From NCBI RefSeq assembly GCF_024055725.1, contig NZ_JAMXMX010000002.1, positions 372,001 to 436,000 on the forward strand: a stretch of 64,000 nt of DNA, written 5' to 3'. Both the position numbers and the translations under genes were made by a program. The stretch's first letter is position 1. Every line of letters begins with the position of its first letter. A model generated the notes under the pieces. That model saw only the letters and a program-made list of their open reading frames with translations. It was not told where the DNA came from and searched no databases. Source of the DNA: Actinoallomurus spadix (GTDB lineage: Bacteria > Actinomycetota > Actinomycetes > Streptosporangiales > Streptosporangiaceae). This document shows, one piece after another, positions 1-64,000 of this stretch.

Positions 1-54
1 GCGATCGCCGGAATCGCCGCCGCGTCGGCGCTGCTGGGCCGCCTCGTCCGCTGA
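1..54 (+). CDS. 3' end of an unidentified gene (partial)
   Basis: Frame 1 is open from the window edge to a TGA and gives only AIAGIAAASALLGRLVR. The Ala/Leu-rich stretch followed by a terminal arginine would suit the last membrane helix of a transporter, but 17 residues do not identify a family. It converges on the TetR gene that follows. That this is a real gene end is inferred only from its position. Confidence 0.35.
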   Translation, partial: AIAGIAAASALLGRLVR

Positions 55-78
55 GCCGCGCCCGGCGGCGCCGAGGAG

Positions 79-696
79 TTACTGGACCGCCTCCGCCCTG
101 GTGCCGACCAGGCCCATGGCGAGGCGGGTCCAGCCGCCCACGAAACGGTCCTCGTCGACGAGGTTCGGCGGTTCGTGCAGGGCGTCCTGGGCCAGCCAGT
201 AGTTGACGATCGACCCGCCGAGCACGAGCGCGACGGCGTCCCAGTCCTCGTCGGCCGCGGCCAGCTCCGGCTGGCCGGACAGCCACTTGGCGAACAGGTC
301 GTACAGGGGGTTGGCGATGCCCTCGCGCATTTCGGTCACGAGACCCGGGAACTTGTCCAGGTCGCGGAACAGGACGCGGATGAGGTCCGCCTCCTCCCGC
401 ATCTTGCGCAGACCCGCGGCGGCCGCGAGGCGCAGCCGGTCCGCCAGAGGCTGCTCCTGAAGCGCCGCCGACTGCTCGAAGGTCGTGGAGATCTGCTCGG
501 CCGTACGGGTGATGTGCTCACGCACGGCGGAGGCCAGGACCTCCTCCTTCGAGCGGAAGTGGCGGTAGAGGCCGCCGGCCCCGGGGGACAGGCCCGCCGC
601 GGCCTCGATCTCCGCCACGGACGTCGCGGCGTATCCGCGCTCGGCGAAGAGCCGGAGCGCCTCGGCGACGATCCGTTCTCGGGTCGATCTCTGCAT
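79..696 (-). CDS. TetR/AcrR family transcriptional regulator
   Basis: 205 residues, usual length for the family. The N-terminal 50 residues form a TetR-type helix-turn-helix (RERIVAEALRLFAERGYAATSV, then AGLSPGAGGLYRHFRSKEEVL), followed by an all-helical ligand-binding domain with no recognisable ligand signature. TetR proteins usually repress an adjacent efflux or catabolic gene; the gene ending at the left window edge is convergent, so the target may be this gene itself or lie outside the window. The upstream region towards the small membrane protein gene shows no clear operator. Family call is secure; the ligand is unknown. Confidence 0.9.
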   Translation of the reverse strand: MQRSTRERIVAEALRLFAERGYAATSVAEIEAAAGLSPGAGGLYRHFRSKEEVLASAVREHITRTAEQISTTFEQSAALQEQPLADRLRLAAAAGLRKMREEADLIRVLFRDLDKFPGLVTEMREGIANPLYDLFAKWLSGQPELAAADEDWDAVALVLGGSIVNYWLAQDALHEPPNLVDEDRFVGGWTRLAMGLVGTRAEAVQ

Positions 697-802
697 TTTC
701 GGTAGCTCCTCCGAGAAAGAGCGTAGGCCATCGAACGGCCGGCCGATGTCCGGCGAACGCGGCCGTATGTGGCACGGCGCCGGGCGCGTACGAACGCGGG
801 GC

Positions 803-1231
803 TCAGCGAATCCGGCGGATCAGCCCCGCGATGACCCTTCCGGCGATGAGGTAGACGGCGGCGGCGATCCCGTAGTCGACGAGCACCCGCACCCGCCGGT
901 CCTTGGGCGTGAACATGTCGCGGAACTCCCAGGCGAGCCCGTGCGCCCAGTCGTTCACCGTGCGCACGATGGGGTTCGCCTGGTTGGCCGAGAACACCAC
1001 GAACGCGATGTGCAGGGCCAGGATGACGGCGATGACCGTCGCCGCCACCGCGACCAGGGTCGCCAGGGCGCCGGTGGCCCTGCCCAGGCCGTTCCGGAGC
1101 CGCTCGCCGTCGGGTCGGTGCCGTCCGGCCTGCGGAACGGTCCGCTCGGCGGAGTCCCTCCCGGAGTCCTTGCCGGCACCCTGACCGGAATCCTCGGCGA
1201 CATTCCCGGATTTACTACGCCATCTCGCCAT
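803..1231 (-). CDS. Small membrane protein of unknown function
   Basis: 142 residues from an ATG start. The first 50 residues are hydrophilic and charged. Two hydrophobic segments follow: residues about 53-82 (GALATLVAVAATVIAVILAL and onward) and a C-terminal one (VDYGIAAAVYLIAGRVIAGLI) ending in RRIR. The loop between them carries a Trp-rich stretch (NDWAHGLAWEFRDMFTPKDRRVR). I do not recognise a named family; similar two-helix proteins next to cspA/HAD genes occur in actinomycetes. It is divergent from the HAD gene across a comparatively AT-rich spacer. Confidence 0.7.
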   Translation of the reverse strand: MARWRSKSGNVAEDSGQGAGKDSGRDSAERTVPQAGRHRPDGERLRNGLGRATGALATLVAVAATVIAVILALHIAFVVFSANQANPIVRTVNDWAHGLAWEFRDMFTPKDRRVRVLVDYGIAAAVYLIAGRVIAGLIRRIR

Positions 1232-1279
1232 TTTCTTTTCTTACTCTCGGGAGCGGATCGACGTCTGTGCGGTTCGGAG

Positions 1280-1321
1280 GGCGGTCACTGGGTATATCCG
1301 CAACACGTAACCGCAGTTACG
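1280..1321. promoter_or_regulatory. AT-rich intergenic control region with a small palindrome
   Basis: The spacer between the membrane-protein gene and the HAD gene holds a perfect 6-bp inverted repeat, CGTAAC-N4-GTTACG (1306-1321). At 1280-1295 it holds a 16-mer, GGCGGTCACTGGGTAT, that recurs exactly at 45198-45213 upstream of an ECF sigma gene. Both copies lie upstream of minus-strand genes. The role is inferred from position only. Confidence 0.35.
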
Positions 1322-1452
1322 GGCTTGTAATTAATGCAGGCTCGGCCGGTGACCAAATCAATAGATCCACATTTCGCGCAGACTCCGCGCCCTCCCACTC
1401 GGATCCCGTCGCATCGCCACTACCGGGAGGGCGCGGGCACGCGTGTGTCGGC

Positions 1453-2097
1453 ATGGTACGTACCCTATGGCGCGTGCTCGCTGTGGGATTCGACCTGGAC
1501 CTGACACTCGCCGACACCCGTGACGCCATCGCCGCGGTCTACGACCGGCTGTCGGTGGAGACGGGGGTGTTCATCGACATCGCCGCCGTCGTCTCGCGGC
1601 TCGGCCCGCCGCTCGAACTCGAACTGGCCCACTGGTTCCCGCCCGAGCACGTCCCGGAGATGGCCGCCCGGTACCGCGCCGTCTACGAGGAGATCGCGGT
1701 GCCCCGCACGGCGCCCATGCCCGGCGCGGGCGCGGCCGTCGACGCCGTACGGGCCCGGGGCGGGCGCGTCATCGTCGTCACCGCCAAGAACCAGCACGAC
1801 GCCGAGGCCACCGTGACCTTCCTCGGCCTGAACGTCGACGAGGTCGCGGGCGGCTTCTACGCGGCCGGCAAGGGCGAGGCGCTGCGGAGGTTCGGCGCCA
1901 CGGCGTACGCCGGAGACCACGTCGCAGACATCGACGCGGCGCGGGCGGCGGGTGCCCGGAGTGTCGCGATCGCCACGGGGCCGTACGATTCAGAGGCGCT
2001 CCGAGCCTACGGAGCCGATATCGTGTTGCCCGATTTGCGGGGTTTCCCGGACACTTTGAACGAACTGATCAGCCCTGGTTCCCCGTCGAGGCAATAG
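1453..2097 (+). CDS. HAD-superfamily hydrolase
   Basis: About 214 residues. HAD motif I is near the N terminus (GFDLDLTLADTRD; nucleophile in DLDLT), motif II/III is in VIVVTAKNQHD, and motif IV is AYAGDHVADIDAARAAG. HAD enzymes hydrolyse phosphate esters; the family resembles phosphoglycolate phosphatase-like proteins, but the substrate cannot be read from sequence. Start choice: the frame stays open upstream, but homology begins just before the DLDLT motif. I list the ATG. A GTG 21 nt downstream (1474) lies 7-8 nt after TACCCT and would suit leaderless initiation. Confidence 0.85.
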   Translation: MVRTLWRVLAVGFDLDLTLADTRDAIAAVYDRLSVETGVFIDIAAVVSRLGPPLELELAHWFPPEHVPEMAARYRAVYEEIAVPRTAPMPGAGAAVDAVRARGGRVIVVTAKNQHDAEATVTFLGLNVDEVAGGFYAAGKGEALRRFGATAYAGDHVADIDAARAAGARSVAIATGPYDSEALRAYGADIVLPDLRGFPDTLNELISPGSPSRQ

Positions 2098-2142
2098 CCT
2101 TGATGTGACTCGCCCGGACAAGAGCTAGCAACGAGGTCCCCT

Positions 2143-2529
2143 GTGCCCACTGGCAAGGTCAAGTGGTACGACGCCGACAAGGGATTCGGCTTCCTCACCC
2201 GCGATGACGGCGGTGAGGTGTTCGTTCATTCCTCCGCGCTCCCCGGCGGCGTGACCTCGCTCAAACCCGGGCAGCGCGTCGAGTTCGGGGTGGTCGAGGG
2301 CCGCAAGGGACAGCAGGCGCTCAGCGTCCGCGCGCTCGACAACCCGCCCTCGGTGGTCAAGGCCAAGCGCAAGAAGCCCGACGAGATGGTGCCGATCGTC
2401 GAGGACCTCATCAAACTCCTCGACGGCGTCTCGAACACCTACCGGCGGGGCAAGCACCCCGAGGGCAGGGTCGCCAAGAAGATCGGCGAGGTGCTGCGCG
2501 CGGTCGCGGACGACCTGGACCCCCAGTAG
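2143..2529 (+). CDS. Cold-shock domain protein with C-terminal extension
   Basis: 128 residues from a GTG (GAGG ribosome site about 6 nt upstream). Residues 1-66 form a cold-shock/OB domain with RNP1 (KGFGFL) and RNP2 (VFVHSS), expected to bind single-stranded RNA/DNA and act as an RNA chaperone. The other half is a Lys/Arg-rich linker (KAKRKKPDE) and a helical tail (MVPIVEDLIKLLDGV) not found in the 67-residue CspA type. This two-part form is a known actinobacterial variant. It lies 45 bp after the HAD gene on the same strand. Confidence 0.9.
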   Translation: MPTGKVKWYDADKGFGFLTRDDGGEVFVHSSALPGGVTSLKPGQRVEFGVVEGRKGQQALSVRALDNPPSVVKAKRKKPDEMVPIVEDLIKLLDGVSNTYRRGKHPEGRVAKKIGEVLRAVADDLDPQ

Positions 2530-2628
2530 CCGCGAGCCGGCGGCGGTGGGCCTCCCCTAGGGGGCCGGCCGGTGGCCGGTGAGGCACGACGGGCCGTGTG
2601 ACGCGGAGGCGAGCACGGTCCGGCGCCG

Positions 2629-4056
2629 TCAGGCGGTGGTGTCGGCGACGCTGGGCTCGCCCTCCGCGGCGCGTTCGCGGCGCCGTACGGCGCGGCGGTG
2701 CCTGCGCGGGGCGGCCAGCGTGACGAGCGACAGCGCGAGCGCGCCCGCGACCACGGCGAGCGCGATGTGGCCGTTGGCGGCCACGATCGACATGCCCAGC
2801 CCGACCAGCCCGCCGACCACCCAGACGAGCTGATGCACCGTCTCGGTCACCGCGAACGTCGATGAGCGGATCTCGTCGCCGACCTCGCGCTGCACGATCG
2901 CGTCGAGGCCCAGCTTGCCCAGGGACTGGCCGAGCGCGCCGACGAACGCCACCACCAGGGCGGCGATCAGCCCGAAGAACGCCGCGCACACCGCCGCCGT
3001 GACGGTCGCCGCCAGCAGCGTGCCGAACAGGATGGCCCGTGGCGCCCGCTCCTTGACCAGCGCGCCCAGGCCGGTGCCGGCCAGACCGCCCGCGCCGGCC
3101 GCCGCGGCGAGCAGGCCCAGCGCGAGGTTCGGGGAGAAGACGTCCACGAAGCCCTTGGTCCGCAGCAGGAACGCCAGGTAGAGGATCAGGAACCCGGCCA
3201 GCGCCCGCAGGGCGGCGTTGACCAGCATCGCCTCGGAGACCACCGGCCCGACCCGCAGGAGGGTCCGCCACCGGCCCCGGCCGTCCGCGTGGCCCCCGGC
3301 CTCGCCCGGCTCCCCGGTCGCGTCGGCCTCCTCGTTCCTCGCCTCCCCGCCCGCGGCCTGCACGGCGTCGGCGAGGGGCGTGTCCACGTGCGACGGCAGC
3401 CGCATCGCGGAGATCGCGCCGACCATGAACAGGACCGTGGCGGCGCGCAGCACCCAGCCCGCGTTCGTGACGGCGACCAGGCCCGCCCCGAGCGGCGCCA
3501 TGACGGACGCGGCGACCACGCCGGTGAAGGAGGCGCGGGCGTTCGCGGTGACCAGGCCCAGACCCGGCGGCAGCACGCGGGGCGTGACGGCGTTCCGCGA
3601 CACCCCGAACGCCTTGGACAACACCAGCGCGCCGAACGCCGCCGGCATCAGCGTCACCGGATCCTTGTGCAGGACCGCGCCGGCCATGCCCCAGCACAGC
3701 AGGCCCCGGGCCAGCATCGTGCCCGCGATCGCGATGCGGCGGGCGTGGCGCATGCGGTCGAGGACCGGGCCGATCAGCGGCGCGACGAGCGCGAACGGCG
3801 CCATCGTCACCAGAAGGTACAGCGCGACCTGGCCGCGGGCCTGCTGCACGTCCAGGCTGAAGAACATCGTGCCCGCCAGCGCCACGGCGATCAGCGCGTC
3901 ACCGGCGCTGTTCAGGGCGTTCAGCTCGATCAACGCGCCCAGGCCGCTGCCGCCCGCGCCTCCGGCGTGGGTGGCCCTGCGCGCCGCACGCGCGATCCTC
4001 CGGGCCACCGCGCGCACCGCCCGCCCGGCGGCGCCCGTACGTGACCACAAACTCAT
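2629..4056 (-). CDS. MFS transporter
   Basis: 475 residues with about twelve hydrophobic segments and a charged central loop (residues about 215-260, rich in Glu/Gly) between the two six-helix halves, as in major facilitator exporters. Arg-rich ends face the cytoplasm. The loop after helix 2 (GPVLDRMRHARRIAI) resembles the family motif A. The substrate is unknown. It converges with the cold-shock gene and is divergent from the DUF3027 gene, with only 54 bp between the starts. A short self-complementary CCCCTAGGGG lies in the convergent gap at 2554-2563, too short to call a terminator with confidence. Confidence 0.85.
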   Translation of the reverse strand: MSLWSRTGAAGRAVRAVARRIARAARRATHAGGAGGSGLGALIELNALNSAGDALIAVALAGTMFFSLDVQQARGQVALYLLVTMAPFALVAPLIGPVLDRMRHARRIAIAGTMLARGLLCWGMAGAVLHKDPVTLMPAAFGALVLSKAFGVSRNAVTPRVLPPGLGLVTANARASFTGVVAASVMAPLGAGLVAVTNAGWVLRAATVLFMVGAISAMRLPSHVDTPLADAVQAAGGEARNEEADATGEPGEAGGHADGRGRWRTLLRVGPVVSEAMLVNAALRALAGFLILYLAFLLRTKGFVDVFSPNLALGLLAAAAGAGGLAGTGLGALVKERAPRAILFGTLLAATVTAAVCAAFFGLIAALVVAFVGALGQSLGKLGLDAIVQREVGDEIRSSTFAVTETVHQLVWVVGGLVGLGMSIVAANGHIALAVVAGALALSLVTLAAPRRHRRAVRRRERAAEGEPSVADTTA

Positions 4057-4110
4057 GCCGTCCAGTCTGCCTCTTCACGGCGAACCCATGCCCGTCCATG
4101 GGCGACAATC

Positions 4111-4929
4111 GTGTATGTGAGTCCTGTGCGTTCCACCAGTCCGGCCGCCAACCGGCGCAGCCGCACCCCCGTGATCGACTCCATCGCCGCCGAGGCCGTC
4201 GATCTGGCACGCGCGGCGGCCGAGGATACGTCCCGGCCGGAGTTCGTCGGCGAGCACGTCGGCATGGTGGCCGAAGCGGACCGGGTCGTCACCCACTACT
4301 TCGTCTGCCTCGACCCGGCGTACCGCGGCTGGCGATGGGCCGTCTCCGTGGTCCGCGCGGCCCGGGCCAAGCACGCGACCGTCAGCGAGAGCGTTCTGCT
4401 GCCCGGCGAGGACGCGATGCTCGCGCCCGAGTGGGTGCCCTGGAGCGACCGGCTGCGTCCCGGCGACCTCGGCCCCGGCGACCTGCTGCCGACGCCCCCG
4501 GACGATCCGCGCCTGGCACCCGGGTTCGCCCCGTGCGAGGAGGCCGGCGCGGAGCTCGGCTGGGAGCTGGGCCTGGGCAAGGCCCGCGTGCTGTCCGCCG
4601 AGGGCCGGGAGGAGGCCGCGGCCCGCTGGCACGCGGGGGACCACGGCCCCGACACGCCGATCGCCCGCTCCGCCCCCGCCCAGTGCGCCACGTGCGGCTT
4701 CTTCGTGCCGCTCGCCGGCTCGCTGCGGCGGTGCTTCGGGGTCTGCGCCAACGAGTACGCCCCCGATGACGGCAGGGTCGTCTCCATCGACCACGGCTGC
4801 GGCGCCCACTCCGAGGCCGTCGTGACACCGCCCCCGACCGAGGCCGCGCCCCCGATCGTCGACGAGATGGGTTACGACGTCGTGCCGTCGGCCACCCTCA
4901 CGGAGGAAGAGGCCCTCGGCCACAGCTGA
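4111..4929 (+). CDS. DUF3027 family protein
   Basis: 272 residues. It carries the family signatures THYFVCLDPAYRGWRWAVSVVRA and, near the C terminus, a Cys-containing block (CATCGFF, then CFGVCANEYAP and DHGCGAHSE) that could bind a metal. Function is not established for the family, which is actinobacterial. Start: GTG at 4111 is used. A second GTG at 4117 sits 7 nt after GACAAT (4104-4109), a plausible -10 box, so translation may be leaderless. The short spacer to the divergent MFS gene must hold both promoters. Confidence 0.85.
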   Translation: MYVSPVRSTSPAANRRSRTPVIDSIAAEAVDLARAAAEDTSRPEFVGEHVGMVAEADRVVTHYFVCLDPAYRGWRWAVSVVRAARAKHATVSESVLLPGEDAMLAPEWVPWSDRLRPGDLGPGDLLPTPPDDPRLAPGFAPCEEAGAELGWELGLGKARVLSAEGREEAAARWHAGDHGPDTPIARSAPAQCATCGFFVPLAGSLRRCFGVCANEYAPDDGRVVSIDHGCGAHSEAVVTPPPTEAAPPIVDEMGYDVVPSATLTEEEALGHS

Positions 4930-4938
4930 CCGGTTTCA

Positions 4939-4963
4939 GCCGGCCGCGCCGCAGGCGGCCGGC
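4939..4963 (+). terminator. Hairpin after the DUF3027 gene
   Basis: A perfect 9-bp GC stem (GCCGGCCGC / GCGGCCGGC) with a 7-nt loop starts 9 nt after the stop codon. There is no U-tract, as is usual in actinomycetes. It separates this gene from the next gene on the same strand, so the two are probably not fully cotranscribed. Confidence 0.5.
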
Positions 4964-4997
4964 GGCCCGCAGCGGAACGGCCGTGGAGAGGCAGAAG

Positions 4998-7979
4998 ATG
5001 GACGACCCGTTCGGCACCACGGCGATCCGGGACCGGGTGCTGGCCGCCTGGACCGCGTCACCGGCGCGGTTCCGTGAGGATGCCAACGCCGAAGAGGATC
5101 ACACGCGCGGCGGCTACCGGGACCGGGTGATCGTCGAGCTGGCGCAGAACGCCGCCGACGCCGCCGCCCGCGCCGGCGTCCCCGGCCGGATCCGCTTCAC
5201 CCTGCGGGACGAAGTCCTGGAGGCCGCCAACGCCGGCGCGCCACTGGACGCCGCCGGGGTCGAGGCGCTGAGCACGCTCCGGGCCTCCGCCAAGCGCGGC
5301 GACACCCACGCGGTGGGCCGGTTCGGCGTCGGCTTCGCCGCCATGGTCGCGGTGAGCGACGAGCCCGTCATCGTCTCCGGTAGCGGTCCGGCGGTCGTCT
5401 GGTCCGCCGAGCGGACACGCGCGGCCGCCGAGGGGGTGCCCGCCCTCGCCGCCGAGCTGGGGCGCCGCGGCGGTCACGTGCCCGTCCTGCGGCTGCCGTT
5501 CGCGGCACCCGGCCGGCCGGTGCCGGAGGGGTACGACACGCTCGTACGGCTGCCGCTGCGCGACGCGGACGCGGCGGCGCTGGTCCGGCGGCTGCTGGCG
5601 GAGACCGGACCGGCCCTGCTGCTGTCCCTGCCGGCCCTCGCCGAGATCACGATCGACGTGGACGGCGACGTCCGTACGCTCCGCGCGACCTGGGACAGGC
5701 CGGCGGAGGGCGCCGGGACCGGCACGGTGACCGTGAACGGCACGACCTGGCGCACCGCCGAGGCCCACGGCACGGTGACGGCGGACCTGCTGGCGGACCG
5801 GCCGGTCGAGGAGCGGCCGTACTGGCAGGTGCGCTGGGCGATCGCCGACGAGCCGCTGCCGGACGACGTACCGGCCGTCGTCCACGCCCCCACGCCCAGT
5901 GACGAGCCGCTGGGCCTGCCCGCGCTCCTCATCGCGTCCTTCCCGCTGGCCCCCGACCGGCGGCACGTCGCCCCCGGCCCGCTGACCGACTTCCTGATCG
6001 AGCGGGCGGCGGAGGCGTACACCGCGCTGCTGCCGCCGACCCCGCGCCTCCTCGACCTCGTGCCCGGCCCGGTCGCCAAGGGCGAGCTGGACGCCCGGAT
6101 CCGCCGCGCCGTCCTGGCCCGCCTCCCGGACCTGCCGCTCCTGCCCGTCGCCGACGACGCGGGCAAGGCGTCCGTCGCCGACCTCGGCGGCGGGCCGGGT
6201 GACCCGGGCGGCGAGCCGGGCGACTTCAGCGGCAGGCCGGGTGAGCCGGGGATCGAGCCGGTCCGGGTCCGGGGGCGTGACGCCGTGGTCGTCGACGGGC
6301 CCGCCGCGCTGCCCCGCGTGCTCGCGGAGGTCCTGCCCGGGCTGCTGCCCGCCGGCTGGCCGGCCCGCCACCCGGCCCTCGCCGCGCTCGGAGTCCGCCG
6401 CCTGAGCCTCGCCGACGTCGCCGACGCGCTCGCCGGCCTGGACCGCGAGCCCGCCTGGTGGCGGCGCCTGTACGCCGCGCTGGACGGCGCCGACCGGGAC
6501 GCGCTCGCCGGGCTGCCCGTGCCCCTCGCCGACGGCCGCACCGTACGCGGTCCGCGCGGGCTCCTCGTCACCGACCCGGAGGGCCTGGACGCGCTGGGCC
6601 TGCGCGTCGTCCACCCGGAGGCGGCGCACCCGCTCCTGCTGCGCCTCGGGGCGGTCGAGGCGGGTCCGCGCGCCGTGCTGACCGACCCGGCGACGCGCGC
6701 GGCGGTCGCCGCGTCGTACGACGAGGAGGATCCCGAGCCGATCTGGCACGCCGTCCTGACCCTCGTGGGCCGCGCCCATCTGCGGCCGGGCGAGGAGCCG
6801 TGGCTGGCGGAGCTGGCGCTGCCGGGCGACGACGGCGAGCCGTACCCCGCCGGGGAGCTGCTGCTGCCGGGAGCGCCGCTGGCCGAGGTGATCGCCGAGG
6901 ACGCGCCGTTCGGGGTCGCGGACGCCGGCCTGGTCGAGCGGTACGGCGCGGAGGTGCTGGAGGCCGCCGGGGTGCTGCGGACGTTCGCGCTGATCCGGGC
7001 GGAGGACGTCATCGAGCCGGAGTTCCACCTCGACGATGAGGACCTGTGGGCGGAGCGGTTCGGCGCGGGGTACGTCATCCCGGAGTTCACCGCCGTACGC
7101 GACCTGGAGTTCGTCGCCGACTGGGCGGGCGCGTTCCGGCTGCTGGCCGAGCCGGGACTGCGGGCCGCCATCGTCGAGCCGGCCCGGGTCGTGCTCGCCG
7201 ACGGCCGCCAGGTGGACGCACCCTCGTACACCGCGTGGTGGCTGAGCCGGCATCCCGTCCTGAACGGCCGGCGCCCCGGTGAGCTGTGCGTGGGCGAGGA
7301 CCTCGCCGACCTGTACGACCCGGCCCCGCCCGGCCTGGACCCGGGGGTCGCGACGGCGCTCGGCGTGCGCACCACCGTCGCGGCGCTGCTCGCCGAGCCG
7401 GACGGCCCGGCCGAGCTCCTGGACCGTCTCGCCGACCCGGCTCACGCGGTGTCCAGGGAGCGGCTGCGCGAGCTGTGGGCGGCGCTTGCCCGTACGGAGG
7501 ACCCGGACGTCGAGCCGCCGGAGCGCGTACGGGCGCTGGTGGACGGTGAGCCGGAGATCGTTCCGGCGGAGGACGCGATCGTCGTCGACCGTCCCGACCT
7601 GCTGCCGTTGCTGCGCGGCCAGCCGCTGCTGTTCGTGCCGCCGCACCTGGCGGACCTGCTGGACCTGGCGCTGGGCGGCGAAGAGGTGCCCGGCGTGATC
7701 GAGTCGGCAGGGGTGGAGCGTCCGGTGCCGGATGTGGCGCGCGCGGTGCTGCCCGAGGCGCCCGCCTCGTACGTTCACCACGATCGGCTGATCGTGGACG
7801 GCCAGGAGATCCCCTGGTGGTACGCCGACGGGACCGTGCACGCGAGCGGCCCGGCGGGCCTGGCGCGCGGCCTGGCCTGGGCCTGCGACCGTTGGGCCGA
7901 CCGCCTGCTCACCGAGGCCGCCCTCCGGGAGCCGGGGAACCTCGCGGATCTCCTCGCCGAGGAGGACCTCGGCGGGTGA
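4998..7979 (+). CDS. Sacsin/Hsp90-type ATPase domain protein
   Basis: 993 residues from the ATG preceded by GGAGAGG (6 nt spacing); an in-frame GTG 15 nt upstream overlaps that ribosome site and is less likely. The N-terminal 150 residues form a GHKL nucleotide-binding fold: N box ELAQNAADAAA, G1-like EAANAGAPLDAAGVEAL, and Gly-rich lid VGRFGVGFAAMVAVSDEP. The remaining 800 residues are Leu/Asp/Pro-rich, with no membrane segment and no recognised domain. Such stand-alone sacsin-N-like proteins are annotated in actinomycetes as Hsp90-like, but chaperone activity is unproven. No heat-shock partner gene lies nearby. It is cytoplasmic by inference. Confidence 0.8.
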   Translation: MDDPFGTTAIRDRVLAAWTASPARFREDANAEEDHTRGGYRDRVIVELAQNAADAAARAGVPGRIRFTLRDEVLEAANAGAPLDAAGVEALSTLRASAKRGDTHAVGRFGVGFAAMVAVSDEPVIVSGSGPAVVWSAERTRAAAEGVPALAAELGRRGGHVPVLRLPFAAPGRPVPEGYDTLVRLPLRDADAAALVRRLLAETGPALLLSLPALAEITIDVDGDVRTLRATWDRPAEGAGTGTVTVNGTTWRTAEAHGTVTADLLADRPVEERPYWQVRWAIADEPLPDDVPAVVHAPTPSDEPLGLPALLIASFPLAPDRRHVAPGPLTDFLIERAAEAYTALLPPTPRLLDLVPGPVAKGELDARIRRAVLARLPDLPLLPVADDAGKASVADLGGGPGDPGGEPGDFSGRPGEPGIEPVRVRGRDAVVVDGPAALPRVLAEVLPGLLPAGWPARHPALAALGVRRLSLADVADALAGLDREPAWWRRLYAALDGADRDALAGLPVPLADGRTVRGPRGLLVTDPEGLDALGLRVVHPEAAHPLLLRLGAVEAGPRAVLTDPATRAAVAASYDEEDPEPIWHAVLTLVGRAHLRPGEEPWLAELALPGDDGEPYPAGELLLPGAPLAEVIAEDAPFGVADAGLVERYGAEVLEAAGVLRTFALIRAEDVIEPEFHLDDEDLWAERFGAGYVIPEFTAVRDLEFVADWAGAFRLLAEPGLRAAIVEPARVVLADGRQVDAPSYTAWWLSRHPVLNGRRPGELCVGEDLADLYDPAPPGLDPGVATALGVRTTVAALLAEPDGPAELLDRLADPAHAVSRERLRELWAALARTEDPDVEPPERVRALVDGEPEIVPAEDAIVVDRPDLLPLLRGQPLLFVPPHLADLLDLALGGEEVPGVIESAGVERPVPDVARAVLPEAPASYVHHDRLIVDGQEIPWWYADGTVHASGPAGLARGLAWACDRWADRLLTEAALREPGNLADLLAEEDLGG

Positions 7980-8084
7980 CCGGCGCGGGGAACGCTGCCG
8001 CGTGACGGGGGGAACTCCGCGAAGGCGGGAGCGGCGTCTCAGGCGGCCGTTCCCGCGCTTCCGCTCCGGCGGGCGTCGCCGGGG

Positions 8085-8681
8085 TCAGGAGACATCGGCG
8101 GTGAGCGTGTCGAGCCAGCGCGTCAGGCGGGCGCCCTCGCGCGTCATGATGCCGGGGTCGCGCAGGGCGTTGGCCATGAGCGACATGCCCTGGTAGCCGG
8201 CGACGAGCGTGAGGGCGAGATCGCCGGGGTCGGCGAGGCCGAGTGCGCGGAACTGGCGCTCCGCCCAGTCCAGCAGCAGGCGGATGACGCGGGCCGCCTC
8301 CTGATCGAGGCCGCCGTCTGCGCGCTTGTCGAGTTCGACGGCGAGGGTCCCGGTGGGGCAGCCGAAGCGGGCGGCGAGGTCGCGCTGGTCGACCCAGACG
8401 CCGACCAGGGCCTTGAGGCGGCCGAGGGGATCGGGAAGCCGGTCGAGCTCGGCGGTGAGCTCGCTCAGGGCACCCTCGTGTTCGGACAGGGCCGCCTGGA
8501 TCAGGTCGTCCTTGGTCTTGAAGTAGTAGTAGACGTTCCCGACGGGGACGTCGGCGGTCTTGGCGATGTCGGCGATGGTGGTGCGCTCGACGCCCTGCCG
8601 ATGGATGACCTCGGCGGCGGCCGCCGTCAGGCGGCGGCGCTTGTCCGCTCCGCGCGCCCGGGGCTTCGTTGAGTCAGTCAC
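8085..8681 (-). CDS. TetR/AcrR family regulator, divergent from NmrA-like gene
   Basis: 198 residues from the GTG at 8681. The helix-turn-helix is TTIADIAKTADVPVGNVYYYFKTKDDLI; the helical C-terminal domain resembles the AcrR-type regulators often paired with NAD(P)-binding oxidoreductases. Start choice: an upstream GTG (8702) is in frame, but TATAGT at 8694-8689 on the minus strand puts the transcript start at or next to the GTG at 8681, so translation is probably leaderless. The operator at 8672-8691 then covers the transcription start, which would give autorepression. Its likely target is the divergent NmrA-family gene. Confidence 0.9.
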   Translation of the reverse strand: MTDSTKPRARGADKRRRLTAAAAEVIHRQGVERTTIADIAKTADVPVGNVYYYFKTKDDLIQAALSEHEGALSELTAELDRLPDPLGRLKALVGVWVDQRDLAARFGCPTGTLAVELDKRADGGLDQEAARVIRLLLDWAERQFRALGLADPGDLALTLVAGYQGMSLMANALRDPGIMTREGARLTRWLDTLTADVS

Positions 8682-8750
8682 CCAACTGACTATAGACAGC
8701 ACCCTCGGAGGCTGTGCTACGGTCCCTTTTAGTCAGTCAGCTAACTAACT
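8672..8750. promoter_or_regulatory. Twin TetR operators and divergent promoters
   Basis: Two matching palindromes share the form AGTCAGT-N6-ACTrACT. One is at 8672-8691 (arms AGTCAGT/ACTGACT, perfect 7 bp) over the start of the regulator gene. The other is at 8731-8750 (arms AGTCAGT/ACTAACT, 6 of 7) just before the ribosome site of the NmrA-like gene. Their centres are 59 bp apart. Minus-strand -10 is TATAGT (8694-8689); a plus-strand -10 candidate is TACGGT (8718-8723) with an upstream TG. One dimer pair could shut both promoters. Confidence 0.8.
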
Positions 8751-8761
8751 GGGAGATCGAC

Positions 8762-9607
8762 ATGATCGTGGTGACAGGCGCGACCGGGAACGTCGGACGA
8801 GCCCTCGTGCGGATCCTCGCGGAGGCCGGCGAGCAGGTGGTGGCGACGTCCCGGGGGATCTCGGAGGCGGACGTTCCGCAGGGTGTCCGGCACCGCCGGG
8901 CCGACCTGACCGCTCCGGACGGCCTCCGTCCCGTCTTCGACGGCGCCGACGCGTTGTTCCTGCAGAACGGCGGTGCCAGCGCGCATCTGCTCGACCCGCA
9001 GGACGTCCTCGACGCCGCCAAGGCCGGCGGTGTCACGCGGGTGGTGCTGCTGTCCTCCCAGGGGGTCGCGACCCGGCCGCAGTCGCCCTCCCATGGGATG
9101 GTCATGCGGTCCATCGAGGACGCCGTACGAGGATCGGGCATGGACTGGACGATCCTGCGCCCCGGCGGTCTCGCCTCCAACAGGTACGCCTGGGCCGAAC
9201 CGGTCCGCACGCGGCGGACCATCGCCGCGCCCTTCGGCGACGTCGGCCTGCCGATCATCGATCCGGACGACATCGCCGAGGTCGCGGCCGCGGCCCTGCG
9301 CGAGGACGGCCACACGGGGCGGGTCTACACGCTGACCGGACCCGTTCCCGTCACGCCCCGGCAGCAGGCCGAGGCCATCAGCGGCGCGATCGGCGAGCCG
9401 ATCCGGTTCGTCGAGCAGACGCGCGACGAGGCCCTCGCGCAGATGGTGACGTTCATGCCCGAGCCGGTGGCCGAGACGACCCTCGCCATCCTCGGCGAGC
9501 CGACCCCCGGGGAACGGCGCGTCAGCCCCGACGTCGAGCGCGTCATCGGCCGGGCGCCCCGCACCTTCGCCGACTGGGCCCACCGTAACGCGGCCGCCTT
9601 CCGGTAA
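8762..9607 (+). CDS. NmrA-like NAD(P)-binding oxidoreductase
   Basis: 281 residues from an ATG with GGGAGA upstream. The N terminus is a Rossmann fold with the atypical-SDR nucleotide motif VTGATGNVGRALVRIL; the middle has LLSSQGVATR and LRPGGLASNRYAW. There is no Tyr-xxx-Lys catalytic pair, as in NmrA/HSCARG-type redox sensors and quinone oxidoreductase-like (QorB) proteins. It probably reduces or senses an electrophilic small molecule that is also the inducer of the divergent TetR protein. The frame opens 48 nt further upstream but lacks a ribosome site there and would run through the operator. Confidence 0.88.
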   Translation: MIVVTGATGNVGRALVRILAEAGEQVVATSRGISEADVPQGVRHRRADLTAPDGLRPVFDGADALFLQNGGASAHLLDPQDVLDAAKAGGVTRVVLLSSQGVATRPQSPSHGMVMRSIEDAVRGSGMDWTILRPGGLASNRYAWAEPVRTRRTIAAPFGDVGLPIIDPDDIAEVAAAALREDGHTGRVYTLTGPVPVTPRQQAEAISGAIGEPIRFVEQTRDEALAQMVTFMPEPVAETTLAILGEPTPGERRVSPDVERVIGRAPRTFADWAHRNAAAFR

Positions 9608-9614
9608 GACCGGT

Positions 9615-9638
9615 CGTCGCCGATCGACCTCGGTGACG
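9615..9638 (+). terminator. Hairpin after the NmrA-like gene
   Basis: Arms CGTCGCCGA and TCGGTGACG pair over 9 bp with one G-U, around a 6-nt loop, beginning 7 nt after the stop codon. No U-run follows. It is a moderate candidate terminator that would insulate the next gene on the same strand. Confidence 0.4.
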
Positions 9639-9702
9639 GGAGCGTCCCTCCGCCGGCGTTCCCGTATCCGGACCAGGGACCGCCTCGGGCCGTCACGCTA
9701 AG

Positions 9703-9725
9703 GTTCCGTTTCGGTTGCCCGGAAC
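9703..9725. promoter_or_regulatory. Inverted repeat upstream of the fusion gene
   Basis: Perfect 6-bp arms GTTCCG and CGGAAC are separated by 11 bp and end 16 nt before the chosen GTG start, next to the ribosome site. It may be a regulator site. No -35/-10 pair is clear enough to call. Confidence 0.3.
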
Positions 9726-9741
9726 GATCTTAGGAGCGGTC

Positions 9742-12700
9742 GTGTCGACCCTCGGACCGAGGACTCCTCCGGCGGCACATGGCCCCACCGCGCTGCTGCC
9801 CCCGCACCGAGCGGGAGACGCCCCGACGTCCCGTGCGGACGGCGCCGGGACGATGCGGGGGTACCGCGCCGTACCCGACGTGTGGGTGGGCGCGGGAAGG
9901 GGCGTCGGCCTGGCCGCTGATCGGTTCGAGGAGGACGCGAGGGCGTTCCGCCGGGCGGTGGCCCGGCAGCCCTTCGGCCAGGACGATCTGGGGCGCGCCC
10001 TGTTCGAAGGCGACCCGGGCGCGGGCGCGCCCGGCTTCGTCGGCAGACGGGATGACCTGCTGAAGGACCTGACCGCGGCGGTGGATCTGCTGCGGAGGCT
10101 GGGATCGAGGTTGGAGCGGTCGGGCCTGCACTACGCCGAGGCGGAGGCGGCGATGGGCGCACCGACCGGCCTGAGCGGCCCGTCCTCGGTGCCGCGAGTG
10201 CCGCCCTGCCGATTGGACGGTTCCCTCGGCGAACCGCCCTCGACGGTGCCGCCACCCGGGATCGTTCTCCGGGCACAGTGGTTCTTCGAGTCGGTGGGGC
10301 TGGGGTGCCCATGGCCCGACGGCGACATCGGCGGCGTGGCGGACCTGCGGGACGCCGCCGCCGCCCTGGCGCATGCGGTCGAGTCCGCGCGGGAGCACGT
10401 CGCGTGGCATTCCGGCCGGGTGCCGGACAGCGGGTTCGGGGACGCGACCGAACGGTCGGAGTGGGCCGCACTCCTGGTGCACGGGAAGGGCGGGCTGCTC
10501 GAGGAGCTGAAACGGCGGTGCGAGGAGCTCGAGGCCTACTGCGAGTCCGGGATCGACGCGATCGCGAAGGCGCAGCGGCACTTCGAGGCGTCGGCGGCGT
10601 ACGTGCTGACGCTGATGCTCGCGGCGACGCTGCTCGGCCCGGCGGTGGAGGCGGCGGTCGCCCCGCTGATCCGGCTGGAAGGGATCGCGCTGCTGATCAC
10701 GCAGCGTATGATCCGCGAGGCCGTGCTGGGCGCGGCCTACTCCGGCGGCCTGGACGCGATCGATCAGCTCTTCCGCGGCACCGCCGATCCCTCGGAACTG
10801 GCCCGTGCGCTGTGGCAGGGAGCGGTCGCCGGCGGTCTCATGGGCGGTTCGCACGCGGCGCTCCCATCGGTGCTGCGCCGGGGACCGGCGCTCACCGCCC
10901 TGGCGGACGCGCTGGAGTCGCGTGGGGCGAAGGGCATCACCTCGCGGTTCCTGACCGGCGGGACGGTGGGCACCGTGGCGATGGCGACCGCCGACGCGGC
11001 GTCGGGGAACGGCTGGGACCTGGAACGCGCCGCCGAGTCCGGATTCGGCATGGCCTTTCTCGGCGCGGGCGCCGAAGCGGTGGGCGGTGCCCTCCGCGCG
11101 GGGCTGCGGCTGAAGCGGTCGACTGCGCTCTCGGGGTGGAGTTCGGACGCGTCCGGGACACCGGACGCCCCTGGGGCCGCACCCAAGATCGGCCCGGACT
11201 GGGTCCGCAGCGAGGAGAAGAGGCGAGCGGACAGGAGACGGGCGTGGATGCTGATGCCGATCGCAGGCCCGTTGATCTTCGTTGGGGCCACGCTCAAGTT
11301 CGCCGAGGACCGCAGGAGCCCGTTCTTCTCCCAGGAGCGGGTCGGCCAGGGCGGGGTGACGTTCCTGATCCACAAGCTGCGCACGATGCGGGACGGGCGG
11401 GGTACCGACGCCAGCCTGGGATCCGGTGACCCACGGGCGACGCCGGTCGGGAGGATCCTCCGCAAGCTCACCATCGACGAGTTGCCGCAGCTGCTGAACA
11501 TCCTCAAGGGAGAGATGGCGCTGGTCGGGCCGCGACCCTTGCTGGAGGGCGACATTCGGCGGATGGCCGAGGTCCTCGATCCTGATCTCTTCAACGAGTG
11601 GTACGAGGCGTACAAGGCCTCGCGACCCGGGCTGCTCGGGATGTTCGGCAACGAGAGCATCACCCTGACTCCGCAGAGCGAGGAGTACCTGCGCCGACGG
11701 GCCGAACTGGACATCGAGTACTTCCGTAACGCGAGTCCGGAGCTGGACAGGAAGATCATCAAGGCGACGCTGCAGATCGGTCTGTCCTTCCTCGATCGCC
11801 GCGCCTCGCCGGCGCACGAGGCCGCGAACCCCCCGGCGGACGTCCCGCCGCACGCGCCGGACGGTGCCGGCGATCCGGGCACCGCGCCTCCCGGCCACGT
11901 GCCGAGCGGGGCCGGTGATCCGGGCACCGCGCCTCCCGGCCACGCGGCGCTACCCGTCGACGTCCATCGATGGTGGACCGCGTTGACGCCCCGGGAACGG
12001 ACCGCCTGGGAGACCGCGCACCCGGCCTTGCTCGGGAGCCTGGACGGCATCCCGGCCGAGGTGAGGGACCGCGCGAACCGCGTGCTCCTCCAGGAGCAGA
12101 AGACCGAGTTGACCGAGGAATGGCAGCGGATCGAGGCGCCGTCGGCGCGCGACGAGACCTCCCGCCGACGTCTGTCCGAGATCGACGACGCACTGAACGG
12201 CCTGCGCGTCATCGAGAAGCGGCTGGCGCTGCCGGGCGGAGCCGAGCACCCGCGCGCGTACCTGCTGTCCGTCAGCACCGAGGGAACCGGGCGGGCGATC
12301 ATCGCCTTCGGTGACCCGGACACCGCCGCGCACGTCGCCACGTACGTTCCGGGGGCGAGGTCGCGGCTCGGCACCATCGAGACCCGGATGCGGACGGGGG
12401 AGGCCGTCGCGGTGGCGGCACGGCAGGCCGGTGAGCCGTCGACGGCTGTGATCACCTGGTTGGGTTACGAGGCGCCGCAGACGATCCCGAGGGCGGTCGA
12501 CCGCCGGTTCGCGCATGCGGCCACGCCGGATCTTCACCGGTTCCAGGACGGCCTGCGCGTCACGCATCAGGGACCCCGCTCGCACAACACGGTGATCGGG
12601 CACAGCTACGGGAGCGTGGTCGTCGGATACGCGGCGCGGGACGGTCTGCTCAACGCGGACGACGTCGTCTTCGAAGGCAGCCCGGGTGTCGGGGTCCCGC

Positions 12701-13008
12701 ACGCCGGCCGTCTGCGCCTGGCCGGTGTACGGCAGGGCGAGGTGGGCTACCACGTGCACGCGACCATCGCCCGATGGGACTTCATCCGGCTGCTGGCGGC
12801 CCATGGTCGGCGGCCGACCGCCCCGGCCTTCGGGGCGCGGACGTTCGTGTCGCATCCGGGCACCCGGGGACCGTGGTACTTCGGCGGTCTCAGCCGGGAG
12901 GCTCACGGCGAGTACTGGCTGCCGGGGAATCCGGCGCTGACCCATCTCGGCGAAATCGTCACGGGCCGGAGCGGCGCTCCCGCGGAACGGACGGGCGGGT
13001 CAGGCTGA
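9742..13008 (+). CDS. WXG100/CpnT-like module fused to phosphoglycosyl transferase and DUF1023 hydrolase
   Basis: 1088 residues from GTG (AGGAG 5 nt upstream; an earlier TTG lacks a ribosome site). Order: residues about 45-135, ESX/WXG-like helices (VWVGAGRGVGLAADRFEEDA); about 170-500, the CpnT-type N-terminal domain of polymorphic effectors (CPWPDGDIGGVADLRDAAAA) with hydrophobic helices at about 290-330; about 500-685, a complete bacterial sugar transferase with a membrane entry helix, FSQERVGQGG, HKLRTM, the catalytic Asp-Glu pair (579/580) in DELPQLLNILKGEM and VGPRPL; a linker repeating GAGDPGTAPPGH; about 740-1070, DUF1023 alpha/beta hydrolase with nucleophile Ser955 in GHSYGS. The transferase should move a sugar-1-phosphate to a polyprenol phosphate, and the hydrolase may cut an ester. 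Function of the fusion is unknown. Confidence 0.85.
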   Translation: MSTLGPRTPPAAHGPTALLPPHRAGDAPTSRADGAGTMRGYRAVPDVWVGAGRGVGLAADRFEEDARAFRRAVARQPFGQDDLGRALFEGDPGAGAPGFVGRRDDLLKDLTAAVDLLRRLGSRLERSGLHYAEAEAAMGAPTGLSGPSSVPRVPPCRLDGSLGEPPSTVPPPGIVLRAQWFFESVGLGCPWPDGDIGGVADLRDAAAALAHAVESAREHVAWHSGRVPDSGFGDATERSEWAALLVHGKGGLLEELKRRCEELEAYCESGIDAIAKAQRHFEASAAYVLTLMLAATLLGPAVEAAVAPLIRLEGIALLITQRMIREAVLGAAYSGGLDAIDQLFRGTADPSELARALWQGAVAGGLMGGSHAALPSVLRRGPALTALADALESRGAKGITSRFLTGGTVGTVAMATADAASGNGWDLERAAESGFGMAFLGAGAEAVGGALRAGLRLKRSTALSGWSSDASGTPDAPGAAPKIGPDWVRSEEKRRADRRRAWMLMPIAGPLIFVGATLKFAEDRRSPFFSQERVGQGGVTFLIHKLRTMRDGRGTDASLGSGDPRATPVGRILRKLTIDELPQLLNILKGEMALVGPRPLLEGDIRRMAEVLDPDLFNEWYEAYKASRPGLLGMFGNESITLTPQSEEYLRRRAELDIEYFRNASPELDRKIIKATLQIGLSFLDRRASPAHEAANPPADVPPHAPDGAGDPGTAPPGHVPSGAGDPGTAPPGHAALPVDVHRWWTALTPRERTAWETAHPALLGSLDGIPAEVRDRANRVLLQEQKTELTEEWQRIEAPSARDETSRRRLSEIDDALNGLRVIEKRLALPGGAEHPRAYLLSVSTEGTGRAIIAFGDPDTAAHVATYVPGARSRLGTIETRMRTGEAVAVAARQAGEPSTAVITWLGYEAPQTIPRAVDRRFAHAATPDLHRFQDGLRVTHQGPRSHNTVIGHSYGSVVVGYAARDGLLNADDVVFEGSPGVGVPHAGRLRLAGVRQGEVGYHVHATIARWDFIRLLAAHGRRPTAPAFGARTFVSHPGTRGPWYFGGLSREAHGEYWLPGNPALTHLGEIVTGRSGAPAERTGGSG

Positions 13009-13022
13009 CCTCGCGCCCTGCT

Positions 13023-13110
13023 CCGGCCCCGGTGTCACGGAGCCGGGTGGTGGCGGTCGGCGGCTTCCGGCCCCGGTGTCACGGAGCCGGATGGCGGTGG
13101 GCGGCGGCTT
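13023..13110. repeat. 44-bp tandem duplication at the 3' end of the small membrane gene
   Basis: Two adjacent 44-bp units (13023-13066 and 13067-13110) match at 40 of 44 positions, the first 24 exactly. The second unit contains the stop and last codons of the minus-strand DUF2530-like gene; the first repeats them beyond the stop. This is a local slippage-type duplication. Confidence 0.85.
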
Positions 13111-13324
13111 CGCGAGCGCGCTGGAGGCGCGGGATGTACCAGCAGCCGAAGACGCCCATCGCGAAGCCGGTCACGCAGACCCAGCGCCACCAGTGGTGGC
13201 GGGCGGGCAGCGGGACGAGCAGGAGCACGATGAACGCCACGGCGAACGCCGCCGCGCCGACGGCGGCGGTCAGGACGTCGTTGGTCTTGATCGGTTCCGG
13301 GACGTGACGCCGCTCGGGACTCAT
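13079..13324 (-). CDS. DUF2530-like small membrane protein
   Basis: 81 residues, ATG start, two hydrophobic helices (AAVGAAAFAVAFIVLLLVPL and WRWVCVTGFAMGVFGCWYI) and basic ends. The pattern, with WW/WRWVCVTG at the start of the second helix, fits the actinobacterial DUF2530 family, whose members often sit beside a MarR regulator as here. Biochemical function is unknown. The 3' end has been duplicated in tandem. It is divergent from the MarR gene. Confidence 0.65.
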   Translation of the reverse strand: MSPERRHVPEPIKTNDVLTAAVGAAAFAVAFIVLLLVPLPARHHWWRWVCVTGFAMGVFGCWYIPRLQRAREAAAHRHPAP

Positions 13325-13570
13325 GTCGGTCAGCGTAACCGGCCCGGCCGATCGTGGTGATCCTCAGGGCCGGTGACGGCCGGCGGCGCGCGTGCCTGTG
13401 GAGGCCGCCGAGGGTCGGCACCGGGTTTGTGGGGTCCTGGTCTGTCGCGCTGTGATCTGGTGCGTTACCTTCCGGGCAGGTGCTCGCCGGAGCGGTTCGT
13501 CGACGGCTGGGCTCGGTGATCGGTGGCACGAGGTGCCGTTCTCCGGGAGGAGGGCAGGGTCGTACGCATT
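13325..13570. other. Gene-free spacer left of the MarR promoter
   Basis: Together with the promoter region that follows, this makes about 300 bp without a gene. I see no conserved frame, RNA gene or repeat in this part; it must hold the minus-strand promoter of the DUF2530-like gene. Confidence 0.5.
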
Positions 13571-13613
13571 GCTAACGAGATTGCGGAATACGAGACACCC
13601 GCGTATCGTTAGC
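13571..13613 (+). promoter_or_regulatory. MarR promoter flanked by inverted repeat
   Basis: TTGCGG (13581-13586), a 17-bp spacer and TATCGT (13604-13609) form a good housekeeping promoter. Perfect 8-bp inverted arms GCTAACGA (13571-13578) and TCGTTAGC (13606-13613) bracket the -35 and overlap the -10. A bound MarR dimer would block polymerase, which suggests autoregulation of the MarR-MFS unit. Confidence 0.65.
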
Positions 13614-13627
13614 GAGAGTAATGACTC

Positions 13628-14074
13628 ATGCTAAAGAACATGCCAACTTCACAGACCAGAAGCCGTGCGGGACTGGCAGCCGCCCTGCGCGTCTCCGTAA
13701 GCAGACTGTCACGGCGAATGCGCGCTCAGGCGGGACAGTCCCTGAGCGTCACCCAGCTCGCCGCGCTCGGCGCCGTCTCACGACACGCCGCGCTGACCCC
13801 GGGCGAGCTGGCGGAGCACGAGAAGGTGCAACCGCCCTCGATGACCCGAGTGATCGCGGCGTTGGAGGAGCGGGGCCTGCTGACGCGCAGCCCGCATCCG
13901 ACGGACCGGCGTCAGGTCATGCTGAGCGTGACGGAGGAGGGCGAGCGGCTCCTGAAGGAGGAGCGGCGCCGCAAGGAGGCGTGGCTGGCCCAGCGGCTGG
14001 CGGAACTGACCCCCGAGGAGCAGGAGATCCTGCGCCAGGCGGCGCCGATCCTGGAGCGTCTCAGCAAGGTCTGA
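13628..14074 (+). CDS. MarR family transcriptional regulator
   Basis: 148 residues. It has a winged helix with the MarR core LSVTQLAALGAVSRHAALTPGELAEHEKVQPPSMTRVIAALEERGLLTR and the wing HPTDRRQVMLSVTEEGERLL (quoted in parts). MarR dimers usually repress their own gene and an adjacent exporter, released by phenolic or xenobiotic ligands; the following MFS gene is the obvious partner. ATG at 13628 is used (GAGAG 9 nt upstream); ATG at 13640 is also possible. Confidence 0.92.
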   Translation: MLKNMPTSQTRSRAGLAAALRVSVSRLSRRMRAQAGQSLSVTQLAALGAVSRHAALTPGELAEHEKVQPPSMTRVIAALEERGLLTRSPHPTDRRQVMLSVTEEGERLLKEERRRKEAWLAQRLAELTPEEQEILRQAAPILERLSKV

Positions 14075-15315
14075 GCCTCTTCCGGTCGCTGCGCAACCGC
14101 AACTACCGGCTGTTCGCCGCCGGGCAGGTCGTCTCCAACACCGGCACCTGGATGCAGCGGGTCGCCCAGGACTGGCTGGTCCTCGACCTGACGCACGGCA
14201 GCGGCGCGGCGCTCGGCATCACCACCGGCCTGCAGTTCCTGCCGCTGCTGCTGTTCGGGTTGTACGGCGGCGTGCTGGCGGACCGGTACCGCAAGCGGCG
14301 CGTGCTCATGGTCACCCAGGTGGTGATGGGCATGCTGGCCCTCGGCCTCGGTCTGCTCGCGATCACCGGCACGGCCCAGGTCTGGCACGTCTACGCCCTG
14401 GCGTTCGGCCTCGGCATGGCCACGGTCGTGGACAACCCGACCCGGCAGACCTTCGCGGTGGAGATGGTCGGGCGCGCCGACCTGGCGAACGCGATCGCGC
14501 TGAACAGCGCCATCTTCAACATGGCGCGGATCCTCGGCCCCGCCGTCGCCGGTGTGCTGATCGCCGCGATCGGCACCGGCCCGGTCTTCCTCGTCAACGC
14601 CGGCTCCTTCGTCGCCGTGCTGCTCGGCCTGTACCTGATGCGCGAGGAGGAGCTCCACCTCAAGGCGCCGGTTCCCCGGGCCAAGGGGCAGCTGCGCGAA
14701 GGGCTGCGCTACGTCCGGCAGCGCCGCGACCTCGTGATGGTGCTGGTCCTGGTGCTGTTCGTCGCGGCGTTCGGCATGAACTTCCAGATGACGACCGCGC
14801 TGATGAGCCGCCAGGTGTTCCACAGCGGCGCGTCGTCGTTCGGTCTCGCCTCGACCGCGCTCGCCGTCGGCGCGCTGTCGGGTTCGCTGCTGGCCGCCCG
14901 CCGCCGGAACCTGCGGATGCGGCTCCTGTTCACCGCCGCGACGCTCTTCGCCGTGCTGGAGATCGTGTCCGGCCTGATGCCGGACTACACGTCCTTCCTC
15001 GTCCTGCTCGTGCCCACGGGCATGGCGCTGCTGACCTTCAACACCGCCGCGAACGCCGTGATGCAGCTCAGTGTCCCGGCGGAGATGCGCGGCCGGGTCA
15101 TGGGCCTGTACATGCTCGTGTTCGCGGGCAGCTCGCCGATCGGCTCACCGCTCATCGGCTGGCTGGCCGAGATCTTCGGACCGCGCTCGAGCCTGATCAT
15201 CGGCGGCGTCGTGTCCCTCGCGGCCGTCCTCGGGGTCATCGCGCTCATGGCACCGCGCCCGGCCCTCGACGCCGTACGGGGCGCCCGGCTCCGGGAACTG
15301 CTCGCCACCCGGTGA
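14071..15315 (+). CDS. MFS transporter, probably coupled to MarR (start uncertain)
   Basis: About 414 residues with twelve hydrophobic segments; motif A is YGGVLADRYRKRRVLMVTQ, and the N terminus SLFRSLRNRNYRLFAAGQVVSNTGTWMQRVAQDWLVL (in parts) is typical of this drug/enterobactin-exporter-like subgroup. No ATG, GTG or TTG lies where homologues begin. The frame offers a CTG (14071) overlapping the MarR stop as CTGA, or a GTG at 13981 that would add 30 low-complexity residues inside MarR. I list the CTG. Coupled expression with MarR is likely. Confidence 0.85.
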   Translation: MSLFRSLRNRNYRLFAAGQVVSNTGTWMQRVAQDWLVLDLTHGSGAALGITTGLQFLPLLLFGLYGGVLADRYRKRRVLMVTQVVMGMLALGLGLLAITGTAQVWHVYALAFGLGMATVVDNPTRQTFAVEMVGRADLANAIALNSAIFNMARILGPAVAGVLIAAIGTGPVFLVNAGSFVAVLLGLYLMREEELHLKAPVPRAKGQLREGLRYVRQRRDLVMVLVLVLFVAAFGMNFQMTTALMSRQVFHSGASSFGLASTALAVGALSGSLLAARRRNLRMRLLFTAATLFAVLEIVSGLMPDYTSFLVLLVPTGMALLTFNTAANAVMQLSVPAEMRGRVMGLYMLVFAGSSPIGSPLIGWLAEIFGPRSSLIIGGVVSLAAVLGVIALMAPRPALDAVRGARLRELLATR

Positions 15316-15407
15316 GCCGCATGGGCAGGGCGGTGGCTCCCGGCGGCTCCCGGCAGGCGGCGCGCGGCGGCTCTCAGCGGCTCGCCGCGAGGTGAGAGGC
15401 TGACGTC

Positions 15408-15947
15408 GTGAGGCTCTTCGTCGCGCTGCTGCCCCCGGCGAACGTTCTCGACGAGGTCGAGGCCGCCTTCGCCCCGCACCGGCCTGCCCACCCGGCCCTG
15501 AAATGGACGCGCCGGCCGTCCTGGCATGTGACGCTGGCGTTCTACGGCGAGGTCGACGAGCAGATCGTGCCGCGGCTGCTGCCCCGGCTCGAGCGAGCCG
15601 CCGGGCGGCATCCGCGCCGCGCACTGGCGTTCGCCGGGGCGGGTGCCTTCCCGCGCGCCGCCTCCGCCCGGGTGCTGTGGACCGGCGTCGAGGCCGACCT
15701 GCGCCGCCTCGCCGACTCGTGTGTCGCCGCGGCGCGGCGCGAGGGGATCGACGTCGACGAGCACAAGCGCTTCCATCCCCACCTGACGATGGCGCGCGCC
15801 CGCGACCCGCTGGACCTGCGGTCGCTCGTGGCCGAGCTCGGCGGCTACCAGGGCAGCCCGTGGGCGGCCGAGGAGATCCACCTCATCCGCAGCCACCTGG
15901 GCGCCCAGGCTCGCTACGAGACCCTCGCCACCTGGCCCCTCGCCTGA
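15408..15947 (+). CDS. thpR: RNA 2',3'-cyclic phosphodiesterase (2H family, LigT/ThpR)
   Basis: 179 residues from GTG. The two catalytic HxT motifs of the 2H phosphoesterase fold are present: HVT at residues 40-42 (WHVTLAFYGEV) and HLT at 125-127 (HPHLTMARARD). Family members hydrolyse RNA 2',3'-cyclic phosphates to 2'-phosphomonoesters and can ligate tRNA halves in vitro. The N terminus MRLFVALLPP is the standard family start, supporting the GTG. It stands alone, 92 bp after the MFS gene. Confidence 0.9.
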   Translation: MRLFVALLPPANVLDEVEAAFAPHRPAHPALKWTRRPSWHVTLAFYGEVDEQIVPRLLPRLERAAGRHPRRALAFAGAGAFPRAASARVLWTGVEADLRRLADSCVAAARREGIDVDEHKRFHPHLTMARARDPLDLRSLVAELGGYQGSPWAAEEIHLIRSHLGAQARYETLATWPLA

Positions 15948-16089
15948 GTCGTACGGGCGGTGGGGCGATCGCCGTCTCAGCGCCGGGCGTCGGAGGCTGA
16001 TATCGACCGAAAGATTGGTATCTGCCGGTGTAACGCGCGATAGTGAGATCATTAAGGGAAGCTCGGACCGAACCATCTACGAGGTCGAT

Positions 16090-16401
16090 ATGGACGAACA
16101 ATCGCTCGGCGTAGAGTCCGACGGTCTGCGGCTGGGGGCGCGAGACGTCCGAGAGGCCGCCGTGACACTGGCCGGAAAGCTCGACGCGCATCACCCGCCC
16201 TGCAATCACCACTGGGGCTGGAGCGCAAATGAGGCGCTGAATGCCTTGACCTCGGCGTGGGCGACCCATCTCAACGGTCACGTCGAGGAGGGCCACGACG
16301 CCGTCCACCGGCTCCATCGGACACGTACGACCTACTCGACCGGCGAGGACGTGGGTCGGGCAGCGGCGCAGCGAGCCATGCCGCGCGTCGAGGACGTCTG
16401 A
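16090..16401 (+). CDS. EspC-like (DUF2580) ESX-associated small protein
   Basis: 103 residues from ATG with GAGG 5 nt upstream; the frame is open 75 nt further but without a ribosome site. The layout fits the EspC family: an N-terminal LGVESDGLRLGARDVREAA, a long helix and a C-terminal helix with the YSTGEDVGRAA signature, about 100 residues, no signal peptide. A Trp-Gly-Trp-Ser (WGWSANEAL) sits in the turn, like the WXG turn of ESX substrates. It lies 9 bp before the NlpC/P60 gene, and the two are probably a type VII-type substrate pair. No ESX ATPase or membrane genes are in the window. Confidence 0.65.
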   Translation: MDEQSLGVESDGLRLGARDVREAAVTLAGKLDAHHPPCNHHWGWSANEALNALTSAWATHLNGHVEEGHDAVHRLHRTRTTYSTGEDVGRAAAQRAMPRVEDV

Positions 16402-16410
16402 GGCTCCGGG

Positions 16411-17433
16411 ATGAGCTCGCAGATCACTTACCAGGAGCTGCTGACCGCGCAGCCGGAGATGTGGAAGGACAGCGCGGAGGGCTGGAACAAGTGGTCGTCC
16501 GCCGTGCACGACCACGCCCACAGCCTCAAAGCGATCACCACGGCGGTCGCGAAGCGCTGGGACGGACTGGCGTCCACCGAGGCCCACTCGTTCGTCACCG
16601 CGGCCCACATCCGGGCGGCGGACTCCGCGGCCGCCCTCCGCAAGGTCGAGACCTGCCTGAAGGAGGCCTACGCGACCTTCGCGCAGGCGCACAACAAGCT
16701 GATCTCACTCCGCGGCCAGGCGGAGAACCTCGGATTCGTGGTCGACTCCACAGGGACGATCACCGACCCCGACCACATCCTCGCCAAGGCCAACGGGCAG
16801 CATCTGAACAACCTGACCCAGCAGAAGAATCAACTGCAGAAGGACATCCACCAGGTGGTGGAGGACGCCAGAACGGCGGACGAGAAGGTCGCCTCCACCC
16901 TGAACGGCCTGATGCCGCCCCGCACCACGACCCTTGCCGGCGCGCCCAACGGCGGGTCGCCCAACGGCGGATCGCCGAGCACGTCGTACGCTCCGCCCGC
17001 GCCGGTCTCCTACGGGCACTCACCTGGCGACATCCCGTTCCCGCCCACCGCCCTGAGCAACGCGCCCAACCCCAGGGCCAAGACGATCATGGAGTACGCG
17101 CGGAGCAAGCTCGGCGATCCGTACGTCTGGGGTGCCACGGGCCCGGACAAGTTCGACTGCTCGGGATTGACCTCACAGGCCTACCACGCCGCCGGGATCA
17201 ACATCCCCCGGACCTCCGAGGCTCAGTGGGCAGCCGGTCCCCGGATCCCGAACGGGTCGGAGAAGCCGGGCGACCTCGTCTTCTTCCACGGTGCCTCGCA
17301 CGTGGGCATCGTGATCGATCCGGCGAAGGGCCTGATGATCGCCGCGCCGCACACCGGAGCGCACGTCAGAATCGAGAGCTATAAGAACTACCCGGGCGGA
17401 TACATGGGGTTCACCCGCCCGGGCGTGTCCTGA
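16411..17433 (+). CDS. NlpC/P60 (C40) cell-wall peptidase with helical N-terminal domain
   Basis: 340 residues, no signal peptide. Residues 1-170 are helical with several Trp (MWKDSAEGWNKWSSAV; AKRWDGLAS), resembling ESX-type helical hairpins, and a coiled segment (QQKNQLQKDIHQVVEDA). A Pro/Ser/Gly linker with the repeat NGGSP follows, then the C40 domain (about 230-340) with catalytic Cys250 (FDCSGLTSQAYHAAGI), His297 (SHVGIVID) and a polar third residue near His314. It should cleave peptidoglycan stem peptides (D-Glu to diamino acid). Lack of a Sec signal plus the EspC-like neighbour suggests type VII-like export. Confidence 0.88.
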   Translation: MSSQITYQELLTAQPEMWKDSAEGWNKWSSAVHDHAHSLKAITTAVAKRWDGLASTEAHSFVTAAHIRAADSAAALRKVETCLKEAYATFAQAHNKLISLRGQAENLGFVVDSTGTITDPDHILAKANGQHLNNLTQQKNQLQKDIHQVVEDARTADEKVASTLNGLMPPRTTTLAGAPNGGSPNGGSPSTSYAPPAPVSYGHSPGDIPFPPTALSNAPNPRAKTIMEYARSKLGDPYVWGATGPDKFDCSGLTSQAYHAAGINIPRTSEAQWAAGPRIPNGSEKPGDLVFFHGASHVGIVIDPAKGLMIAAPHTGAHVRIESYKNYPGGYMGFTRPGVS

Positions 17434-17443
17434 CGCACCGCAG

Positions 17444-17474
17444 CCGGCCGCCGGCGGCCTGAACCGGCGGCCGG
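17444..17474. terminator. Bidirectional hairpin between the NlpC/P60 gene and purC
   Basis: A perfect 11-bp stem (CCGGCCGCCGG / CCGGCGGCCGG) with a 9-nt loop lies 10 nt after the peptidase stop, between convergent genes. It can end transcription from both sides. Confidence 0.65.
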
Positions 17475-17532
17475 TGCCGAGTGCTGAGCCGGCGTTGGGC
17501 GCAGCGCCGGCCTCGAGGGTCTCCGCCGAGGC

Positions 17533-18372
17533 TCAGGCGGTGTCCCAGGTGCGGCCGGTGAGCCGCTCGTACAGCTCGATGTAGCGCGCGCGGGTCGCCG
17601 CGACGATGTCGTCCGGGATCGGCGGCCCCGGCGGGGTGCGGTCCCAGTCGGTGACGGTCGCCGACCAGTCGCGGACGAACTGCTTGTCCAGGGAGTGCTG
17701 GGGACGGCCCGGCTCCCACTCGCCGGCCGGCCAGAACCGGGACGAGTCCGAGGTCAGCACCTCGTCGGCGAGCACCAGCGTGCCGTCCGGCGCGCGGCCG
17801 AACTCCAGCTTCGTGTCGGCGATGATGATGCCGCGCTCGGCGGCCAGCTCCGCCCCGCGCCGGTAGATCTCCAGGGTCGCGTCCCGGAGCCGCTCGGCGG
17901 TCTCCGCGCCGATCTCCCGGGCGACCTCGTCGAAGGTGATGAACTCGTCGTGCCCGGTCGTCGCCTTGGTGGTGGGCGTGAACACCGGCTCCGGCAGCCG
18001 CGACGCCTCGACGAGCCCCGGCGGCAGCGCCACCCCGGACACCGTGCCCTGCTTCTGGTACTCCTTCAGCCCCAGGCCGACCAGGTAGCCCCGCGCGATG
18101 AACTCGACCGGCAGCATCTCCAGCCGGCGGCAGCGGATCGCCCGCCCGGCCCACTCCTCCGGGACGTCGTCGGCGGAGATCACGTGGTTGGGCATGACGT
18201 CGGCGAGCTGCTCGAACCACCACAGCGACAGCTGAGTGAGGATCTTCCCCTTGTCGGGGATGGGCGTCGGGAGCACGACGTCGTACACGCTCACCCGGTC
18301 GGTCGCGACGAGGATCAGGTCGTCGCCGTCCGCGTACACGTCGCGGACCTTGCCCGAATGCACCAGCTCCAT
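17533..18372 (-). CDS. purC: SAICAR synthetase (purine biosynthesis)
   Basis: 279 residues from the ATG at 18372 (GAGAG 5 nt upstream); a GTG at 18417 would add 15 residues. It catalyses ATP-dependent joining of aspartate to CAIR in purine biosynthesis. Signatures: SGKVRDVYADGDDLILVATDRVSVYDV (in parts), the PDKG loop, LPVEFIARGYLVGLGLKEY, and DTKLEFG. The length fits the long actinobacterial form. purB and purD, the usual neighbours, are not adjacent here. Confidence 0.97.
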   Translation of the reverse strand: MELVHSGKVRDVYADGDDLILVATDRVSVYDVVLPTPIPDKGKILTQLSLWWFEQLADVMPNHVISADDVPEEWAGRAIRCRRLEMLPVEFIARGYLVGLGLKEYQKQGTVSGVALPPGLVEASRLPEPVFTPTTKATTGHDEFITFDEVAREIGAETAERLRDATLEIYRRGAELAAERGIIIADTKLEFGRAPDGTLVLADEVLTSDSSRFWPAGEWEPGRPQHSLDKQFVRDWSATVTDWDRTPPGPPIPDDIVAATRARYIELYERLTGRTWDTA

Positions 18373-18468
18373 GTGCTCTCTCAATCTCACGCCCGGGGCC
18401 CGCTCGGGCCGACTCACCGCTACTCAGAACGTATCGGTTCAGCAGGTGATCGGCCCGAGCGGGGATGC

Positions 18469-18553
18469 GCGGACGCCCGGTCCCCTCCGGCGGACGCCCG
18501 GTGGCTCCGGCGGGCGCCGCCCGGATTCCCCGGTGGGCGCCGCCCGGTCCCCG
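18469..18553. repeat. Four imperfect 20-23 bp tandem repeats
   Basis: Units begin at 18469, 18490, 18510 and 18533 and share GCGGRCGCC, then CGG and a C-rich end. Units 1/2 and 3/4 are closer to each other than across, suggesting successive duplication. They fill the gap between the 5' end of purC and the stop of the SDR gene. Confidence 0.7.
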
Positions 18554-18558
18554 GTCGA

Positions 18559-19299
18559 TCAGGCGGCGTGGCCGCCGTCGATCGCCACCGCCGTGCCGGT
18601 GACGTAGCCGGCCTCGGCTCCGGCGAGGTAGGAGACCAGGCCGGCGATCTCGTCGCGGTCGCCGAAGCGGCCGACCGCGGTGAGCGCCCGCTGGCCCTCG
18701 GCGAACGGGCCGTCCGCGGGGTTCATGTCGGTGTCCACCGCGCCACAGTGCAGCGCGTTCACCGTGATCCCGCGCCCGCCGAGCTCACGCGCCAGACCCT
18801 TGGTGAGACCGACCAGCGCCGACTTGCTCATCGCGTACACGCTCATCCCCGGGCCGGGCACGTGCGACGAGAGGCTGGTGCCGATGCTGATGATCCGCCC
18901 TCCGTCGCCGAGGTGCCGGGCCGCCGCCTGCGACGCGAGGAACACGCCCCGGACGTTCACGGCGAGCGCCTGGTCGACCTGCTCCAGCGAGAGGTCCTCC
19001 AGCGGGCCGATCACCCCGATCCCGGCGTTGTTCACCAGGATGTCGAGGCGGCCGAACTCGGCCGCGACCCGATCCACCGCTCCCACGACCGCCTGCGGGT
19101 CCGCCGCGTCGGCCCGCAGGGCCATCCCACGCCGCCCCGTCGCCTCGATCTTCGTCACCACCTGCTGGGCCTCCTCGTCGGAGCGCGCATAGGTGATCGC
19201 GACGTCGGCGCCCTCGTTGGCGAGCCGGTAGGCGATCGCGGCGCCGATGCCGCGGCTGCCGCCGGTGACCAGGGCGACCTTGCCGGTAAGACGTGACAT
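18559..19299 (-). CDS. SDR family oxidoreductase (3-oxoacyl-ACP reductase-like)
   Basis: 246 residues from the ATG at 19299 (AGAGG 6 nt upstream; an ATG 6 nt earlier abuts the ribosome site). Classical short-chain dehydrogenase: nucleotide motif TGGSRGIG, NNAG, catalytic Ser in ISIGTSLSSH, and Tyr/Lys in YAMSK; the end YVTGTAVAIDGGHAA is FabG-like. Arg17-type residues and IARSDEE-like charge suggest NADP(H), but the substrate is unknown. It follows the SnoaL-like gene by 49 bp on the same strand, probably as one operon. Confidence 0.9.
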   Translation of the reverse strand: MSRLTGKVALVTGGSRGIGAAIAYRLANEGADVAITYARSDEEAQQVVTKIEATGRRGMALRADAADPQAVVGAVDRVAAEFGRLDILVNNAGIGVIGPLEDLSLEQVDQALAVNVRGVFLASQAAARHLGDGGRIISIGTSLSSHVPGPGMSVYAMSKSALVGLTKGLARELGGRGITVNALHCGAVDTDMNPADGPFAEGQRALTAVGRFGDRDEIAGLVSYLAGAEAGYVTGTAVAIDGGHAA

Positions 19300-19348
19300 G
19301 CTCATCCTCTTCTTTTCGTCTTCTCTTCGTCGGTTGGGTGAATCGACG

Positions 19349-19813
19349 TCACGCCGTGACGTCGCTGGACACGGCCGTCCGCAGGGCTTCGTTGATCGCG
19401 GCGGTGTCCCAGTAGAAGGGCCGGATCTCTGCGATGAGCCCGTCGCGGACGGTGAACACCTGGAGCACCGTCGTCTCGATCGACCGGCCGGTGGCGCGGG
19501 CGGTCAGCCTGCCGTGGTTGGACACGATGACGGTGTCGCCGTCCGTCCACTGCCGCCGTTCGAGGAACTCAAGGGAGCGCCAGGTCCGGCTCATCGCGGC
19601 CATGAAGCGCTCCAGGCCGTCGTGGCCACGCCACACGCCGCCGTAGGGCAGCGTCGGCGCCTGGTGCATCACCACGTCGGGGTGGAGACGCGCGGCCATG
19701 CCGCCGAAGTCGGCGACGCCCGGACCGCCGGCGGTGATGTAGGCGGCCTCCGCCGCGAAGAACTCATCGAGCACGGTACGGGCGTCTCCGTGACCGCTCA
19801 TCGGGATCAGCAC
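19349..19813 (-). CDS. SnoaL/NTF2-like fold protein
   Basis: 154 residues from GTG (or 150 from the ATG at 19801; AGGAAGG lies immediately upstream of the GTG, so the ATG with 12-nt spacing is possible). Alpha+beta NTF2-like pattern: long N-terminal helix, HPDVVMHQAPTLPYGGVWRGHDGLERFM, and a sheet ending VLQVFTVRDGLIAEIRPFYWDTAAIN. Members include isomerases, cyclases and dehydratases as well as catalytically inactive proteins. Co-orientation with the SDR suggests a small redox or detoxification pathway. Confidence 0.75.
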   Translation of the reverse strand: MLIPMSGHGDARTVLDEFFAAEAAYITAGGPGVADFGGMAARLHPDVVMHQAPTLPYGGVWRGHDGLERFMAAMSRTWRSLEFLERRQWTDGDTVIVSNHGRLTARATGRSIETTVLQVFTVRDGLIAEIRPFYWDTAAINEALRTAVSSDVTA

Positions 19814-20079
19814 CCTTCCTCATCGCGTCGGCGCGGCTCGGTGCACCCTCGTGATCCACCGCTGCGCGCCGTCCCCCCAAGAACCCCGGAAGGCCGGGAG
19901 CGGTTGCACCGGCGGCCGCGGCGGCGGACGCGAATGTCCGGTGCGGCCGAGGTTCGCCCGGTGCCTTGCCCGAAACGTGGATCTTCCGCGCGATCGCGGA
20001 CTATCGTGATCGACGATCGGCCGGTGCGTGCTGACGCGCCGCCGGCCGGGACAGGGCAGGGCGGACGCCGGGGGTGGAC

Positions 20080-20598
20080 ATGAAGGGCCACACCGAGCTC
20101 CGGCGACGGCTGCTGACGCTCCTGGCCGGCTTCTTCGGCTTCGTCATCACCGTCGTGCTCTCGGCGATCCCTGGAACCGCCGTGGCCGGGGTCGTCCGCG
20201 TGGGCGGCGGGGAGAGCGCCAACGCGGCGGGGACCGGTGGGCCGGCGGCGACCGTGTCCGCCCTCGACCGGAGCCGGGGCCCTGGGTCCTCGCACGCGGC
20301 GGCCCTGACGGGCACACCGGGCGGCCGGGGCGCGACGGTTCCCTCCCGCACCTTCAGCGCCGGCGCCCCCGTCGTACGGGACGAGGCGGTCTCGGCCACG
20401 GACGGCCGGGGCGCCCCGGGCACCGTCTCCGTGCAGGCCGGCGGAGCCGGTTCGAGCGCCGTGGTGCCGGCGGTCGTGGAGTACCTGCCGCCCGGCCCGC
20501 CTTCGGCCGCCGTCGTCGCGGCGCGCGCGGTCACGCCCTCGGCCGTTCTCGCCTCCGCGGTCGGTCTGCGCGGTCCTCCTTCGCACACGGGTTCCTGA
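20080..20598 (+). CDS. Unknown membrane-anchored or secreted protein, Ala/Gly/Val-rich
   Basis: 172 residues from ATG (a GTG two codons earlier is possible). A basic start (MKGHTELRRRLL) and one hydrophobic helix (LLAGFFGFVITVVLSAIPGTAVAGVV) form an uncleaved or cleaved signal. The rest is low-complexity Gly/Ala/Ser/Val with no domain or cysteine. Codon use is as GC-rich as its neighbours. It lies about 180 bp before the SecY gene on the same strand. I cannot name a family, and the C-terminal half could be poorly conserved. Confidence 0.45.
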   Translation: MKGHTELRRRLLTLLAGFFGFVITVVLSAIPGTAVAGVVRVGGGESANAAGTGGPAATVSALDRSRGPGSSHAAALTGTPGGRGATVPSRTFSAGAPVVRDEAVSATDGRGAPGTVSVQAGGAGSSAVVPAVVEYLPPGPPSAAVVAARAVTPSAVLASAVGLRGPPSHTGS

Positions 20599-20780
20599 CG
20601 TTCCCGTTCGTCGACCGCGGCGTCTCCTGACGGCCGTGGCGTTCCCGTGTGGAGGCATGTCATCTCACGTATCACCCCACGGCGAGCCCGTTCGGTGCTC
20701 GCCGGATCACCCGCGTCCCCCCGACCCTCCTCTTCCGCCCGCCGTTCCGGTCTCCGGGCCGTCCACATCGGGGAGGGCGG

Positions 20781-22079
20781 ATGCTGACCCCCTTCCTGCG
20801 CGCCTGCCGGACCCCTGACCTGCGCCGGAGACTGCTGTTCACCCTCGGCATCGTCGTCGTGTTCCGGCTCGGCCAGAACCTGCCCGCACCGGGCGTCGAC
20901 GTGTCGGCCGTCAGGGCGTGCGCGCAGGCGGCGGCCCACGGCGACCGCGCCGACGTCTTCAGCCTCGTCAACCTGTTCAGCGGGGGAGCGCTGCTGAAGC
21001 TTTCGGTCATGGCGCTGGGCATCTACCCGTACGTCACCGCCAGCATCATCCTGCAGCTGCTCACGGTGGTCATCCCGCGTCTGGAGACGCTGAAGAAGGA
21101 GGGGCAGGCCGGCACCGCGAAGATCACGCAGTACACCCGCTACCTCACGGTCGCGCTGGCGATCCTGCAGGGGGCGACGGTCGTCGCGATGGCGGCGTCC
21201 GGCGAGCTGTTCCCCGGCTGCGGGCAGCGGATCCTGTACGGAACAGGGATCCTCACCGTCGTGACGATGGTGATCTGCATGGTCGCCGGCACCGCCGTCA
21301 TCATGTGGCTCGGCGAGCTGATCACCGAGCGGGGCGTCGGCAACGGCATGTCCATCCTGATCTTCACTCAGGTCGTCGCCGTCTTCCCCACGGAGTTCTG
21401 GAACATCTACACCAGGAAGGGCGGGTTCACGTTCGCCCTGGTGACGGTCACGAGCCTGGCGGTGATGGCCGGAGTCGTCTTCGTCGAGCAGGCCCAGCGG
21501 CGCATCCCGGTCCAGTACGCCAAGCGCGTCGTGGGCCGGCGGGCGTACGGCGGCACGTCGACGTACATCCCGCTGAAGGTCAACCAGGCCGGCGTGATCC
21601 CGGCGATCTTCGCCTCGTCGCTGCTGTACGTACCGGCGCTCGCGGCGCGCCTCTGGCCCCGGAACGTCCTCCTCAACCGCACGCTCGCCCCGCTCACCCG
21701 GCAGGACGACCTTTGGCACATGGTCACGCTCTTCGGGCTGATCGTCTTCTTCACGTACTTCTACGTCGCGATCACGTTCAACCCGACCGAGATCGCCGAC
21801 AACATGAAGAAGTACGGCGGGTTCGTTCCCGGTATCCGCCCGGGACGGCCGACGGCCGGGTACCTCGACTACGTGCTCACCCGCATCACCGCGCCCGGTG
21901 CCCTCTACCTCGGGCTGATCTCGCTCATCCCGATGCTCGCGCTGTCGCTGTTCGGAGCCACGCAGGACTTCCCGTTCGGAGGGACGAGCCTCCTGATCGT
22001 CGTCGGTGTCGCGCTGGACACCGTCAAGCAGATCGAGAGCCGGCTGCAGCAGCACCACTACGAGGGATTCCTGCGGTAG
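20781..22079 (+). CDS. secY: SecY translocase subunit outside the ribosomal operon
   Basis: 432 residues from ATG with GGGAGG 4 nt upstream. Ten membrane segments and all hallmark SecY motifs: RRLLFTLGIVVVFRLGQNLPAPGVD, the plug/helix-2 region SLVNLFSGGALLKLSVMALGIYPYVTASIILQLL (in parts), LETLKKEGQAG, GNGMSILIF, TYIPLKVNQAGVIPAIFASSLL, and FNPTEIADNMKKYGGFVPGIRPG. It forms the protein-conducting channel. Canonical actinobacterial secY lies between rplO and adk; here neighbours are an unknown protein and recD2. So this is either an accessory SecY or a relocated sole copy. Confidence 0.93.
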   Translation: MLTPFLRACRTPDLRRRLLFTLGIVVVFRLGQNLPAPGVDVSAVRACAQAAAHGDRADVFSLVNLFSGGALLKLSVMALGIYPYVTASIILQLLTVVIPRLETLKKEGQAGTAKITQYTRYLTVALAILQGATVVAMAASGELFPGCGQRILYGTGILTVVTMVICMVAGTAVIMWLGELITERGVGNGMSILIFTQVVAVFPTEFWNIYTRKGGFTFALVTVTSLAVMAGVVFVEQAQRRIPVQYAKRVVGRRAYGGTSTYIPLKVNQAGVIPAIFASSLLYVPALAARLWPRNVLLNRTLAPLTRQDDLWHMVTLFGLIVFFTYFYVAITFNPTEIADNMKKYGGFVPGIRPGRPTAGYLDYVLTRITAPGALYLGLISLIPMLALSLFGATQDFPFGGTSLLIVVGVALDTVKQIESRLQQHHYEGFLR

Positions 22080-22105
22080 CGCGGCCGCCTTCGTACCGCC
22101 GGACG

Positions 22106-24325
22106 TCAGCCGGCGGTACGGAGGCGGTGGTCGAGGGCGGTGTGGCGGCGGCCGGCGCCCGCCGTGCGGACGGCGGCGGCCAGGGCCCTGGGGGAGCCGG
22201 CCAGCACCACGAGCCTCTTGGCGCGGGTCACGGCGGTGTAGAGCAGGTTCCGCTGCAGCATCATCCAGGAACTGGTGGTCAGCGGGATGACCACGGCCGG
22301 GTACTCGCTGCCCTGCGAGCGGTGGATCGTCACGGCGTACGCATGGGCGAGCTCGTCCAGCTCGGCGAAGTCGTAGTCGACGCTCTCGTCCTCGTCGGTC
22401 AGCACGGTCAGCGTCTGCTCCTCCAGGGACAGCCCGGTCACCACGCCCACCGTGCCGTTGAACACCCCGGCGTCGCCCTTGTCGTAGTTGTTCCGCAGCT
22501 GGGTGACCTTGTCGCCGACGCGGAACACCCGCCCGCCGTACCGCCGCTCGGGCCGCCCGTCGCGGTGGGGCGTGAGCGCCTCCTGCAGCAGCGTGTTGAG
22601 GTTGCCCGCGCCGGCCGGGCCGCGGTGCATCGGCGCGAGGACCTGCACGTCGCGGCGCGGATCGAGCCCGAACCTGCGCGGGATTCGCTGCGCCACGATG
22701 TCCACGGTGAGCTCGGCGGTCGCCTCCGCCTCCTCGCACGGGAACAGGAAGAAGTCCGGGAAGCCGTGCGTCTTCGGGTGCTGTCCCGCGTTGATCCGGT
22801 GCGCGTTGACGACGATCCCGGACTCCTGCGCCTGCCGGAAGATCTTGGTGAGGCGGACGCGGGGGATCGCGTCGGCGGCCAGGAGGTCGCGCAGCACCTC
22901 GCCGGCGCCTACGGAGGGGAGCTGGTCGACGTCCCCGACGAGCAGCAGGTGAGCGCCGCGGGGGATCGCCTTGACCAGCTTGTTGGCGAGGATGACGTCG
23001 ACCATCGAGGACTCGTCGACGACGACCAGGTCGGCGTCGAGCGGGTTGTCGCGGTCGAACTTCGGGTCGCCGCCCGGCTGTAGCTGCAGCAGCCGGTGCA
23101 CGGTCGCCGCCTCGTGGCCGGTCAGCTCGGCCAGCCGCTTGGCCGCCCGTCCCGTGGGCGCGACCAGCACGACCTTGGCCCGCTTCGCCCGCGCCAGCTC
23201 GACGACGGACCGTACGGTGAAGCTCTTCCCGCACCCGGGGCCGCCGGTCAGCACGGCGACCTTCTCGGTCAGCGCCAGGCGTACGGCGTCCTCCTGCCCG
23301 GGCGCGAGGCCGGTCCCGGTCCGCTGCCGCAGCCAGGCGAGCGCCTTGTCCCAGTCGACGTCCTGGAAGCCGGGCAGCCGGTCCGTGCCGGCGCGCAGCA
23401 GCTCCAGCAGCCCGGTGGTCAGGGACCGCTCCGCCCGCTGGAACGGCGGCAGGTAGACCGCGGGGATCTCGCCGTTCTCGGCCGTGACCCGCTCGCGGAC
23501 GAGCTCCTCCGCCGCGACCGCGTCCTCCAGGCACGGGCCGACGAGCTCACGCGGCACTTCCAGGATCTTCGTCGCCTCGGTGATCAGGTTGGGCTCGGGC
23601 AGGTAGCAGTGCCCGTTGTCGGCCGCCTGGGACAGGGTGTACGCCAGGCCCGCCTTGATCCGCTCCGGGCTGTCGTGCGGGATGCCGACGGCCTGCGCGA
23701 TCGTGTCGGCGGTCTTGAACCCGATGCCCCACACGTCCGCGGCGAGGCGGTACGGCTCCTTGCGCACGACCGAGATCGACTCGTCGCCGTACTGCTTGTA
23801 GATGCGTACCGCCAGGGACGTCGACACGCCGTGACCCTGCAGGAAGACCATCACCTCCTTGATGGCCTTCTGCTCCTCCCAGGCGGCGGCGATGCGGCCG
23901 GACCGCTTCGGCCCCAGGCCGTACACCTCGACCAGGCGCTCGGGCTCCTCCTCGATCACCCGCAGGATGTCGGTGCCGAAGTGCTCGACCATCCGGTCCG
24001 CCATCACCGGCCCGATCCCCTTGATCAGGCCGGACCCGAGGTACTTGCGGATGCCCTGCACGGTCGCGGGCAGCACGGTGGTGTACGAGATCGCCTCGAA
24101 CTGCCGGCCGTACTTCGGATGGGAGGTCCACCGGCCCGTCAGCCGCAGGCTCTCCCCGACCTGTGCGCCCAGCAGCGGTCCCACCACCGTGAGCAGCTCC
24201 GAGCCGGTCCGGTCGGTGGCGACCCGGGCGACGGTGTACCCGGTCTCCTCGCTGGCGAAGGTGATCCGCTCGAGTACGGCCTCCAGCACCCGAGTGCCCG
24301 GAGGCGCCGCCTGTCCGTCCGTCAC
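22106..24325 (-). CDS. recD2: RecD2-type ATP-dependent DNA helicase (SF1B)
   Basis: 739 residues from GTG. N-terminal OB-like region, tandem helix-hairpin-helix (LIKGIGPVMADRMVEHFG; VEVYGLGPKRSGRI), then the SF1 motor: Walker A LTGGPGCGKSFTVRS, Walker B VVDESSMVD, motif III GDVDQLPSVGAGEVL, and the C-terminal UvrD-like end HRSQGSEYPAVVIPL with YTAVTRAKRLVVL. It unwinds DNA 5' to 3' with ATP and is active without RecBC. It converges with secY with 26 bp between the stops. Confidence 0.96.
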   Translation of the reverse strand: MTDGQAAPPGTRVLEAVLERITFASEETGYTVARVATDRTGSELLTVVGPLLGAQVGESLRLTGRWTSHPKYGRQFEAISYTTVLPATVQGIRKYLGSGLIKGIGPVMADRMVEHFGTDILRVIEEEPERLVEVYGLGPKRSGRIAAAWEEQKAIKEVMVFLQGHGVSTSLAVRIYKQYGDESISVVRKEPYRLAADVWGIGFKTADTIAQAVGIPHDSPERIKAGLAYTLSQAADNGHCYLPEPNLITEATKILEVPRELVGPCLEDAVAAEELVRERVTAENGEIPAVYLPPFQRAERSLTTGLLELLRAGTDRLPGFQDVDWDKALAWLRQRTGTGLAPGQEDAVRLALTEKVAVLTGGPGCGKSFTVRSVVELARAKRAKVVLVAPTGRAAKRLAELTGHEAATVHRLLQLQPGGDPKFDRDNPLDADLVVVDESSMVDVILANKLVKAIPRGAHLLLVGDVDQLPSVGAGEVLRDLLAADAIPRVRLTKIFRQAQESGIVVNAHRINAGQHPKTHGFPDFFLFPCEEAEATAELTVDIVAQRIPRRFGLDPRRDVQVLAPMHRGPAGAGNLNTLLQEALTPHRDGRPERRYGGRVFRVGDKVTQLRNNYDKGDAGVFNGTVGVVTGLSLEEQTLTVLTDEDESVDYDFAELDELAHAYAVTIHRSQGSEYPAVVIPLTTSSWMMLQRNLLYTAVTRAKRLVVLAGSPRALAAAVRTAGAGRRHTALDHRLRTAG

Positions 24326-24328
24326 GTG

Positions 24329-24362
24329 GTCATACTGCCCCAGATCAAGGACAAGTCAGGCC
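24329..24362. repeat. 34-bp direct repeat, copy 1
   Basis: Matches the copy at 24824-24857 in the same orientation at 29 of 34 positions, sharing the block GCCCCAGATC and, after one mismatch, AGGACA. It begins 4 bp outside the recD2 start codon. Copy spacing is 495 bp and the pair brackets an orphan gene fragment. Confidence 0.7.
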
Positions 24363-24407
24363 GGGCCCGGTCTCTTCCGCGGCCTTGAGGACGTCGCGGC
24401 GCACAAT

Positions 24408-24737
24408 GTGGCTCAGTCCGTCTCGTACTGGTTCGCCCAGACCGAGCCGGCCAAGGACCGGGCCGTGGCTCTGCGCAACGGATCCACCCCGGCCGCGGCC
24501 GGCCACTACCGGATCGCGGTCCAGGTGACCTCCCCGCACCACAACGCCCTGTCCTGCTTCGCGGAACGGCGCGACGGCGGAGACCTCGGCCAGGAGCACA
24601 CCATCGCCGCCGGCAACACCGCACCGGTCACCATCGCCACGGCCGTGCCCGCCGGCACGCAGTACAACCTGATCTGCCTCGGCACCGCGCAGGGCCGGCA
24701 GGTCCTGAAGGGCACCATCGCCGAGACCGCCCAGTGA
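24408..24737 (+). pseudogene. Orphan 3' gene fragment, secreted-type domain
   Basis: This reads as real coding sequence (SYWFAQTEPAKDRAVALRNG, then LSCFAERRDGGDLG and NLICLGTAQGRQVLKGTIAE), with two Cys that could pair in an extracytoplasmic beta domain. The 5' side has no ribosome site, signal peptide or convincing start; the first in-frame GTG is used. The frame opens back into the recD2 gene with no coding character. It looks like a gene that lost its 5' part. The direct repeats on both sides may mark the junctions. I do not recognise the family. Confidence 0.45.
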
Positions 24738-24823
24738 CCCCGCCCGTACCGCTCGAGTGGTCGAACCGTTAGCCGACCACCCGACCGGCCGCCCTCCGCA
24801 GACGGTGGGCGGCCGGTTCTACC

Positions 24824-24857
24824 GTCATGCCGCCCCAGATCGAGGACAGCTCAGGCC
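24824..24857. repeat. 34-bp direct repeat, copy 2
   Basis: Partner of the copy at 24329-24362. It ends 37 bp before the Uma2 start codon and is followed by TATGCT (24867-24872), a possible -10 box. It could therefore be a regulatory element and not a recombination scar. Confidence 0.65.
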
Positions 24858-24894
24858 ACCTCCGTCTATGCTCCGGTCCCGGAGGGGACACATA

Positions 24895-25470
24895 GTGTCA
24901 GTGTCAATCACGCAACGTCACGGGCCTTGGATAGTCGGGGATCTCCGCCGAATGCCGGAGGACGAGTTCCACCGGTACGAGATCGACGACGGTGTCCTGA
25001 TCGTCAGCCCGCCGCCAGGGGCCGCACACCAGGTCGCCGTGTTGGAACTGGCCAACATCGTTCAGAAGCCGGCCCGGACCGCCGGGCTGGGAGTCGTACC
25101 GGCGGTCGAGGTTGTCACGCATCGCCGAGACGACTGGCTGAAGGTGCCCGATCTGGTCGTGGTGACGCTGGACGCCTTCGAGTCCGAGCCTCAGGAGTAC
25201 GAAGCCGCCGACGTGGTGCTGGCCGTGGAGATCAGTGGGAACCGGCAGAGCCGCAACCGGGACTTCGGCGAAAAACTCGAGGCCTACGCCGAGGCGGGCA
25301 TCCCGCACTACTGGATCGCGGAGCTCGTCCCTGTCCCCAGGCTCACCGTCTTCGAACCGGCCGATGGGACCTACCGGGAGGTCGTCGCCTCGGAGGAGCC
25401 GGTGAAGCTGACCCGCCCGTTCGCCGTGGAGATCGATCCGGCTCGGTTGCGGCGGACGAGGGGCCGCTGA
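24895..25470 (+). CDS. Uma2 family endonuclease
   Basis: 191 residues from GTG (GGAGG 9 nt upstream; another GTG 6 nt later). PD-(D/E)xK restriction-like fold of Uma2 (DUF820): PPGAAHQVAVLELANIVQKPA, the VPDLVVV strand with the catalytic Asp, LAVEISGNRQSRNRDFGEKLEAYAEAGIPHYWI (in parts) with the Glu and Lys. Such genes are abundant in cyanobacteria and actinomycetes, frequently in mobile contexts; their DNA target is generally unknown. It stands alone. Confidence 0.9.
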   Translation: MSVSITQRHGPWIVGDLRRMPEDEFHRYEIDDGVLIVSPPPGAAHQVAVLELANIVQKPARTAGLGVVPAVEVVTHRRDDWLKVPDLVVVTLDAFESEPQEYEAADVVLAVEISGNRQSRNRDFGEKLEAYAEAGIPHYWIAELVPVPRLTVFEPADGTYREVVASEEPVKLTRPFAVEIDPARLRRTRGR

Positions 25471-25543
25471 CCACGCGTCGGGGCGGTCCGAGCACACGGC
25501 GACGCCGGGGGTGGGGGTTGCTCGACTCTCGGGGCGAAGCGCA

Positions 25544-25557
25544 TAGGCTCGGCGGTG
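25544..25557 (+). promoter_or_regulatory. -10 element for leaderless start
   Basis: TAGGCT at 25544-25549 lies 7 nt before the GTG of the 27-codon gene, the spacing of a -10 box to a leaderless transcript start. TCGACT (25522-25527), 16 bp upstream, is a weak -35. Confidence 0.5.
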
Positions 25558-25640
25558 TGAACCGTGCTCCTCGATGGCTCTTGCCGACCGTTCTGGCCGC
25601 GCTCGTCTTCGCCGTCGTGCTGGGCACGCTGCTCCATTGA
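25557..25640 (+). CDS. 27-residue leaderless membrane peptide
   Basis: GTG-started peptide with a basic start (MNRAPRW) and one uninterrupted hydrophobic helix (LLPTVLAALVFAVVLGTLL) ending in His. The start sits exactly where a leaderless mRNA would begin after TAGGCT, and the stop TGA overlaps the TTG start of the next gene as TTGA. Both facts support a real gene, possibly a leader peptide that couples translation of the downstream secreted protein, or a small membrane protein in its own right. I do not recognise the family. Confidence 0.55.
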   Translation: MNRAPRWLLPTVLAALVFAVVLGTLLH

Positions 25641-26671
25641 GGCGGCCGCGCCGGGGCAGGTCCCCCGGAGGATCGACACCGGCCAGGGGCGCGCCGTCGC
25701 GTACGCTCGCCGCCCTCCTCGCCGTGGGCGGGCCGCTGGTGTGGGCCATGCCCGTACGGGCCGACGCGCGGGCGGTCGCCGCGGGCGTCACGCGGCAGTG
25801 CACGATCGACGATCCGCGCATCGACGAGTCCAGCGGGCTGGCCGCGAGCCGCCGCCACCCAGGCATCGTCTACACGTTCAACGACTCGGGCGGCAGCCCC
25901 CGGCTCTTCGCGCTCGGGGCGGACGACTGCCGGGTCCGGGCGGCGATCACTCTCGGCGGGGCGCGCAACCGTGACTGGGAGGCGATGGCGGTCGGCGGGG
26001 ACGGCGGCCTGTACGTCGGGGACATCGGCGACAACCTCAAGGACCAGCCGTACTCCACCGTCTACCGCATCCCGGAGCCCCGGACGATCCGCACGCAGAC
26101 GGTGCGCGCCACGGCGTACCGCATCAAGTTCGACGACGGACCGCACAACGCCGAGACCCTGATGATCGATCCGCGGACGAACCGGCTCTACGTCGCGAGC
26201 AAGGAGTTCGGCGGGTCGCTGTACGAGGGCCCGAAGCGGCTCAGCTCGCGCGGCCTCAACATCATGCATCAGGTCGGTGACGCCCCGTTGTACGCGACCG
26301 ACGGGGCGTTCGCCCCCGACGGGCGGACGTTCGTCATCCGCGGCTACTGGGACGCCGAGATCTACACCGCGCCCGGTAAGGAGCTGACCGGGGTGAAGGT
26401 CCCGGACCAGAAGCTCGGCGAGGGCATCACGTACACCGCCGACGGCAGGTCGCTGCTGTTCAGCGGCGAGGGCGTACGGCAGCCGCTGTGGCGGGAACCC
26501 GTGCCCAAGGAGGCGCTGCCGTCCCCGACGGCGAAGCCGAAGGGACGCGCGACGCCCGCAGACGGGACGGGCGGCGGAATGAAGGCGGGCCGCCGGACGC
26601 TGGGACTGGTGGTCGTCGGGGCGCTCGCCCTGACCGGTGTTGTGGTGTTCGCTCGCAGACGAGCGTCATGA
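25637..26671 (+). CDS. Secreted, C-terminally anchored propeller-like protein
   Basis: 344 residues. The TTG start overlaps the preceding stop; no better start allows the signal peptide. Basic n-region ([11 protein letters not shown]), hydrophobic core TLAALLAVGGPLVWAMPVRADA, then a mature domain with repeated propeller-style strands (IVYTFNDSGGSPRLFAL; GGDGGLYVGDIGDNLKDQ; GEGITYTADGRSLLFSGEG). A Pro/Lys/Gly stalk, a second hydrophobic helix (TLGLVVVGALALTGVVVFA) and RRRAS give a type I membrane anchor. It probably sits outside the cell membrane. Catalytic role unknown; a sugar- or ester-related beta-propeller is possible. Confidence 0.7.
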   Translation: MRRPRRGRSPGGSTPARGAPSRTLAALLAVGGPLVWAMPVRADARAVAAGVTRQCTIDDPRIDESSGLAASRRHPGIVYTFNDSGGSPRLFALGADDCRVRAAITLGGARNRDWEAMAVGGDGGLYVGDIGDNLKDQPYSTVYRIPEPRTIRTQTVRATAYRIKFDDGPHNAETLMIDPRTNRLYVASKEFGGSLYEGPKRLSSRGLNIMHQVGDAPLYATDGAFAPDGRTFVIRGYWDAEIYTAPGKELTGVKVPDQKLGEGITYTADGRSLLFSGEGVRQPLWREPVPKEALPSPTAKPKGRATPADGTGGGMKAGRRTLGLVVVGALALTGVVVFARRRAS

Positions 26672-26687
26672 CGAATGGGACGGTGAC

Positions 26688-28646
26688 GTGTCACGATCTC
26701 TTCTCGTGGACCTCGAGCTGATCGGCCTTCGGGCCCCCGTACGGCGGCCGCGTCCTGTCGCCCCCGGCCCGTTCGCGCTGTTGTCCCTGCTGGTGGCCCT
26801 GCTGCCCATCCCGAATCCCGCCGCGTGGATGGGCGCGATCGTCGCCTGCAACGTGATGCCGTGGCTGCTCGGCCTGCGGGCCCGCCGCCCCGGCGTCTGG
26901 CGTCTGTCCGCCGCGGGCCTCGAACGCCTCGCGGCCGACGGCTCAGTGGTCGAGACGTACGAACGTGACCGGATCGAGGAGTTCTCGGTCACAGCGGACG
27001 ACGAGGTCCTGACGATCTTTCACCGGTTCGGCTCGACGACGGCCGGGACTCTCACGGAGATGGGCTTCGACCCGCTGACGTTCTACATGACGGCCCGCCG
27101 ACTCGGCATCACCACGCACGTGATCGACGGCGACCGTTCGGTGTTCGACGAGGGCGACCTGCCGTCGGAGGAGGACGCGCCGCGCGCGCTCGGCCGCCGC
27201 GCCGAGCAGCGCCTGCGCGACCAGGAGGCGACGCTGCTGGCCGTCGCGCACGAGCCGCACCCGGCCCTCCAGAGCACGCCCGCCACGCTCGGCAACACGG
27301 TCACGGGCCGGCGCCGTGCGGTGGCGCTCGGGATCCTCCTCGCGCTGCTGGCCCTGACGATGCTCGCCCGGATCGCCCTCGGCGGTGCGCTCGGCCTCGG
27401 CGACCGGGTCATGGGCGGCCTGTGGGCGGTCGTCGGCGCGGTCGCGGTCCTCGGCGCCCGCCGCCGCCGGCTGGGCAGCGCCCCGCTGACCTGGTCCATC
27501 ACCCCGACGGAGCTGCGGGTCCGGCACGCCACGGTCGCCGAGTGGCGGGTCCGCGCCGACCACGTCGCCGCCGTCGTCGTCGGCCCGGGCACGGCCGTCG
27601 ACCCCGCGTCGGGCACGCTGACCGGCCGGCACACCGTCGTCACGGTCTTCGGGCACCGGCTGCAGGTCCTGGCCCGGCTCCCCGCTCAGGGCCTGGACGC
27701 CTTCCAGCTCACGCACGCGCTCAGCGAGCGCGGCTACCAGGTCGTCACCCCTGACCAGGGTGTGCGCCGGCCGTCCCAGTACGGCCTCGCCGGGCTGCCG
27801 GACATCTTCGCGCGCGTGCCCGGCGGCCGCCTCGTCGTCGACGAGGACGGGATCGGCTGGGCCGACGGCGCGGGCGACGTCATCCTGCGGATGCCGCGCG
27901 ACCGCATCGGCGGCATGGAGCTCCTCACCGTGGACGGCCACGCCTGGCTGCGGATGTACGACGACGACGGCGACGAGTTCCTCGCCGCGCCGCTGTCGAT
28001 GCTGCGCATCTCCCGGACGGACCTGCGGGAGTCGGCGCGCCGGATGCGGCTGCCGATCACCGACGCGGAGTACGACGCGTACGTCAACGCGGCGTTCCAC
28101 GGCTCCATGACCCGCATCGAGACGGCCCTCGAACCCTCCTCGATGATCGACGCGGAGGAGGACACCGAGACCCTGCCCGCGGTCCAGCTCGACGTGCCCC
28201 GGCGCACCCGCGTGCTCGCCTACGCGGTCACCGCGACGCTGTGCGAGCTCGTCGCCGTCCTCGGGTCGATCTGGCTGCGCGGCGACCTCGGCGGGTTCTG
28301 GACCGCGCTGTCGTGGTCCGCGCCGACCGGCCTGGTCCTCGGGCTCGCGGGCACCTGGCTGTACGACCGCAACCGCCCGCAGCTGCGCGTCTCCGCGTCG
28401 GGGATCTCCTCGGTGACGCGTCTCGGACGGACCGAGTGGAGCGTGACACGGCAGGCGCTCGGCGGCGTCGGCATCGACGAGTCCGAGGCGCCGCGCCTCG
28501 TCGTGTGGAGCCCGGTGGGCCGGGTGCTGCGGAGGGTGTCCTTCCCACCGGACCTGGGCGAGCTGCGCCGCGCCTGCGAGCGCCACGGCCTGCCGTGGGG
28601 CCCGCCCGACGCCGGCCACGCCGCCGCCCCACCCCCGGAGCTCTGA
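26688..28646 (+). CDS. Large unknown membrane protein with duplicated PH-like regions
   Basis: 652 residues from GTG (start uncertain; another GTG 18 nt later). Three membrane zones: about residues 20-55, 205-250 and 505-555, each followed by soluble beta-rich stretches that repeat one theme: VWRLSAAGLERLAADGSVV, LTWSITPTELRVRHATVAEWRVRADHVAAV (in parts), RLVVDEDGIGWADGAGDVILRMPRDRIGGM (in parts), LRVSASGISSVTRLGRTEWSV. This looks like tandem bacterial PH-type domains linked to membrane helices. Function is unknown. It is 16 bp after the propeller gene and may be cotranscribed. Confidence 0.65.
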   Translation: MSRSLLVDLELIGLRAPVRRPRPVAPGPFALLSLLVALLPIPNPAAWMGAIVACNVMPWLLGLRARRPGVWRLSAAGLERLAADGSVVETYERDRIEEFSVTADDEVLTIFHRFGSTTAGTLTEMGFDPLTFYMTARRLGITTHVIDGDRSVFDEGDLPSEEDAPRALGRRAEQRLRDQEATLLAVAHEPHPALQSTPATLGNTVTGRRRAVALGILLALLALTMLARIALGGALGLGDRVMGGLWAVVGAVAVLGARRRRLGSAPLTWSITPTELRVRHATVAEWRVRADHVAAVVVGPGTAVDPASGTLTGRHTVVTVFGHRLQVLARLPAQGLDAFQLTHALSERGYQVVTPDQGVRRPSQYGLAGLPDIFARVPGGRLVVDEDGIGWADGAGDVILRMPRDRIGGMELLTVDGHAWLRMYDDDGDEFLAAPLSMLRISRTDLRESARRMRLPITDAEYDAYVNAAFHGSMTRIETALEPSSMIDAEEDTETLPAVQLDVPRRTRVLAYAVTATLCELVAVLGSIWLRGDLGGFWTALSWSAPTGLVLGLAGTWLYDRNRPQLRVSASGISSVTRLGRTEWSVTRQALGGVGIDESEAPRLVVWSPVGRVLRRVSFPPDLGELRRACERHGLPWGPPDAGHAAAPPPEL

Positions 28647-28658
28647 GGGTTCGCGGGC

Positions 28659-28690
28659 CGGGTGCCGCGCCGGATGCGGCGCGGCACCCG
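28659..28690. terminator. Strong bidirectional hairpin
   Basis: A perfect 13-bp stem (core GGGTGCCGCGCC / GGCGCGGCACCC) with a 6-nt loop lies 12 nt after the stop of the large membrane protein gene, between convergent genes. Confidence 0.7.
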
Positions 28691-28732
28691 CCTGGCCGGA
28701 CGAGAACCTCGCACCGGCCGCACCGCCACGCC

Positions 28733-29008
28733 TCACGCCCGAGACGACGGCCGCCCGGGCGTCCTCACCTCCAGTTCGACCTCGCCGATCCGCTGCAGCA
28801 GCCGGGACACGGACGTCTCGTCGATGATCAGCGGATCGGCGCCGATCGCGCAGAACGCGGTGAACGCCTGCCGCCAGGCCGACCAGATGATCACCCACCC
28901 GCCGTACATGCCCTGCAGGCTCGCCGCGACCGTCTCCGCGTGCAGGTTCCGGCCCGCGCCGCCCGGCGTCCGGGGACGCCGCCGGGTACGGCCCGCCGAG
29001 CGCGTCAC
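28733..29008 (-). CDS. Unknown 91-residue protein, second gene of small pair
   Basis: GTG start overlaps the stop of the upstream gene as GTGA, indicating translational coupling. A basic Pro/Arg-rich start is followed by a helix (HAETVAASLQGMYGGWVIIWSAWRQAFTAF, quoted in parts) and an acidic C-terminal stretch (LIIDETSVSRLLQRIGEVELEV). No transmembrane signal is convincing. Not a DUF397 protein. Together with its partner it is divergent from the XRE/TPR regulator, an arrangement common around such regulators in actinomycetes; the role is unknown. Confidence 0.6.
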   Translation of the reverse strand: MTRSAGRTRRRPRTPGGAGRNLHAETVAASLQGMYGGWVIIWSAWRQAFTAFCAIGADPLIIDETSVSRLLQRIGEVELEVRTPGRPSSRA

Positions 29009-29382
29009 CGGCCCTCCACGACCCGCAGGACCCCGGCGATCCTGTCCGCCGCGTGGGAGATCTCGTCCGCCGCGCACAGCGGCTCGTACTCCGGCGGCGA
29101 CTCGCGGGTCGGACCGGACCACTGCCAGAACCACAGGAGCCGCCCGTCGCGGTCGGCCCCGCACACCACGGTCTGCCGCAGACCGGGGCTGAGGATCTTC
29201 GCGTGGTGGTCGTCGTCCGGCGGCTCACCGGCGGGATTGCTCGCCAGCACCCGGGCGCCCTGCGCGACGCGGGCCCGCAGCCCGCGCGCCGTCAGCGCGT
29301 CCGCCAGCCGCCCGGTGAGCTGCGCCGTACGCGCGTCGACGGACGCCGGAGTCACCGGACCCGTAGGGGGAGAACCTGTCAT
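29005..29382 (-). CDS. Unknown 125-residue protein, first gene of small pair
   Basis: ATG at 29382 chosen; the frame extends 114 nt upstream into the regulator palindrome, which argues against an earlier start. Soluble, with a Pro/Thr-rich start, a helix (AQLTGRLADALTARGLRAR), two strands (RQTVVCGADRDGRLLWFWQW) and an acidic helix at the end (ADEISHAADRIAGVLRVVEG). This strand-rich core with WFWQW resembles small proteins encoded beside XRE/TPR regulators. Function unknown. Translationally coupled to the next gene. Confidence 0.6.
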   Translation of the reverse strand: MTGSPPTGPVTPASVDARTAQLTGRLADALTARGLRARVAQGARVLASNPAGEPPDDDHHAKILSPGLRQTVVCGADRDGRLLWFWQWSGPTRESPPEYEPLCAADEISHAADRIAGVLRVVEGR

Positions 29383-29466
29383 CGCGACGTCACCTCTCGT
29401 GTTCGCTGATGACGTTGAGTGAAGTCTCTGCGGAGGGACCACAGAAGACCGATACTGGGCGACACC

Positions 29467-29493
29467 ACCCGGACACTGTCCGTGTGTCCGGGT
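29467..29493. promoter_or_regulatory. Perfect 10-bp-arm palindrome in the XRE divergent promoter
   Basis: ACCCGGACAC (29467-29476) and GTGTCCGGGT (29484-29493) are perfect complements around a 7-bp centre. They lie 30 bp before the XRE start and 85 bp before the opposite ATG. Size and symmetry suit a regulator dimer site, most likely for the XRE protein itself. An mRNA hairpin is the alternative. Confidence 0.6.
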
Positions 29494-29522
29494 CATCGGG
29501 GGTCGATCAGGAGGAGAAGGCC

Positions 29523-30890
29523 GTGGCCGGTGCGGAGACGCTGCCGTGGTGGGCGGCGCGGTTACGAGCGGAACGGGAGCGGCGGGGGTGGAACAAGCAC
29601 GAGATGGCGCGCCGGCTGCTGAAGGCCACCGGCCGGCCGTACCCGCCCGTGACCTCGCTCGTCCGGCAGATCCTCGGCTGGGAGAAGGGCGAGCACTTCC
29701 CTCGCGACTGGACGGCGGCCTACGCCACGGCGTTCGACACGACCGAGGAGGAGCTGTTCCGGCCGCCGCCGGATTTGGGCCTGGCCGGGTACGGCGGAGG
29801 CGGCGCAGGCTCGGGGTGGGAGGAGGTGGGTGCCACGAAGCGCCGCGACGCCCTCCGCCTTGGCCTGGCCGCGTCGGTCGCGCCCGCCGCGATGGCCGCG
29901 GTGCTGGGAGAGGCCGCCACCGAGGCGATGGAGTTCACCCGGCTCGCCGGAGCCTCCGCGGTCGGCGCCGGGACCTTCGATCATCTTCAGGCGGCCGTGG
30001 CCGCCATCGACCGGTCCTATACGAGCGAGCCGCCCGCCGAGGTCTTCGCGGTCGCCCGCGCGTACCGGGCCCGCGTGCACGAACTGATCCGGGGTCCGCA
30101 CACGCTCAAGGAAGGGCGTGAGCTGTACGTCTGGGCGGCGTGGCTGTCGGAGCTGCTCGCCTGGCTCGCCCACGACCTGGGCCATCCGCTGACCGCCGAG
30201 GCGTACGCGATCGACTCCTTCGAACACGCCGACCAGGCCGGCCACGACGAGCTGTGCGCCTGGGCCGCCGACGCCCTCGCCTCCATCGCCACCTACACCG
30301 ACCGCCCCGAGCACGCCGTCACCGCCGCCCACAAGGGCATCGCCCGAGCCCCCGACGACCACCCCATCGCCGTCCGCCTCCGCGCCAAGGCGGCGCGGGC
30401 CCATGCCCGCCTCGGGCATCGGGCCGAGTGCGAGGACCTGCTCCGAGGAGCCGAAGAGCTGCACAACCGTCTGCCCACCGAGCCGCCGACCCGTTTCGGC
30501 ATGGACACCGGTCCGCTGGCCGAGTACGCCGTGACGGCCTACCCCGCTTCGGCGTTCATCTGGCTGGAGGACTACGAGCAGGCCGAACGTCATGCGGAAC
30601 GCGCGGTGGCCGTTCATGAGGCGACCCCGTCATCGGATCCGTCGCCGGGCCACGTGGCCATCGCACGGATCGACCTGGGGATCGCGCTCTGCCACCTCGG
30701 CGCTCCGGATGCGGCCGCGGCAGCCGGCGTCACCGCACTGGAATCGTCACGCGTCTTCGAATCCCTGCGCTCGCGCGCGGGGGATCTGGACGCGGCGCTG
30801 ACGGCCCGCTACCCGGAGACCGGCCACGCGCGGGACTTCCACGAGCGGTACCTGGAGCTGAGGAGGGCGCCCGGTGTCCGGCCGACATGA
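29523..30890 (+). CDS. XRE-type helix-turn-helix regulator with TPR-like C-terminal region
   Basis: 455 residues from GTG with AGGAGGAG 6 nt upstream. Residues about 5-75 carry the HTH (LRAERERRGWNKHEMARRLL, then LVRQILGWEKGEHFPRDWTAAYATAF). A linker with TKRRDALRLGLAASVAPAAMAAVLGEA is typical of this Streptomyces-type family and is not a true export signal. Residues 190-450 are TPR-like helical repeats (ADQAGHDELCAWAADALASIA; EDYEQAERHAERAVAVHEA; ALCHLGAPDAAAAAGVTAL). Such proteins are thought to sense peptides or partner proteins. It probably controls the divergent small gene pair. Confidence 0.88.
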   Translation: MAGAETLPWWAARLRAERERRGWNKHEMARRLLKATGRPYPPVTSLVRQILGWEKGEHFPRDWTAAYATAFDTTEEELFRPPPDLGLAGYGGGGAGSGWEEVGATKRRDALRLGLAASVAPAAMAAVLGEAATEAMEFTRLAGASAVGAGTFDHLQAAVAAIDRSYTSEPPAEVFAVARAYRARVHELIRGPHTLKEGRELYVWAAWLSELLAWLAHDLGHPLTAEAYAIDSFEHADQAGHDELCAWAADALASIATYTDRPEHAVTAAHKGIARAPDDHPIAVRLRAKAARAHARLGHRAECEDLLRGAEELHNRLPTEPPTRFGMDTGPLAEYAVTAYPASAFIWLEDYEQAERHAERAVAVHEATPSSDPSPGHVAIARIDLGIALCHLGAPDAAAAAGVTALESSRVFESLRSRAGDLDAALTARYPETGHARDFHERYLELRRAPGVRPT

Positions 30891-30891
30891 T

Positions 30892-30932
30892 CACTGGCAT
30901 CTACTGCCCCCTAAGAGCAGTGGATGCCAGTG
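30892..30932 (+). terminator. 16-bp stem-loop right after the XRE gene
   Basis: Arms CACTGGCATCTACTGC and GCAGTGGATGCCAGTG pair at 15 of 16 positions plus one A-G mismatch, around a 9-nt loop, one nucleotide after the stop codon. This is unusually long and less GC-rich than other hairpins here, with no U-run. Terminator is the simplest reading; it faces the convergent RidA gene end. Confidence 0.65.
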
Positions 30933-30953
30933 GTTCACAGCGGGTCGGGGGCG

Positions 30954-31364
30954 TCAGTCGAGCAGCGCAGTCGCTTCGACTTCGACGAGCACATCCGGCT
31001 CGAAGAGGTACTCGACACCGATCAAGGAGGCCGGCGGCATGGGAAGCCGGAGCCCGATCTCATCGGCGACGGCCTCGACACCGGCCATGAAGTCGCCGAT
31101 CTTCTCCGGGCTCCATCGGGTCACGTAGAACGTCAGCCGCAGCACGTCTGCGAACGATGCTCCCGCGCCCGCCAGCCCGACGGAGATGTTGCGCAATGCC
31201 TGGGCGACCTGCCCGGCCAGGTCGCCGGGTGCGACCGGGGTCCCATCGGCCCGGCGTGCGACCTGCCCGCTGACGTGGATGTGCGTCGAGCCCGTGCCGA
31301 CGGCCACGTGGTGATACGGAGTCGGCTGCAGCATGCCTTCCGGCGTGAAGTGCTGGACGGTCAT
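30954..31364 (-). CDS. RidA/YjgF family protein
   Basis: 136 residues from ATG with AGAGGGGA upstream. Family pattern: THIHVSGQVARRADG, LAGQVAQALRNISVGLAGAGASFADVLRLTFYVT (in parts), and the end VLVEVEATALL. RidA trimers hydrolyse reactive enamine/imine intermediates; here the usual catalytic Arg near the C terminus is replaced in the stretch LFEPDVLVEVEATA, so imine deaminase activity is doubtful. It is divergent from an HxlR regulator, 76 bp apart, which probably controls it. Confidence 0.88.
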   Translation of the reverse strand: MTVQHFTPEGMLQPTPYHHVAVGTGSTHIHVSGQVARRADGTPVAPGDLAGQVAQALRNISVGLAGAGASFADVLRLTFYVTRWSPEKIGDFMAGVEAVADEIGLRLPMPPASLIGVEYLFEPDVLVEVEATALLD

Positions 31365-31381
31365 CGGTGTTCCCCTCTGAT

Positions 31382-31404
31382 CTAGGTATCCGTAAGCTAC
31401 TTAG
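31382..31404. promoter_or_regulatory. Candidate HxlR operator
   Basis: Inverted arms CTAGGTA and TACTTAG (6 of 7 complementary) with a 9-bp spacer lie between the divergent RidA and HxlR genes. This is the only clear symmetry in the spacer and overlaps where both promoters must be. Confidence 0.45.
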
Positions 31405-31440
31405 TAGAAGAAGGACACTTCAACGAGACCAGGTTTCCCC

Positions 31441-31821
31441 ATGGATACCGAGGACGAATTCCTCATCGGCCCGACGCATCGCGAGCTGCTCGACCAAGTC
31501 CTCGACAAGTGGTCGCTCAGTGTGCTCAGCGAACTGTGCGAACGCCCGTGCCGCTTCAACGAGTTGCGCCGGGCCATCCCGCAGGTCACGCAGAAGTCGC
31601 TGACCGCGACACTTCGGCGACTCGAGCGGAACGGCGTGGTCGAGCGCGAGGTCGTCTCCACCCGCCCGGTGGCGATCAGGTACCGGATCACGCCACTCGG
31701 CAAGACCCTGCGGCCTCCCATCGACGTTTTGCTGGCATGGGCCTCGGCGAACATGCCCGCCATCACGCGCGCCCGGGATGCCTTCGATCTGAGGGAAGAA
31801 GAAAGCCGCATGGGCGGGTAG
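31441..31821 (+). CDS. HxlR family transcriptional regulator
   Basis: 126 residues. Winged-helix HxlR pattern: KWSLSVLSELCERPCRFNELRRAIPQVTQKSLTATLRRLERNGVVEREV (in parts), RYRITPLGKTLRPPIDVLLAWA. The usual Cys of redox-sensing HxlR proteins near the start (…C-x6-KW) is missing, but Cys in LCERPCRF is present. Many members sense electrophiles or disulfide stress. The divergent RidA-family gene is the likely target. Confidence 0.9.
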   Translation: MDTEDEFLIGPTHRELLDQVLDKWSLSVLSELCERPCRFNELRRAIPQVTQKSLTATLRRLERNGVVEREVVSTRPVAIRYRITPLGKTLRPPIDVLLAWASANMPAITRARDAFDLREEESRMGG

Positions 31822-32452
31822 GGGAGAGGGGCTGCTCCCGTCACCGGCTGGACGCCCGCGGCGAAGCGAACGCCCGGGTGAGTGCCTCGTCTTTTCGCAC
31901 ACGAAGTGCCTGAACGATCTCCGCTTTGCTGGGAGAACTCGCAGCGGAGGAGCGGTTTGTGTGAGAACGGCTGGGGGCGCTGGCTCAGATCTTGTGATGG
32001 TGGCTCGTCGTCATCGCCGCACGCTCAGGGACACAACGCACTATCTCGGGCAGAGCGGGCACCGCCCGGGGCCACCTTGTTCCCGTCGCCGTCCACTGAG
32101 GGAAGAATCCTCTCGTCTGGGTAGACGCCCCTGGAAAACAGGCCGCCATCCCCGGCGCCTGCCAGAACCAACCCCGCACCAACCCCGCACTGTGCAGGTG
32201 GAACGCCCCAGCCAACGGCGAGCCGCAGGCATCACGGAAACTGCGCCAAGAGCCACTTCTCCCTCCTGAGGGGACAGCGCCCAACGCGACCGCCGGCTGC
32301 CGAGGCGGGCGGTTGCGGCGCGCGCCCCACCCCGTGCTGCGCGGTCTGGCCGGATCGATCAGCCGCTTTGACGTCGCTGGTGCCGTAAGGAATCCGGCGA
32401 ATCGGTCTTCGATCGTCGACAACGGCGGCAACGTGCCCAGAGCGGCGGCGTC
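31822..32452. other. Gene-free 630-bp stretch
   Basis: No frame has a convincing start, ribosome site or conserved motif, and GC at the third position is lower than in flanking genes. Several short frames overlap on both strands without family resemblance. I see no RNA gene or large repeat. It is probably a decayed accessory region, continuous with the ATPase pseudogene that follows. Confidence 0.55.
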
Positions 32453-32676
32453 GTGGTCGCTGCGGCGGTGAAGTCGGCGTGCTTCATCGGGCGGCGGCGC
32501 GAACTCGCGGCGCTGGATCGAATGCTGGGCCGGGTCGCCCGCGGCGGCCGAGCCGGGCGGTCGGGGCGGGCGGTCGGGGCGGGCGTTGTTGATGCGCGGG
32601 CGACGTCGCGTCGGCAAGTCGCGGCTGGTCACCTCATGGCATCCGGACGCGGGCGTCCATGGACGGACGGATTGAC
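32453..32676 (+). pseudogene. Frameshifted, truncated AAA-type ATPase remnant
   Basis: The first frame reads FIGRRRELAALDRMLGRVARGG, the start of archaeal-type AAA ATPases (DUF234-like, about 450 residues when intact). The Walker A segment LLMRGRRRVGKSRLV follows in another frame. The shift coincides with a 13-bp tandem duplication; removing one unit joins the parts as GRSGRALLMRGRRRVGKS. The reading then stops after about 12 more residues against the convergent membrane-protein gene, so most of the ATPase is missing. Confidence 0.75.
32554..32585. repeat. 13-bp tandem duplication inside the ATPase remnant
   Basis: CGGTCGGGGCGGG occurs at 32558-32570 and again at 32571-32583; the period-13 match extends 4 bp left and 2 bp right. 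A gain of 13 bp shifts the frame by one and explains the broken reading frame. Confidence 0.85.
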
Positions 32677-32678
32677 GA

Positions 32679-33317
32679 TCAGGCGGTCTTGGCGGGGCGG
32701 CGGCGCTGGCCGGCGTAGAAGACCGTGGCACCGGTCAGGACGAACAGGCCCGTGGCGATCCACACGGTGACTTCGAGCGGGGGCTGGTCGGGGCCGTCGG
32801 GCAGGCGCGGGTCCAGCAGGCCCAGGGGGTCCTTGCGGATGGTGACGCGCTGCGCGGGCCTGATGTGGTCGAAGCAGTTCTCCTGCTGGGAGACCACGTG
32901 GACGGTGCCGGTCGGCTCGACCACGGTGCAAAACAGGTCCGCGCCGCGCCGGCCGTCCCGGTCGACGACCTTGGTGACGACGGCGGGCGCCGGGTCGCCG
33001 ACGGCCTTCATGTACGCCTCGTAGAGGCCGGGGCCGGCGAACAGCGTCAGCGCCAGGCCGCTGCAGGAGACCAGCACGGCGGCGCCCGCGCGGTGCCAGA
33101 TGCCGCCGGTGAGGACCGCGGCGGTGGCCCAGGCCGCGAGTGCAACGATCACGCCGACCACGATCAGGCCGTGCGGGTACTGGGCGAGCAACGCGCCGAG
33201 AACGAACAGGACGGGGATCGCACAGGCCCATGCCGACGAGCCGAGCAGCCGGCGGGTAGGAGAGAGGGGCCGCTCCGGGCCGGTCGTCGCGGGCGGAGCG
33301 GTGTCGGGGAGGCCCAT
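32679..33317 (-). CDS. Unknown membrane protein downstream of serC
   Basis: 212 residues from ATG. Four hydrophobic segments: two near residues 25-70 (WACAIPVLFVLGALLAQYPHG; LIVVGVIVALAAWATAAVLTGG), one at about 75-92 and a C-terminal one (VWIATGLFVLTGATVFYAG) ending in RRRPAKTA. The extracytoplasmic part between helices 3 and 4 has two Cys (ADLFCTVVE; ENCFDHI) that could form a disulfide, and resembles DUF3592-like proteins. The start lies 8 bp after the serC stop, so it is probably cotranscribed with serC. Confidence 0.7.
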   Translation of the reverse strand: MGLPDTAPPATTGPERPLSPTRRLLGSSAWACAIPVLFVLGALLAQYPHGLIVVGVIVALAAWATAAVLTGGIWHRAGAAVLVSCSGLALTLFAGPGLYEAYMKAVGDPAPAVVTKVVDRDGRRGADLFCTVVEPTGTVHVVSQQENCFDHIRPAQRVTIRKDPLGLLDPRLPDGPDQPPLEVTVWIATGLFVLTGATVFYAGQRRRPAKTA

Positions 33318-33325
33318 TCGTCGCG

Positions 33326-34799
<1,474 letters not shown>

Positions 34800-34872
34800 G
34801 GTCAGCTCCTCCCTCCCGCAGAAACGGCCCGTGGTGCCGGGGGCATCACGGGCCGTACGGAGCCGGACTCCT

Positions 34873-35979
34873 TCAGTGCCGGTCCAGCACCTCCGAGGCG
34901 CCCTCGACGTCGGTGACCGGGCGGGACGCCGGGCCGACGTAGTGGGCGCTCGGGCGGACCAGACGGCCGGTGCGCTTCTGCTCCAGGATGTGCGCGGCCC
35001 AGCCCGCGGTGCGGGCGCAGGTGAACATGGCCGGCATCATGTGCGGCGGAACCTCGGCGAAGTCGAGGATCACCGCGGCCCAGAACTCCACGTTCGTCTC
35101 GATCGCGCGGTCGGGACGGCGCTCGCGCAGCTCGGCGAGGGCGGCGTCCTCCAGCGCCTTGGCCGCTTCGTACCGCGGGGCGTTCAGCTCCTTGGCGGTA
35201 CGGCGCAGCACGCGGGCGCGCGGGTCCTCGGCGCGGTAGACGCGGTGTCCGAAACCCATGAGGCGCTCGTGGTTGTCCAGGATGTCGGTCACGACCTTGC
35301 GGGCGTCACCGAGCTGCTCGACCTTCTCGATCATCGGCAGCACGCGGGCCGGGGCGCCGCCGTGCAGCGGGCCGGACATCGCGCCGATGGCGCCGGAGAT
35401 CGAGGCCGCCACGTCGGCGCCGGTGGAGGCGATGACGCGGGCGGTGAAGGTGGAGGCGTTCATGCCGTGCTCGGCGGCGGAGACCCAGTACGCGTCGATG
35501 GCCTTCACGTGCTTCGGGTCCGGCTCGCCACGCCAGCGGATCATGAACCGCTCCGTGATCGTCTTGCCCTCGTTCACGCGGTTCTGCGAGACCATCGGCA
35601 GGCCGAGGCCGCGGGCGCTCTGCGCCACGAACGACAGGGCGGTCACGGACGTGCGGGCGAGGTCCTCGCGGGCCTGCTCGTCGCTGATGTCCAGCAGCGG
35701 GCGCATGCCGTACGCCGGAGCGATGATCGGCAGCGCGCTCTGGACGTCGACGCGGACGTCACCGGAGTGCACGGGCAGCACGTGAGGCTCGGCCGGAGTG
35801 AGCCCGGGGGTGAAGCTGTTGTCGACCAGCAGCCCCCACGCGTCACCGAAGGAGACGCGGCCAACGAGATCCTCGATGTCGACTCCCCGGTACCGGAGAG
35901 CGCCGCCCTCCTTGTCCGGTTCCGCGATCTCAGTCTCGAAGGCGACTACGCCCTCGAGGCCGGGTTTGAAGTCGGACAT
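34873..35979 (-). CDS. citA: Citrate synthase 2
   Basis: 368 residues, the short type II-like bacterial form. It condenses acetyl-CoA with oxaloacetate (a 2-methylcitrate role cannot be excluded). Active-site blocks: first His in SAAEHGMNASTFTARV, GPLHGGAPARVL, GFGHRVYRAEDPRARVL and the Asp/Glu region NVEFWAAVILDF. The N terminus LEGVVAFETEIAEPDKEGGALRYRGVDIEDL (in parts) is the actinobacterial form. Divergent from pdxH, a conserved actinobacterial neighbour. Confidence 0.95.
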   Translation of the reverse strand: MSDFKPGLEGVVAFETEIAEPDKEGGALRYRGVDIEDLVGRVSFGDAWGLLVDNSFTPGLTPAEPHVLPVHSGDVRVDVQSALPIIAPAYGMRPLLDISDEQAREDLARTSVTALSFVAQSARGLGLPMVSQNRVNEGKTITERFMIRWRGEPDPKHVKAIDAYWVSAAEHGMNASTFTARVIASTGADVAASISGAIGAMSGPLHGGAPARVLPMIEKVEQLGDARKVVTDILDNHERLMGFGHRVYRAEDPRARVLRRTAKELNAPRYEAAKALEDAALAELRERRPDRAIETNVEFWAAVILDFAEVPPHMMPAMFTCARTAGWAAHILEQKRTGRLVRPSAHYVGPASRPVTDVEGASEVLDRH

Positions 35980-36153
35980 GTTCTGTCCTGCCTTTCGTCC
36001 CCTTGATGTACAGCGCCAACTGGTAATTGAACCGCTTCATCCTCCGTGAGCCGTACCCGGGGGGGTGTGAGATGCGCAATTCTTTCCGTTTGAGCAACTC
36101 TCGCGGGAACCTTGTCTCGTCGTCCATGGTCTCTCGCGAGAGGATGTCCTGTC
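35980..36153. promoter_or_regulatory. citA-pdxH divergent promoter with CTCTCGCG motif pair
   Basis: CTCTCGCG occurs at 36098-36105 and at 36131-36138, 33 bp apart (about three helical turns). The second copy is part of a perfect 12-bp palindrome, CTCTCGCGAGAG (36131-36142), that overlaps the pdxH ribosome site. A shared regulator site for pdxH is inferred. Confidence 0.45.
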
Positions 36154-36810
36154 GTGGAGCACCTTGATGTCGCCGCCCTCCGTGAGTCCTACGCCGGTGT
36201 GGGCCTACATGCCCGCGACCTCGCGGCCGACCCCCTGACGCAGTTCGGAACCTGGTTCACCGACGCCGTCGGGGCGGGCCTGCCCGAGCCGAACGCCATG
36301 GTCCTGTCCACCGTCGACGCCGACGGGCGGCCGAGCGCGCGGACGGTCCTGCTGAAGGGGTACGGCCCGGAAGGATTCCGCTTCTTCACGAACCATCGGT
36401 CCCGCAAGGCGCAGGCGATCTCCACCGACCCTCGCGTCGCCCTGCTGTTCCCCTGGCACCCGCTGCGCCGCCAGGTGATCGTCGAGGGCGTCGCCGAGCG
36501 GTTGTCGCGGGAGGAGTCAGAGGAGTACTTCCGCAGCCGCCCGCACGGCTCGCAGATCGGGGCCTGGGCGAGCGAGTACCAGTCCGCGGTCGTCGCCGGC
36601 CGGAGCGAGATGGAGAGCCGGTACGCCGAACTCGCCGCGCGCTGGCCGGACGAGGTGCCCATGCCGGACTTCTGGGGCGGTTACCGGGTGCTCCCGGCGA
36701 CCGTGGAGTTCTGGCAGGGCCGTACGAACCGCCTGCACGACCGGCTCCGCTACCGGCGCGCCCACCCGAACGAAGAGGGCGAATGGGTCATCGAGAGACT
36801 TAGGCCGTGA
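36154..36810 (+). CDS. pdxH: Pyridoxamine 5'-phosphate oxidase
   Basis: 218 residues from GTG (an upstream frame extension would pass through the palindrome). FMN enzyme that oxidises PNP/PMP to pyridoxal phosphate. Signatures: NAMVLSTVDADGRPSARTVLLKGYGPEGFRFFTN (in parts), RQVIVEGVAERLSREESEEYFRSRPHGSQIGAWAS (in parts), and C-terminal FWQGRTNRLHDRLRYRR. The stop overlaps the start of the MFS gene (GTGA), so the two are translationally coupled. Confidence 0.96.
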   Translation: MEHLDVAALRESYAGVGLHARDLAADPLTQFGTWFTDAVGAGLPEPNAMVLSTVDADGRPSARTVLLKGYGPEGFRFFTNHRSRKAQAISTDPRVALLFPWHPLRRQVIVEGVAERLSREESEEYFRSRPHGSQIGAWASEYQSAVVAGRSEMESRYAELAARWPDEVPMPDFWGGYRVLPATVEFWQGRTNRLHDRLRYRRAHPNEEGEWVIERLRP

Positions 36811-38141
36811 GTCCCAACCCCGATCCCCCCTCCTCTTCCTCCGAGCTCGACTCTCTGACCGAGGACGCCCCCGCCGCGGCTTCGCGACCCGCCCGGACCT
36901 CGCGGCTGCGCGGGCTGGCGCGGCGGGCGGCGATCGACACGCGTCCCCTGAGCCACGCGGCGTTCCGGCGGCTGTGGCTCGGGCAGGCCGTCTCGTTCAC
37001 CGGCTTCCAGCTGACCTCGGTGGCGATCTCCGTCCAGGTGTACACCCTGACGAAGTCCTCGCTGTGGGTGGGACTGCTCGGCCCGGCCAACCTCGTACCG
37101 CTGATCGTCTTCGGGCTCTGGGGCGGCGCGGTCGCCGACGCCATGGACCGCCGGCGGTTGCTCGTCCTGGCGTCCCTCGTCACGTGGGCGTCGACTCTGG
37201 GCCTGTTCCTCCAGGCGCTCCTCCACGTCGGGAACGTTCCACTGATCATCGGGCTGGTCGTCGTCCAGTCGGTCGGGTTCGCGATCACCTCGCCGACGCG
37301 GGGCGCCGTGATCCCGCGTCTGCTGCCGGTCACGCTCGTCCCGGCGGCCAACACCCTGAACTTCACCGCGTCCCAGACCGCGACCTTCATCGGCCCCGTG
37401 CTGGCCGGTGTCGTGATCGGCAGCGGCCGGTACGCGCTGGCGTACGGCCTCGACGCCGCGCTGTTCACGGTCGGCCTGTACGCCGCGATCCGCCTGCCGG
37501 CGATGCCGCCCCTCGGCGACGAGACCGGCCGCCGTCCCGGGCTGCGCTCGGTCTTCGAGGGCCTGCGGTTCCTCGGCACCCGCCCGGTGCTGATGATGTC
37601 GTTCGTCGTCGACATCATCGCGATGGGCGTGGCCATGCCGCGGGCGCTGTTCCCCGAGGTCGCCGACACCCGGTTCGGCGGTGAGCAGGCCGTCGGCTGG
37701 CTCGTCGCGGCCATCGCCGTCGGCGCGGTCCTCGGCGGCCTCATGTCCGGCTGGATCGGCCGCATCCGCCGCCAGGGCATCGCCCTGATCGCCGTGATCG
37801 CGGCCTGGGGGCTGGCCGTCGCGGCGGCCGGGCTCGCGCACGCGCTGTGGCTGGCGCTGCTGTTCCTCGCCCTCGGCGGCGCGGCCGACCTCGTGTCGGC
37901 GGTGTTCCGGCAGACGATCCTGCAGACGTACGCCCCGGACGAGATGCGCGGCCGCCTGCAGGGGGTCTTCACGGTCGTCGTCGCGGGCGGTCCCCGGCTG
38001 GGCGACCTGCGCGCCGGGGCCGTGGGCGCCGCGGCCGGCGCGACCGCCTCCTGGGTCGGCGGCGGCCTCGCCTGCGCGATCCTCGTCGTCCTCGTCGGGC
38101 TGGCCGTCCCCTCCTTCCTCCGGTACACGACCGACGGATGA
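36807..38141 (+). CDS. MFS transporter coupled to pdxH
   Basis: 444 residues, GTG start overlapping the pdxH stop. A Ser/Pro/Glu-rich start and RLRGLARRAAIDTRPL precede twelve hydrophobic helices; FRRLWLGQAVSFTGFQLTSVAISVQVY and the motif A-like GGAVADAMDRRRLLVLA place it in the MFS_3 (enterobactin exporter-like) group. The substrate is unknown. Coupling to pdxH could be positional only; export of a B6 vitamer has no support beyond context. Confidence 0.88.
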   Translation: MSPNPDPPSSSSELDSLTEDAPAAASRPARTSRLRGLARRAAIDTRPLSHAAFRRLWLGQAVSFTGFQLTSVAISVQVYTLTKSSLWVGLLGPANLVPLIVFGLWGGAVADAMDRRRLLVLASLVTWASTLGLFLQALLHVGNVPLIIGLVVVQSVGFAITSPTRGAVIPRLLPVTLVPAANTLNFTASQTATFIGPVLAGVVIGSGRYALAYGLDAALFTVGLYAAIRLPAMPPLGDETGRRPGLRSVFEGLRFLGTRPVLMMSFVVDIIAMGVAMPRALFPEVADTRFGGEQAVGWLVAAIAVGAVLGGLMSGWIGRIRRQGIALIAVIAAWGLAVAAAGLAHALWLALLFLALGGAADLVSAVFRQTILQTYAPDEMRGRLQGVFTVVVAGGPRLGDLRAGAVGAAAGATASWVGGGLACAILVVLVGLAVPSFLRYTTDG

Positions 38142-38187
38142 CCGGGACGAAGATCCGAACAGGGGAGGGACTCGCCGCGGCGGGGCA

Positions 38188-38216
38188 TTGCCCGGGAGGG
38201 GCCGGCGCACTACCGT
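38188..38216 (+). promoter_or_regulatory. Promoter of the FG-GAP gene
   Basis: TTGCCC (38188-38193), a 17-bp spacer and TACCGT (38211-38216) give a good housekeeping-type promoter, leaving a 5' leader of about 42 nt before the ATG. Confidence 0.6.
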
Positions 38217-38264
38217 TCGCACCGCCTACGTGATCTTCCGACCCGCCCGGAACCGAGGACCCTC

Positions 38265-39536
38265 ATGCGACGACGCATGCGAGCGGCGATGACGCTCGCC
38301 CTGATCGGCCTGCCCGCGGCGCTCGGCGCGGCCCCCGCCCACGCCGCCGCCCGTACCCCTGGAGTCGCCGACCTCGACGGAGACGGTTACGGCGACCTGG
38401 TGATCGGGGCGCCGGCCGCGAGCGGCGGCGGCCGGGTGACGGTCGTGTACGGCTCCCGGAACGGCGTCGACCTCGGGCACCACCAGGTCCTCGCGCCGCT
38501 CCGGTCCGGCGGGGCGTTCGGGACGGCCGTCGTGACCGCGGACTTCGACGGGGACGGCCGTACGGACCTGGCCGTGGGCGCGCCCGGCCACGGCACGATC
38601 GAGATCTTCGGCGGGACCCGGTCCGGCCTGAGCCGCCGGGCCGTCCTGACCCCGGGCGACGGGGCGGGCCGGGCCCTGGCGGTCGGCGACGTCGACCACG
38701 ACGGGCGTCCCGACCTCCTGGCGGCGGGGAACTCCGCGCTCCTGATCATCGGTTTCACCGCCGGCGTCCCGAAGATCGTGACCACCGTCAAGGGCCACGC
38801 GTCCCGCCGGGTCGCGATCGCGGCCGGGGACCTGAACGGTGACGGGTACGCGGACGCGGCCTGGAACGCCGACGGCGTCCTCCGGCTCCTCCACGGATCG
38901 CGGACCGGCCTGCGCCCGGTGCCGGGAACGGCGAGCGTCGGGTCCACCGGCGGCCTCGCGATCGCCGACGTGAACGGGGACCGGCGCGGCGACGTCGTCG
39001 CGGGCGACCCCGGCGGCGCGCACGGCGGTCTCGTGAAGGTCTACCCGGGCGGTGACCTGGGCCATCCCCGGGCGTACGGGCAGGACACCGAGGGCGTGCC
39101 CGGAAAGGGCGAGACGGGGGACGAGTTCGGTGCGGCGGTCGTCGCCCGCGACCGCGACGGTGACGGGCGCGCGGACGTGGTGGTCGGCGCGCCCGGCGAG
39201 GCGATCGGCGAGCGCCGGAACGCCGGGGCCGTCACCGTCCTGCGCGGTGACGCCCACTGGAGCCTCGGCGCGGGCTCCTCGTCGTTCAGTCAGGACACCG
39301 AGGGCGTGCCGGGCGTCGCGGAGACCGGCGACCGGTACGGCGCCGCGCTGTCCCTGGCCGACCTCGACGGCGACACGAGGCTCGACCTCACCGTCGGCAC
39401 CCCAGGCGAGAACGGCGGCGACGGCGGCGTCTCGGTCTATCCGGGGCAGGGCATCGCGGGCATGACGGTGTTCGGCGGGAAGGCGGCCGGTCTGTCCGCC
39501 GTCAAAGCCGCCTTCGGCGGCGCCTTGTCCGGCTGA
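38265..39536 (+). CDS. Secreted FG-GAP repeat (beta-propeller) protein
   Basis: 423 residues. Signal peptide MRRRMRAAMTLALIGLPAALGAAPAHA with cleavage near AHA-A. Seven FG-GAP blades carry Asp-rich Ca-binding loops: DLDGDGYGDLVIGAP, DFDGDGRTDLAVGAPG, DVDHDGRPDLLAAG, DLNGDGYADAAWN, DVNGDRRGDVVAGDP, DRDGDGRADVVVGAPG, DLDGDTRLDLTVGTPG. Blades 6 and 7 repeat the phrase QDTEGVPG. It is an integrin-like extracellular propeller; the binding partner is unknown. It converges with the UdgX gene 4 bp downstream. Confidence 0.93.
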   Translation: MRRRMRAAMTLALIGLPAALGAAPAHAAARTPGVADLDGDGYGDLVIGAPAASGGGRVTVVYGSRNGVDLGHHQVLAPLRSGGAFGTAVVTADFDGDGRTDLAVGAPGHGTIEIFGGTRSGLSRRAVLTPGDGAGRALAVGDVDHDGRPDLLAAGNSALLIIGFTAGVPKIVTTVKGHASRRVAIAAGDLNGDGYADAAWNADGVLRLLHGSRTGLRPVPGTASVGSTGGLAIADVNGDRRGDVVAGDPGGAHGGLVKVYPGGDLGHPRAYGQDTEGVPGKGETGDEFGAAVVARDRDGDGRADVVVGAPGEAIGERRNAGAVTVLRGDAHWSLGAGSSSFSQDTEGVPGVAETGDRYGAALSLADLDGDTRLDLTVGTPGENGGDGGVSVYPGQGIAGMTVFGGKAAGLSAVKAAFGGALSG

Positions 39537-39540
39537 CCGT

Positions 39541-40188
39541 CTAGTGGAGGACCTGGGCGGCGACCTTCAGGTCCGCGACCAGGCCGGCGAACGCCGCGTC
39601 GCGGTCGTCGGCGCGCAGGACGGCCGACGGGTGGACGGTCGGGACGTAGAAGCCGTTCTGCGTGGCCGACTCGTCGTCCAGCGGCGGCCGCGGGATCAAC
39701 TGGCCGCGCTGCTTCGTCACCCGGAACGAAGGGCCCAGGAGCGCCTTGCCGGCCGTCGCGCCGAGAATGACGATCACCTCCGGGTCGATGATCCGCAGCT
39801 CGGAGGTGAGCCACGGCCTGCACGCCGTGATGTGGGCGGCGTCGGGCGTCTGGTGGATGCGGCGCTTGCCGGGCCCCGACTGGTTGAATCTGAAATGTTT
39901 CACCGAGTTGGTGACATACGCGTCACCTCGCTCGATGCCCGCCTCGGCCAGCGCCTTGTCCAGCAGCCGGCCGGCCGGGCCCACGAACGGCGCGCCCTGC
40001 CGGTCCTCCTGATCGCCGGGCTGCTCGCCGACCAGCACCACCCGCGCGGCCGCGACGCCCGACCCGAGAACCGCCTGGGTGGCGTGCTCGTACAGGTCAC
40101 AGCCCCGGCAGTCCTGGACGGCACGGCGCAGACCGTCGAGGTCCGCCCCCGCCGGGACGTAGTGCTCGGCTCCCTCGAAACGTGTCAT
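39541..40188 (-). CDS. udgX: UdgX-type uracil-DNA glycosylase
   Basis: 215 residues. Family 4/5-like core GEQPGDQEDRQGAPFVGPAGRLLDKAL (in parts), the NSVKHF strand and the UdgX-specific KRRIH loop at residues 108-112, whose His112 forms a covalent bond with DNA after uracil excision. VPTVHPSAVLR is the distal motif. Cys27, Cys30 and Cys123 are visible iron-sulfur ligands. It recognises uracil in DNA and blocks the abasic site. Divergent from the DtxR-family gene. Confidence 0.95.
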   Translation of the reverse strand: MTRFEGAEHYVPAGADLDGLRRAVQDCRGCDLYEHATQAVLGSGVAAARVVLVGEQPGDQEDRQGAPFVGPAGRLLDKALAEAGIERGDAYVTNSVKHFRFNQSGPGKRRIHQTPDAAHITACRPWLTSELRIIDPEVIVILGATAGKALLGPSFRVTKQRGQLIPRPPLDDESATQNGFYVPTVHPSAVLRADDRDAAFAGLVADLKVAAQVLH

Positions 40189-40350
40189 CGCGCGGCCAAT
40201 CTCCCCAGGTCGCGCGGCCCGTGCCCGTAGGGGAAGACCGGGTCCGCGCGGAACGTTCGTAACAAAAGCGTAGGAGCATCGTCCCCCGTCGTCTTCGGTT
40301 CCCCAACCGTCGCTGATCCGCCGTAGCATGGGGCGAGACTGGAGGAAGCC

Positions 40351-41064
40351 TTGACCGCACACGGCTTGATCGACACCACGGAGATGTACCTCCGGACGAT
40401 CTTCGAGCTCGAAGAGGAGGGCATCGTCCCGCTTCGCGCGCGTATCGCCGAGCGGTTGTCGCAGAGCGGTCCGACGGTCAGCCAGACGGTGGCGCGGATG
40501 GAGCGCGACGGACTGCTCAAGGTCGAGGGCGACCGTCACCTGGAGCTCACCGACACCGGCCGGTCGCTGGCCGTCCGGGTCATGCGCAAGCACCGTCTCG
40601 CCGAGTGCCTGCTGGTCAACGTCATCGGCCTGCCCTGGGAGGACGTCCACGTCGAGGCGTGCCGCTGGGAGCACGTGATGTCGGAGGAGGTCGAGCGGCG
40701 CCTGGTCACCTTGCTCGACGGCCCGTCGACGTGCCCGCACGGCAACCCCATCCCCGGCCTGGCCGAGCTCGGTGCCGACGTCGAGGCGTGGGCCGACCCG
40801 CGGACGGCGGAGCCGCTGGCGCTGATGACCGAGGTCGCGACCGCGACCGGAGTGCCCGTGGTCGTCCAGCGGATCAGCGAGCAGGTGCAGGGCGATCGCG
40901 CGCTGATGCTCAGGCTCAAGGAGATCGGGATTCAACCGGGACGAGAGGTGACGCTTGCGGCCGCCGACGAAGGCATTCGAGTGACCTGTGACGACGCAGC
41001 CGACAGCCGTTCCACTGAGATTCCGCATCGTGTCGCCGCTCACGTCTTCGTCTCGAAGCGCTGA
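40351..41064 (+). CDS. DtxR/IdeR-family metal-dependent repressor
   Basis: 237 residues from TTG (GGAGGA 4 nt upstream; TAGCAT at 40324-40329 is a likely -10). N-terminal winged helix (TTEMYLRTIFELEEEGIVPLRARIAERLSQSGPTVSQTV, in parts), dimerisation domain, and SH3-like C-terminal domain. Metal ligands match DtxR with an offset of +2: Met12, His81, Glu85, His100, Cys104, Glu107, His108. Cys at the ancillary site and the SH3 domain favour iron (IdeR/DmdR type) over manganese. It should repress siderophore and iron-uptake genes elsewhere. Confidence 0.92.
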   Translation: MTAHGLIDTTEMYLRTIFELEEEGIVPLRARIAERLSQSGPTVSQTVARMERDGLLKVEGDRHLELTDTGRSLAVRVMRKHRLAECLLVNVIGLPWEDVHVEACRWEHVMSEEVERRLVTLLDGPSTCPHGNPIPGLAELGADVEAWADPRTAEPLALMTEVATATGVPVVVQRISEQVQGDRALMLRLKEIGIQPGREVTLAAADEGIRVTCDDAADSRSTEIPHRVAAHVFVSKR

Positions 41065-41163
41065 GTTGCCGGTTCGACGTATCCCGGTGCGGCGTTCGTC
41101 GTTCAATAGTCCGGGGGGACCATATCCGGGGGGCCGAGTGAGCGATCGCAAGGTGACAGGCCC

Positions 41164-43395
41164 ATGAAGCGTAGGGGTGATCCGCCCATCGACGCTCTCC
41201 TGCCGCCGAAGACCGTCCTGGACGCCGTCGAGATGGCGGTCGTCGTCTGTGACCGGTTCGGCAACGTCCTGTACACCAACGCCTTCACCGAGACGTTGCT
41301 GGGCTTCGGCGGCCCGGAGTACATCGGCCGGTCGTGGCTCTCGCTCGGCGTCGCCGAGGAGGATCACGAGCAGGCCAAGGACCTGGCCCGGCGGGTGCTG
41401 CGCGGCGCGGTGTGGGAGGGGACCTTCTGCAACGTCCGGGCCGACGGCGGCACCATCTACACCCGCGCGTACGCCGTGCCCCTGCGCCATCCCTCGGGCG
41501 GCATCGAGGGCATCGTCATCTTCGGCCGGGAGGCGCTGCGCAGCAACCAGCGCGACCAGGACCGCTACGGCCTGCTGGAGCGGGTCGGTGAGCGGCTGGC
41601 CGCCTCGCTGGAGCTGCCGCAGACGCTGCGGCGTGTCGCCGACACGCTCGTCCCGCAGTTCGCCGACCACTGCTTCATCGACCTGTTCAGCGGGGACAAG
41701 CTCGTCCGCCGGGTGTCCCGGCACGCCGCCGACTGGACCCCGCCGCCGGGCACGTGGGCCGACGTCGGCGAGACGGTGGAGTACCCCGCCGGGCACTTCA
41801 ACGCCAAGGCCATGACCCGGCGGGACGCGGTGCTGGTCGAGGACGTCATCGCCGACTACATGAAGGCGCCGACCCCGGCGAGCAAGCGGCTCGCCGAGGA
41901 GGTCGGCGTGACCTCGATCATCTCCGCTCCGCTGCTCGCGCGCGGCGAGCTGCTGGGCGTGATGAGCCTGGCCCTGTCCGGCGTCACCGTCCGGCCCGAC
42001 CCGCACTACGACGGGTTCGACCGTGACCTCATCGGCGCCATCGCCAGCCGGGTCGCCCTCGCGATCGACAACGCGATGCTGTTCGAGGAGGAGCGGGAGA
42101 CCGCCCTGGCGTTCCAGAAGCACCTCCTGCCGGGCGACCGGCCGCCGACCCCCGACGGCCTGGAGATCGCCTGGCGGTACGAACCGGCCCGCCCCCTGGA
42201 GTCGCACGGCCAGGGCATCCAGACGCAGGTCGGCGGCGACTGGTACGACGTGATCCCGCTGTCGGCGGGCCGGGTCGGCCTGGTCATCGGCGACGTCGAG
42301 GGCCGTGGCGCCCGCGCCGCCGCCGTCATGGGCCAGCTGCGGGCCGCGCTGCGCGCGTTCGCGCAGGACGACAAGCCGCCGGCCGACATCCTCACGAAGC
42401 TGGACGAATGGGTGCGCACGATGAGCACCCCGGCCGGCTCCGGCGACGCGGCCGAGGGCGAGGAGACCCCACTGGTCTCCGTCACCTACTTCGTGTACGA
42501 CGCCTGGTCCCGGATCCTGTCCTTCGCGAACGCCGGCCACCAGCCGCCGTTGCTGGTCCTCGACGGCGAGGTGGGGGAGCTCGAGGCCACCGGCCGGGGC
42601 GCCATGCTCGGCGTCCGCCAGCCGGGCCTGGGCGGCGACATCCGGTACGAAGAGGAGACCCGCGAGCTACCGCCCGGCAGCACCCTCGTCCTCTACACCG
42701 ACGGCCTGATCGAGCGCCGCCCGAAGGAGGACGGCGACTACCACAGCCGCGAGGAGGCCCGGGAGCTGCTGTACGACGCCGTCCGCAGGGCCGCGCGCGG
42801 CGGCGTCGAGGCGATCGCCAACGCGGCGTACGACGCGGTGCCCGGCGACATCGACGACGACGTGGCCATCGTGGTGGTGCGCACCGCGCCGACCCGGCTC
42901 CGGTTCGAGGAGCGCACCTTCCCCGCCGAGCCGATCATGGTGTCCGAGGCGCGCCGGCTCGCCGCCGAGACGTTCGCCGACTGGGGCATGCTGGACGAGC
43001 AGTCCGAGCTCGCCTGCCTGCTGGTCTCCGAGGTCGTCACCAACGTCGTGCTGCACGCGGCCAACACCCCCGCCCCCCGGCGCGAGTTCGTGCTCGAGGG
43101 CGCGCTGGGCCTCGACGGCCCCGGTGGTCTCGACGACTCCTGGGACCTGCCCGACCTGAGCCGACGCGAGCCCGCGACCAAGGAGTTCACCCTCCGGTTG
43201 CGGCGCGGTGAGAAGGCCGCGTGGGTGGAGGTGCTGGACAAGGACATGCGGCTGCCCCGCATCAGGAGCGCGGGGGAGACCGACGAGGGCGGCCGTGGCC
43301 TCTACCTCGTCGACCAGCTCGCCGCCCGCTGGGGCTCCCGCCCCACCAGCGACGGCAAGGCCGTCTGGTTCGAGATCCCCCTGAAGTCCACCTGA
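41164..43395 (+). CDS. PAS-GAF-SpoIIE phosphatase-HATPase regulator
   Basis: 743 residues, soluble. PAS at about 15-125 (VLDAVEMAVVVCDRFGNVLYTNAF), GAF at about 140-310, PP2C/SpoIIE at about 325-575 with metal-binding Asp residues ([54 protein letters not shown]), and an RsbW-like ATPase domain at the C terminus (SEVVTNVVLHA; DEGGRGLYLVDQLAARWG). It can dephosphorylate an anti-anti-sigma factor and may also phosphorylate or bind one, so it acts in partner switching and stress control. No sigma partner is adjacent. Two TCCGGGGGG repeats lie in the leader. Confidence 0.93.
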   Translation: MKRRGDPPIDALLPPKTVLDAVEMAVVVCDRFGNVLYTNAFTETLLGFGGPEYIGRSWLSLGVAEEDHEQAKDLARRVLRGAVWEGTFCNVRADGGTIYTRAYAVPLRHPSGGIEGIVIFGREALRSNQRDQDRYGLLERVGERLAASLELPQTLRRVADTLVPQFADHCFIDLFSGDKLVRRVSRHAADWTPPPGTWADVGETVEYPAGHFNAKAMTRRDAVLVEDVIADYMKAPTPASKRLAEEVGVTSIISAPLLARGELLGVMSLALSGVTVRPDPHYDGFDRDLIGAIASRVALAIDNAMLFEEERETALAFQKHLLPGDRPPTPDGLEIAWRYEPARPLESHGQGIQTQVGGDWYDVIPLSAGRVGLVIGDVEGRGARAAAVMGQLRAALRAFAQDDKPPADILTKLDEWVRTMSTPAGSGDAAEGEETPLVSVTYFVYDAWSRILSFANAGHQPPLLVLDGEVGELEATGRGAMLGVRQPGLGGDIRYEEETRELPPGSTLVLYTDGLIERRPKEDGDYHSREEARELLYDAVRRAARGGVEAIANAAYDAVPGDIDDDVAIVVVRTAPTRLRFEERTFPAEPIMVSEARRLAAETFADWGMLDEQSELACLLVSEVVTNVVLHAANTPAPRREFVLEGALGLDGPGGLDDSWDLPDLSRREPATKEFTLRLRRGEKAAWVEVLDKDMRLPRIRSAGETDEGGRGLYLVDQLAARWGSRPTSDGKAVWFEIPLKST

Positions 43396-43403
43396 ACCAC
43401 CTC

Positions 43404-43441
43404 GGGCCTGGACGCCGTCCGCAGGGACGGCCTCCAGGCCC
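43404..43441. terminator. Strong bidirectional terminator
   Basis: Outer arms GGGCCTGG/CCAGGCCC and inner arms GCCGTCC/GGACGGC pair around a GCAG loop with one 2x2 internal loop. It lies 8 nt after the phosphatase stop and 12 nt from the convergent gene's stop. Confidence 0.75.
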
Positions 43442-43453
43442 GATGCGCGTCTT

Positions 43454-44623
43454 CTAACGCAGGTCGAACGGCAGCGTGGGCGGCGGCGTCGGCTTGGTGC
43501 CACTCCAACCCGCCGAGCGGTTGGCCTGGTAGTCGATGATGAAGCCCGGCTTCATCTCCGCGTACGGGCCGCCGGGCTTGGTCAGCTCGGTCTGCACGGA
43601 CAGCAGCGCACCGGTGCGCTCGTCGAAGATGTCGACCTTGCGCCAGCTGTAGGTCCCCTGCTCGGCCTTCGGGCCGCCGTACTCGCCGGTCCTCGTCGCC
43701 GTCATCTCGCCGGCGGCCAGCGCGACGCCCCGGCGACCCAGCGGGTCGGTGTCGTGCCCGATCGCGTGGACGCCCGGCTGGGCGGCCAGCGCCCGCATCA
43801 GGCCCGCCCGGACCTTCGGCGGCGTCGGAGTCCACCCCACCAGGGCCGCCACCTTCTGCATCTTCCCGTTGGCCACCGCGGTCGGCGACGGCTTCCGCGG
43901 CAGACCCATCTTCTTCGGATCCAACGCCGACTCGCTCAGGAACATCTGGGCGAGCTCGGTGGGGTCGGTCGGGAGGTTCTGGAGCTTCGCGGTCGACTGA
44001 CCCATGAACTCGCCGCCGCCTTTGGGGACGAACCCGCGTTCCGGGCCGTCCGCGCTCCACTTCGTCCCCTTGGCGGAGTAGGTGTAGTGATGATCGCCTG
44101 ACCAGACGTGGAAGCTCTTCGGCGACCCGGCCTTGCGCCACAGCGCCTGATCCTGCGTGGTCACCGGGTGAGCCGGAAGATCACGGCCGTAGTAGGCCTC
44201 GCCCATGCCGCGCTTCGCGCCGTGCCAGATGAACTGCTCCGTGGTCGCTCCGGTGATCGCGTAGGTTCCCGTCTTCGGCCGCATGATGTAGGACTGGCCG
44301 TCGATGATGTCGACGTACCAGTAATTGCCGGTCGCCTGCTGTTCGGCCTTCGTCGCCGCCGCGAGGAAGGCGCTCTTGGCGTCGAGTCGCACCGTGCCGG
44401 ACGCTGCGGGCGTGTGGCCCCCGGAGGGCGTGTTGCCGCCGACGAGCGTGATGGCCACGGTCGCGGCCGCGCCCGCCGCGACGACGCCGCCGAGGCCCCA
44501 CCACAGGCGGGGCGCCGTACGGCGCGGCGGCCTGGTCAGCAGTGCCTTCGCCCGGGCGATCTCGCGGCCGGTGGGCGGGGCGGGCTCGGGGTAGGCGTCC
44601 CGGACCATCCGCACCTCATCCAT
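43454..44623 (-). CDS. CU044_5270-type membrane protein, partner of ECF sigma factor (module 1)
   Basis: 389 residues from ATG with GGAGGAAC 5 nt upstream; the start lies inside the sigma-factor gene end (8-nt overlap). The cytoplasmic N terminus (MDEVRMVRDAYPEPAPPTGREIARAKALL) resembles a short anti-sigma segment, then one membrane helix (LGGVVAAGAAATVAITLVGG) and a large extracytoplasmic domain with NYWYVDIIDGQSYIMRPKTG and KVDIFDERTGALLSVQTEL. Anti-sigma or sensor role is inferred from coupling and topology. Confidence 0.85.
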   Translation of the reverse strand: MDEVRMVRDAYPEPAPPTGREIARAKALLTRPPRRTAPRLWWGLGGVVAAGAAATVAITLVGGNTPSGGHTPAASGTVRLDAKSAFLAAATKAEQQATGNYWYVDIIDGQSYIMRPKTGTYAITGATTEQFIWHGAKRGMGEAYYGRDLPAHPVTTQDQALWRKAGSPKSFHVWSGDHHYTYSAKGTKWSADGPERGFVPKGGGEFMGQSTAKLQNLPTDPTELAQMFLSESALDPKKMGLPRKPSPTAVANGKMQKVAALVGWTPTPPKVRAGLMRALAAQPGVHAIGHDTDPLGRRGVALAAGEMTATRTGEYGGPKAEQGTYSWRKVDIFDERTGALLSVQTELTKPGGPYAEMKPGFIIDYQANRSAGWSGTKPTPPPTLPFDLR

Positions 44624-45173
44624 GTTGTTCCTCCAGAGTGAGCATCGGGTTGGTCCCGCCGAGCGCCTTGCGCAGTTTGGTTCGGGCACGGCTCAGCCGG
44701 GAGCCGACCGTGCCATAGGAGATCCCCAGCGCCGCCGCGACCTCTTCGTGGCTGAGGTCGGCCAGGGCGACGAGCAGCAGCACGTCGCGCTGGCCGCGCG
44801 GCAGCGCCGCGATCGCCCCGGCGAGCTCGCCACGGAGGCCCTCGGCGCTGACCCGCTCGTCGGTCCGGTCGGCGTGCCCTTCGGCGTCGCGGCCGGGGCC
44901 GAGGCGGGCGCGCGCCCGCAGCGCGCGCGTCTCGGCCCGCTGGTGCCGGCCGACGACCTTGGTCGCGATGCCGTACAGCCAGGTGCGCACGCTCCCGCGA
45001 GCCGGGTCGTAGCGCCGGCGCTGCCGGAACGCCTCCAGGAACGTCTGCGCCGCGACGTCGGAGGCGGCGTCCGGGCCGAGCCGTTTGGCCGCGTACCGGT
45101 GGATCTCGGCGAAGTGCGCGTCGAAGACGTCGTCGAAGCGCTCAGCCGGGGCGGGTGGGGGGTCCCCTGTCAT
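44616..45173 (-). CDS. ECF RNA polymerase sigma factor (module 1)
   Basis: 185 residues from the ATG at 45173; an ATG at 45188 would add five. Sigma region 2 (FDAHFAEIHRYAAKRLGPDAASDVAAQTFLEAFRQRRRYDP, in parts, then VRTWLYGIATKVVGRH) and region 4 (ALPRGQRDVLLLVALADLSHEEVAAALGISYGTVGSRLSRARTKL, in parts). The stop overlaps the start of the CU044_5270-type gene. Very similar in region 4 to the second ECF gene at 56742-57287. It probably autoregulates; a shared upstream sequence is noted among the findings. Confidence 0.93.
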   Translation of the reverse strand: MTGDPPPAPAERFDDVFDAHFAEIHRYAAKRLGPDAASDVAAQTFLEAFRQRRRYDPARGSVRTWLYGIATKVVGRHQRAETRALRARARLGPGRDAEGHADRTDERVSAEGLRGELAGAIAALPRGQRDVLLLVALADLSHEEVAAALGISYGTVGSRLSRARTKLRKALGGTNPMLTLEEQHG

Positions 45174-45264
45174 CAGGTGCCTTTCCATGGCGCGGATGGC
45201 GGTCACTGGGTATCACCCGCGGCCGGTCGCCGCTTTCCCGCGCGGCGGAAACTAATCTGGAGGC

Positions 45265-46269
45265 GTGCTGGCGTGGGGGGTCCGCGCGCCCGGGCCGATC
45301 GGGACCGGGCCGCTGCGGGCGGTCGACCGGCCGGTCCCCGAGCCCGGGGCCGGGGAGGTGCTGCTGCGCGTCCGCGCCTGCGGCGTGTGCCGGACCGACC
45401 TGCACGTCGCGGAGGGAGACCTGCCGCCGCACCTGCCCGGGGTGACCCCCGGCCACGAGATCGTCGGTGAGGTCGTCACCCCGGGGGCCCGGTTCGCGGC
45501 GGGGGACCGGATCGGCGTCGCGTGGCTGCGCGGCACCTGCGGCATGTGCGCCTACTGCCGGCGCGGCGACGAGAACCTCTGCCCCCACTCCGTGTACACC
45601 GGCTGGGACGCGCACGGCGGGTACGCCGAGTTCGCGGTCGCCCCGGAGGCGTACGCCTATCCGCTGCCCGGCGACCGGCCCGACGCGGAGCTCGCGCCGC
45701 TGCTGTGCGCGGGAATCATCGGCTACCGCGCGCTGCGCGCCGCCGCGGTCCCGCCGGCCGGCCGGCTCGGCATCTGGGGCTTCGGCGGGTCGGCGCACCT
45801 GGCGGCGCAGGTCGCCATCGCCCAGGGTGCCGTCGTGCACGTGTTCACGCGGGCGGCGGCCGCCCGCGGGCTCGCCCTGGACCTCGGCGCGGCGTCGGCG
45901 CAGGACTCGTTCGACCCGAGCCCGGAACCCCTCGACTCGGCGATCATCTTCGCGCCCGCCGGAGAGCTCGTCCCGGCCGCCCTCGAACGCCTCGACCGCG
46001 GCGGCACCCTCGCGATCGCCGGCATCCACCTGACCGACCTTCCGGTGCTGAACTACCAGGACCACCTGTTCCAGGAGCGCCGGCTCCGCAGTGTCACCGC
46101 GAACACCCGGGCGGACGGTGAGGAGTTCCTCCGGCTCGCCGACCGGCTCGGGCTGAAGGTCACGGTGACGCCCTATCCCCTGAGCGAGGCGGACCGCGCC
46201 CTGGCGGACCTGGCCGGGGACCGGGTGAACGGCGCGGCGGTGCTGCTCCCGCCCGGCTACCCCCGCTGA
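45265..46269 (+). CDS. Zinc-dependent alcohol dehydrogenase (MDR family)
   Basis: 334 residues from GTG with GGAGG just upstream. Catalytic zinc Cys in [15 protein letters not shown] and GHEIVGEV; structural-zinc cysteines [15 protein letters not shown]; short Rossmann motif [16 protein letters not shown]. It resembles the AdhP/YugJ-like class acting on medium-chain or cyclic alcohols with NAD(H). Its 3' end overlaps the convergent methyltransferase gene by 13 bp. Confidence 0.93.
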
Positions 46270-46865
46270 GCGGGCTCGGCCGCGACGTACGCCCACGACT
46301 GGGTGAACCACAGCTCCCGGCCGATGAGACGGGGCCGGGCGCCGGTCTTCGGCCCGCCGTCGAGCTCGGCGGTCAGCTCCGCGCGGACGTCGTCAGAGCC
46401 GCCCGACGCGGCGAGCCACGGCTCGACCGGCCGTTCGATCGTGAACACGTCGAAGCGGCGCGTCTCGCCGCCGGCCTGGCGCACGAGGTCGGCCAGCTCG
46501 CCGAAGGTGCGCGTCGTCGTACGGTCCGGGTCGCGGACGCGCTCGACGCAGCCGCTGTCACCGGCCCGGGTCCGTACGACGTCGGCGAGGACGAGCCGTC
46601 CGGCGCAGACGCCGAGGAGCCGCCGGATCAGGGCGACGGGGTCGGCGTCCGGCGTCGGGGTCAGGCGGGCGGTGATGAGCGTGAACGGCCCTTCGGGCAC
46701 GGCCCCGGCGTCCGCGCTGGTCACCTCGCGCACCCACGGGCCGAGGACGCCGGACGCGCCGCAGCCGACGTCGAGACAGGTGTCCTCCGGCCGGGGCTCG
46801 GCGAAGTCCACGAGTCTGCGCAGATGACAGGCGGTCTCGCTGACGTGCGCGCTGACTTGTGGCAT
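46257..46865 (-). CDS. Class I SAM-dependent methyltransferase
   Basis: 202 residues from ATG with GGGAG upstream; upstream frame extension has no ribosome site. The SAM loop is [15 protein letters not shown], after a helix ([20 protein letters not shown]), and a post-I acidic strand is present (TSADAG). The C terminus [10 protein letters not shown]-like is family-typical. Shorter than many family members and lacking an obvious substrate domain. Substrate unknown. Confidence 0.8.
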
Positions 46866-46939
46866 CGATCGTCTCCCGGCAGAAGGGTGCTCCGTACGCG
46901 ATATGACGCCACGGCGGCACCTCTGGTTCAGGGACGGCG

Positions 46940-47107
46940 CTATTTCCCGGCCTGCTGCCCCCACATCATGAGTACCACGATCACGAAGACGACCATGAGC
47001 CCGATCACGCGGTCCCGGGACATGCCGAGCCCGACCCGCTTCAAGGCGCGGCTGGCGATGAACGCCAGCAGGATCGCCAACAGTGCGAGGGTTACGACCC
47101 CACTCAC
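46940..47107 (-). CDS. 55-residue two-helix membrane protein
   Basis: GTG start with GGAGGAGA 7 nt upstream. Two hydrophobic helices (GVVTLALLAILLAFIASRAL; DRVIGLMVVFVIVVLMMWG) joined by a short basic turn (KRVGLGMSR). The strong ribosome site and membrane pattern support a real gene. No family recognised. Confidence 0.6.
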   Translation of the reverse strand: MSGVVTLALLAILLAFIASRALKRVGLGMSRDRVIGLMVVFVIVVLMMWGQQAGK

Positions 47108-47207
47108 GCTATTTCTCCTCCGGTCCGACCCGCGCCCAGCGTAACCCGGCGCGTGCCCCGGCCGCAGGACGCCGTTGCTCCGCGGGCAGGCCGATGGTCG
47201 ACTACGA

Positions 47208-47229
47208 TGAGTGACATAGTGACTACTCA
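47208..47229. promoter_or_regulatory. Palindrome before the DUF4142 gene
   Basis: TGAGT (47208-47212) and ACTCA (47225-47229) are perfect arms around a 12-bp centre, just before the ribosome site. TACGAT at 47203-47208 could be a -10. The arms are short, so this is a weak candidate site. Confidence 0.3.
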
Positions 47230-47242
47230 CAGGGGGCACTCA

Positions 47243-47824
47243 ATGCAGCGTCATGGGTACCTGCTCGCGCTACCGGCGGCGGCCGTCCTCGCCGCGGCGG
47301 GCACGGCCTGCGGCGCCGGCGGCGCGCAGCCGTCGGCGAGGACGGCCACTCCGGCGGTCTCCCCGACGGCGTCGCCGGCGGCCACGGGGCAACCGTCCGA
47401 GCAGGACCGCACCTGGCTGGCCGACATCCACCAGGCGAACCTCGCGGAGGTCGAGGCCGGCGGGCTGGCGGCGAAGAAGGGCGCCACCAAGGCCGTGCGC
47501 GAGGCGGGCCGCAAGCTCGTGAAGGACCACACCGGCCTCGACCGGAAGGTGGTCGCGACCGCCCGGCGGCTCGGCGTGTCACTGCCGACCACACCGGCGC
47601 CCGCCGACACGAACGCGGCGGACCGGATGCGCAACGAGTCGGGCAAGACGTTCGACCAGGACTTCCTCAGCACGATGATCAGCGGGCACGAGGGCGCGAT
47701 CGCGAAGACCAAGCGGCAGGTCTCCCAGGGGGCGTCGCCGGAGGTCGTCTCCCTCGCCAAGCAGACCCTGCCCCACCTGCAGGACCACCTGGCCATGCTG
47801 CGGAAGGCCCAGTCGTCCGGCTGA
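47243..47824 (+). CDS. DUF4142 domain protein, probable secreted protein or lipoprotein
   Basis: 193 residues from ATG. The signal sequence MQRHGYLLALPAAAVLAAAGTAC places Cys23 where a lipobox Cys would be (AGTAC, a weak box), then a Ser/Thr/Pro/Ala linker. The domain is ferritin-like helical: DRTWLADIHQANLAEVEAGGLAAKKGATKAVREAGRKLVKDHTGLDRK and a second half ending EVVSLAKQTLPHLQDHLAML (quoted in parts). DUF4142 proteins are periplasmic or cell-surface and linked to stress and metal/oxidant resistance. Function not settled. Confidence 0.88.
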   Translation: MQRHGYLLALPAAAVLAAAGTACGAGGAQPSARTATPAVSPTASPAATGQPSEQDRTWLADIHQANLAEVEAGGLAAKKGATKAVREAGRKLVKDHTGLDRKVVATARRLGVSLPTTPAPADTNAADRMRNESGKTFDQDFLSTMISGHEGAIAKTKRQVSQGASPEVVSLAKQTLPHLQDHLAMLRKAQSSG

Positions 47825-47829
47825 CCCCG

Positions 47830-48978
47830 TCACCGGCTCGCCGCTGCGGAGGCGGGCTCGGAGGTGAGCAGGTCGTCGAGCGCGCTGAGGAGCCGGTCGA
47901 TCGGGATGCACAGGGCCTCGTCGGCCGACCCGCCGTCCGCACCGGACCGGCGGGCGCGCAGCCGCTCCCGCAGCCGTTCGTCCGCCTCTCGGAGCGCGTC
48001 GTCCTCGGCCGGTGGCGGCCAGGACGTCTCGAAGTGCCGGCACCGGAACGCCCGTACGGTGTCGGCGCAGTGGTCGAGCACGTCACAGTAGAGCGCGACG
48101 AGCTCCCGGCCGGGTTCGGGCATGCCGGCGGCGAAGGCGTCGACGAGCGTGCGCTGCAGGCTCGCCGTGCGCTTGGCGACGACCTCCAGCGGCAGCAGGG
48201 CGGGCGCCGGATCCGGGTCCGGGTCCTCGGCCTGCGGCCGGCGGGGGTTCAGCCAGAGACTCTCCCGGCCCCGCTCGATCGCCGTCCAGGCGTCCTCGGC
48301 GTGCGCGCACGTCCGCTCGGCCTTGCGGAGCCACTCGGTGGCCGTGTCCGCTCGCCAGGTGTCCCGGAGCGCCGTGGCCGCTCCTTCGAGCAGTCCGGCG
48401 AGTTCGTCGGCGACGGACTCGATGGTCCGGCGGGCACCCCGCAGGTGGACCGGCGGCACGATGAGGGCGTTCACCCCGACCCCGACGAGCGTGCCCAGCC
48501 CGGTCTCCAGCAGCCGGGAGACGAGCTGGTGCGCGGACGGAGCACCCGAGGTGAGCACCAGGATCGCGGTCGTGGCCGCGTAGATGCCCTCGTCGCCGAA
48601 CCTGCGCCAGTACGCCAGCGGCGTCATCACGATGAGCACGGAGGCGAGTGTCAGGGTGCGGTCGCCGACGAGGAGATGGGCGCCCGTGGCGGCCAGCAGG
48701 CCGACGACGACGGCGGCGAGCTGCCGCACCCCCTTCACGATCGAGCGGTAGACGGTGGCGTTCACCATCAGCAGCGCGACCCAGGGGGCGAGGTAGGCCA
48801 GCGGCGCGTCGAGCCAGATGGCTGCGATCACCCAGGCGAGCAGCGCCGCCCCGGCCGCCTTGAGAGACTGCACGACGATGTCCCGCTCCCGTCCGGGATG
48901 ACGCACGGCGTTCCCGGCCGAGCGCAGCAGGTTCCGCGGTCGTGGACGAGGCCATTCGGTGGGGGGAGTCCTGCGCAT
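47830..48978 (-). CDS. FUSC family (aromatic acid exporter-like) membrane protein
   Basis: 382 residues from the ATG at 48978; GTG further upstream is in frame. About six hydrophobic helices in the first 190 residues (LKAAGAALLAWVIAAIWLDAPLAYLAPWVALLMVNATVYRS, in parts; LAYWRRFGDEGIYAATTAILVLTSG) followed by a long helical cytoplasmic domain. Half-size compared with full-length FusC/AaeB proteins. Export of aromatic compounds is a family inference. Confidence 0.85.
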   Translation of the reverse strand: MRRTPPTEWPRPRPRNLLRSAGNAVRHPGRERDIVVQSLKAAGAALLAWVIAAIWLDAPLAYLAPWVALLMVNATVYRSIVKGVRQLAAVVVGLLAATGAHLLVGDRTLTLASVLIVMTPLAYWRRFGDEGIYAATTAILVLTSGAPSAHQLVSRLLETGLGTLVGVGVNALIVPPVHLRGARRTIESVADELAGLLEGAATALRDTWRADTATEWLRKAERTCAHAEDAWTAIERGRESLWLNPRRPQAEDPDPDPAPALLPLEVVAKRTASLQRTLVDAFAAGMPEPGRELVALYCDVLDHCADTVRAFRCRHFETSWPPPAEDDALREADERLRERLRARRSGADGGSADEALCIPIDRLLSALDDLLTSEPASAAASR

Positions 48979-49041
48979 CTTCACCCTGGTGCCCGGATCG
49001 CGCGGCCGTTTAACCTGTGACCCGCGGGGCACGATCGATCA

Positions 49042-50060
49042 TCAGCGGCCCGCGGGCAGCGCCACTTTCCCCCAGGATTCCGCCACACGCGCGACGTACT
49101 TGCCAGTGCCGCGGCCCTCGGCGAGACGCTGGTGGACGCCGGGGACCTCGGCGAGGGAGCCGACCTCGGTCACGGGGAAGGTCAGCCGGCCGTCCGCGAG
49201 GAGGCCGAGGAGGCGGCGCAGCGCCCTCGCCACGCGGTCCGGGGCGGTGACCGCGAGGGAGCTGATGCTGAATCCGGCGACGGCGACGTTGCCGGCGCGC
49301 AGCCGCTGCAGGTCGGGCAGCGCGGCCGTCTCACCGCCGCCCGCGTTGCCGAACAGCACGATGCGCCCGCCCGGCGCGGTGACCGCCAGGTCGGTCTCCA
49401 GCATCGTGGTGCCGAGGGGGTCCAGGACGACGTCCACCGTGCCGCCGGCGGCGCGGATCGCCTCGGCCGGATCGCCGTCCCGGGAGACCACGACGTCGTA
49501 GCCGCTCTCCCGCGCAGCGGGGATCTTGTCGGCGCGGCCGACGGTGCCGATGAGGCGCCCGCCGCCCAAAGCGGGGACCAGCCGGGCCACCGCCCGCCGA
49601 CGCCGCCGCTCGCGGAGTGCACCACCACGGTCTCACCGGGGTTGAACCGGGCGGCGTCGGTGAGCAGGAGCAGCGCGGTCGCGAGCATCAGCGGGGTCGC
49701 CGCCGCGACGGCCGACGGCACCGCGTCCGGGATCGGCACGGTGAGCGCCGCCGGCGCGAGGGCGACCTCGGCCAGGCCGCCGGATCCGGGCGTGAACGCC
49801 GCGACCCGCCGCCCGACGGCCAGGCCCGGCACGCCCTCGCCGACCTCGCGGACCGTCCCGGCGACCTCCTTGCCCGGCGTGTGCGGCCACGCGGGGACGT
49901 AGCCGGCGTCGCCGCGGCGGGCCATCACGTCGAGGAAGTTGATTCCGGCGTGGGTCACGTCGATGGCCACCTCGCCGGGGCCGGGACGCGGCGTCTCGAC
50001 CTCCCGCACCTCGGTACGGTCCGGGCCTTCCGACGGCGCGGTCATCACCAGAGCACGCAT
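49042..50060 (-). pseudogene. Quinone oxidoreductase (MDR family) broken by a one-base deletion
   Basis: The first frame (from the ATG at 50060) gives MRALVMTAPSEGPDRTEVREVETPRPGPGEVAIDVTHAGINFLDVMARRG (in parts) and ends at HSASGGVGG; the rest (AVARLVPALGGGRLIGTVG, then DVVVSRDGD and VDVVLDPLG) continues in another frame. Inserting one C in the run at 49593-49595 (GGCGGGCGG on the gene strand) restores HSASGGVGGAVARLV. Zinc-free NADPH:quinone reductase of about 339 residues when intact. Frame-loss is either a real deletion or an assembly error in a GC run. Confidence 0.88.
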
Positions 50061-50069
50061 GACGTTCCC

Positions 50070-50138
50070 TCTTTCGACTTTCGACGTTCGTCGTACGACG
50101 AAAGTCGTATCACGGTTGTACGATGATTGTCGAAAGAG
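50070..50138. promoter_or_regulatory. ArsR-type operators between quinone oxidoreductase and regulator
   Basis: A 26-bp palindrome centred at 50094/50095 (50082-50107) has a perfect core TTCGTCGTACGACGAA with 12 of 13 pairs over the full length. A second, wider pair CTCTTTCGAC (50070-50079) and GTCGAAAGAG (50129-50138) has perfect 10-bp arms. TACGAT (50119-50124) is a plus-strand -10 candidate. Confidence 0.75.
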
Positions 50139-50149
50139 AGGTCACCGCC

Positions 50150-50500
50150 ATGCCCCGATCGCAGCGTCGCGCGCTCACCCACCCCGACGCCGCCGAGATC
50201 GACCTGCTGGACGTTCTGCACGCGCTGTCGGATCCCACGCGGATGACGATCGTCCGGACGCTGCGCGCCGACCCGGAGCGCGCCTGCGGGACGTTCCCCG
50301 TGGACGTCGCGCCGTCCACGCTCACCCACCACTTCCGGGTGCTCCGCGAGGCCGGCGTGATCCGTCAGCGCGAGGACGGCAACCGGCGCTGGACCGCCCT
50401 GCGCCTCGACGACCTCGACACCCGCTTCCCCGGCGTCCTCGACGCCCTCGTCACGGCGTACGAGCGGCAGCTCGAAAGCCCGTCGCCTCAGCCGCAGTGA
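50150..50500 (+). CDS. ArsR-family winged-helix regulator
   Basis: 116 residues from ATG (AGAGG upstream; an ATG at 50123 inside the operator region is less likely). [30 protein letters not shown], then [43 protein letters not shown] (in parts), matches ArsR wHTH with no metal-binding Cys pair. The group senses organics or redox signals. It faces the broken oxidoreductase, its likely target. The stop overlaps the convergent soxR end by 13 bp. Confidence 0.9.
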
Positions 50501-51027
50501 GCCCCGTCGCAGGGATCCGGTTCCGGGGTGGACGCGGAGGCCGGTACCCGCTCGGACGCGGAGCCGGCCGCCGTCTCGGTGAGCAGCCGGCGGGGGCCGG
50601 GGCCCTGGGCGCCCAGTTGGTCGTTCGGGTTGGACAGGCGGCACCGGCTCAGTGACAGGCAGCCGCAGCCGATGCAGTCGGTCAGGTCGTCGCGCAGCCG
50701 CTGCAGCTGCTCGATGCGGGCGTCGAGCTCACGGCGCCAGGTGGCGGAGAGCCGCGCCCAGTCCCTCGGCGTGGGAGTGCGCTCGTCCGGAAGCCGCGCC
50801 AGAGCCTCCCGGATCTCGCTGAGGGGAATGCCGACCCGCTGGGAGACCCGGATGAACGCCACGCGCCGCAGGACGTCCCGCGTGTAACGGCGCTGGTTGC
50901 CCGCCGTGCGCCGGCTGCGGATCAGGCCCTTGGCCTCGTAGAAGTGCAGCGCGGAGACGGCGACGCCGCTCCGCGCGGCGACCTGCCCGACGGTGAGCTC
51001 ACGGGCGTCCCACGGCGGCTGCTCCAT
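50488..51027 (-). CDS. soxR: SoxR redox-sensing MerR activator
   Basis: 179 residues. MerR helix-turn-helix ([26 protein letters not shown]), coiled dimer helix, and the [2Fe-2S] cluster motif with Cys118, Cys121, Cys123 and Cys129 ([12 protein letters not shown]). In actinomycetes SoxR responds to redox-active metabolites and quinones and usually controls oxidoreductases and exporters. The C-terminal tail bears two extra cysteines (CDGAHCG). Neighbours (quinone reductase, azoreductase, SMR pump) fit the SoxR theme, but no SoxR box was identified by eye. Confidence 0.95.
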
Positions 51028-51038
51028 GAGACCCCACT

Positions 51039-51671
51039 CTAGGAGCCGGGCTCGCCGCTCGACACCGGTGACGGAGGGGCCGGCAGGAGCCCGTCGGCGA
51101 TGCGCGTGAGGGCGGCGACGATCCGGTCGTTGGAGAGCCCGAGCCGGCGGCGCTGGTGATCGTAGACCTCGGGTGCCAGGGGGGCGAGGAGCTGGTCGGC
51201 CAGCGTGTCGGGGTCGGGGACACCGGCCTCGGACAGCAGGGCCCGCACATGCGCGCGCCAGAATCCGTAGGCGCCGGTGGCGAAGCGCGACCGGCCGGTC
51301 TCGGCGCCCAGGGCGAGGTGGGCGTGGCGGTCCAGCAGCTCGGTCATCGCGCCGTAGAAGGCGACGAGACGGTCGCGCGGCGGCGCGCCGGGGCCCAGCG
51401 GTGGCTCCCCGGACAGGAGGCGCTGCTGCAGGTCGCGTTCGTGCTGGTCGAGCAGGGCGAGCGCGATCGCCGCGGGGTCGGGATAGCGGCGGTAGAGGGT
51501 GCCGCGGCCGACGCCCGCGGCGCGGGCGATCTCCTCCATCGTGACCGCGCGGCGCTCGGCGAACAGCTCCTCGGCGGCGGCCAGGATCTTGCGGCGGTTG
51601 CGTGCCGCGTCGGCGCGTTCGTGGACGCCGCCCATCTCCGCGCCGGTGAGCAGGTCCGTCCGTCGGTTCAT
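51039..51671 (-). CDS. TetR/AcrR regulator of the azoreductase-SMR unit
   Basis: 210 residues from the ATG at 51671. [61 protein letters not shown] (in parts). It ends 11 bp from soxR on the same strand. Divergent from azoR across twin operators at 51688-51750, so it should repress itself and azoR-SMR and be released by a quinone, azo or cationic compound. Confidence 0.92.
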
Positions 51672-51687
51672 GACCACCATTCTACCT

Positions 51688-51750
51688 AAGTGGACATTGC
51701 GTCCGGTTGTCTCCTAAAGTGTCGACACGAACTGGACGAAGCGTCCACTT
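51688..51750. promoter_or_regulatory. Twin TetR operators, azoR side
   Basis: Two related 21-bp boxes: AACTGGACG-N3-CGTCCACTT (51730-51750, 8 of 9 pairs) and AAGTGGACA-N3-CGTCCGGTT (51688-51708, 6 of 9 pairs). Centres are 42 bp apart, four helical turns, so two dimers would lie on one face. Confidence 0.75.
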
Positions 51751-51761
51751 ATGGGAGTGTC

Positions 51762-52415
51762 ATGTCACGAAACCTGCTTCACCTCGACGCCAGCGCGCGG
51801 CGGAACTCGCTGTCCCGCAGGCTCAGCGCCGCGTTCGCGGACGCCTGGCGCGCCGCCCACCCGGGCGGCGGCTACGTGTACCGCGACCTCGCCGCCGACC
51901 CGGTGCCCCACATCGACGAGGCGTGGACCCAGCTGTGCGACCACGTGCTGGAGCACGAGATCACCGAGATCGGCCGGTACGCCGAGGCGGTTCGCACGCC
52001 CGGGCAGGCGCGCGCCTGGTCGATCGTCGAGCCGCTGCTGTCGGAGGTCGTCGCCGCCGACGTCGTCCTGATCGGGACGCCCATGTACAACTTCTCGGTC
52101 CCCGCGGCGCTCAAGGCGTGGATCGACCAGATCACCTTCCCGCGCATGTCGCTCAAGGGCCGGCGCTTCGTGGTCGTCGCGGCCCGTGGCGGGGCGTACG
52201 GGCCGGGGACGCCGCGCGCGCCCTTCGACCACCAGGAGCGCTACCTCCGTGACTTCTTCGGCGGCCACTTCGGCGTCGACGACGCCGTCTTCGTCAATGC
52301 CGAACTGTCCAACGCGCTCATCGACCCCCGGCTGGCGCACCTGCGCGCCGAGCACGCCGATTCGTACGAGGCCGCGCTCGCCGCCGTACGCGCTCTCGGC
52401 GGGGAGGCTTCGTGA
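51762..52415 (+). CDS. azoR: FMN-dependent NADH-azoreductase
   Basis: 217 residues from ATG. Flavodoxin-like fold with LHLDASARRNSLSRRLSAAF at the phosphate-binding loop, the AzoR motif IGTPMYNFSVPAALKAWIDQITFPRMSLKGRRF (in parts) and ARGGAYGPGTPRAPFDHQERYLRDFFGG (in parts). It reduces azo bonds and quinones by two-electron transfer. The stop overlaps the next start (GTGA). Confidence 0.94.
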   Translation: MSRNLLHLDASARRNSLSRRLSAAFADAWRAAHPGGGYVYRDLAADPVPHIDEAWTQLCDHVLEHEITEIGRYAEAVRTPGQARAWSIVEPLLSEVVAADVVLIGTPMYNFSVPAALKAWIDQITFPRMSLKGRRFVVVAARGGAYGPGTPRAPFDHQERYLRDFFGGHFGVDDAVFVNAELSNALIDPRLAHLRAEHADSYEAALAAVRALGGEAS

Positions 52416-52732
52416 ACTGGGTCCTGCTGGGGGCCGCCGGCCTGATCGAGGTGGCCTGGTCGCAGAGCATCAGGCCGACGCACGGGTTCACGCGCCCCCT
52501 GCCCACCCTGGTGTGCTTCCTGCTGGCCGCCTCCGCCGTCTACCTGCTGTCACGGGCCATGGAGACGCTGCCGGTCGGCACCGCGTACGCCGTGTTCACG
52601 GGCATCGGCGCGGTGGGCGCGATCGGCCTCGGCGTGGTCGTGAACCGCGATCCCGTCACGGTGGGACGGCTGGCCGCGCTCGCGCTGATCGTCGGCGGCG
52701 TGGTACTCGCCCGGTTCACCGGACCCGCCTGA
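52412..52732 (+). CDS. SMR family transporter (SugE/Gdx-like)
   Basis: 106 residues from GTG, coupled to azoR. Four hydrophobic helices; the essential membrane Glu13 is in GLIEVAW, and GTAYAVFTGIGAVGA matches the guanidinium-exporter (Gdx/SugE) signature more than EmrE, with Phe replacing the usual Trp. Exports small cations using the proton gradient. With azoR and TetR it makes a reduce-and-export unit, or possibly an export function for guanidinium-like compounds. Confidence 0.92.
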   Translation: MNWVLLGAAGLIEVAWSQSIRPTHGFTRPLPTLVCFLLAASAVYLLSRAMETLPVGTAYAVFTGIGAVGAIGLGVVVNRDPVTVGRLAALALIVGGVVLARFTGPA

Positions 52733-52740
52733 CGGGACGG

Positions 52741-52834
52741 CGCCGGGCGCCGGGCGCCGGGCCGAGAGTGGGCGTCATCATATGGACGGGGGCGCGGAGC
52801 GAGGTAACCTCGTACTGACCGAATGTTGTTCGGT
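52741..52834. promoter_or_regulatory. Repeats before the thiolase gene
   Basis: Three perfect CGCCGGG heptads (52741-52761) are followed by an 11-bp palindrome GAGGTAACCTC (52801-52811) and ACCGAA-N5-TTCGGT (52818-52834). The last two could be regulator sites for the thiolase gene; none is assigned to a known regulator. Confidence 0.4.
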
Positions 52835-52873
52835 TCTCATGGGACGGAACCCGGGAAGATACTTGGAGGCGTC

Positions 52874-54019
52874 GTGGCCGAGGCGTACATCGTCGGAGCG
52901 GTCCGTACCCCCGTCGGCACCAAGAAGGGCGCCCTCGCGGCCGTGCACCCGGCCGACCTGGGCGCGCACGTGCTGAAGGAGCTCGTCGAGCGCACGGGCG
53001 TCGACCCCGAGGCGGTCGACGACGTGATCATGGGCTGCGTCAGCCAGGTCGGCCCGCAGGCGCTCGACCTCGCGCGTACCGCCTGGCTGTCCGCGGGCCT
53101 GCCCGAGCGGGTCCCCGGCGTCACCATCGACCGGCAGTGCGGGTCGTCGCAGCAGGCGATCCACTTCGCCGCCCAGGGCGTCCTGTCCGGCACCCAGGAC
53201 CTCGTCGTGGCCTCCGGCGTCGAGAACATGGGCATGGTCCCCATGGGCTCCAACGTCGTCATGGCGCTGGAGAAGGGCATGCCCTTCCCGTACGGCGAAG
53301 GCTGGTCCGCGCGCTACGGCGACCAGGAGATCTCCCAGTTCCGCGGCGCGCAGCTGATGTGCGAGAAGTGGGGTTTCAAGCGGGGAGACCTCGAGGCGTT
53401 CGCGCTGGAGAGCCACCAGCGCGCCGTCAAGGCCATCGAGAACGGCTACTTCGACCGGGAGACCGCGCCGATCGCGGGCGTGGCCAAGGACGAGGGCGCC
53501 CGCCCGGACACCTCGCTGGAGAAGATGGCGGGCCTGCAGCCGCTGCGCGAGGGCTGGGAGCTCACCGCCGCGATCGCCTCCCAGATCTCGGTCGGCGCCG
53601 GCGCGCTCCTGATCGCCTCCGAGGAGGCGGTCCGCGAGCACGGCCTGACGCCCCGCGCCCGCATCCACACGCTCGTCGTCGAGGGCTCCGACCCGGTGTA
53701 CATGCTGACCGGGCCGATCCCCGCCACCGAGAAGGCCCTGCGGCGGGGCGGACTGTCGATCGACGACATCGACGTGTTCGAGGTCAACGAGGCGTTCGCG
53801 CCGGTCCCGCTCGCCTGGGCGCGCGAGACGGGCGCCTCGCTGGAGAAGACCAACCCGAACGGCGGCGCCATCGCGCTCGGCCACCCGCTGGGCGCCACGG
53901 GCAGCATCCTGATGACCAAGCTCCTGCACGAGCTGGAGCGCACGGGCGGCCGTTACGGCCTGCAGACGATGTGCGAGGGCGGCGGCCAGGCCAACGCCAC
54001 CATCATCGAGCGCCTCTGA
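52874..54019 (+). CDS. Acetyl-CoA C-acetyltransferase / 3-ketoacyl-CoA thiolase
   Basis: 381 residues from GTG with GGAGG 5 nt upstream. Nucleophile Cys89 in DRQCGSSQQAIHFAAQG, His in EVNEAFAPVPLAW, GGAIALGHPLGATGS, and the second active-site Cys in MCEGGGQANATII. Highest resemblance is to actinobacterial thiolases of the FadA5 (steroid side-chain) type, but substrate choice is inference. Stands alone and ends in a strong hairpin. Confidence 0.94.
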   Translation: MAEAYIVGAVRTPVGTKKGALAAVHPADLGAHVLKELVERTGVDPEAVDDVIMGCVSQVGPQALDLARTAWLSAGLPERVPGVTIDRQCGSSQQAIHFAAQGVLSGTQDLVVASGVENMGMVPMGSNVVMALEKGMPFPYGEGWSARYGDQEISQFRGAQLMCEKWGFKRGDLEAFALESHQRAVKAIENGYFDRETAPIAGVAKDEGARPDTSLEKMAGLQPLREGWELTAAIASQISVGAGALLIASEEAVREHGLTPRARIHTLVVEGSDPVYMLTGPIPATEKALRRGGLSIDDIDVFEVNEAFAPVPLAWARETGASLEKTNPNGGAIALGHPLGATGSILMTKLLHELERTGGRYGLQTMCEGGGQANATIIERL

Positions 54020-54030
54020 CCGAGGACCAT

Positions 54031-54066
54031 CGGAGGGGGCGGGGCGCCGGCGCCCCGCCCTCTCCG
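54031..54066 (+). terminator. 18-bp GC hairpin after the thiolase
   Basis: A self-complementary 36-bp stretch centred at 54048/54049, with core GGGGCGCCGGCGCCCC and one G-U pair, starting 11 nt after the stop. It is the strongest stem in the window. Confidence 0.75.
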
Positions 54067-54142
54067 CGTAAAGCCCTTCAGGCGTAAAGAAGCGCACAAC
54101 CCGGGCGTGTACGGGCAGCCGAGCGGCACGGCGTGCCCCACG

Positions 54143-54508
54143 ATGGCACGCGTCATGGTCCTCACTGAAGAAGAACACCGGCCGCTGTACTCCGTCGGCC
54201 AGGCCGCCGCGATGCTGGAGACGCGCCGGCGGTTCCTGCACCGCCTCGACCGGTACGGCGTGGTCAGCCCCCGGCGCACGCCGGGCGGCCACCGGCGCTA
54301 CTCGGCGTACGAGATCGGCCGGATCCGCCGCGTCATCGAACTCGCCGACGAGGGCGTCACGCTGGCCGGCATCCGCCACATCATGGGCCTGGAGAAGCGC
54401 ATCCGGGAGCTGGAGGCCCAGCTCGACGCCGCCTGGGACCGCGTCATCCAGCTGGAGCGGCGCCCGATGATCCCGCGGATGCGCCGCGAGCGGATCCCGC
54501 CGATCTGA
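54143..54508 (+). CDS. MerR-family regulator, HspR-like
   Basis: 121 residues from ATG (a second ATG 12 nt later). LYSVGQAAAMLETRRRFLHRLDRYGVVSPRRTPGGHRRYSAYEIGRI (in parts) and GVTLAGIRHIMGLEKRIRELEAQLDAAW are close to the heat-shock repressor HspR (SPRRT-GGxRRYS, LAGI). dnaK-grpE-dnaJ are not here, so it is a stand-alone paralogue or a regulator of another unit. Confidence 0.85.
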   Translation: MARVMVLTEEEHRPLYSVGQAAAMLETRRRFLHRLDRYGVVSPRRTPGGHRRYSAYEIGRIRRVIELADEGVTLAGIRHIMGLEKRIRELEAQLDAAWDRVIQLERRPMIPRMRRERIPPI

Positions 54509-54547
54509 CGGCTCACCCGGCGGGGCGCCGCCGGGCCGGTCGGCGGT

Positions 54548-55498
54548 TCAGTCCGCCGACCAGGGCCGGATCTCCAGGCCACCGAGCCGGGTCAGGTCCG
54601 CGCGGTCCTCGTCGGCGAGGACGCGGATCATCTCCTCCGCCTCGGCCGGCGTGACGTGGCGGCCCCGCGAGCTCCGCGTCGCGGCGTCCGGGCTCTCCAG
54701 CCACAGCCGGGGCCCGTCCTCCCAGATCACCTGGACGATGGCGCCGGACCGGCCCTCGAACGTCGCGAAGCCACCGGTCCTCGGCGTCAGGTCGAGCAGG
54801 ACCCGGCGGGCCGCGGCGAGCGGCATCGGGACCGGGGCGTCCTCGCCGCACCCGCGCGCGTAGTCGCGGTAGGTCACCTTGAGCGGGGCGGCGTCCTCCG
54901 GTGCGGGGCCGCCGGGCCAGGCGGCGAGCCGCCCGAAGCGCCGCCGCCGCCATGTCATGGGCACCAGGATCCGCCGGCCGGGGGCGCCGTTCCACTCCGG
55001 CGCGAGGCCGTGGCGGCGCAGCACGGCGACGACCTCCTCGCCGATCCGTTCTGCCGCGGCCTCGCCGCCGTCGAAGGCGCCGTACGAGAGGTGCACCCCC
55101 TGGCCGTCGACGGCGGCCTGGACGTCCTGGTGGTGGCAGAAGACGTATCCACGCGGCTCGGCGCCCTCCGGCGCCTCCCCGCCGATCTCGGCGGTGCCGC
55201 AGCTCTGGCAGCAGGTGAAGTTCTCCCGGGCGATGATCCCGGCGGTCTCCAGTTCCCGGAACGCGCCGATGAGCCGGTCGGTGTCGAGGACGTCCGGCCA
55301 GGACTTCTGCTCGGCCCGGTACGCCGCGAACTCCTCCGCCGCGATCTCGGTCGCCGCCGCGCGCACCGCGCCGGCCTCCGCCACGCCGTGAAGGTATTCG
55401 ACGCAGTCCTCGATGATGGTGTCGAAGTCCTGGTCACCGATGGCGAGGGCCTCGCGGATGTCGTTCCGGAGCTCGTCGCGGTCCACTGTGCCGTTCAC
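54548..55498 (-). CDS. DUF6891 family protein
   Basis: 316 residues from ATG. The family core is NFTCCQSCGTAEIG with three cysteines, followed by GYVFCHHQDVQAAVDGQGVHLSYGAFDGG (in parts) and AERIGEEVVAVLRRHGLAPEWNG. The C-terminal 120 residues are an acidic add-on domain (FATFEGRSGAIVQVIWEDGPRLWLES, in parts). Soluble, no signal peptide. Function unknown; similar proteins often occur as possible immunity-type or accessory proteins, which is inference only. Confidence 0.75.
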   Translation of the reverse strand: MNGTVDRDELRNDIREALAIGDQDFDTIIEDCVEYLHGVAEAGAVRAAATEIAAEEFAAYRAEQKSWPDVLDTDRLIGAFRELETAGIIARENFTCCQSCGTAEIGGEAPEGAEPRGYVFCHHQDVQAAVDGQGVHLSYGAFDGGEAAAERIGEEVVAVLRRHGLAPEWNGAPGRRILVPMTWRRRRFGRLAAWPGGPAPEDAAPLKVTYRDYARGCGEDAPVPMPLAAARRVLLDLTPRTGGFATFEGRSGAIVQVIWEDGPRLWLESPDAATRSSRGRHVTPAEAEEMIRVLADEDRADLTRLGGLEIRPWSAD

Positions 55499-55651
55499 GC
55501 GGCGATCATCGCAGACCGCGGAGACATCTCCCGCTCAGGAACGCGTGCGGTCGTAGTGCCGCCGGGCCGTGTACCGGTTGCCGCAGCGCCGCATCGGTGG
55601 TCCCGCTGCTGGAACGGCGCGGCCAGCGCGGCCACCGGGGCCCGGGCACGC

Positions 55652-56749
55652 TCAACGGGGCGCGGAGTCCGTCCAGCCCATCTCGAGGAAGAGCTGCTCC
55701 GTGAAGACGGTCCCCGGCTTCATCCCCGCCGTCTCGGGCCCCCGGCCGCCCGCCACCAGCACCGTCTGGGTGCCGAGCACGCGGTACGTGCCGGGTTGCA
55801 GCAGGAGCTGAGTGTCGAACGTGCCGCTCCGGTCCGAGGAGCGGGCGGTGAGCGCGATCGCGGCGCGTCCTCGCAGGTCCGTCACCGGCCCGGCGTTGCG
55901 GATGCCCGGCGCGTCCGCCAGCACGCGGAAGACGGCCGCGCTGAGCTTCGACGAGCCGGGCCGGGCGAGGAAGTCACCGGCCCGGGTGAGGACGTTGCCC
56001 GGTCCGCCCTTGCCCGAGGTCGTGAGCAGCCGCTGGCGCAGCGCCGCCGGGTCGTCGGCGAGCGCCTCCCGTTCGGCCTGGGTGAGCTCCGGCTGGGGGC
56101 AGCCCCGCGAGCGGCCGGCGCACTGCTTCCGTACCCGGGCGACCAGCTTGTCGTAGCCCTTCTTCTCGGCGGGCGTCAGCCGGGCGAGGTCCCAGCGGTC
56201 CGGGGTGGCGGTCTGCCGGATGTACTGACCGTTCGACAGCACGCGCCAGGTCGCCGGCGACCCCGCCCGCCGCCAGGCCGCCCGGTCGGCCGCCGTCTGC
56301 GGGACCGCGCCGGCGAACCGGCTGCGGAAGACGTCGTCGTCCTGGGCGCTGCGCGCGGTCCACTGGTCGATCTCGTGCCGGGCGCCGTCGATCACGTAGT
56401 CGCCCTTCGCGACGTGGTAGGCCTGACCGCTGATCACGTGCGTGTGCCAGTACCGTCCGACGGGCTCGCTCGCCGCCTTCTCCGCGGCCGCGAGGAGCAC
56501 CTGCCGCGCGCTCAGCTGCCGGGGAGGCGCCTGGTGAACCGGTGCCGTCGGTGAACCGCCGGTGGTGACGGCGAGGACGGCGGCCGTGGCCGCCGCGGCC
56601 AGGCCCAGCCCGGCGATGCCGAGCCCGGGTGTCCTCCACCGGCGCCGGCGCGGCGGCTCGGCGTACAGCCGGTGCCGTCCCTCGGCGATCACCTCGGCGG
56701 ACGGCGGAGCCTCCTGGAGGAGGCTGCGGATCATGCGCTCGTCATCCAT
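55652..56749 (-). CDS. CU044_5270-type membrane protein, partner of ECF sigma factor (module 2)
   Basis: 365 residues. Short cytoplasmic start (MDDERMIRSLLQEAPPSAEVIAEGRHRLYAEPP), one membrane helix (GIAGLGLAAAATAAVLAVTTGG) and an extracytoplasmic domain with YWHTHVISGQAYHVAKGDYVIDG and a Cys pair (RKQCAGRSRGCPQPELT). Its start overlaps the ECF stop by 8 nt, exactly as in module 1. Anti-sigma/sensor role is inferred. Confidence 0.85.
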   Translation of the reverse strand: MDDERMIRSLLQEAPPSAEVIAEGRHRLYAEPPRRRRWRTPGLGIAGLGLAAAATAAVLAVTTGGSPTAPVHQAPPRQLSARQVLLAAAEKAASEPVGRYWHTHVISGQAYHVAKGDYVIDGARHEIDQWTARSAQDDDVFRSRFAGAVPQTAADRAAWRRAGSPATWRVLSNGQYIRQTATPDRWDLARLTPAEKKGYDKLVARVRKQCAGRSRGCPQPELTQAEREALADDPAALRQRLLTTSGKGGPGNVLTRAGDFLARPGSSKLSAAVFRVLADAPGIRNAGPVTDLRGRAAIALTARSSDRSGTFDTQLLLQPGTYRVLGTQTVLVAGGRGPETAGMKPGTVFTEQLFLEMGWTDSAPR

Positions 56750-57287
56750 CGTTGTCCTCCCCGAGTGCGTCGCGCACCTTCTTGCGGGCCCGGCTCAGCC
56801 GGGAGCCGACCGTTCCGTACGAGATGCCGAGCGCCTGGGCGATCTCCTCGTGGGAGAACTGCGCGAGGGCGCTGAGCAGCAGGACGTCGCGCTGACCGCG
56901 CGGCAGCGCGGCCAGCGCGATGGCGAGGCGTGGCTGAAGGCCCTCGGCGCTGACCCAGTTGATCACCCGGTTCTCGTGGCTGTCTGCGATCTCCTCCCGG
57001 CCGACCCTGGCCAGGGCGCGGTACCGGCGCGTCTCCTGGCGCCGGTGCTGGGCGACGAGCCGGGTGGCGATGCCGAAGAGCCAGGGGCGTACCGCGCCCT
57101 TCTCCGGGTCGTACTCGCCCTGCTTGCGCAGGGCGATGACGAACGTGTCGGCGGCGAGGTCGTCGGCCACGTCCCTGCCCAGGCGGCTCGCGACGTAGTT
57201 GTAGATCGAGGGGAAGTGCTCGTCGTACAGCGCCGCGAACGCGTCGGGTGGTCGTACGGCGGGTTCGGCGACCCGCGCGCCCCTCAT
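56742..57287 (-). CDS. ECF RNA polymerase sigma factor (module 2)
   Basis: 181 residues from ATG. Region 2 FAALYDEHFPSIYNYVASRLGRDVADDLAADTFVIALRK (in parts), VRPWLFGIATRLVAQHRRQE; region 4 ALPRGQRDVLLLSALAQFSHEEIAQALGISYGTVGSRLSRARKKV (in parts), nearly identical to module 1. Upstream GTCACCGGTAC (57330-57340) resembles GTCACTGGGTAT before module 1. Likely autoregulated and controlled by the coupled membrane protein. Confidence 0.93.
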   Translation of the reverse strand: MRGARVAEPAVRPPDAFAALYDEHFPSIYNYVASRLGRDVADDLAADTFVIALRKQGEYDPEKGAVRPWLFGIATRLVAQHRRQETRRYRALARVGREEIADSHENRVINWVSAEGLQPRLAIALAALPRGQRDVLLLSALAQFSHEEIAQALGISYGTVGSRLSRARKKVRDALGEDNDG

Positions 57288-57431
57288 GGGCGGTCGTCCA
57301 TCGTGGGCACCTTCCGGTGAGCGAGAGCTGTCACCGGTACTCCGACGAAGTCTCGAACGCTTTCCCGCCACATGATCGATCCCCGGCGGTCGCCGTATGC
57401 GACGCGCCGGGGATCGGAGGGTGCTCTCCGG

Positions 57432-59318
57432 TCAGGCGACGGTGTGGTGGACGTTCTTGCGCCGGCTCGGGCCGGGGGCGGGCTCGGCGATCCACGGGCC
57501 GGGGATGGACGGGTCCAGGACGCCCTCCTCCAGCCAGGTGTACCGGCCGTCCATGACCCGGCGGGCGAGCCTGGCGTCGAGGGCGTCGGTGTTGTGCCAG
57601 AGCCGGTCGAACAGCTCGCCGATCCGGACCCGCGCCTGCGCGCAGAACGCCTCCGCCAGCTCGTACGCCTCGGGCCGGTCGTCGGCCTTCGCGCGGACGC
57701 AGACGGCGCTCATCGCGAACAGCTCGGCGCCGATGTCGACCATGCGGCCGAGGAAGCCCTGCCGGCGTTCGAGGCCGCCCTGCCAGCGCCCGGCGGCGTA
57801 GAACACCGAGCGGGCGAGCTTGCGCGAGGAGCGCTCGACGTAGCGCAGGTGCCGGGCGAGCGGGCCGAACCCGGCGTACGACCCGGGCCGCTGCCCCGCC
57901 CCGGCGAGGAGGGTCGGGAACCAGGTGGAGTAGAAGCCGCCCGCGCGGCCGACGGCCTTGGCCTTGGCCTTCAGGTCGGCGTCGGGGTCGATGATGTCGC
58001 CCGCCACGGACAGGTGCGTGTCCACGGCCTCGCGGGCGATGAGGAGCCGCATGATCTCCGAGGAGCCCTCGAAGATGCGGTTGATGCGCAGGTCGCGCAG
58101 GAGCTGCTCGGCGGGCACGCCGCGCTCGCCGCGCGCGGCCAGGGACTCGGCGGTCTCGTAGCCGCGCCCGCCGCGGATCTGCACGAGCTCGTCGGCCACG
58201 CGGCAGGCCATCTCCGAGGCGTACAGCTTGGCGAGCGCGGCCTCGATGCGGATGTCGTTGCGGCTGTCGTCGGCGAGGGCGCTGGACAGGTCGACCATCG
58301 CCTCCAGCGCGTACGCGGTCGCGGCGATGAAGGAGATCTTGGCGGCGACGGCCTCGTGCTCGCCGACCGGGCGTCCCCACTGGACGCGTTCCCGCGACCA
58401 CTCGCGGGCGATCATCGTGGCCCACTTGGCGGCCCCGGCGCACATGGCGGGCAGGGACAGGCGGCCGGTGTTGAGGGTGGTCAGCGCGATCTTCAGGCCC
58501 TGGCCCTCCTCGCCGACGCGGTTGGCGGCGGGCACGCGGACCTGGTGGAGGCGGGTGACGCCGTTCTCGATGCCGCGCAGGCCCATGAAGGCGTTGCGGT
58601 TCTCGACGGTGACGCCCTCGCTCTTCGCCTCGACGACGAACGCCGTGATGCCGCCGCGGTGGCCCTCCGACTTCGGGACCCGGGCCATGACGACGAGCAG
58701 GTCGGCGATGACGCCGTTGGTGGTCCACAGCTTGACGCCGTCGATGACGTACTCGTCGCCGTCCGGGACGGCCGTGGTGCGCAGCCGGGCCGGGTCGGAG
58801 CCGACGTCGGGCTCGGTGAGCAGGAACGCGCTGATCTCGTTGACGCAGCGGGGCAGGAACTCCCGCTTCTGCCGGTCGGTGCCGAACAGCTTGATCGGCT
58901 GGGGTACGCCGATGGACTGGTGGGCCGACAGCAGCGCGCCGAGCGCGGAGTGGGTCGACCCGGCGAGCATGAGCGCCTTGTTGTAGTAGACCTGGCTGAG
59001 GCCGAGGCCGCCGTACTCCTCGGGGATCTTCATGCCGAAGGCGCCGAGGGCCTTCAGCCCCTTGATCACGTCGTCGGGGATCCGGGCCTCGCGCTCGATG
59101 ACCCGCGGGTCGACCTTCGTCTCGCAGAACTCCCGGAGCCGGGCGAGGAACTCCTCTCCCTTGCCCTGATCCTCCTCATCCGGCCGTGGATGGGGGTGGA
59201 TGAGGTCGAGCCGGAAGTCGCCGAGGAAGAGCTGCTTGCCGAAGCTGGGCAGACGCCACGCCTTCTCGCGGGCCTCTTCGGCGACGCGGCGGGCGGTGCG
59301 TTCGTCCACGTGCGCCAT
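57432..59318 (-). CDS. Acyl-CoA dehydrogenase with C-terminal extension
   Basis: 628 residues, longer than the usual 380-400 owing to a 180-residue helical C-terminal region like that of very-long-chain ACADs. FAD-binding FLLTEPDVGSDPARLRTTAV and WTTNGVIADLLVV; active-site stretch RINRIFEGSSEIMRLLIAREAVDTHL (in parts), with the catalytic Glu in FEGSSE. Probably oxidises long-chain acyl-CoAs. Starts 10 nt before the window's two-component genes end. Confidence 0.93.
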   Translation of the reverse strand: MAHVDERTARRVAEEAREKAWRLPSFGKQLFLGDFRLDLIHPHPRPDEEDQGKGEEFLARLREFCETKVDPRVIEREARIPDDVIKGLKALGAFGMKIPEEYGGLGLSQVYYNKALMLAGSTHSALGALLSAHQSIGVPQPIKLFGTDRQKREFLPRCVNEISAFLLTEPDVGSDPARLRTTAVPDGDEYVIDGVKLWTTNGVIADLLVVMARVPKSEGHRGGITAFVVEAKSEGVTVENRNAFMGLRGIENGVTRLHQVRVPAANRVGEEGQGLKIALTTLNTGRLSLPAMCAGAAKWATMIAREWSRERVQWGRPVGEHEAVAAKISFIAATAYALEAMVDLSSALADDSRNDIRIEAALAKLYASEMACRVADELVQIRGGRGYETAESLAARGERGVPAEQLLRDLRINRIFEGSSEIMRLLIAREAVDTHLSVAGDIIDPDADLKAKAKAVGRAGGFYSTWFPTLLAGAGQRPGSYAGFGPLARHLRYVERSSRKLARSVFYAAGRWQGGLERRQGFLGRMVDIGAELFAMSAVCVRAKADDRPEAYELAEAFCAQARVRIGELFDRLWHNTDALDARLARRVMDGRYTWLEEGVLDPSIPGPWIAEPAPGPSRRKNVHHTVA

Positions 59319-59350
59319 GAGTCACCTCCGTAGGAAGTTACTCTCTGGTT

Positions 59351-60721
59351 CTACCCGCCAGTAGGTCCGGTATGCGGAGGGTCGCCCGCAGCGTCCCGGA
59401 GTGGCGCGAGACGCGGCAGCTCGACCCGTACGACCGTGCCCGCGCCCGGCGCCGAACGCAGCGCGGCACGCCCACCGTGCGCCGCCGCGATCGCCGCGAC
59501 GATCGCCAGGCCCAGCCCGCTGCCGTCGCTGTCCCGCGCGTGGTGGAACCGGTCGAACGCCCGTTCCGCCTCCTCCGGCGCCATCCCCGGCCCCTCGTCG
59601 GCGACCTCCAGGACGACCATGGTGTCCGCCGCCCTCAGCCGTACGGTCACCGGCGTGCGCGGCGGCGTGTGCGCGCGCACGTTGGCCAGCAGATTCGCCA
59701 GGACCTGCCGGACCCGGGCCTCGTCGGCCACCGTGACCAGCGAGTCCGGCGCGTCCAGCGTGATCGGCCGGTCCGGCTCGACGACCGCCGCGTCCGCCAC
59801 CGCGTCCCGCGCGAGCACGGCCAGGTCGGCCGGCGCCGGGGACAGCGCCGACCCCTTGTCCAGGCGCGCCAGCTCCAGCAGCTCGTCGACGAGGCGCCCC
59901 ATCCGCGCGGCCTCCCCGGAGATCCGCCGCATCGCCTCCTCGGCGCTCACCGCGCCCTGCTCGTACAGGTCCGAGTAGCCGCGGATCGTCGTCAGCGGCG
60001 TACGCAGCTCGTGCGACGCCTCCGCGGCGAACTCCCGTACCTTCGCCTCCGACCGCAGCCGCGCGAGGAACGCCTGCTCGATCCGGCCCAGCATCACGTT
60101 GATCGCGCCCGCCAGCCGGCCCACCTCCGACGGCGACTCCTCCATCCGGGCGCTCAGGTCCCCGCCGCTCGCGATCCCGTGGACCGTGGCCGCCATCCGC
60201 GACAGCGGCGCGAGCCCCCGCCGGACCAGCCCCCGGCCGAGCAGCGCCACCAGGCACAGCAGAAGCACCCCCGTCGCCGACTCGACGACGAGAAGGCCCG
60301 CGACGGCCGCGTGCACCTCGGTGAGCGGATCGACGATGACGGTGAGGTTCCCGCGCGCGTTCACCCGGGCGATCGCGCGCATCCTGCCGAACCGGAACGG
60401 CCTGCCGCCCTGCCCCTCGGCGAACAGCGGCCCAGGACCGACCCGGGCCGCGCGGTCGAGTGCCCGTGCCGGATCCGGGCCGCCGGCGGCCGCGCGCATC
60501 CGGCCGTCCCGCGTCACCGTGAGCACGATGTACCGGCCGGGGGCCGCGGTGTCGGCCGCGTGGGCGAGCGCGGGCCGCCGGCGGACGCCCTCGAGCTGGT
60601 TGTCGGCCCGGTGCAGCAGGTAGCCGCGCAGCACGACCGCGCTGACCAGGCCCATCAGCGTCAGCCCCACCGCCGTCACCGCGAGCAGTCCGGCGACGAG
60701 CCGGGCGTTGAGCGACCTCAC
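59351..60721 (-). CDS. Two-component sensor histidine kinase
   Basis: 456 residues from GTG, coupled to the regulator gene by a GTGA overlap. Two hydrophobic helices (RLVAGLLAVTAVGLTLMGLVSAVVL; VAGLLVVESATGVLLLCLVALLG) bracket a sensor loop of about 100 residues, then HAMP, HisKA with phospho-His in ASHELRTPLTTIRGYS, and HATPase (NLLANVRAHTPPRTPV; DEGPGMAPEEAERAFDRFH; GSGLGLAIVAAIAAAHGG). Signal unknown. Confidence 0.94.
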   Translation of the reverse strand: MRSLNARLVAGLLAVTAVGLTLMGLVSAVVLRGYLLHRADNQLEGVRRRPALAHAADTAAPGRYIVLTVTRDGRMRAAAGGPDPARALDRAARVGPGPLFAEGQGGRPFRFGRMRAIARVNARGNLTVIVDPLTEVHAAVAGLLVVESATGVLLLCLVALLGRGLVRRGLAPLSRMAATVHGIASGGDLSARMEESPSEVGRLAGAINVMLGRIEQAFLARLRSEAKVREFAAEASHELRTPLTTIRGYSDLYEQGAVSAEEAMRRISGEAARMGRLVDELLELARLDKGSALSPAPADLAVLARDAVADAAVVEPDRPITLDAPDSLVTVADEARVRQVLANLLANVRAHTPPRTPVTVRLRAADTMVVLEVADEGPGMAPEEAERAFDRFHHARDSDGSGLGLAIVAAIAAAHGGRAALRSAPGAGTVVRVELPRLAPLRDAAGDPPHTGPTGG

Positions 60722-61419
60722 GTGGGAGGCCGCAGCGCGTAACCGACGCCACGCTGGGTGTGGATCAGGTCCGGGCCGAGCTTGCGGCGCAGATAGCTCA
60801 CGTAGGTCTCGACGACCGGGGAGCCCGCTGAGTGGTCCCAGCCCCAGACGTTCTCCAGCAGCTGCGCGCGGGTGAGCACCCGGCCGGGGTTGCGCATGAA
60901 GTAGGTCAGCAGCCGGAACTCGGTCGGCGACAGCTCGATCTCGGCGCCCGCCCGGCGCACCGTCCAGTGGGCGACGTCGACCTCCAGGTCGGCCACGCGC
61001 AGCACCTCGTCGGCGGCGTCGCCGGCGGAGCCCTGCGGCCGGGCGCGGCGCAGCACCGCCCGTACGCGGGCGACCAGGGCGTCCACCGCGAACGGCTTGG
61101 TGACGTAGTCGTCGCCGCCGAGCGCCAGCCCCGTCACCGTGTCCGACGAGGTGTCCCGGGCGGTGAGGAAGATGACCGGCGTCTCGTCGCCGTTCCCCCG
61201 CAGGCGGCGGCACACCTCGAAGCCGTCCAGGTCGGGCAGCATGACGTCCAGCACGATCAGCGCGGGCCGGTCCTCGCGGACCCGGCGCAGCGCCTCGTCG
61301 CCCGTCGCCGCCGTCACGACGGCGAACCCGTGGAAGCGCAGGGCGACCTTCACGAGGTCGCGGATGTTCGGCTCGTCGTCGACGACGAGCACTCGGGGAT
61401 CGTCCATCGGCTCCATCAT
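60718..61419 (-). CDS. OmpR/PhoB-family response regulator
   Basis: 233 residues from the ATG at 61419 (ATGs at 61416 and 61407 are alternatives). Receiver with DDE near residue 14, phospho-Asp58 (LIVLDVMLPDLDGFE), Thr in FLTARDTSSD, Lys in VTKPFAVDALVARVRAVLRR; DNA-binding winged helix (EIELSPTEFRLLTYFMRNPGRVLTRAQLLENVWGWDH, in parts; ETYVSYLRRKLG). Partner of the downstream kinase. Confidence 0.95.
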   Translation of the reverse strand: MMEPMDDPRVLVVDDEPNIRDLVKVALRFHGFAVVTAATGDEALRRVREDRPALIVLDVMLPDLDGFEVCRRLRGNGDETPVIFLTARDTSSDTVTGLALGGDDYVTKPFAVDALVARVRAVLRRARPQGSAGDAADEVLRVADLEVDVAHWTVRRAGAEIELSPTEFRLLTYFMRNPGRVLTRAQLLENVWGWDHSAGSPVVETYVSYLRRKLGPDLIHTQRGVGYALRPPT

Positions 61420-61450
61420 CGCGCCGTCGTCGAACGTGCTGCTCCCGCGT

Positions 61451-61486
61451 CCCGGGCCGGGAAGGGCGCGGCCCTCCCGGCCCGGG
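61451..61486 (-). terminator. Hairpin before the response regulator
   Basis: Perfect 12-bp arms CCCGGGCCGGGA and TCCCGGCCCGGG around a 12-nt loop, whose GGG and CCC can extend the stem. It lies downstream of the DUF5666 gene on the same strand and upstream of the response regulator, so it ends the former. Confidence 0.6.
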
Positions 61487-61550
61487 CGGCGCCTCGGCCG
61501 CGTGAGGGGACGTGGCCCCCGGGTCGGGGGCTCGGCCCGAGCGCGCCGGC

Positions 61551-62039
61551 TCAGCCGTGTGAGGGAGCGGGCGACGCGGTCGCGCGGGCCGGGATCTTCT
61601 TCGGGATGATCACCCGCCTGGCCGTACGGGTGCCGCTCGCGTCCCTGCCGAGGACGACGACGAAGTCGCCCGCGGTCAGGCCGGACACGGTCGACCTGGC
61701 GCCGTTCTTGCGGACCTTCGTGGTGCCGTCGGTCCTCCACTGCCAGGTGACGCCGTCCGCGCTGCGGACGCTGAGCGTCCCGCCGTTCACCGCGGTCAGC
61801 GTGCCCCGCTGCCAGTCGACCTGGGCGAACCCCTGCTTCGTACGGACGGTGGCCTGTCCGTGGATGCCGCGGGCGGCGCGGGCGGCACGCGGGTGCCGCC
61901 CCGGATGCCGCTCGGCCGCCTTCGCCCTGGCGGGCGTGCTCGGCGACGGACCGGCCGCCGCCGGAACCGCCAGGTAGACGCCCGTGCCGACGACTCCGAC
62001 GGCCAGCGCGGACACACCGCCCAGAATCTTCTTGTTCAT
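61551..62039 (-). CDS. DUF5666 domain protein, secreted or anchored
   Basis: 162 residues from ATG. An N-terminal hydrophobic segment (ILGGVSALAVGVVGTGVYLAVPAAAGP) gives a signal or anchor, then a basic His/Arg-rich linker and an OB-like domain (GTLTAVNGGTLSVRSADGVTWQWRTDGTTKVRKNG, in parts; GDFVVVLGRDASGTRTARRVIIP). It lies outside the membrane and may be controlled by the two-component system next to it. Function unknown. Confidence 0.8.
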   Translation of the reverse strand: MNKKILGGVSALAVGVVGTGVYLAVPAAAGPSPSTPARAKAAERHPGRHPRAARAARGIHGQATVRTKQGFAQVDWQRGTLTAVNGGTLSVRSADGVTWQWRTDGTTKVRKNGARSTVSGLTAGDFVVVLGRDASGTRTARRVIIPKKIPARATASPAPSHG

Positions 62040-62201
62040 CTCGGCCTCCTTCAGGTTGCCGTCACCCAGTGAAGAGCAAGGACTTCAAGAACCTGGGGGA
62101 GGATTCTGGGAAAACGGTGGGAGGTGTCCAGGAACGGTCCAAGGCCGATAGATTCGGCGAATCGCTTGACCGAAAGGTCAAGCCGGGGTTCGCTGTCCGT
62201 G

Positions 62202-62948
62202 ATGAAAGAGACACGGAGGCCGACCCTCATCGTCTCGGTCCAGCGCGGGCTGCACCTCATGGAGGCGGTGGCGTCGCACCCCGGCGGCGCGCCGGCCAAA
62301 CAGCTCGCCCGCCAGGTCGGACTGCCGCTCGCCACGACGTACCACCTGCTGCGCACCCTCGTCCACGAGGGATACGTCGTCCGCACGAGGGAGGGGGCCT
62401 ACCTTCTCGGCGACCGGGTGGACTCCCTCTCCGGCGACCGGCGCGCCCAGGACCGGCTCGCCCGCGTCCGCGTGGCGTTGCGGTCGCTCCGCGACGAGCT
62501 GGGGGCGGCGGCGTACCTCAGCCTGTACGAGGACGGCGAGATCCGCGTCGTCGAGATCGCGGACGGCCCCCGGACGCCCCGGGTCGACCTGTCGGCGGGG
62601 CTGAGCCAGACCGCGCACGCCACCGCGATCGGCAAGTGCGTCCTGGCCCAGCTGCCCCCGCCGGCCCGCCGTGACCACCTGTCCCGGCATCCGCTGATCG
62701 GCCTGACCCCGCACACCATCACCCACGAGGGCGAGCTCGAACGCCGGCTCGGCTCTCCGCTCGCGCTGGACCGGGAGGAGTACGTCCTGGGCATCGGGTG
62801 CGCCGCCGTCCCCGTCACCGACGCGTCGGGCGAGACGATCGGAGCGGTGGCGGTCTCCTGCAGCCCGGTGAAGCTGGCGAGGATCGAGGCGTCCGCGCCG
62901 CGCATCAGGGACGCCGCCGCCCGGATCAACCTGGCACTCACCATCTGA
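62202..62948 (+). CDS. IclR family transcriptional regulator
   Basis: 248 residues from ATG. N-terminal wHTH (VQRGLHLMEAVASHPGGAPAKQLARQVGLPLATTYHLLRTLVHEGYVV, in parts) and the IclR effector domain (ETIGAVAVSCSP; HATAIGKCVLAQLPPPARRDHL). Divergent from DUF5666. The family controls catabolic or stress genes with small acids as ligands; no target is adjacent. Confidence 0.93.
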   Translation: MKETRRPTLIVSVQRGLHLMEAVASHPGGAPAKQLARQVGLPLATTYHLLRTLVHEGYVVRTREGAYLLGDRVDSLSGDRRAQDRLARVRVALRSLRDELGAAAYLSLYEDGEIRVVEIADGPRTPRVDLSAGLSQTAHATAIGKCVLAQLPPPARRDHLSRHPLIGLTPHTITHEGELERRLGSPLALDREEYVLGIGCAAVPVTDASGETIGAVAVSCSPVKLARIEASAPRIRDAAARINLALTI

Positions 62949-63209
62949 AAACCGTCGTCTTGCGGCTATCCCGCGTTATCGTGAACCTTTGTGCAATAAG
63001 GGCAGCGGCCCCCACAGATTCCCGTCCCGGGCCCTGGTCCGACCTCGATGTGCTCATGGCCACGGCTGTCGAAGGGTCCGGCCTTCCGGCCACCATGGCC
63101 CGGGGCGGGGCACCTCCCGCACCGGTCGACGGTGCTCGCACGAGCACCGGCTGTGGATAGACTCTTCACCCACCCGGGCCACGTCGTCGACATTTCAGCG
63201 AGTGATCGC
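62949..63209. other. Intergenic region before the last gene
   Basis: About 260 bp without a coding frame. It includes an 18-bp palindrome with CGAGCACC/GGTGCTCG arms and a 2-bp centre (63130-63149; core 63131-63148) and, further on, TAGACT (63158-63163) as a -10 candidate for the methyltransferase. Confidence 0.5.
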
Positions 63210-64000
63210 ATGCCTTCAGCGCAGAAGAATTCCATCGCACGTTCCCTGCTCGGCCTGCTCGGCAGCAACCGGCCGGCACCGGAGACCTTCGAAGGTGATC
63301 AGCCCGCGGCCGGCGAAGGCCAGCTGGAGAACCACCTCGGCGGCGATGAGGCGAAGAACTACCGCCAGTACGAGTACGACATGGTCGCCCCGCACGTCGG
63401 CCGGTCCCTCCTGGAGGTCGGTTCCGGCCTGGGCCACTTCTCTGAGCAGTTCGCGGGCCGTCTCGACTACCTGGTCGTCAGCGACAACGACCCCTACTGC
63501 GTCGAGCAGCTGACCAAGCGCTACCAGGGCAACGACGACGTCGAGGTCCTCGACCTCGCGCTGCCCGCCGAGATCAAGATCAGGCGCAAGGTCGACACCG
63601 TCGTCATGATGAACGTCCTGGAGCACATCAAGGACGACGTCCAGGCGCTGAAGGACCTCGCCGCCGTGGTCGAGCCCGGCGGGCGCATCGTCATCTGGGT
63701 GCCCGGCTACATGCAGCTGTACGGCGACTTCGACCGCAAGGTCGGTCACGTCACCCGCTACACGCCGAAGACCCTCGCCGCGACCGTCACCGGCGCCGGG
63801 CTCGGCATCGACGTGCTCAAGCCGATCAACTTCCTCGGCGGCATCGCCTGGTGGGCCGCGGTCCGCCGCGGCGGCGCCGGCTACCCCGACCCGAAGCTCG
63901 TCAAGATCTACGACCGGACCGTCGTGCCGACGACCCGCCTCATCGAGCGCGTCATCCGCCCGCCCTTCGGCCAGACCGTCTTCTGCGTCGCCCGCGTCCC
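63210..64000 (+). CDS. Class I SAM-dependent methyltransferase (partial)
   Basis: ATG start; 263 residues are visible and the gene runs off the end. The SAM-binding glycine motif is SLLEVGSGLGHFSEQF, followed by VVSDNDPYCVEQLTKRYQG, the acidic VDTVVMMNVLEHIKDDVQALKDLA (in parts) and PGGRIVIWVPGYMQLYGDFDRKVGHVTRYTPKTL (in parts). The VGHVTRY pattern is typical of methyltransferases acting on nucleotide- or lipid-linked sugars or isoprenoid-type substrates near glycosyl-transferase genes. Confidence 0.88.
   Translation, partial: MPSAQKNSIARSLLGLLGSNRPAPETFEGDQPAAGEGQLENHLGGDEAKNYRQYEYDMVAPHVGRSLLEVGSGLGHFSEQFAGRLDYLVVSDNDPYCVEQLTKRYQGNDDVEVLDLALPAEIKIRRKVDTVVMMNVLEHIKDDVQALKDLAAVVEPGGRIVIWVPGYMQLYGDFDRKVGHVTRYTPKTLAATVTGAGLGIDVLKPINFLGGIAWWAAVRRGGAGYPDPKLVKIYDRTVVPTTRLIERVIRPPFGQTVFCVARV

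What the first reader, a model, noticed from the sequence alone, without database searches (positions are those of the whole stretch)
9742..13008. Fusion of type VII-type secretion module, phosphoglycosyl transferase and DUF1023 hydrolase
One 1088-codon gene contains a WXG100/CpnT-type N-terminal region (residues about 45-500), an apparently complete bacterial sugar transferase (Asp-Glu 579/580, DELPQLLNILKGEM) and an intact DUF1023 hydrolase (nucleophile Ser955). Sugar transferases of this class usually start lipid-linked glycan synthesis on the inner face of the membrane; DUF1023 proteins are often encoded beside ESX-like genes. I do not know of a described protein with this order. The CpnT-type N terminus normally carries a toxin at its C terminus, so the transferase-hydrolase tail may be a polymorphic effector or an exported enzyme of the envelope. 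This is the best candidate for a new system in the window.
Basis: partly seen in the sequence, partly recalled or inferred. Interest (0 to 1): 0.8.

Follow-up and report, generated by a model that had tools for sequence, protein, structure and literature searches.

The report
Secretion-tagged glycan-priming enzyme with hydrolase tail
One bacterial gene joins an export-type front part, shared with likely antibacterial toxins, to a membrane enzyme of the kind that starts lipid-linked sugar chains and to a hydrolase; the arrangement is real and rare, and what it does is not yet tested.

Summary
One 1088-codon ORF (9742-13008 +) carries a complete monotopic phosphoglycosyl transferase (PF02397; Asp579-Glu580) and a complete Abhydrolase_8/DUF1023 domain (Ser955, Asp1013, His1055) behind a ~450-residue front module. 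A second species has the same order (59% identity); four more have front module plus transferase only. So this is no assembly error. The module matches WXG100_2 (22 of 23 members scanned), has a near-invariant YxxxD/E (26 of 27), and recurs before unrelated tails, among them GH-E nuclease followed by a SuFu gene, ADP-ribosyltransferase, deamidase, kinases, amidase and SAICAR synthetase. One paralogue lies inside an ESX locus of the same genome, and that ESX type is the only one common to the six fusion-bearing genomes. This supports a type VII export module. Unlike the nuclease-type relatives, four of the six transferase fusions lack any close same-strand neighbour, so the toxin-immunity organisation is not met; module and transferase seem inherited as a unit. 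Best guess: an ESX-exported enzyme effector drawing on the polyprenyl-phosphate carrier of another cell. Main rival: an envelope enzyme of the producer. Export, activity and toxicity are untested.

The parts
9732..9736 (+). AGGAG, possible ribosome-binding site for GTG 9742
   Evidence: sequence printed
9742..13008 (+). whole gene, 1088 codons from GTG plus stop; alternative start ATG at 9853
9874..10161 (+). N1 (residues about 45-140): conserved first region of the front module, ending in the YxxxE motif
   Evidence: alignment of 27 modules, window included
10132..10146 (+). Tyr131-x-x-x-Glu135: Tyr in 27 of 27, Asp/Glu at +4 in 26 of 27 modules
   Evidence: type VII motif YxxxD named in the cut abstract of PMC5311947 in the listing, the /E form recalled
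10252..10659 (+). N2 (residues 171-306): WXG100_2, PF25547
   Evidence: below cut-off; homologues
10669..11091 (+). N3 (residues about 310-450): glycine-rich region conserved among the modules; a role in translocation is inference
   Evidence: conserved columns G314-A438
11218..11778 (+). monotopic phosphoglycosyl transferase domain (Bac_transf, residues 493-679)
11476..11481 (+). catalytic dyad Asp579-Glu580
   Evidence: invariant in 7 of 7 fusion-type and 10 of 10 ordinary transferases aligned
11839..11961 (+). proline/glycine-rich repeated linker (residues 700-740)
   Evidence: translation; codon composition
11962..13005 (+). hydrolase unit (residues 741-1088), Abhydrolase_8 core at 848-993
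12604..12606 (+). predicted nucleophile Ser955
   Evidence: invariant in 7 hydrolases aligned
12778..12780 (+). Asp1013, predicted acid of the triad
   Evidence: invariant in 7; role inferred
12904..12906 (+). His1055, predicted base of the triad
   Evidence: invariant in 7; role inferred

Best explanation
The gene encodes a substrate of one particular ESX (type VII) system. The first ~450 residues are a trafficking module; the cargo is a monotopic phosphoglycosyl transferase with, in two species, an added hydrolase. My best guess is that the protein leaves the cell through the ESX system and that the transferase works on the inner leaflet of a recipient cell. There it would move a sugar phosphate from a nucleotide sugar onto undecaprenyl (polyprenyl) phosphate; without the later enzymes the product is a dead end that ties up the carrier needed for wall synthesis. 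The hydrolase would cut a second, unknown substrate. Shown by sequence: domain integrity, shared module, motif, co-occurrence with the ESX type. Inferred: export, delivery, target and effect.
For: Front module shared with known toxin classes: GH-E nuclease in two paralogues, each followed by a SUFU gene, ADP-ribosyltransferase (23.9 bits, just over its cut-off of 23.4), glutamine deamidase, kinases. YxxxD/E in 26 of 27. A clade-A paralogue lies between eccD and eccB, with three other genes, in the genome's C22 ESX cluster. EccB tree of 18: the C22 type (100/100) is the only one found in all six fusion genomes; G010, G012 and G016 have no other. In 100 family genomes EccB is in 45, and the 4 with the strong module are among them (one-sided Fisher p 0.038). 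Sixteen standard transferase positions are invariant in 7 of 7. Precedents: an LXG alarmone synthetase toxic in the cytosol (PMC12691689, passages); TelC, a type VII toxin that attacks lipid II (PMC12419801, passages). Undecaprenyl phosphate is in limited supply (PMC12802240, passages).
Against: No immunity-like partner: of 15 clade-A genes, 3 have a same-strand gene within 50 bp (PAP2; a 216-aa protein without Pfam match; a DDE transposase), against 7 of 11 in the nuclease-type branch (p 0.043), with a background of 141 of 473. The clade-A rate was not tested against background and is not far from it. Module and transferase seem inherited together rather than shuffled. A transferase of this kind needs cytosolic nucleotide sugar, so simple secretion would leave it idle. 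The transferases of G003, G010, G012 and G016 have lost parts of GPRP around the invariant Arg. The module had no meaningful match among solved structures, and no structure model could be made.
Confidence: 0.4

Rival explanations
1. Envelope enzyme of the producer: the front module docks the transferase at the producer's own membrane or ESX translocon, where it starts a lipid-linked glycan for the cell's own use; no antagonism.
For: No close same-strand neighbour in 4 of 6 fusions; module and transferase occur together in six genomes of four genera and seem co-inherited; between window and G002 the transferase (65%) is better conserved than the module (55%); PAP2 lipid phosphatase gene 9 bp downstream in G002.
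Against: No conserved neighbours among the six loci apart from generic ABC-ATPase-like matches (28-29% identity) between two of them; the same module carries unrelated enzymes and toxin-class tails.
Confidence: 0.33
2. Effector against eukaryotic neighbours (amoebae, fungi), which would need no immunity gene; the transferase would act on dolichyl phosphate.
For: Missing immunity-type genes in this branch while two nuclease-type relatives have SUFU genes.
Against: No tool result points to a eukaryotic target; monotopic transferases are listed as prokaryotic (Table 1 of PMC10942596, passage).
Confidence: 0.12
3. Standard polymorphic toxin with an unlinked or overlooked immunity gene.
For: Shared module with toxin-immunity pairs; a 216-aa gene 20 bp downstream in G012 and PAP2 in G002 could be immunity genes.
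Against: Four of six transferase fusions have no same-strand gene within 50 bp; neighbours are not conserved. Genes were called by my own script, so a short gene could be missed.
Confidence: 0.1
4. Decaying fusion without function, or an assembly error.
For: Fast-changing, motif-poor transferases in G003, G010, G012 and G016.
Against: Same order in two species; 16 standard transferase positions invariant in 7 of 7 fusion-type and 10 of 10 ordinary transferases aligned; hydrolase triad intact.
Confidence: 0.05

Closest known systems
WXG/LXG-type type VII polymorphic toxins (Zhang et al. 2012, PMC3482391; 12 of 42 matching passages seen)
   Same: Trafficking front module, exchangeable enzymatic tails, YxxxD/E, one paralogue in an ESX locus; GH-E with SuFu immunity is listed there
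   Different: Transferase and hydrolase tail; no immunity-type partner. The passages seen name a PF04488 glycosyltransferase and a peptide kinase, not PF02397
Monotopic phosphoglycosyl transferases (PglC small type, WbaP large type; PMC10942596, passages)
   Same: PF02397; sequence match to solved chains 8e37 and 8g1n over residues 489-678 (8G1N is called PglC in that paper); Asp-Glu dyad
   Different: No PF13727 match; own clade at 100/100 with D523, P527, F635 and R653; front module instead of a membrane bundle
Exported alarmone synthetase AaEAS (PMC12691689, passages)
   Same: House-keeping-type enzyme behind a type VII domain that uses cytosolic substrates
   Different: LXG module, targeting factor and likely immunity gene present; different chemistry
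TelC (PMC12419801, passages)
   Same: Type VII effector acting on the undecaprenyl carrier cycle
   Different: Cleaves lipid II outside the cell; here the enzyme would build a lipid-linked sugar in the cytosol
Abhydrolase_8/DUF1023 proteins
   Same: Residues 741-1088 match them, triad intact; best match outside the fusions is a 394-aa G001 protein (50%)
   Different: Attached to a transferase and this front module

Membership tests
Type VII polymorphic toxin | trafficking module shared with different C-terminal domains | tested here: met
   27 modules; nine kinds of tail recognised by Pfam, one further APH (L082) just below cut-off; ten tails unmatched or only weakly matched
Type VII polymorphic toxin | YxxxD/E motif after a WXG-like region | tested here: met
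   26 of 27; the helical fold itself was not modelled
Type VII polymorphic toxin | adjacent immunity gene | tested here: not met
   next gene downstream is on the opposite strand, DUF2530
Type VII polymorphic toxin | ESX machinery in the same genome | tested here: met
   two clusters; EccB in 7 of 7 genomes searched; it is also in 45 of 100 family genomes
Type VII polymorphic toxin | ESX-dependent secretion and toxicity | not testable with these tools
   needs experiment
CpnT | EsxE/EsxF pair upstream, NAD-hydrolysing toxin tail, immunity gene downstream (all recalled) | tested here: not met
   upstream gene NmrA-like, tail without such a match, downstream gene on the other strand
Monotopic phosphoglycosyl transferase | PF02397 above cut-off | tested here: met
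   129.5 against 27 bits
Monotopic phosphoglycosyl transferase | Asp-Glu catalytic dyad and the other standard invariant positions | tested here: met
   16 positions invariant in 7 of 7
Monotopic phosphoglycosyl transferase | re-entrant membrane helix | tested here: inconclusive
   alignment to solved chains spans it; no structure model
Abhydrolase_8 (DUF1023) | family score and Ser-Asp-His triad | tested here: met
   110.5 against 20.5 bits; S955, D1013, H1055 invariant in the 7 aligned

The most novel reading that the evidence does not exclude
A branch of type VII effectors, seeded by a phosphoglycosyl transferase cargo, that delivers ordinary house-keeping-type enzymes (carrier-lipid glycosyl transferase, purine enzyme, amidase, kinase, glycosyltransferase) to drain or misroute a neighbour's metabolites, and that dispenses with dedicated immunity genes because the producer tolerates the reaction.
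Probability: 0.3. Interest if true: 0.85.

Novelty: new variant of a known kind. Interest (0 to 1): 0.55.

Why it matters
If exported, this would be a type VII cargo that makes, rather than breaks, a lipid-linked intermediate, and would hit the carrier that wall synthesis depends on. The whole branch would show a delivery module moving house-keeping-type enzymes without immunity genes. If it works in its own cell instead, it links an ESX-type module to the start of an envelope glycan. One gene removal and one enzyme assay would tell these apart.

Tried and rejected
Assembly error: rejected by the G002 ortholog. A PAP2 gene as constant partner: seen only in G002 among the six loci. A conserved neighbour as immunity gene: none among six loci, apart from generic ABC-ATPase-like matches between two. 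Two further transferase hits in the family search, G104 and G067: neither has the front module near it; G104 is an ordinary large type with PF13727, G067 reads as an ordinary small type by eye. Profile of the front module against solved structures: three matches, E 0.11 to 5.1, none meaningful. Three unknown clade-A tails against solved structures: one match at E 0.13, otherwise none. NCBIfam on clade-A tails of unknown kind: only a weak M6-protease match for the L048 tail, 19.7 against 110.8 bits. One genome-contig scan with the whole protein gave one locus, a transferase match in Glycomyces. Plasmids: 1012 records match some part, none covers 80%; the 20 listed match the hydrolase part. Literature search on undecaprenyl phosphate sequestration with toxins and type VI secretion: one unrelated paper. 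First two EccB trees used wrong frames for some rows or lost three rows and were replaced. My notebook entry calls both G104 and G067 large-type enzymes; one search corrects it for G067.

Limits: of 29 front-module matches among the 50 rows, 24 were fetched and analysed, plus the 3 outside the genus; five were left out (G007:C16, G006:C380, G004:C33:180888, G004:C58, G001:C1:3690894). The genome searches score only part of their first-look candidates (12 per genome at most, 17), so counts are lower bounds. Genes were called by my own GC-based script. L050 and L051 are nearly identical contig-end copies (15 becomes 14 if merged; p 0.049). L083 was counted with the nuclease-type branch and L012 with neither. 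The 23-member alignment leaves out L009, L012, L050 and L051.
Full report
The sequence. The ORF at 9742-13008 is open and 1088 codons long. GTG 9742 has an AGGAG 5 bases upstream; ATG 9853 lies where most aligned homologues begin, and codons 1-37 show no coding GC pattern, so the true start is undecided. Pfam gives Bac_transf at residues 493-679 (E 1.3e-37), Abhydrolase_8 at 848-993 (E 9.7e-32) and a sub-threshold WXG100_2 at 171-306. The best solved relative by sequence is a diacetylbacillosaminyl-1-phosphate transferase (8e37, E 1.9e-19, residues 489-678). The NCBIfam matches are polyprenyl glycosylphosphotransferase-type models, all below their own cut-offs.

Domain integrity. In seven transferases of this type, positions R533, G535, F541, K545, R547, M549, D563, T567, G570, D579, E580, Q583, M592, R598, P629 and G630 are invariant, and so they are in the ten ordinary transferases aligned. 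D523, P527, F635 and R653 are invariant in the seven and absent at those columns from the ten (some of the ten have gaps at 523 and 527). G484, W487 and S490 are also invariant in the seven, but most ordinary rows were cut short there, so they are no test. The seven form one clade at 100/100. Against a uniform reading, G003, G010, G012 and G016 have lost parts of GPRP around the invariant Arg. The hydrolase keeps S955, D1013 and H1055 in the 7 aligned.

Distribution. The full order occurs in the window genome and in G002 (59% identity over 31-1085). G007, G010, G012 and G016 have front module and transferase without hydrolase, and no convincing hydrolase remnant was found at those loci. G003 has the transferase without the module. 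In 100 family genomes, 7 had a transferase match at E up to 1e-20; two of these, G104 and G067, are ordinary enzymes without the module. The front module at E up to 1e-40 was in 4 of 100 family genomes and in 1 of 98 class genomes, the window's own (candidates scored only in part). Outside the genus this strong form was seen only with the transferase. The hydrolase unit also occurs in other open frames of about 340-640 residues.

The front module. Twenty-seven modules, window included, were aligned: Tyr131 in 27 of 27, Asp or Glu at +4 in 26 of 27, Asn in one. WXG100_2 matches 22 of 23 scanned members at E up to 0.01. The motif YxxxD is named for type VII substrates in the cut abstract of PMC5311947 (listing); its /E form is recalled. 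Tails by Pfam: SAICAR synthetase, AbiEii plus GT4-conflict glycosyltransferase, APH kinase, amidase, PI3/PI4-kinase, glutamine deamidase, GH-E nuclease twice, a sub-threshold APH, ADP-ribosyltransferase just over its cut-off. SAICAR synthetase also passes an NCBIfam equivalog cut-off (308.1 against 251 bits). Ten tails match nothing or only weakly.

ESX link. The genome has two EccB genes, each in an ESX cluster. In the cluster on contig C22, EccC, EccD and EccB pass their cut-offs, mycosin falls below its own (255.3 against 278.75 bits) and the 643-aa gene where EccE would be expected matched nothing. A 2460-residue paralogue with a 39-41% identical front module lies between eccD and eccB, with three other genes. 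EccB was found in 7 of 7 related genomes, the window's included. In the tree of 18 EccB proteins the C22 type holds members of all seven genomes and is the only type in G010, G012 and G016. As a control, EccB is in 45 of 100 family genomes; the four with the strong module are all among them (one-sided p 0.038). This is modest evidence. The clade-A gene inside the ESX locus was seen in the window genome only.

Two branches. The module tree has a branch A of 15 (transferase, SAICAR synthetase, amidase, kinase, glycosyltransferase and unknown tails; 100/100) and a branch of 10 with nuclease, deamidase, kinase and unknown tails (98/97). The six transferase fusions group at 86/82. Module and transferase trees agree in pairing G002 with G007 and G012 with G016; the module tree puts the window with G010, G012 and G016 (94/87), which the transferase tree leaves open. 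In the second branch plus L083, 7 of 11 have a same-strand gene within 50 bp downstream (overlaps included); for the two GH-E proteins it is SUFU, and a YbaB-like gene precedes the L080 one. In branch A it is 3 of 15: PAP2, a 216-aa protein without Pfam match, and a DDE transposase. Background is 141 of 473; A against the other p 0.043. So the second branch looks like toxin-immunity pairs and branch A does not stand out from background.

Mechanism. Shown: an apparently intact enzyme pair behind a module shared with toxin-class proteins and tied to one ESX type. Inferred: export, delivery and carrier trapping. Carrier trapping is chemically reasonable because undecaprenyl phosphate is limiting and shared with peptidoglycan (PMC12802240, passages, whose reference list holds Jorgenson and Young 2016 on its sequestration). 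Type VII precedents are AaEAS (PMC12691689, passages) and TelC (PMC12419801, passages). The missing immunity gene and the joint occurrence of module and transferase are the strongest points for the rival, an enzyme of the producer's own envelope.

Print record. No paper in the held library has both 'phosphoglycosyl transferase' and 'polymorphic toxin'. The one paper with 'polymorphic toxin', 'sugar transferase' and 'type VII secretion' (PMC3482391) uses 'sugar transferase' for another fold in the passage seen. 'DUF1023' with 'type VII secretion' gave none, 'GT4-conflict' none. A wider search gave 280 papers, of which the 15 listed hold no 'phosphoglycosyl transferase'. Subscription papers are mostly outside this library, so this is weak evidence of novelty.

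Noticed in passing
window 16090-17433 +: A 103-aa protein without Pfam match followed 9 bp on by a 340-aa NlpC/P60 protein with a weak WXG100 match at its N terminus; may be an exported wall hydrolase pair.
   Followed up: partly
L046:11653-14826: A complete SAICAR synthetase (PurC) behind the same type VII-like front module in G002, followed by a DDE transposase gene.
   Followed up: partly
L049:6705-11222: AbiEii nucleotidyltransferase and GT4-conflict glycosyltransferase domains in one protein behind the front module.
   Followed up: no
L043:12641-13348: PAP2 lipid phosphatase gene starting 9 bp after the full-length ortholog in G002; possible partner or protector.
   Followed up: partly
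L080:9050-9613 and L081:5088-5645: SUFU genes, of the kind listed as immunity genes, directly after GH-E nuclease paralogues; YbaB-like gene upstream of the L080 one.
   Followed up: yes
L009:7605-14987: 2460-residue paralogue between eccD and eccB whose tail of about 1900 residues matches no Pfam or NCBIfam family.
   Followed up: partly
L053:7785-8801: Transferase of the fusion type without front module in G003, with odd composition and a changed GPRP region; perhaps a relic.
   Followed up: partly
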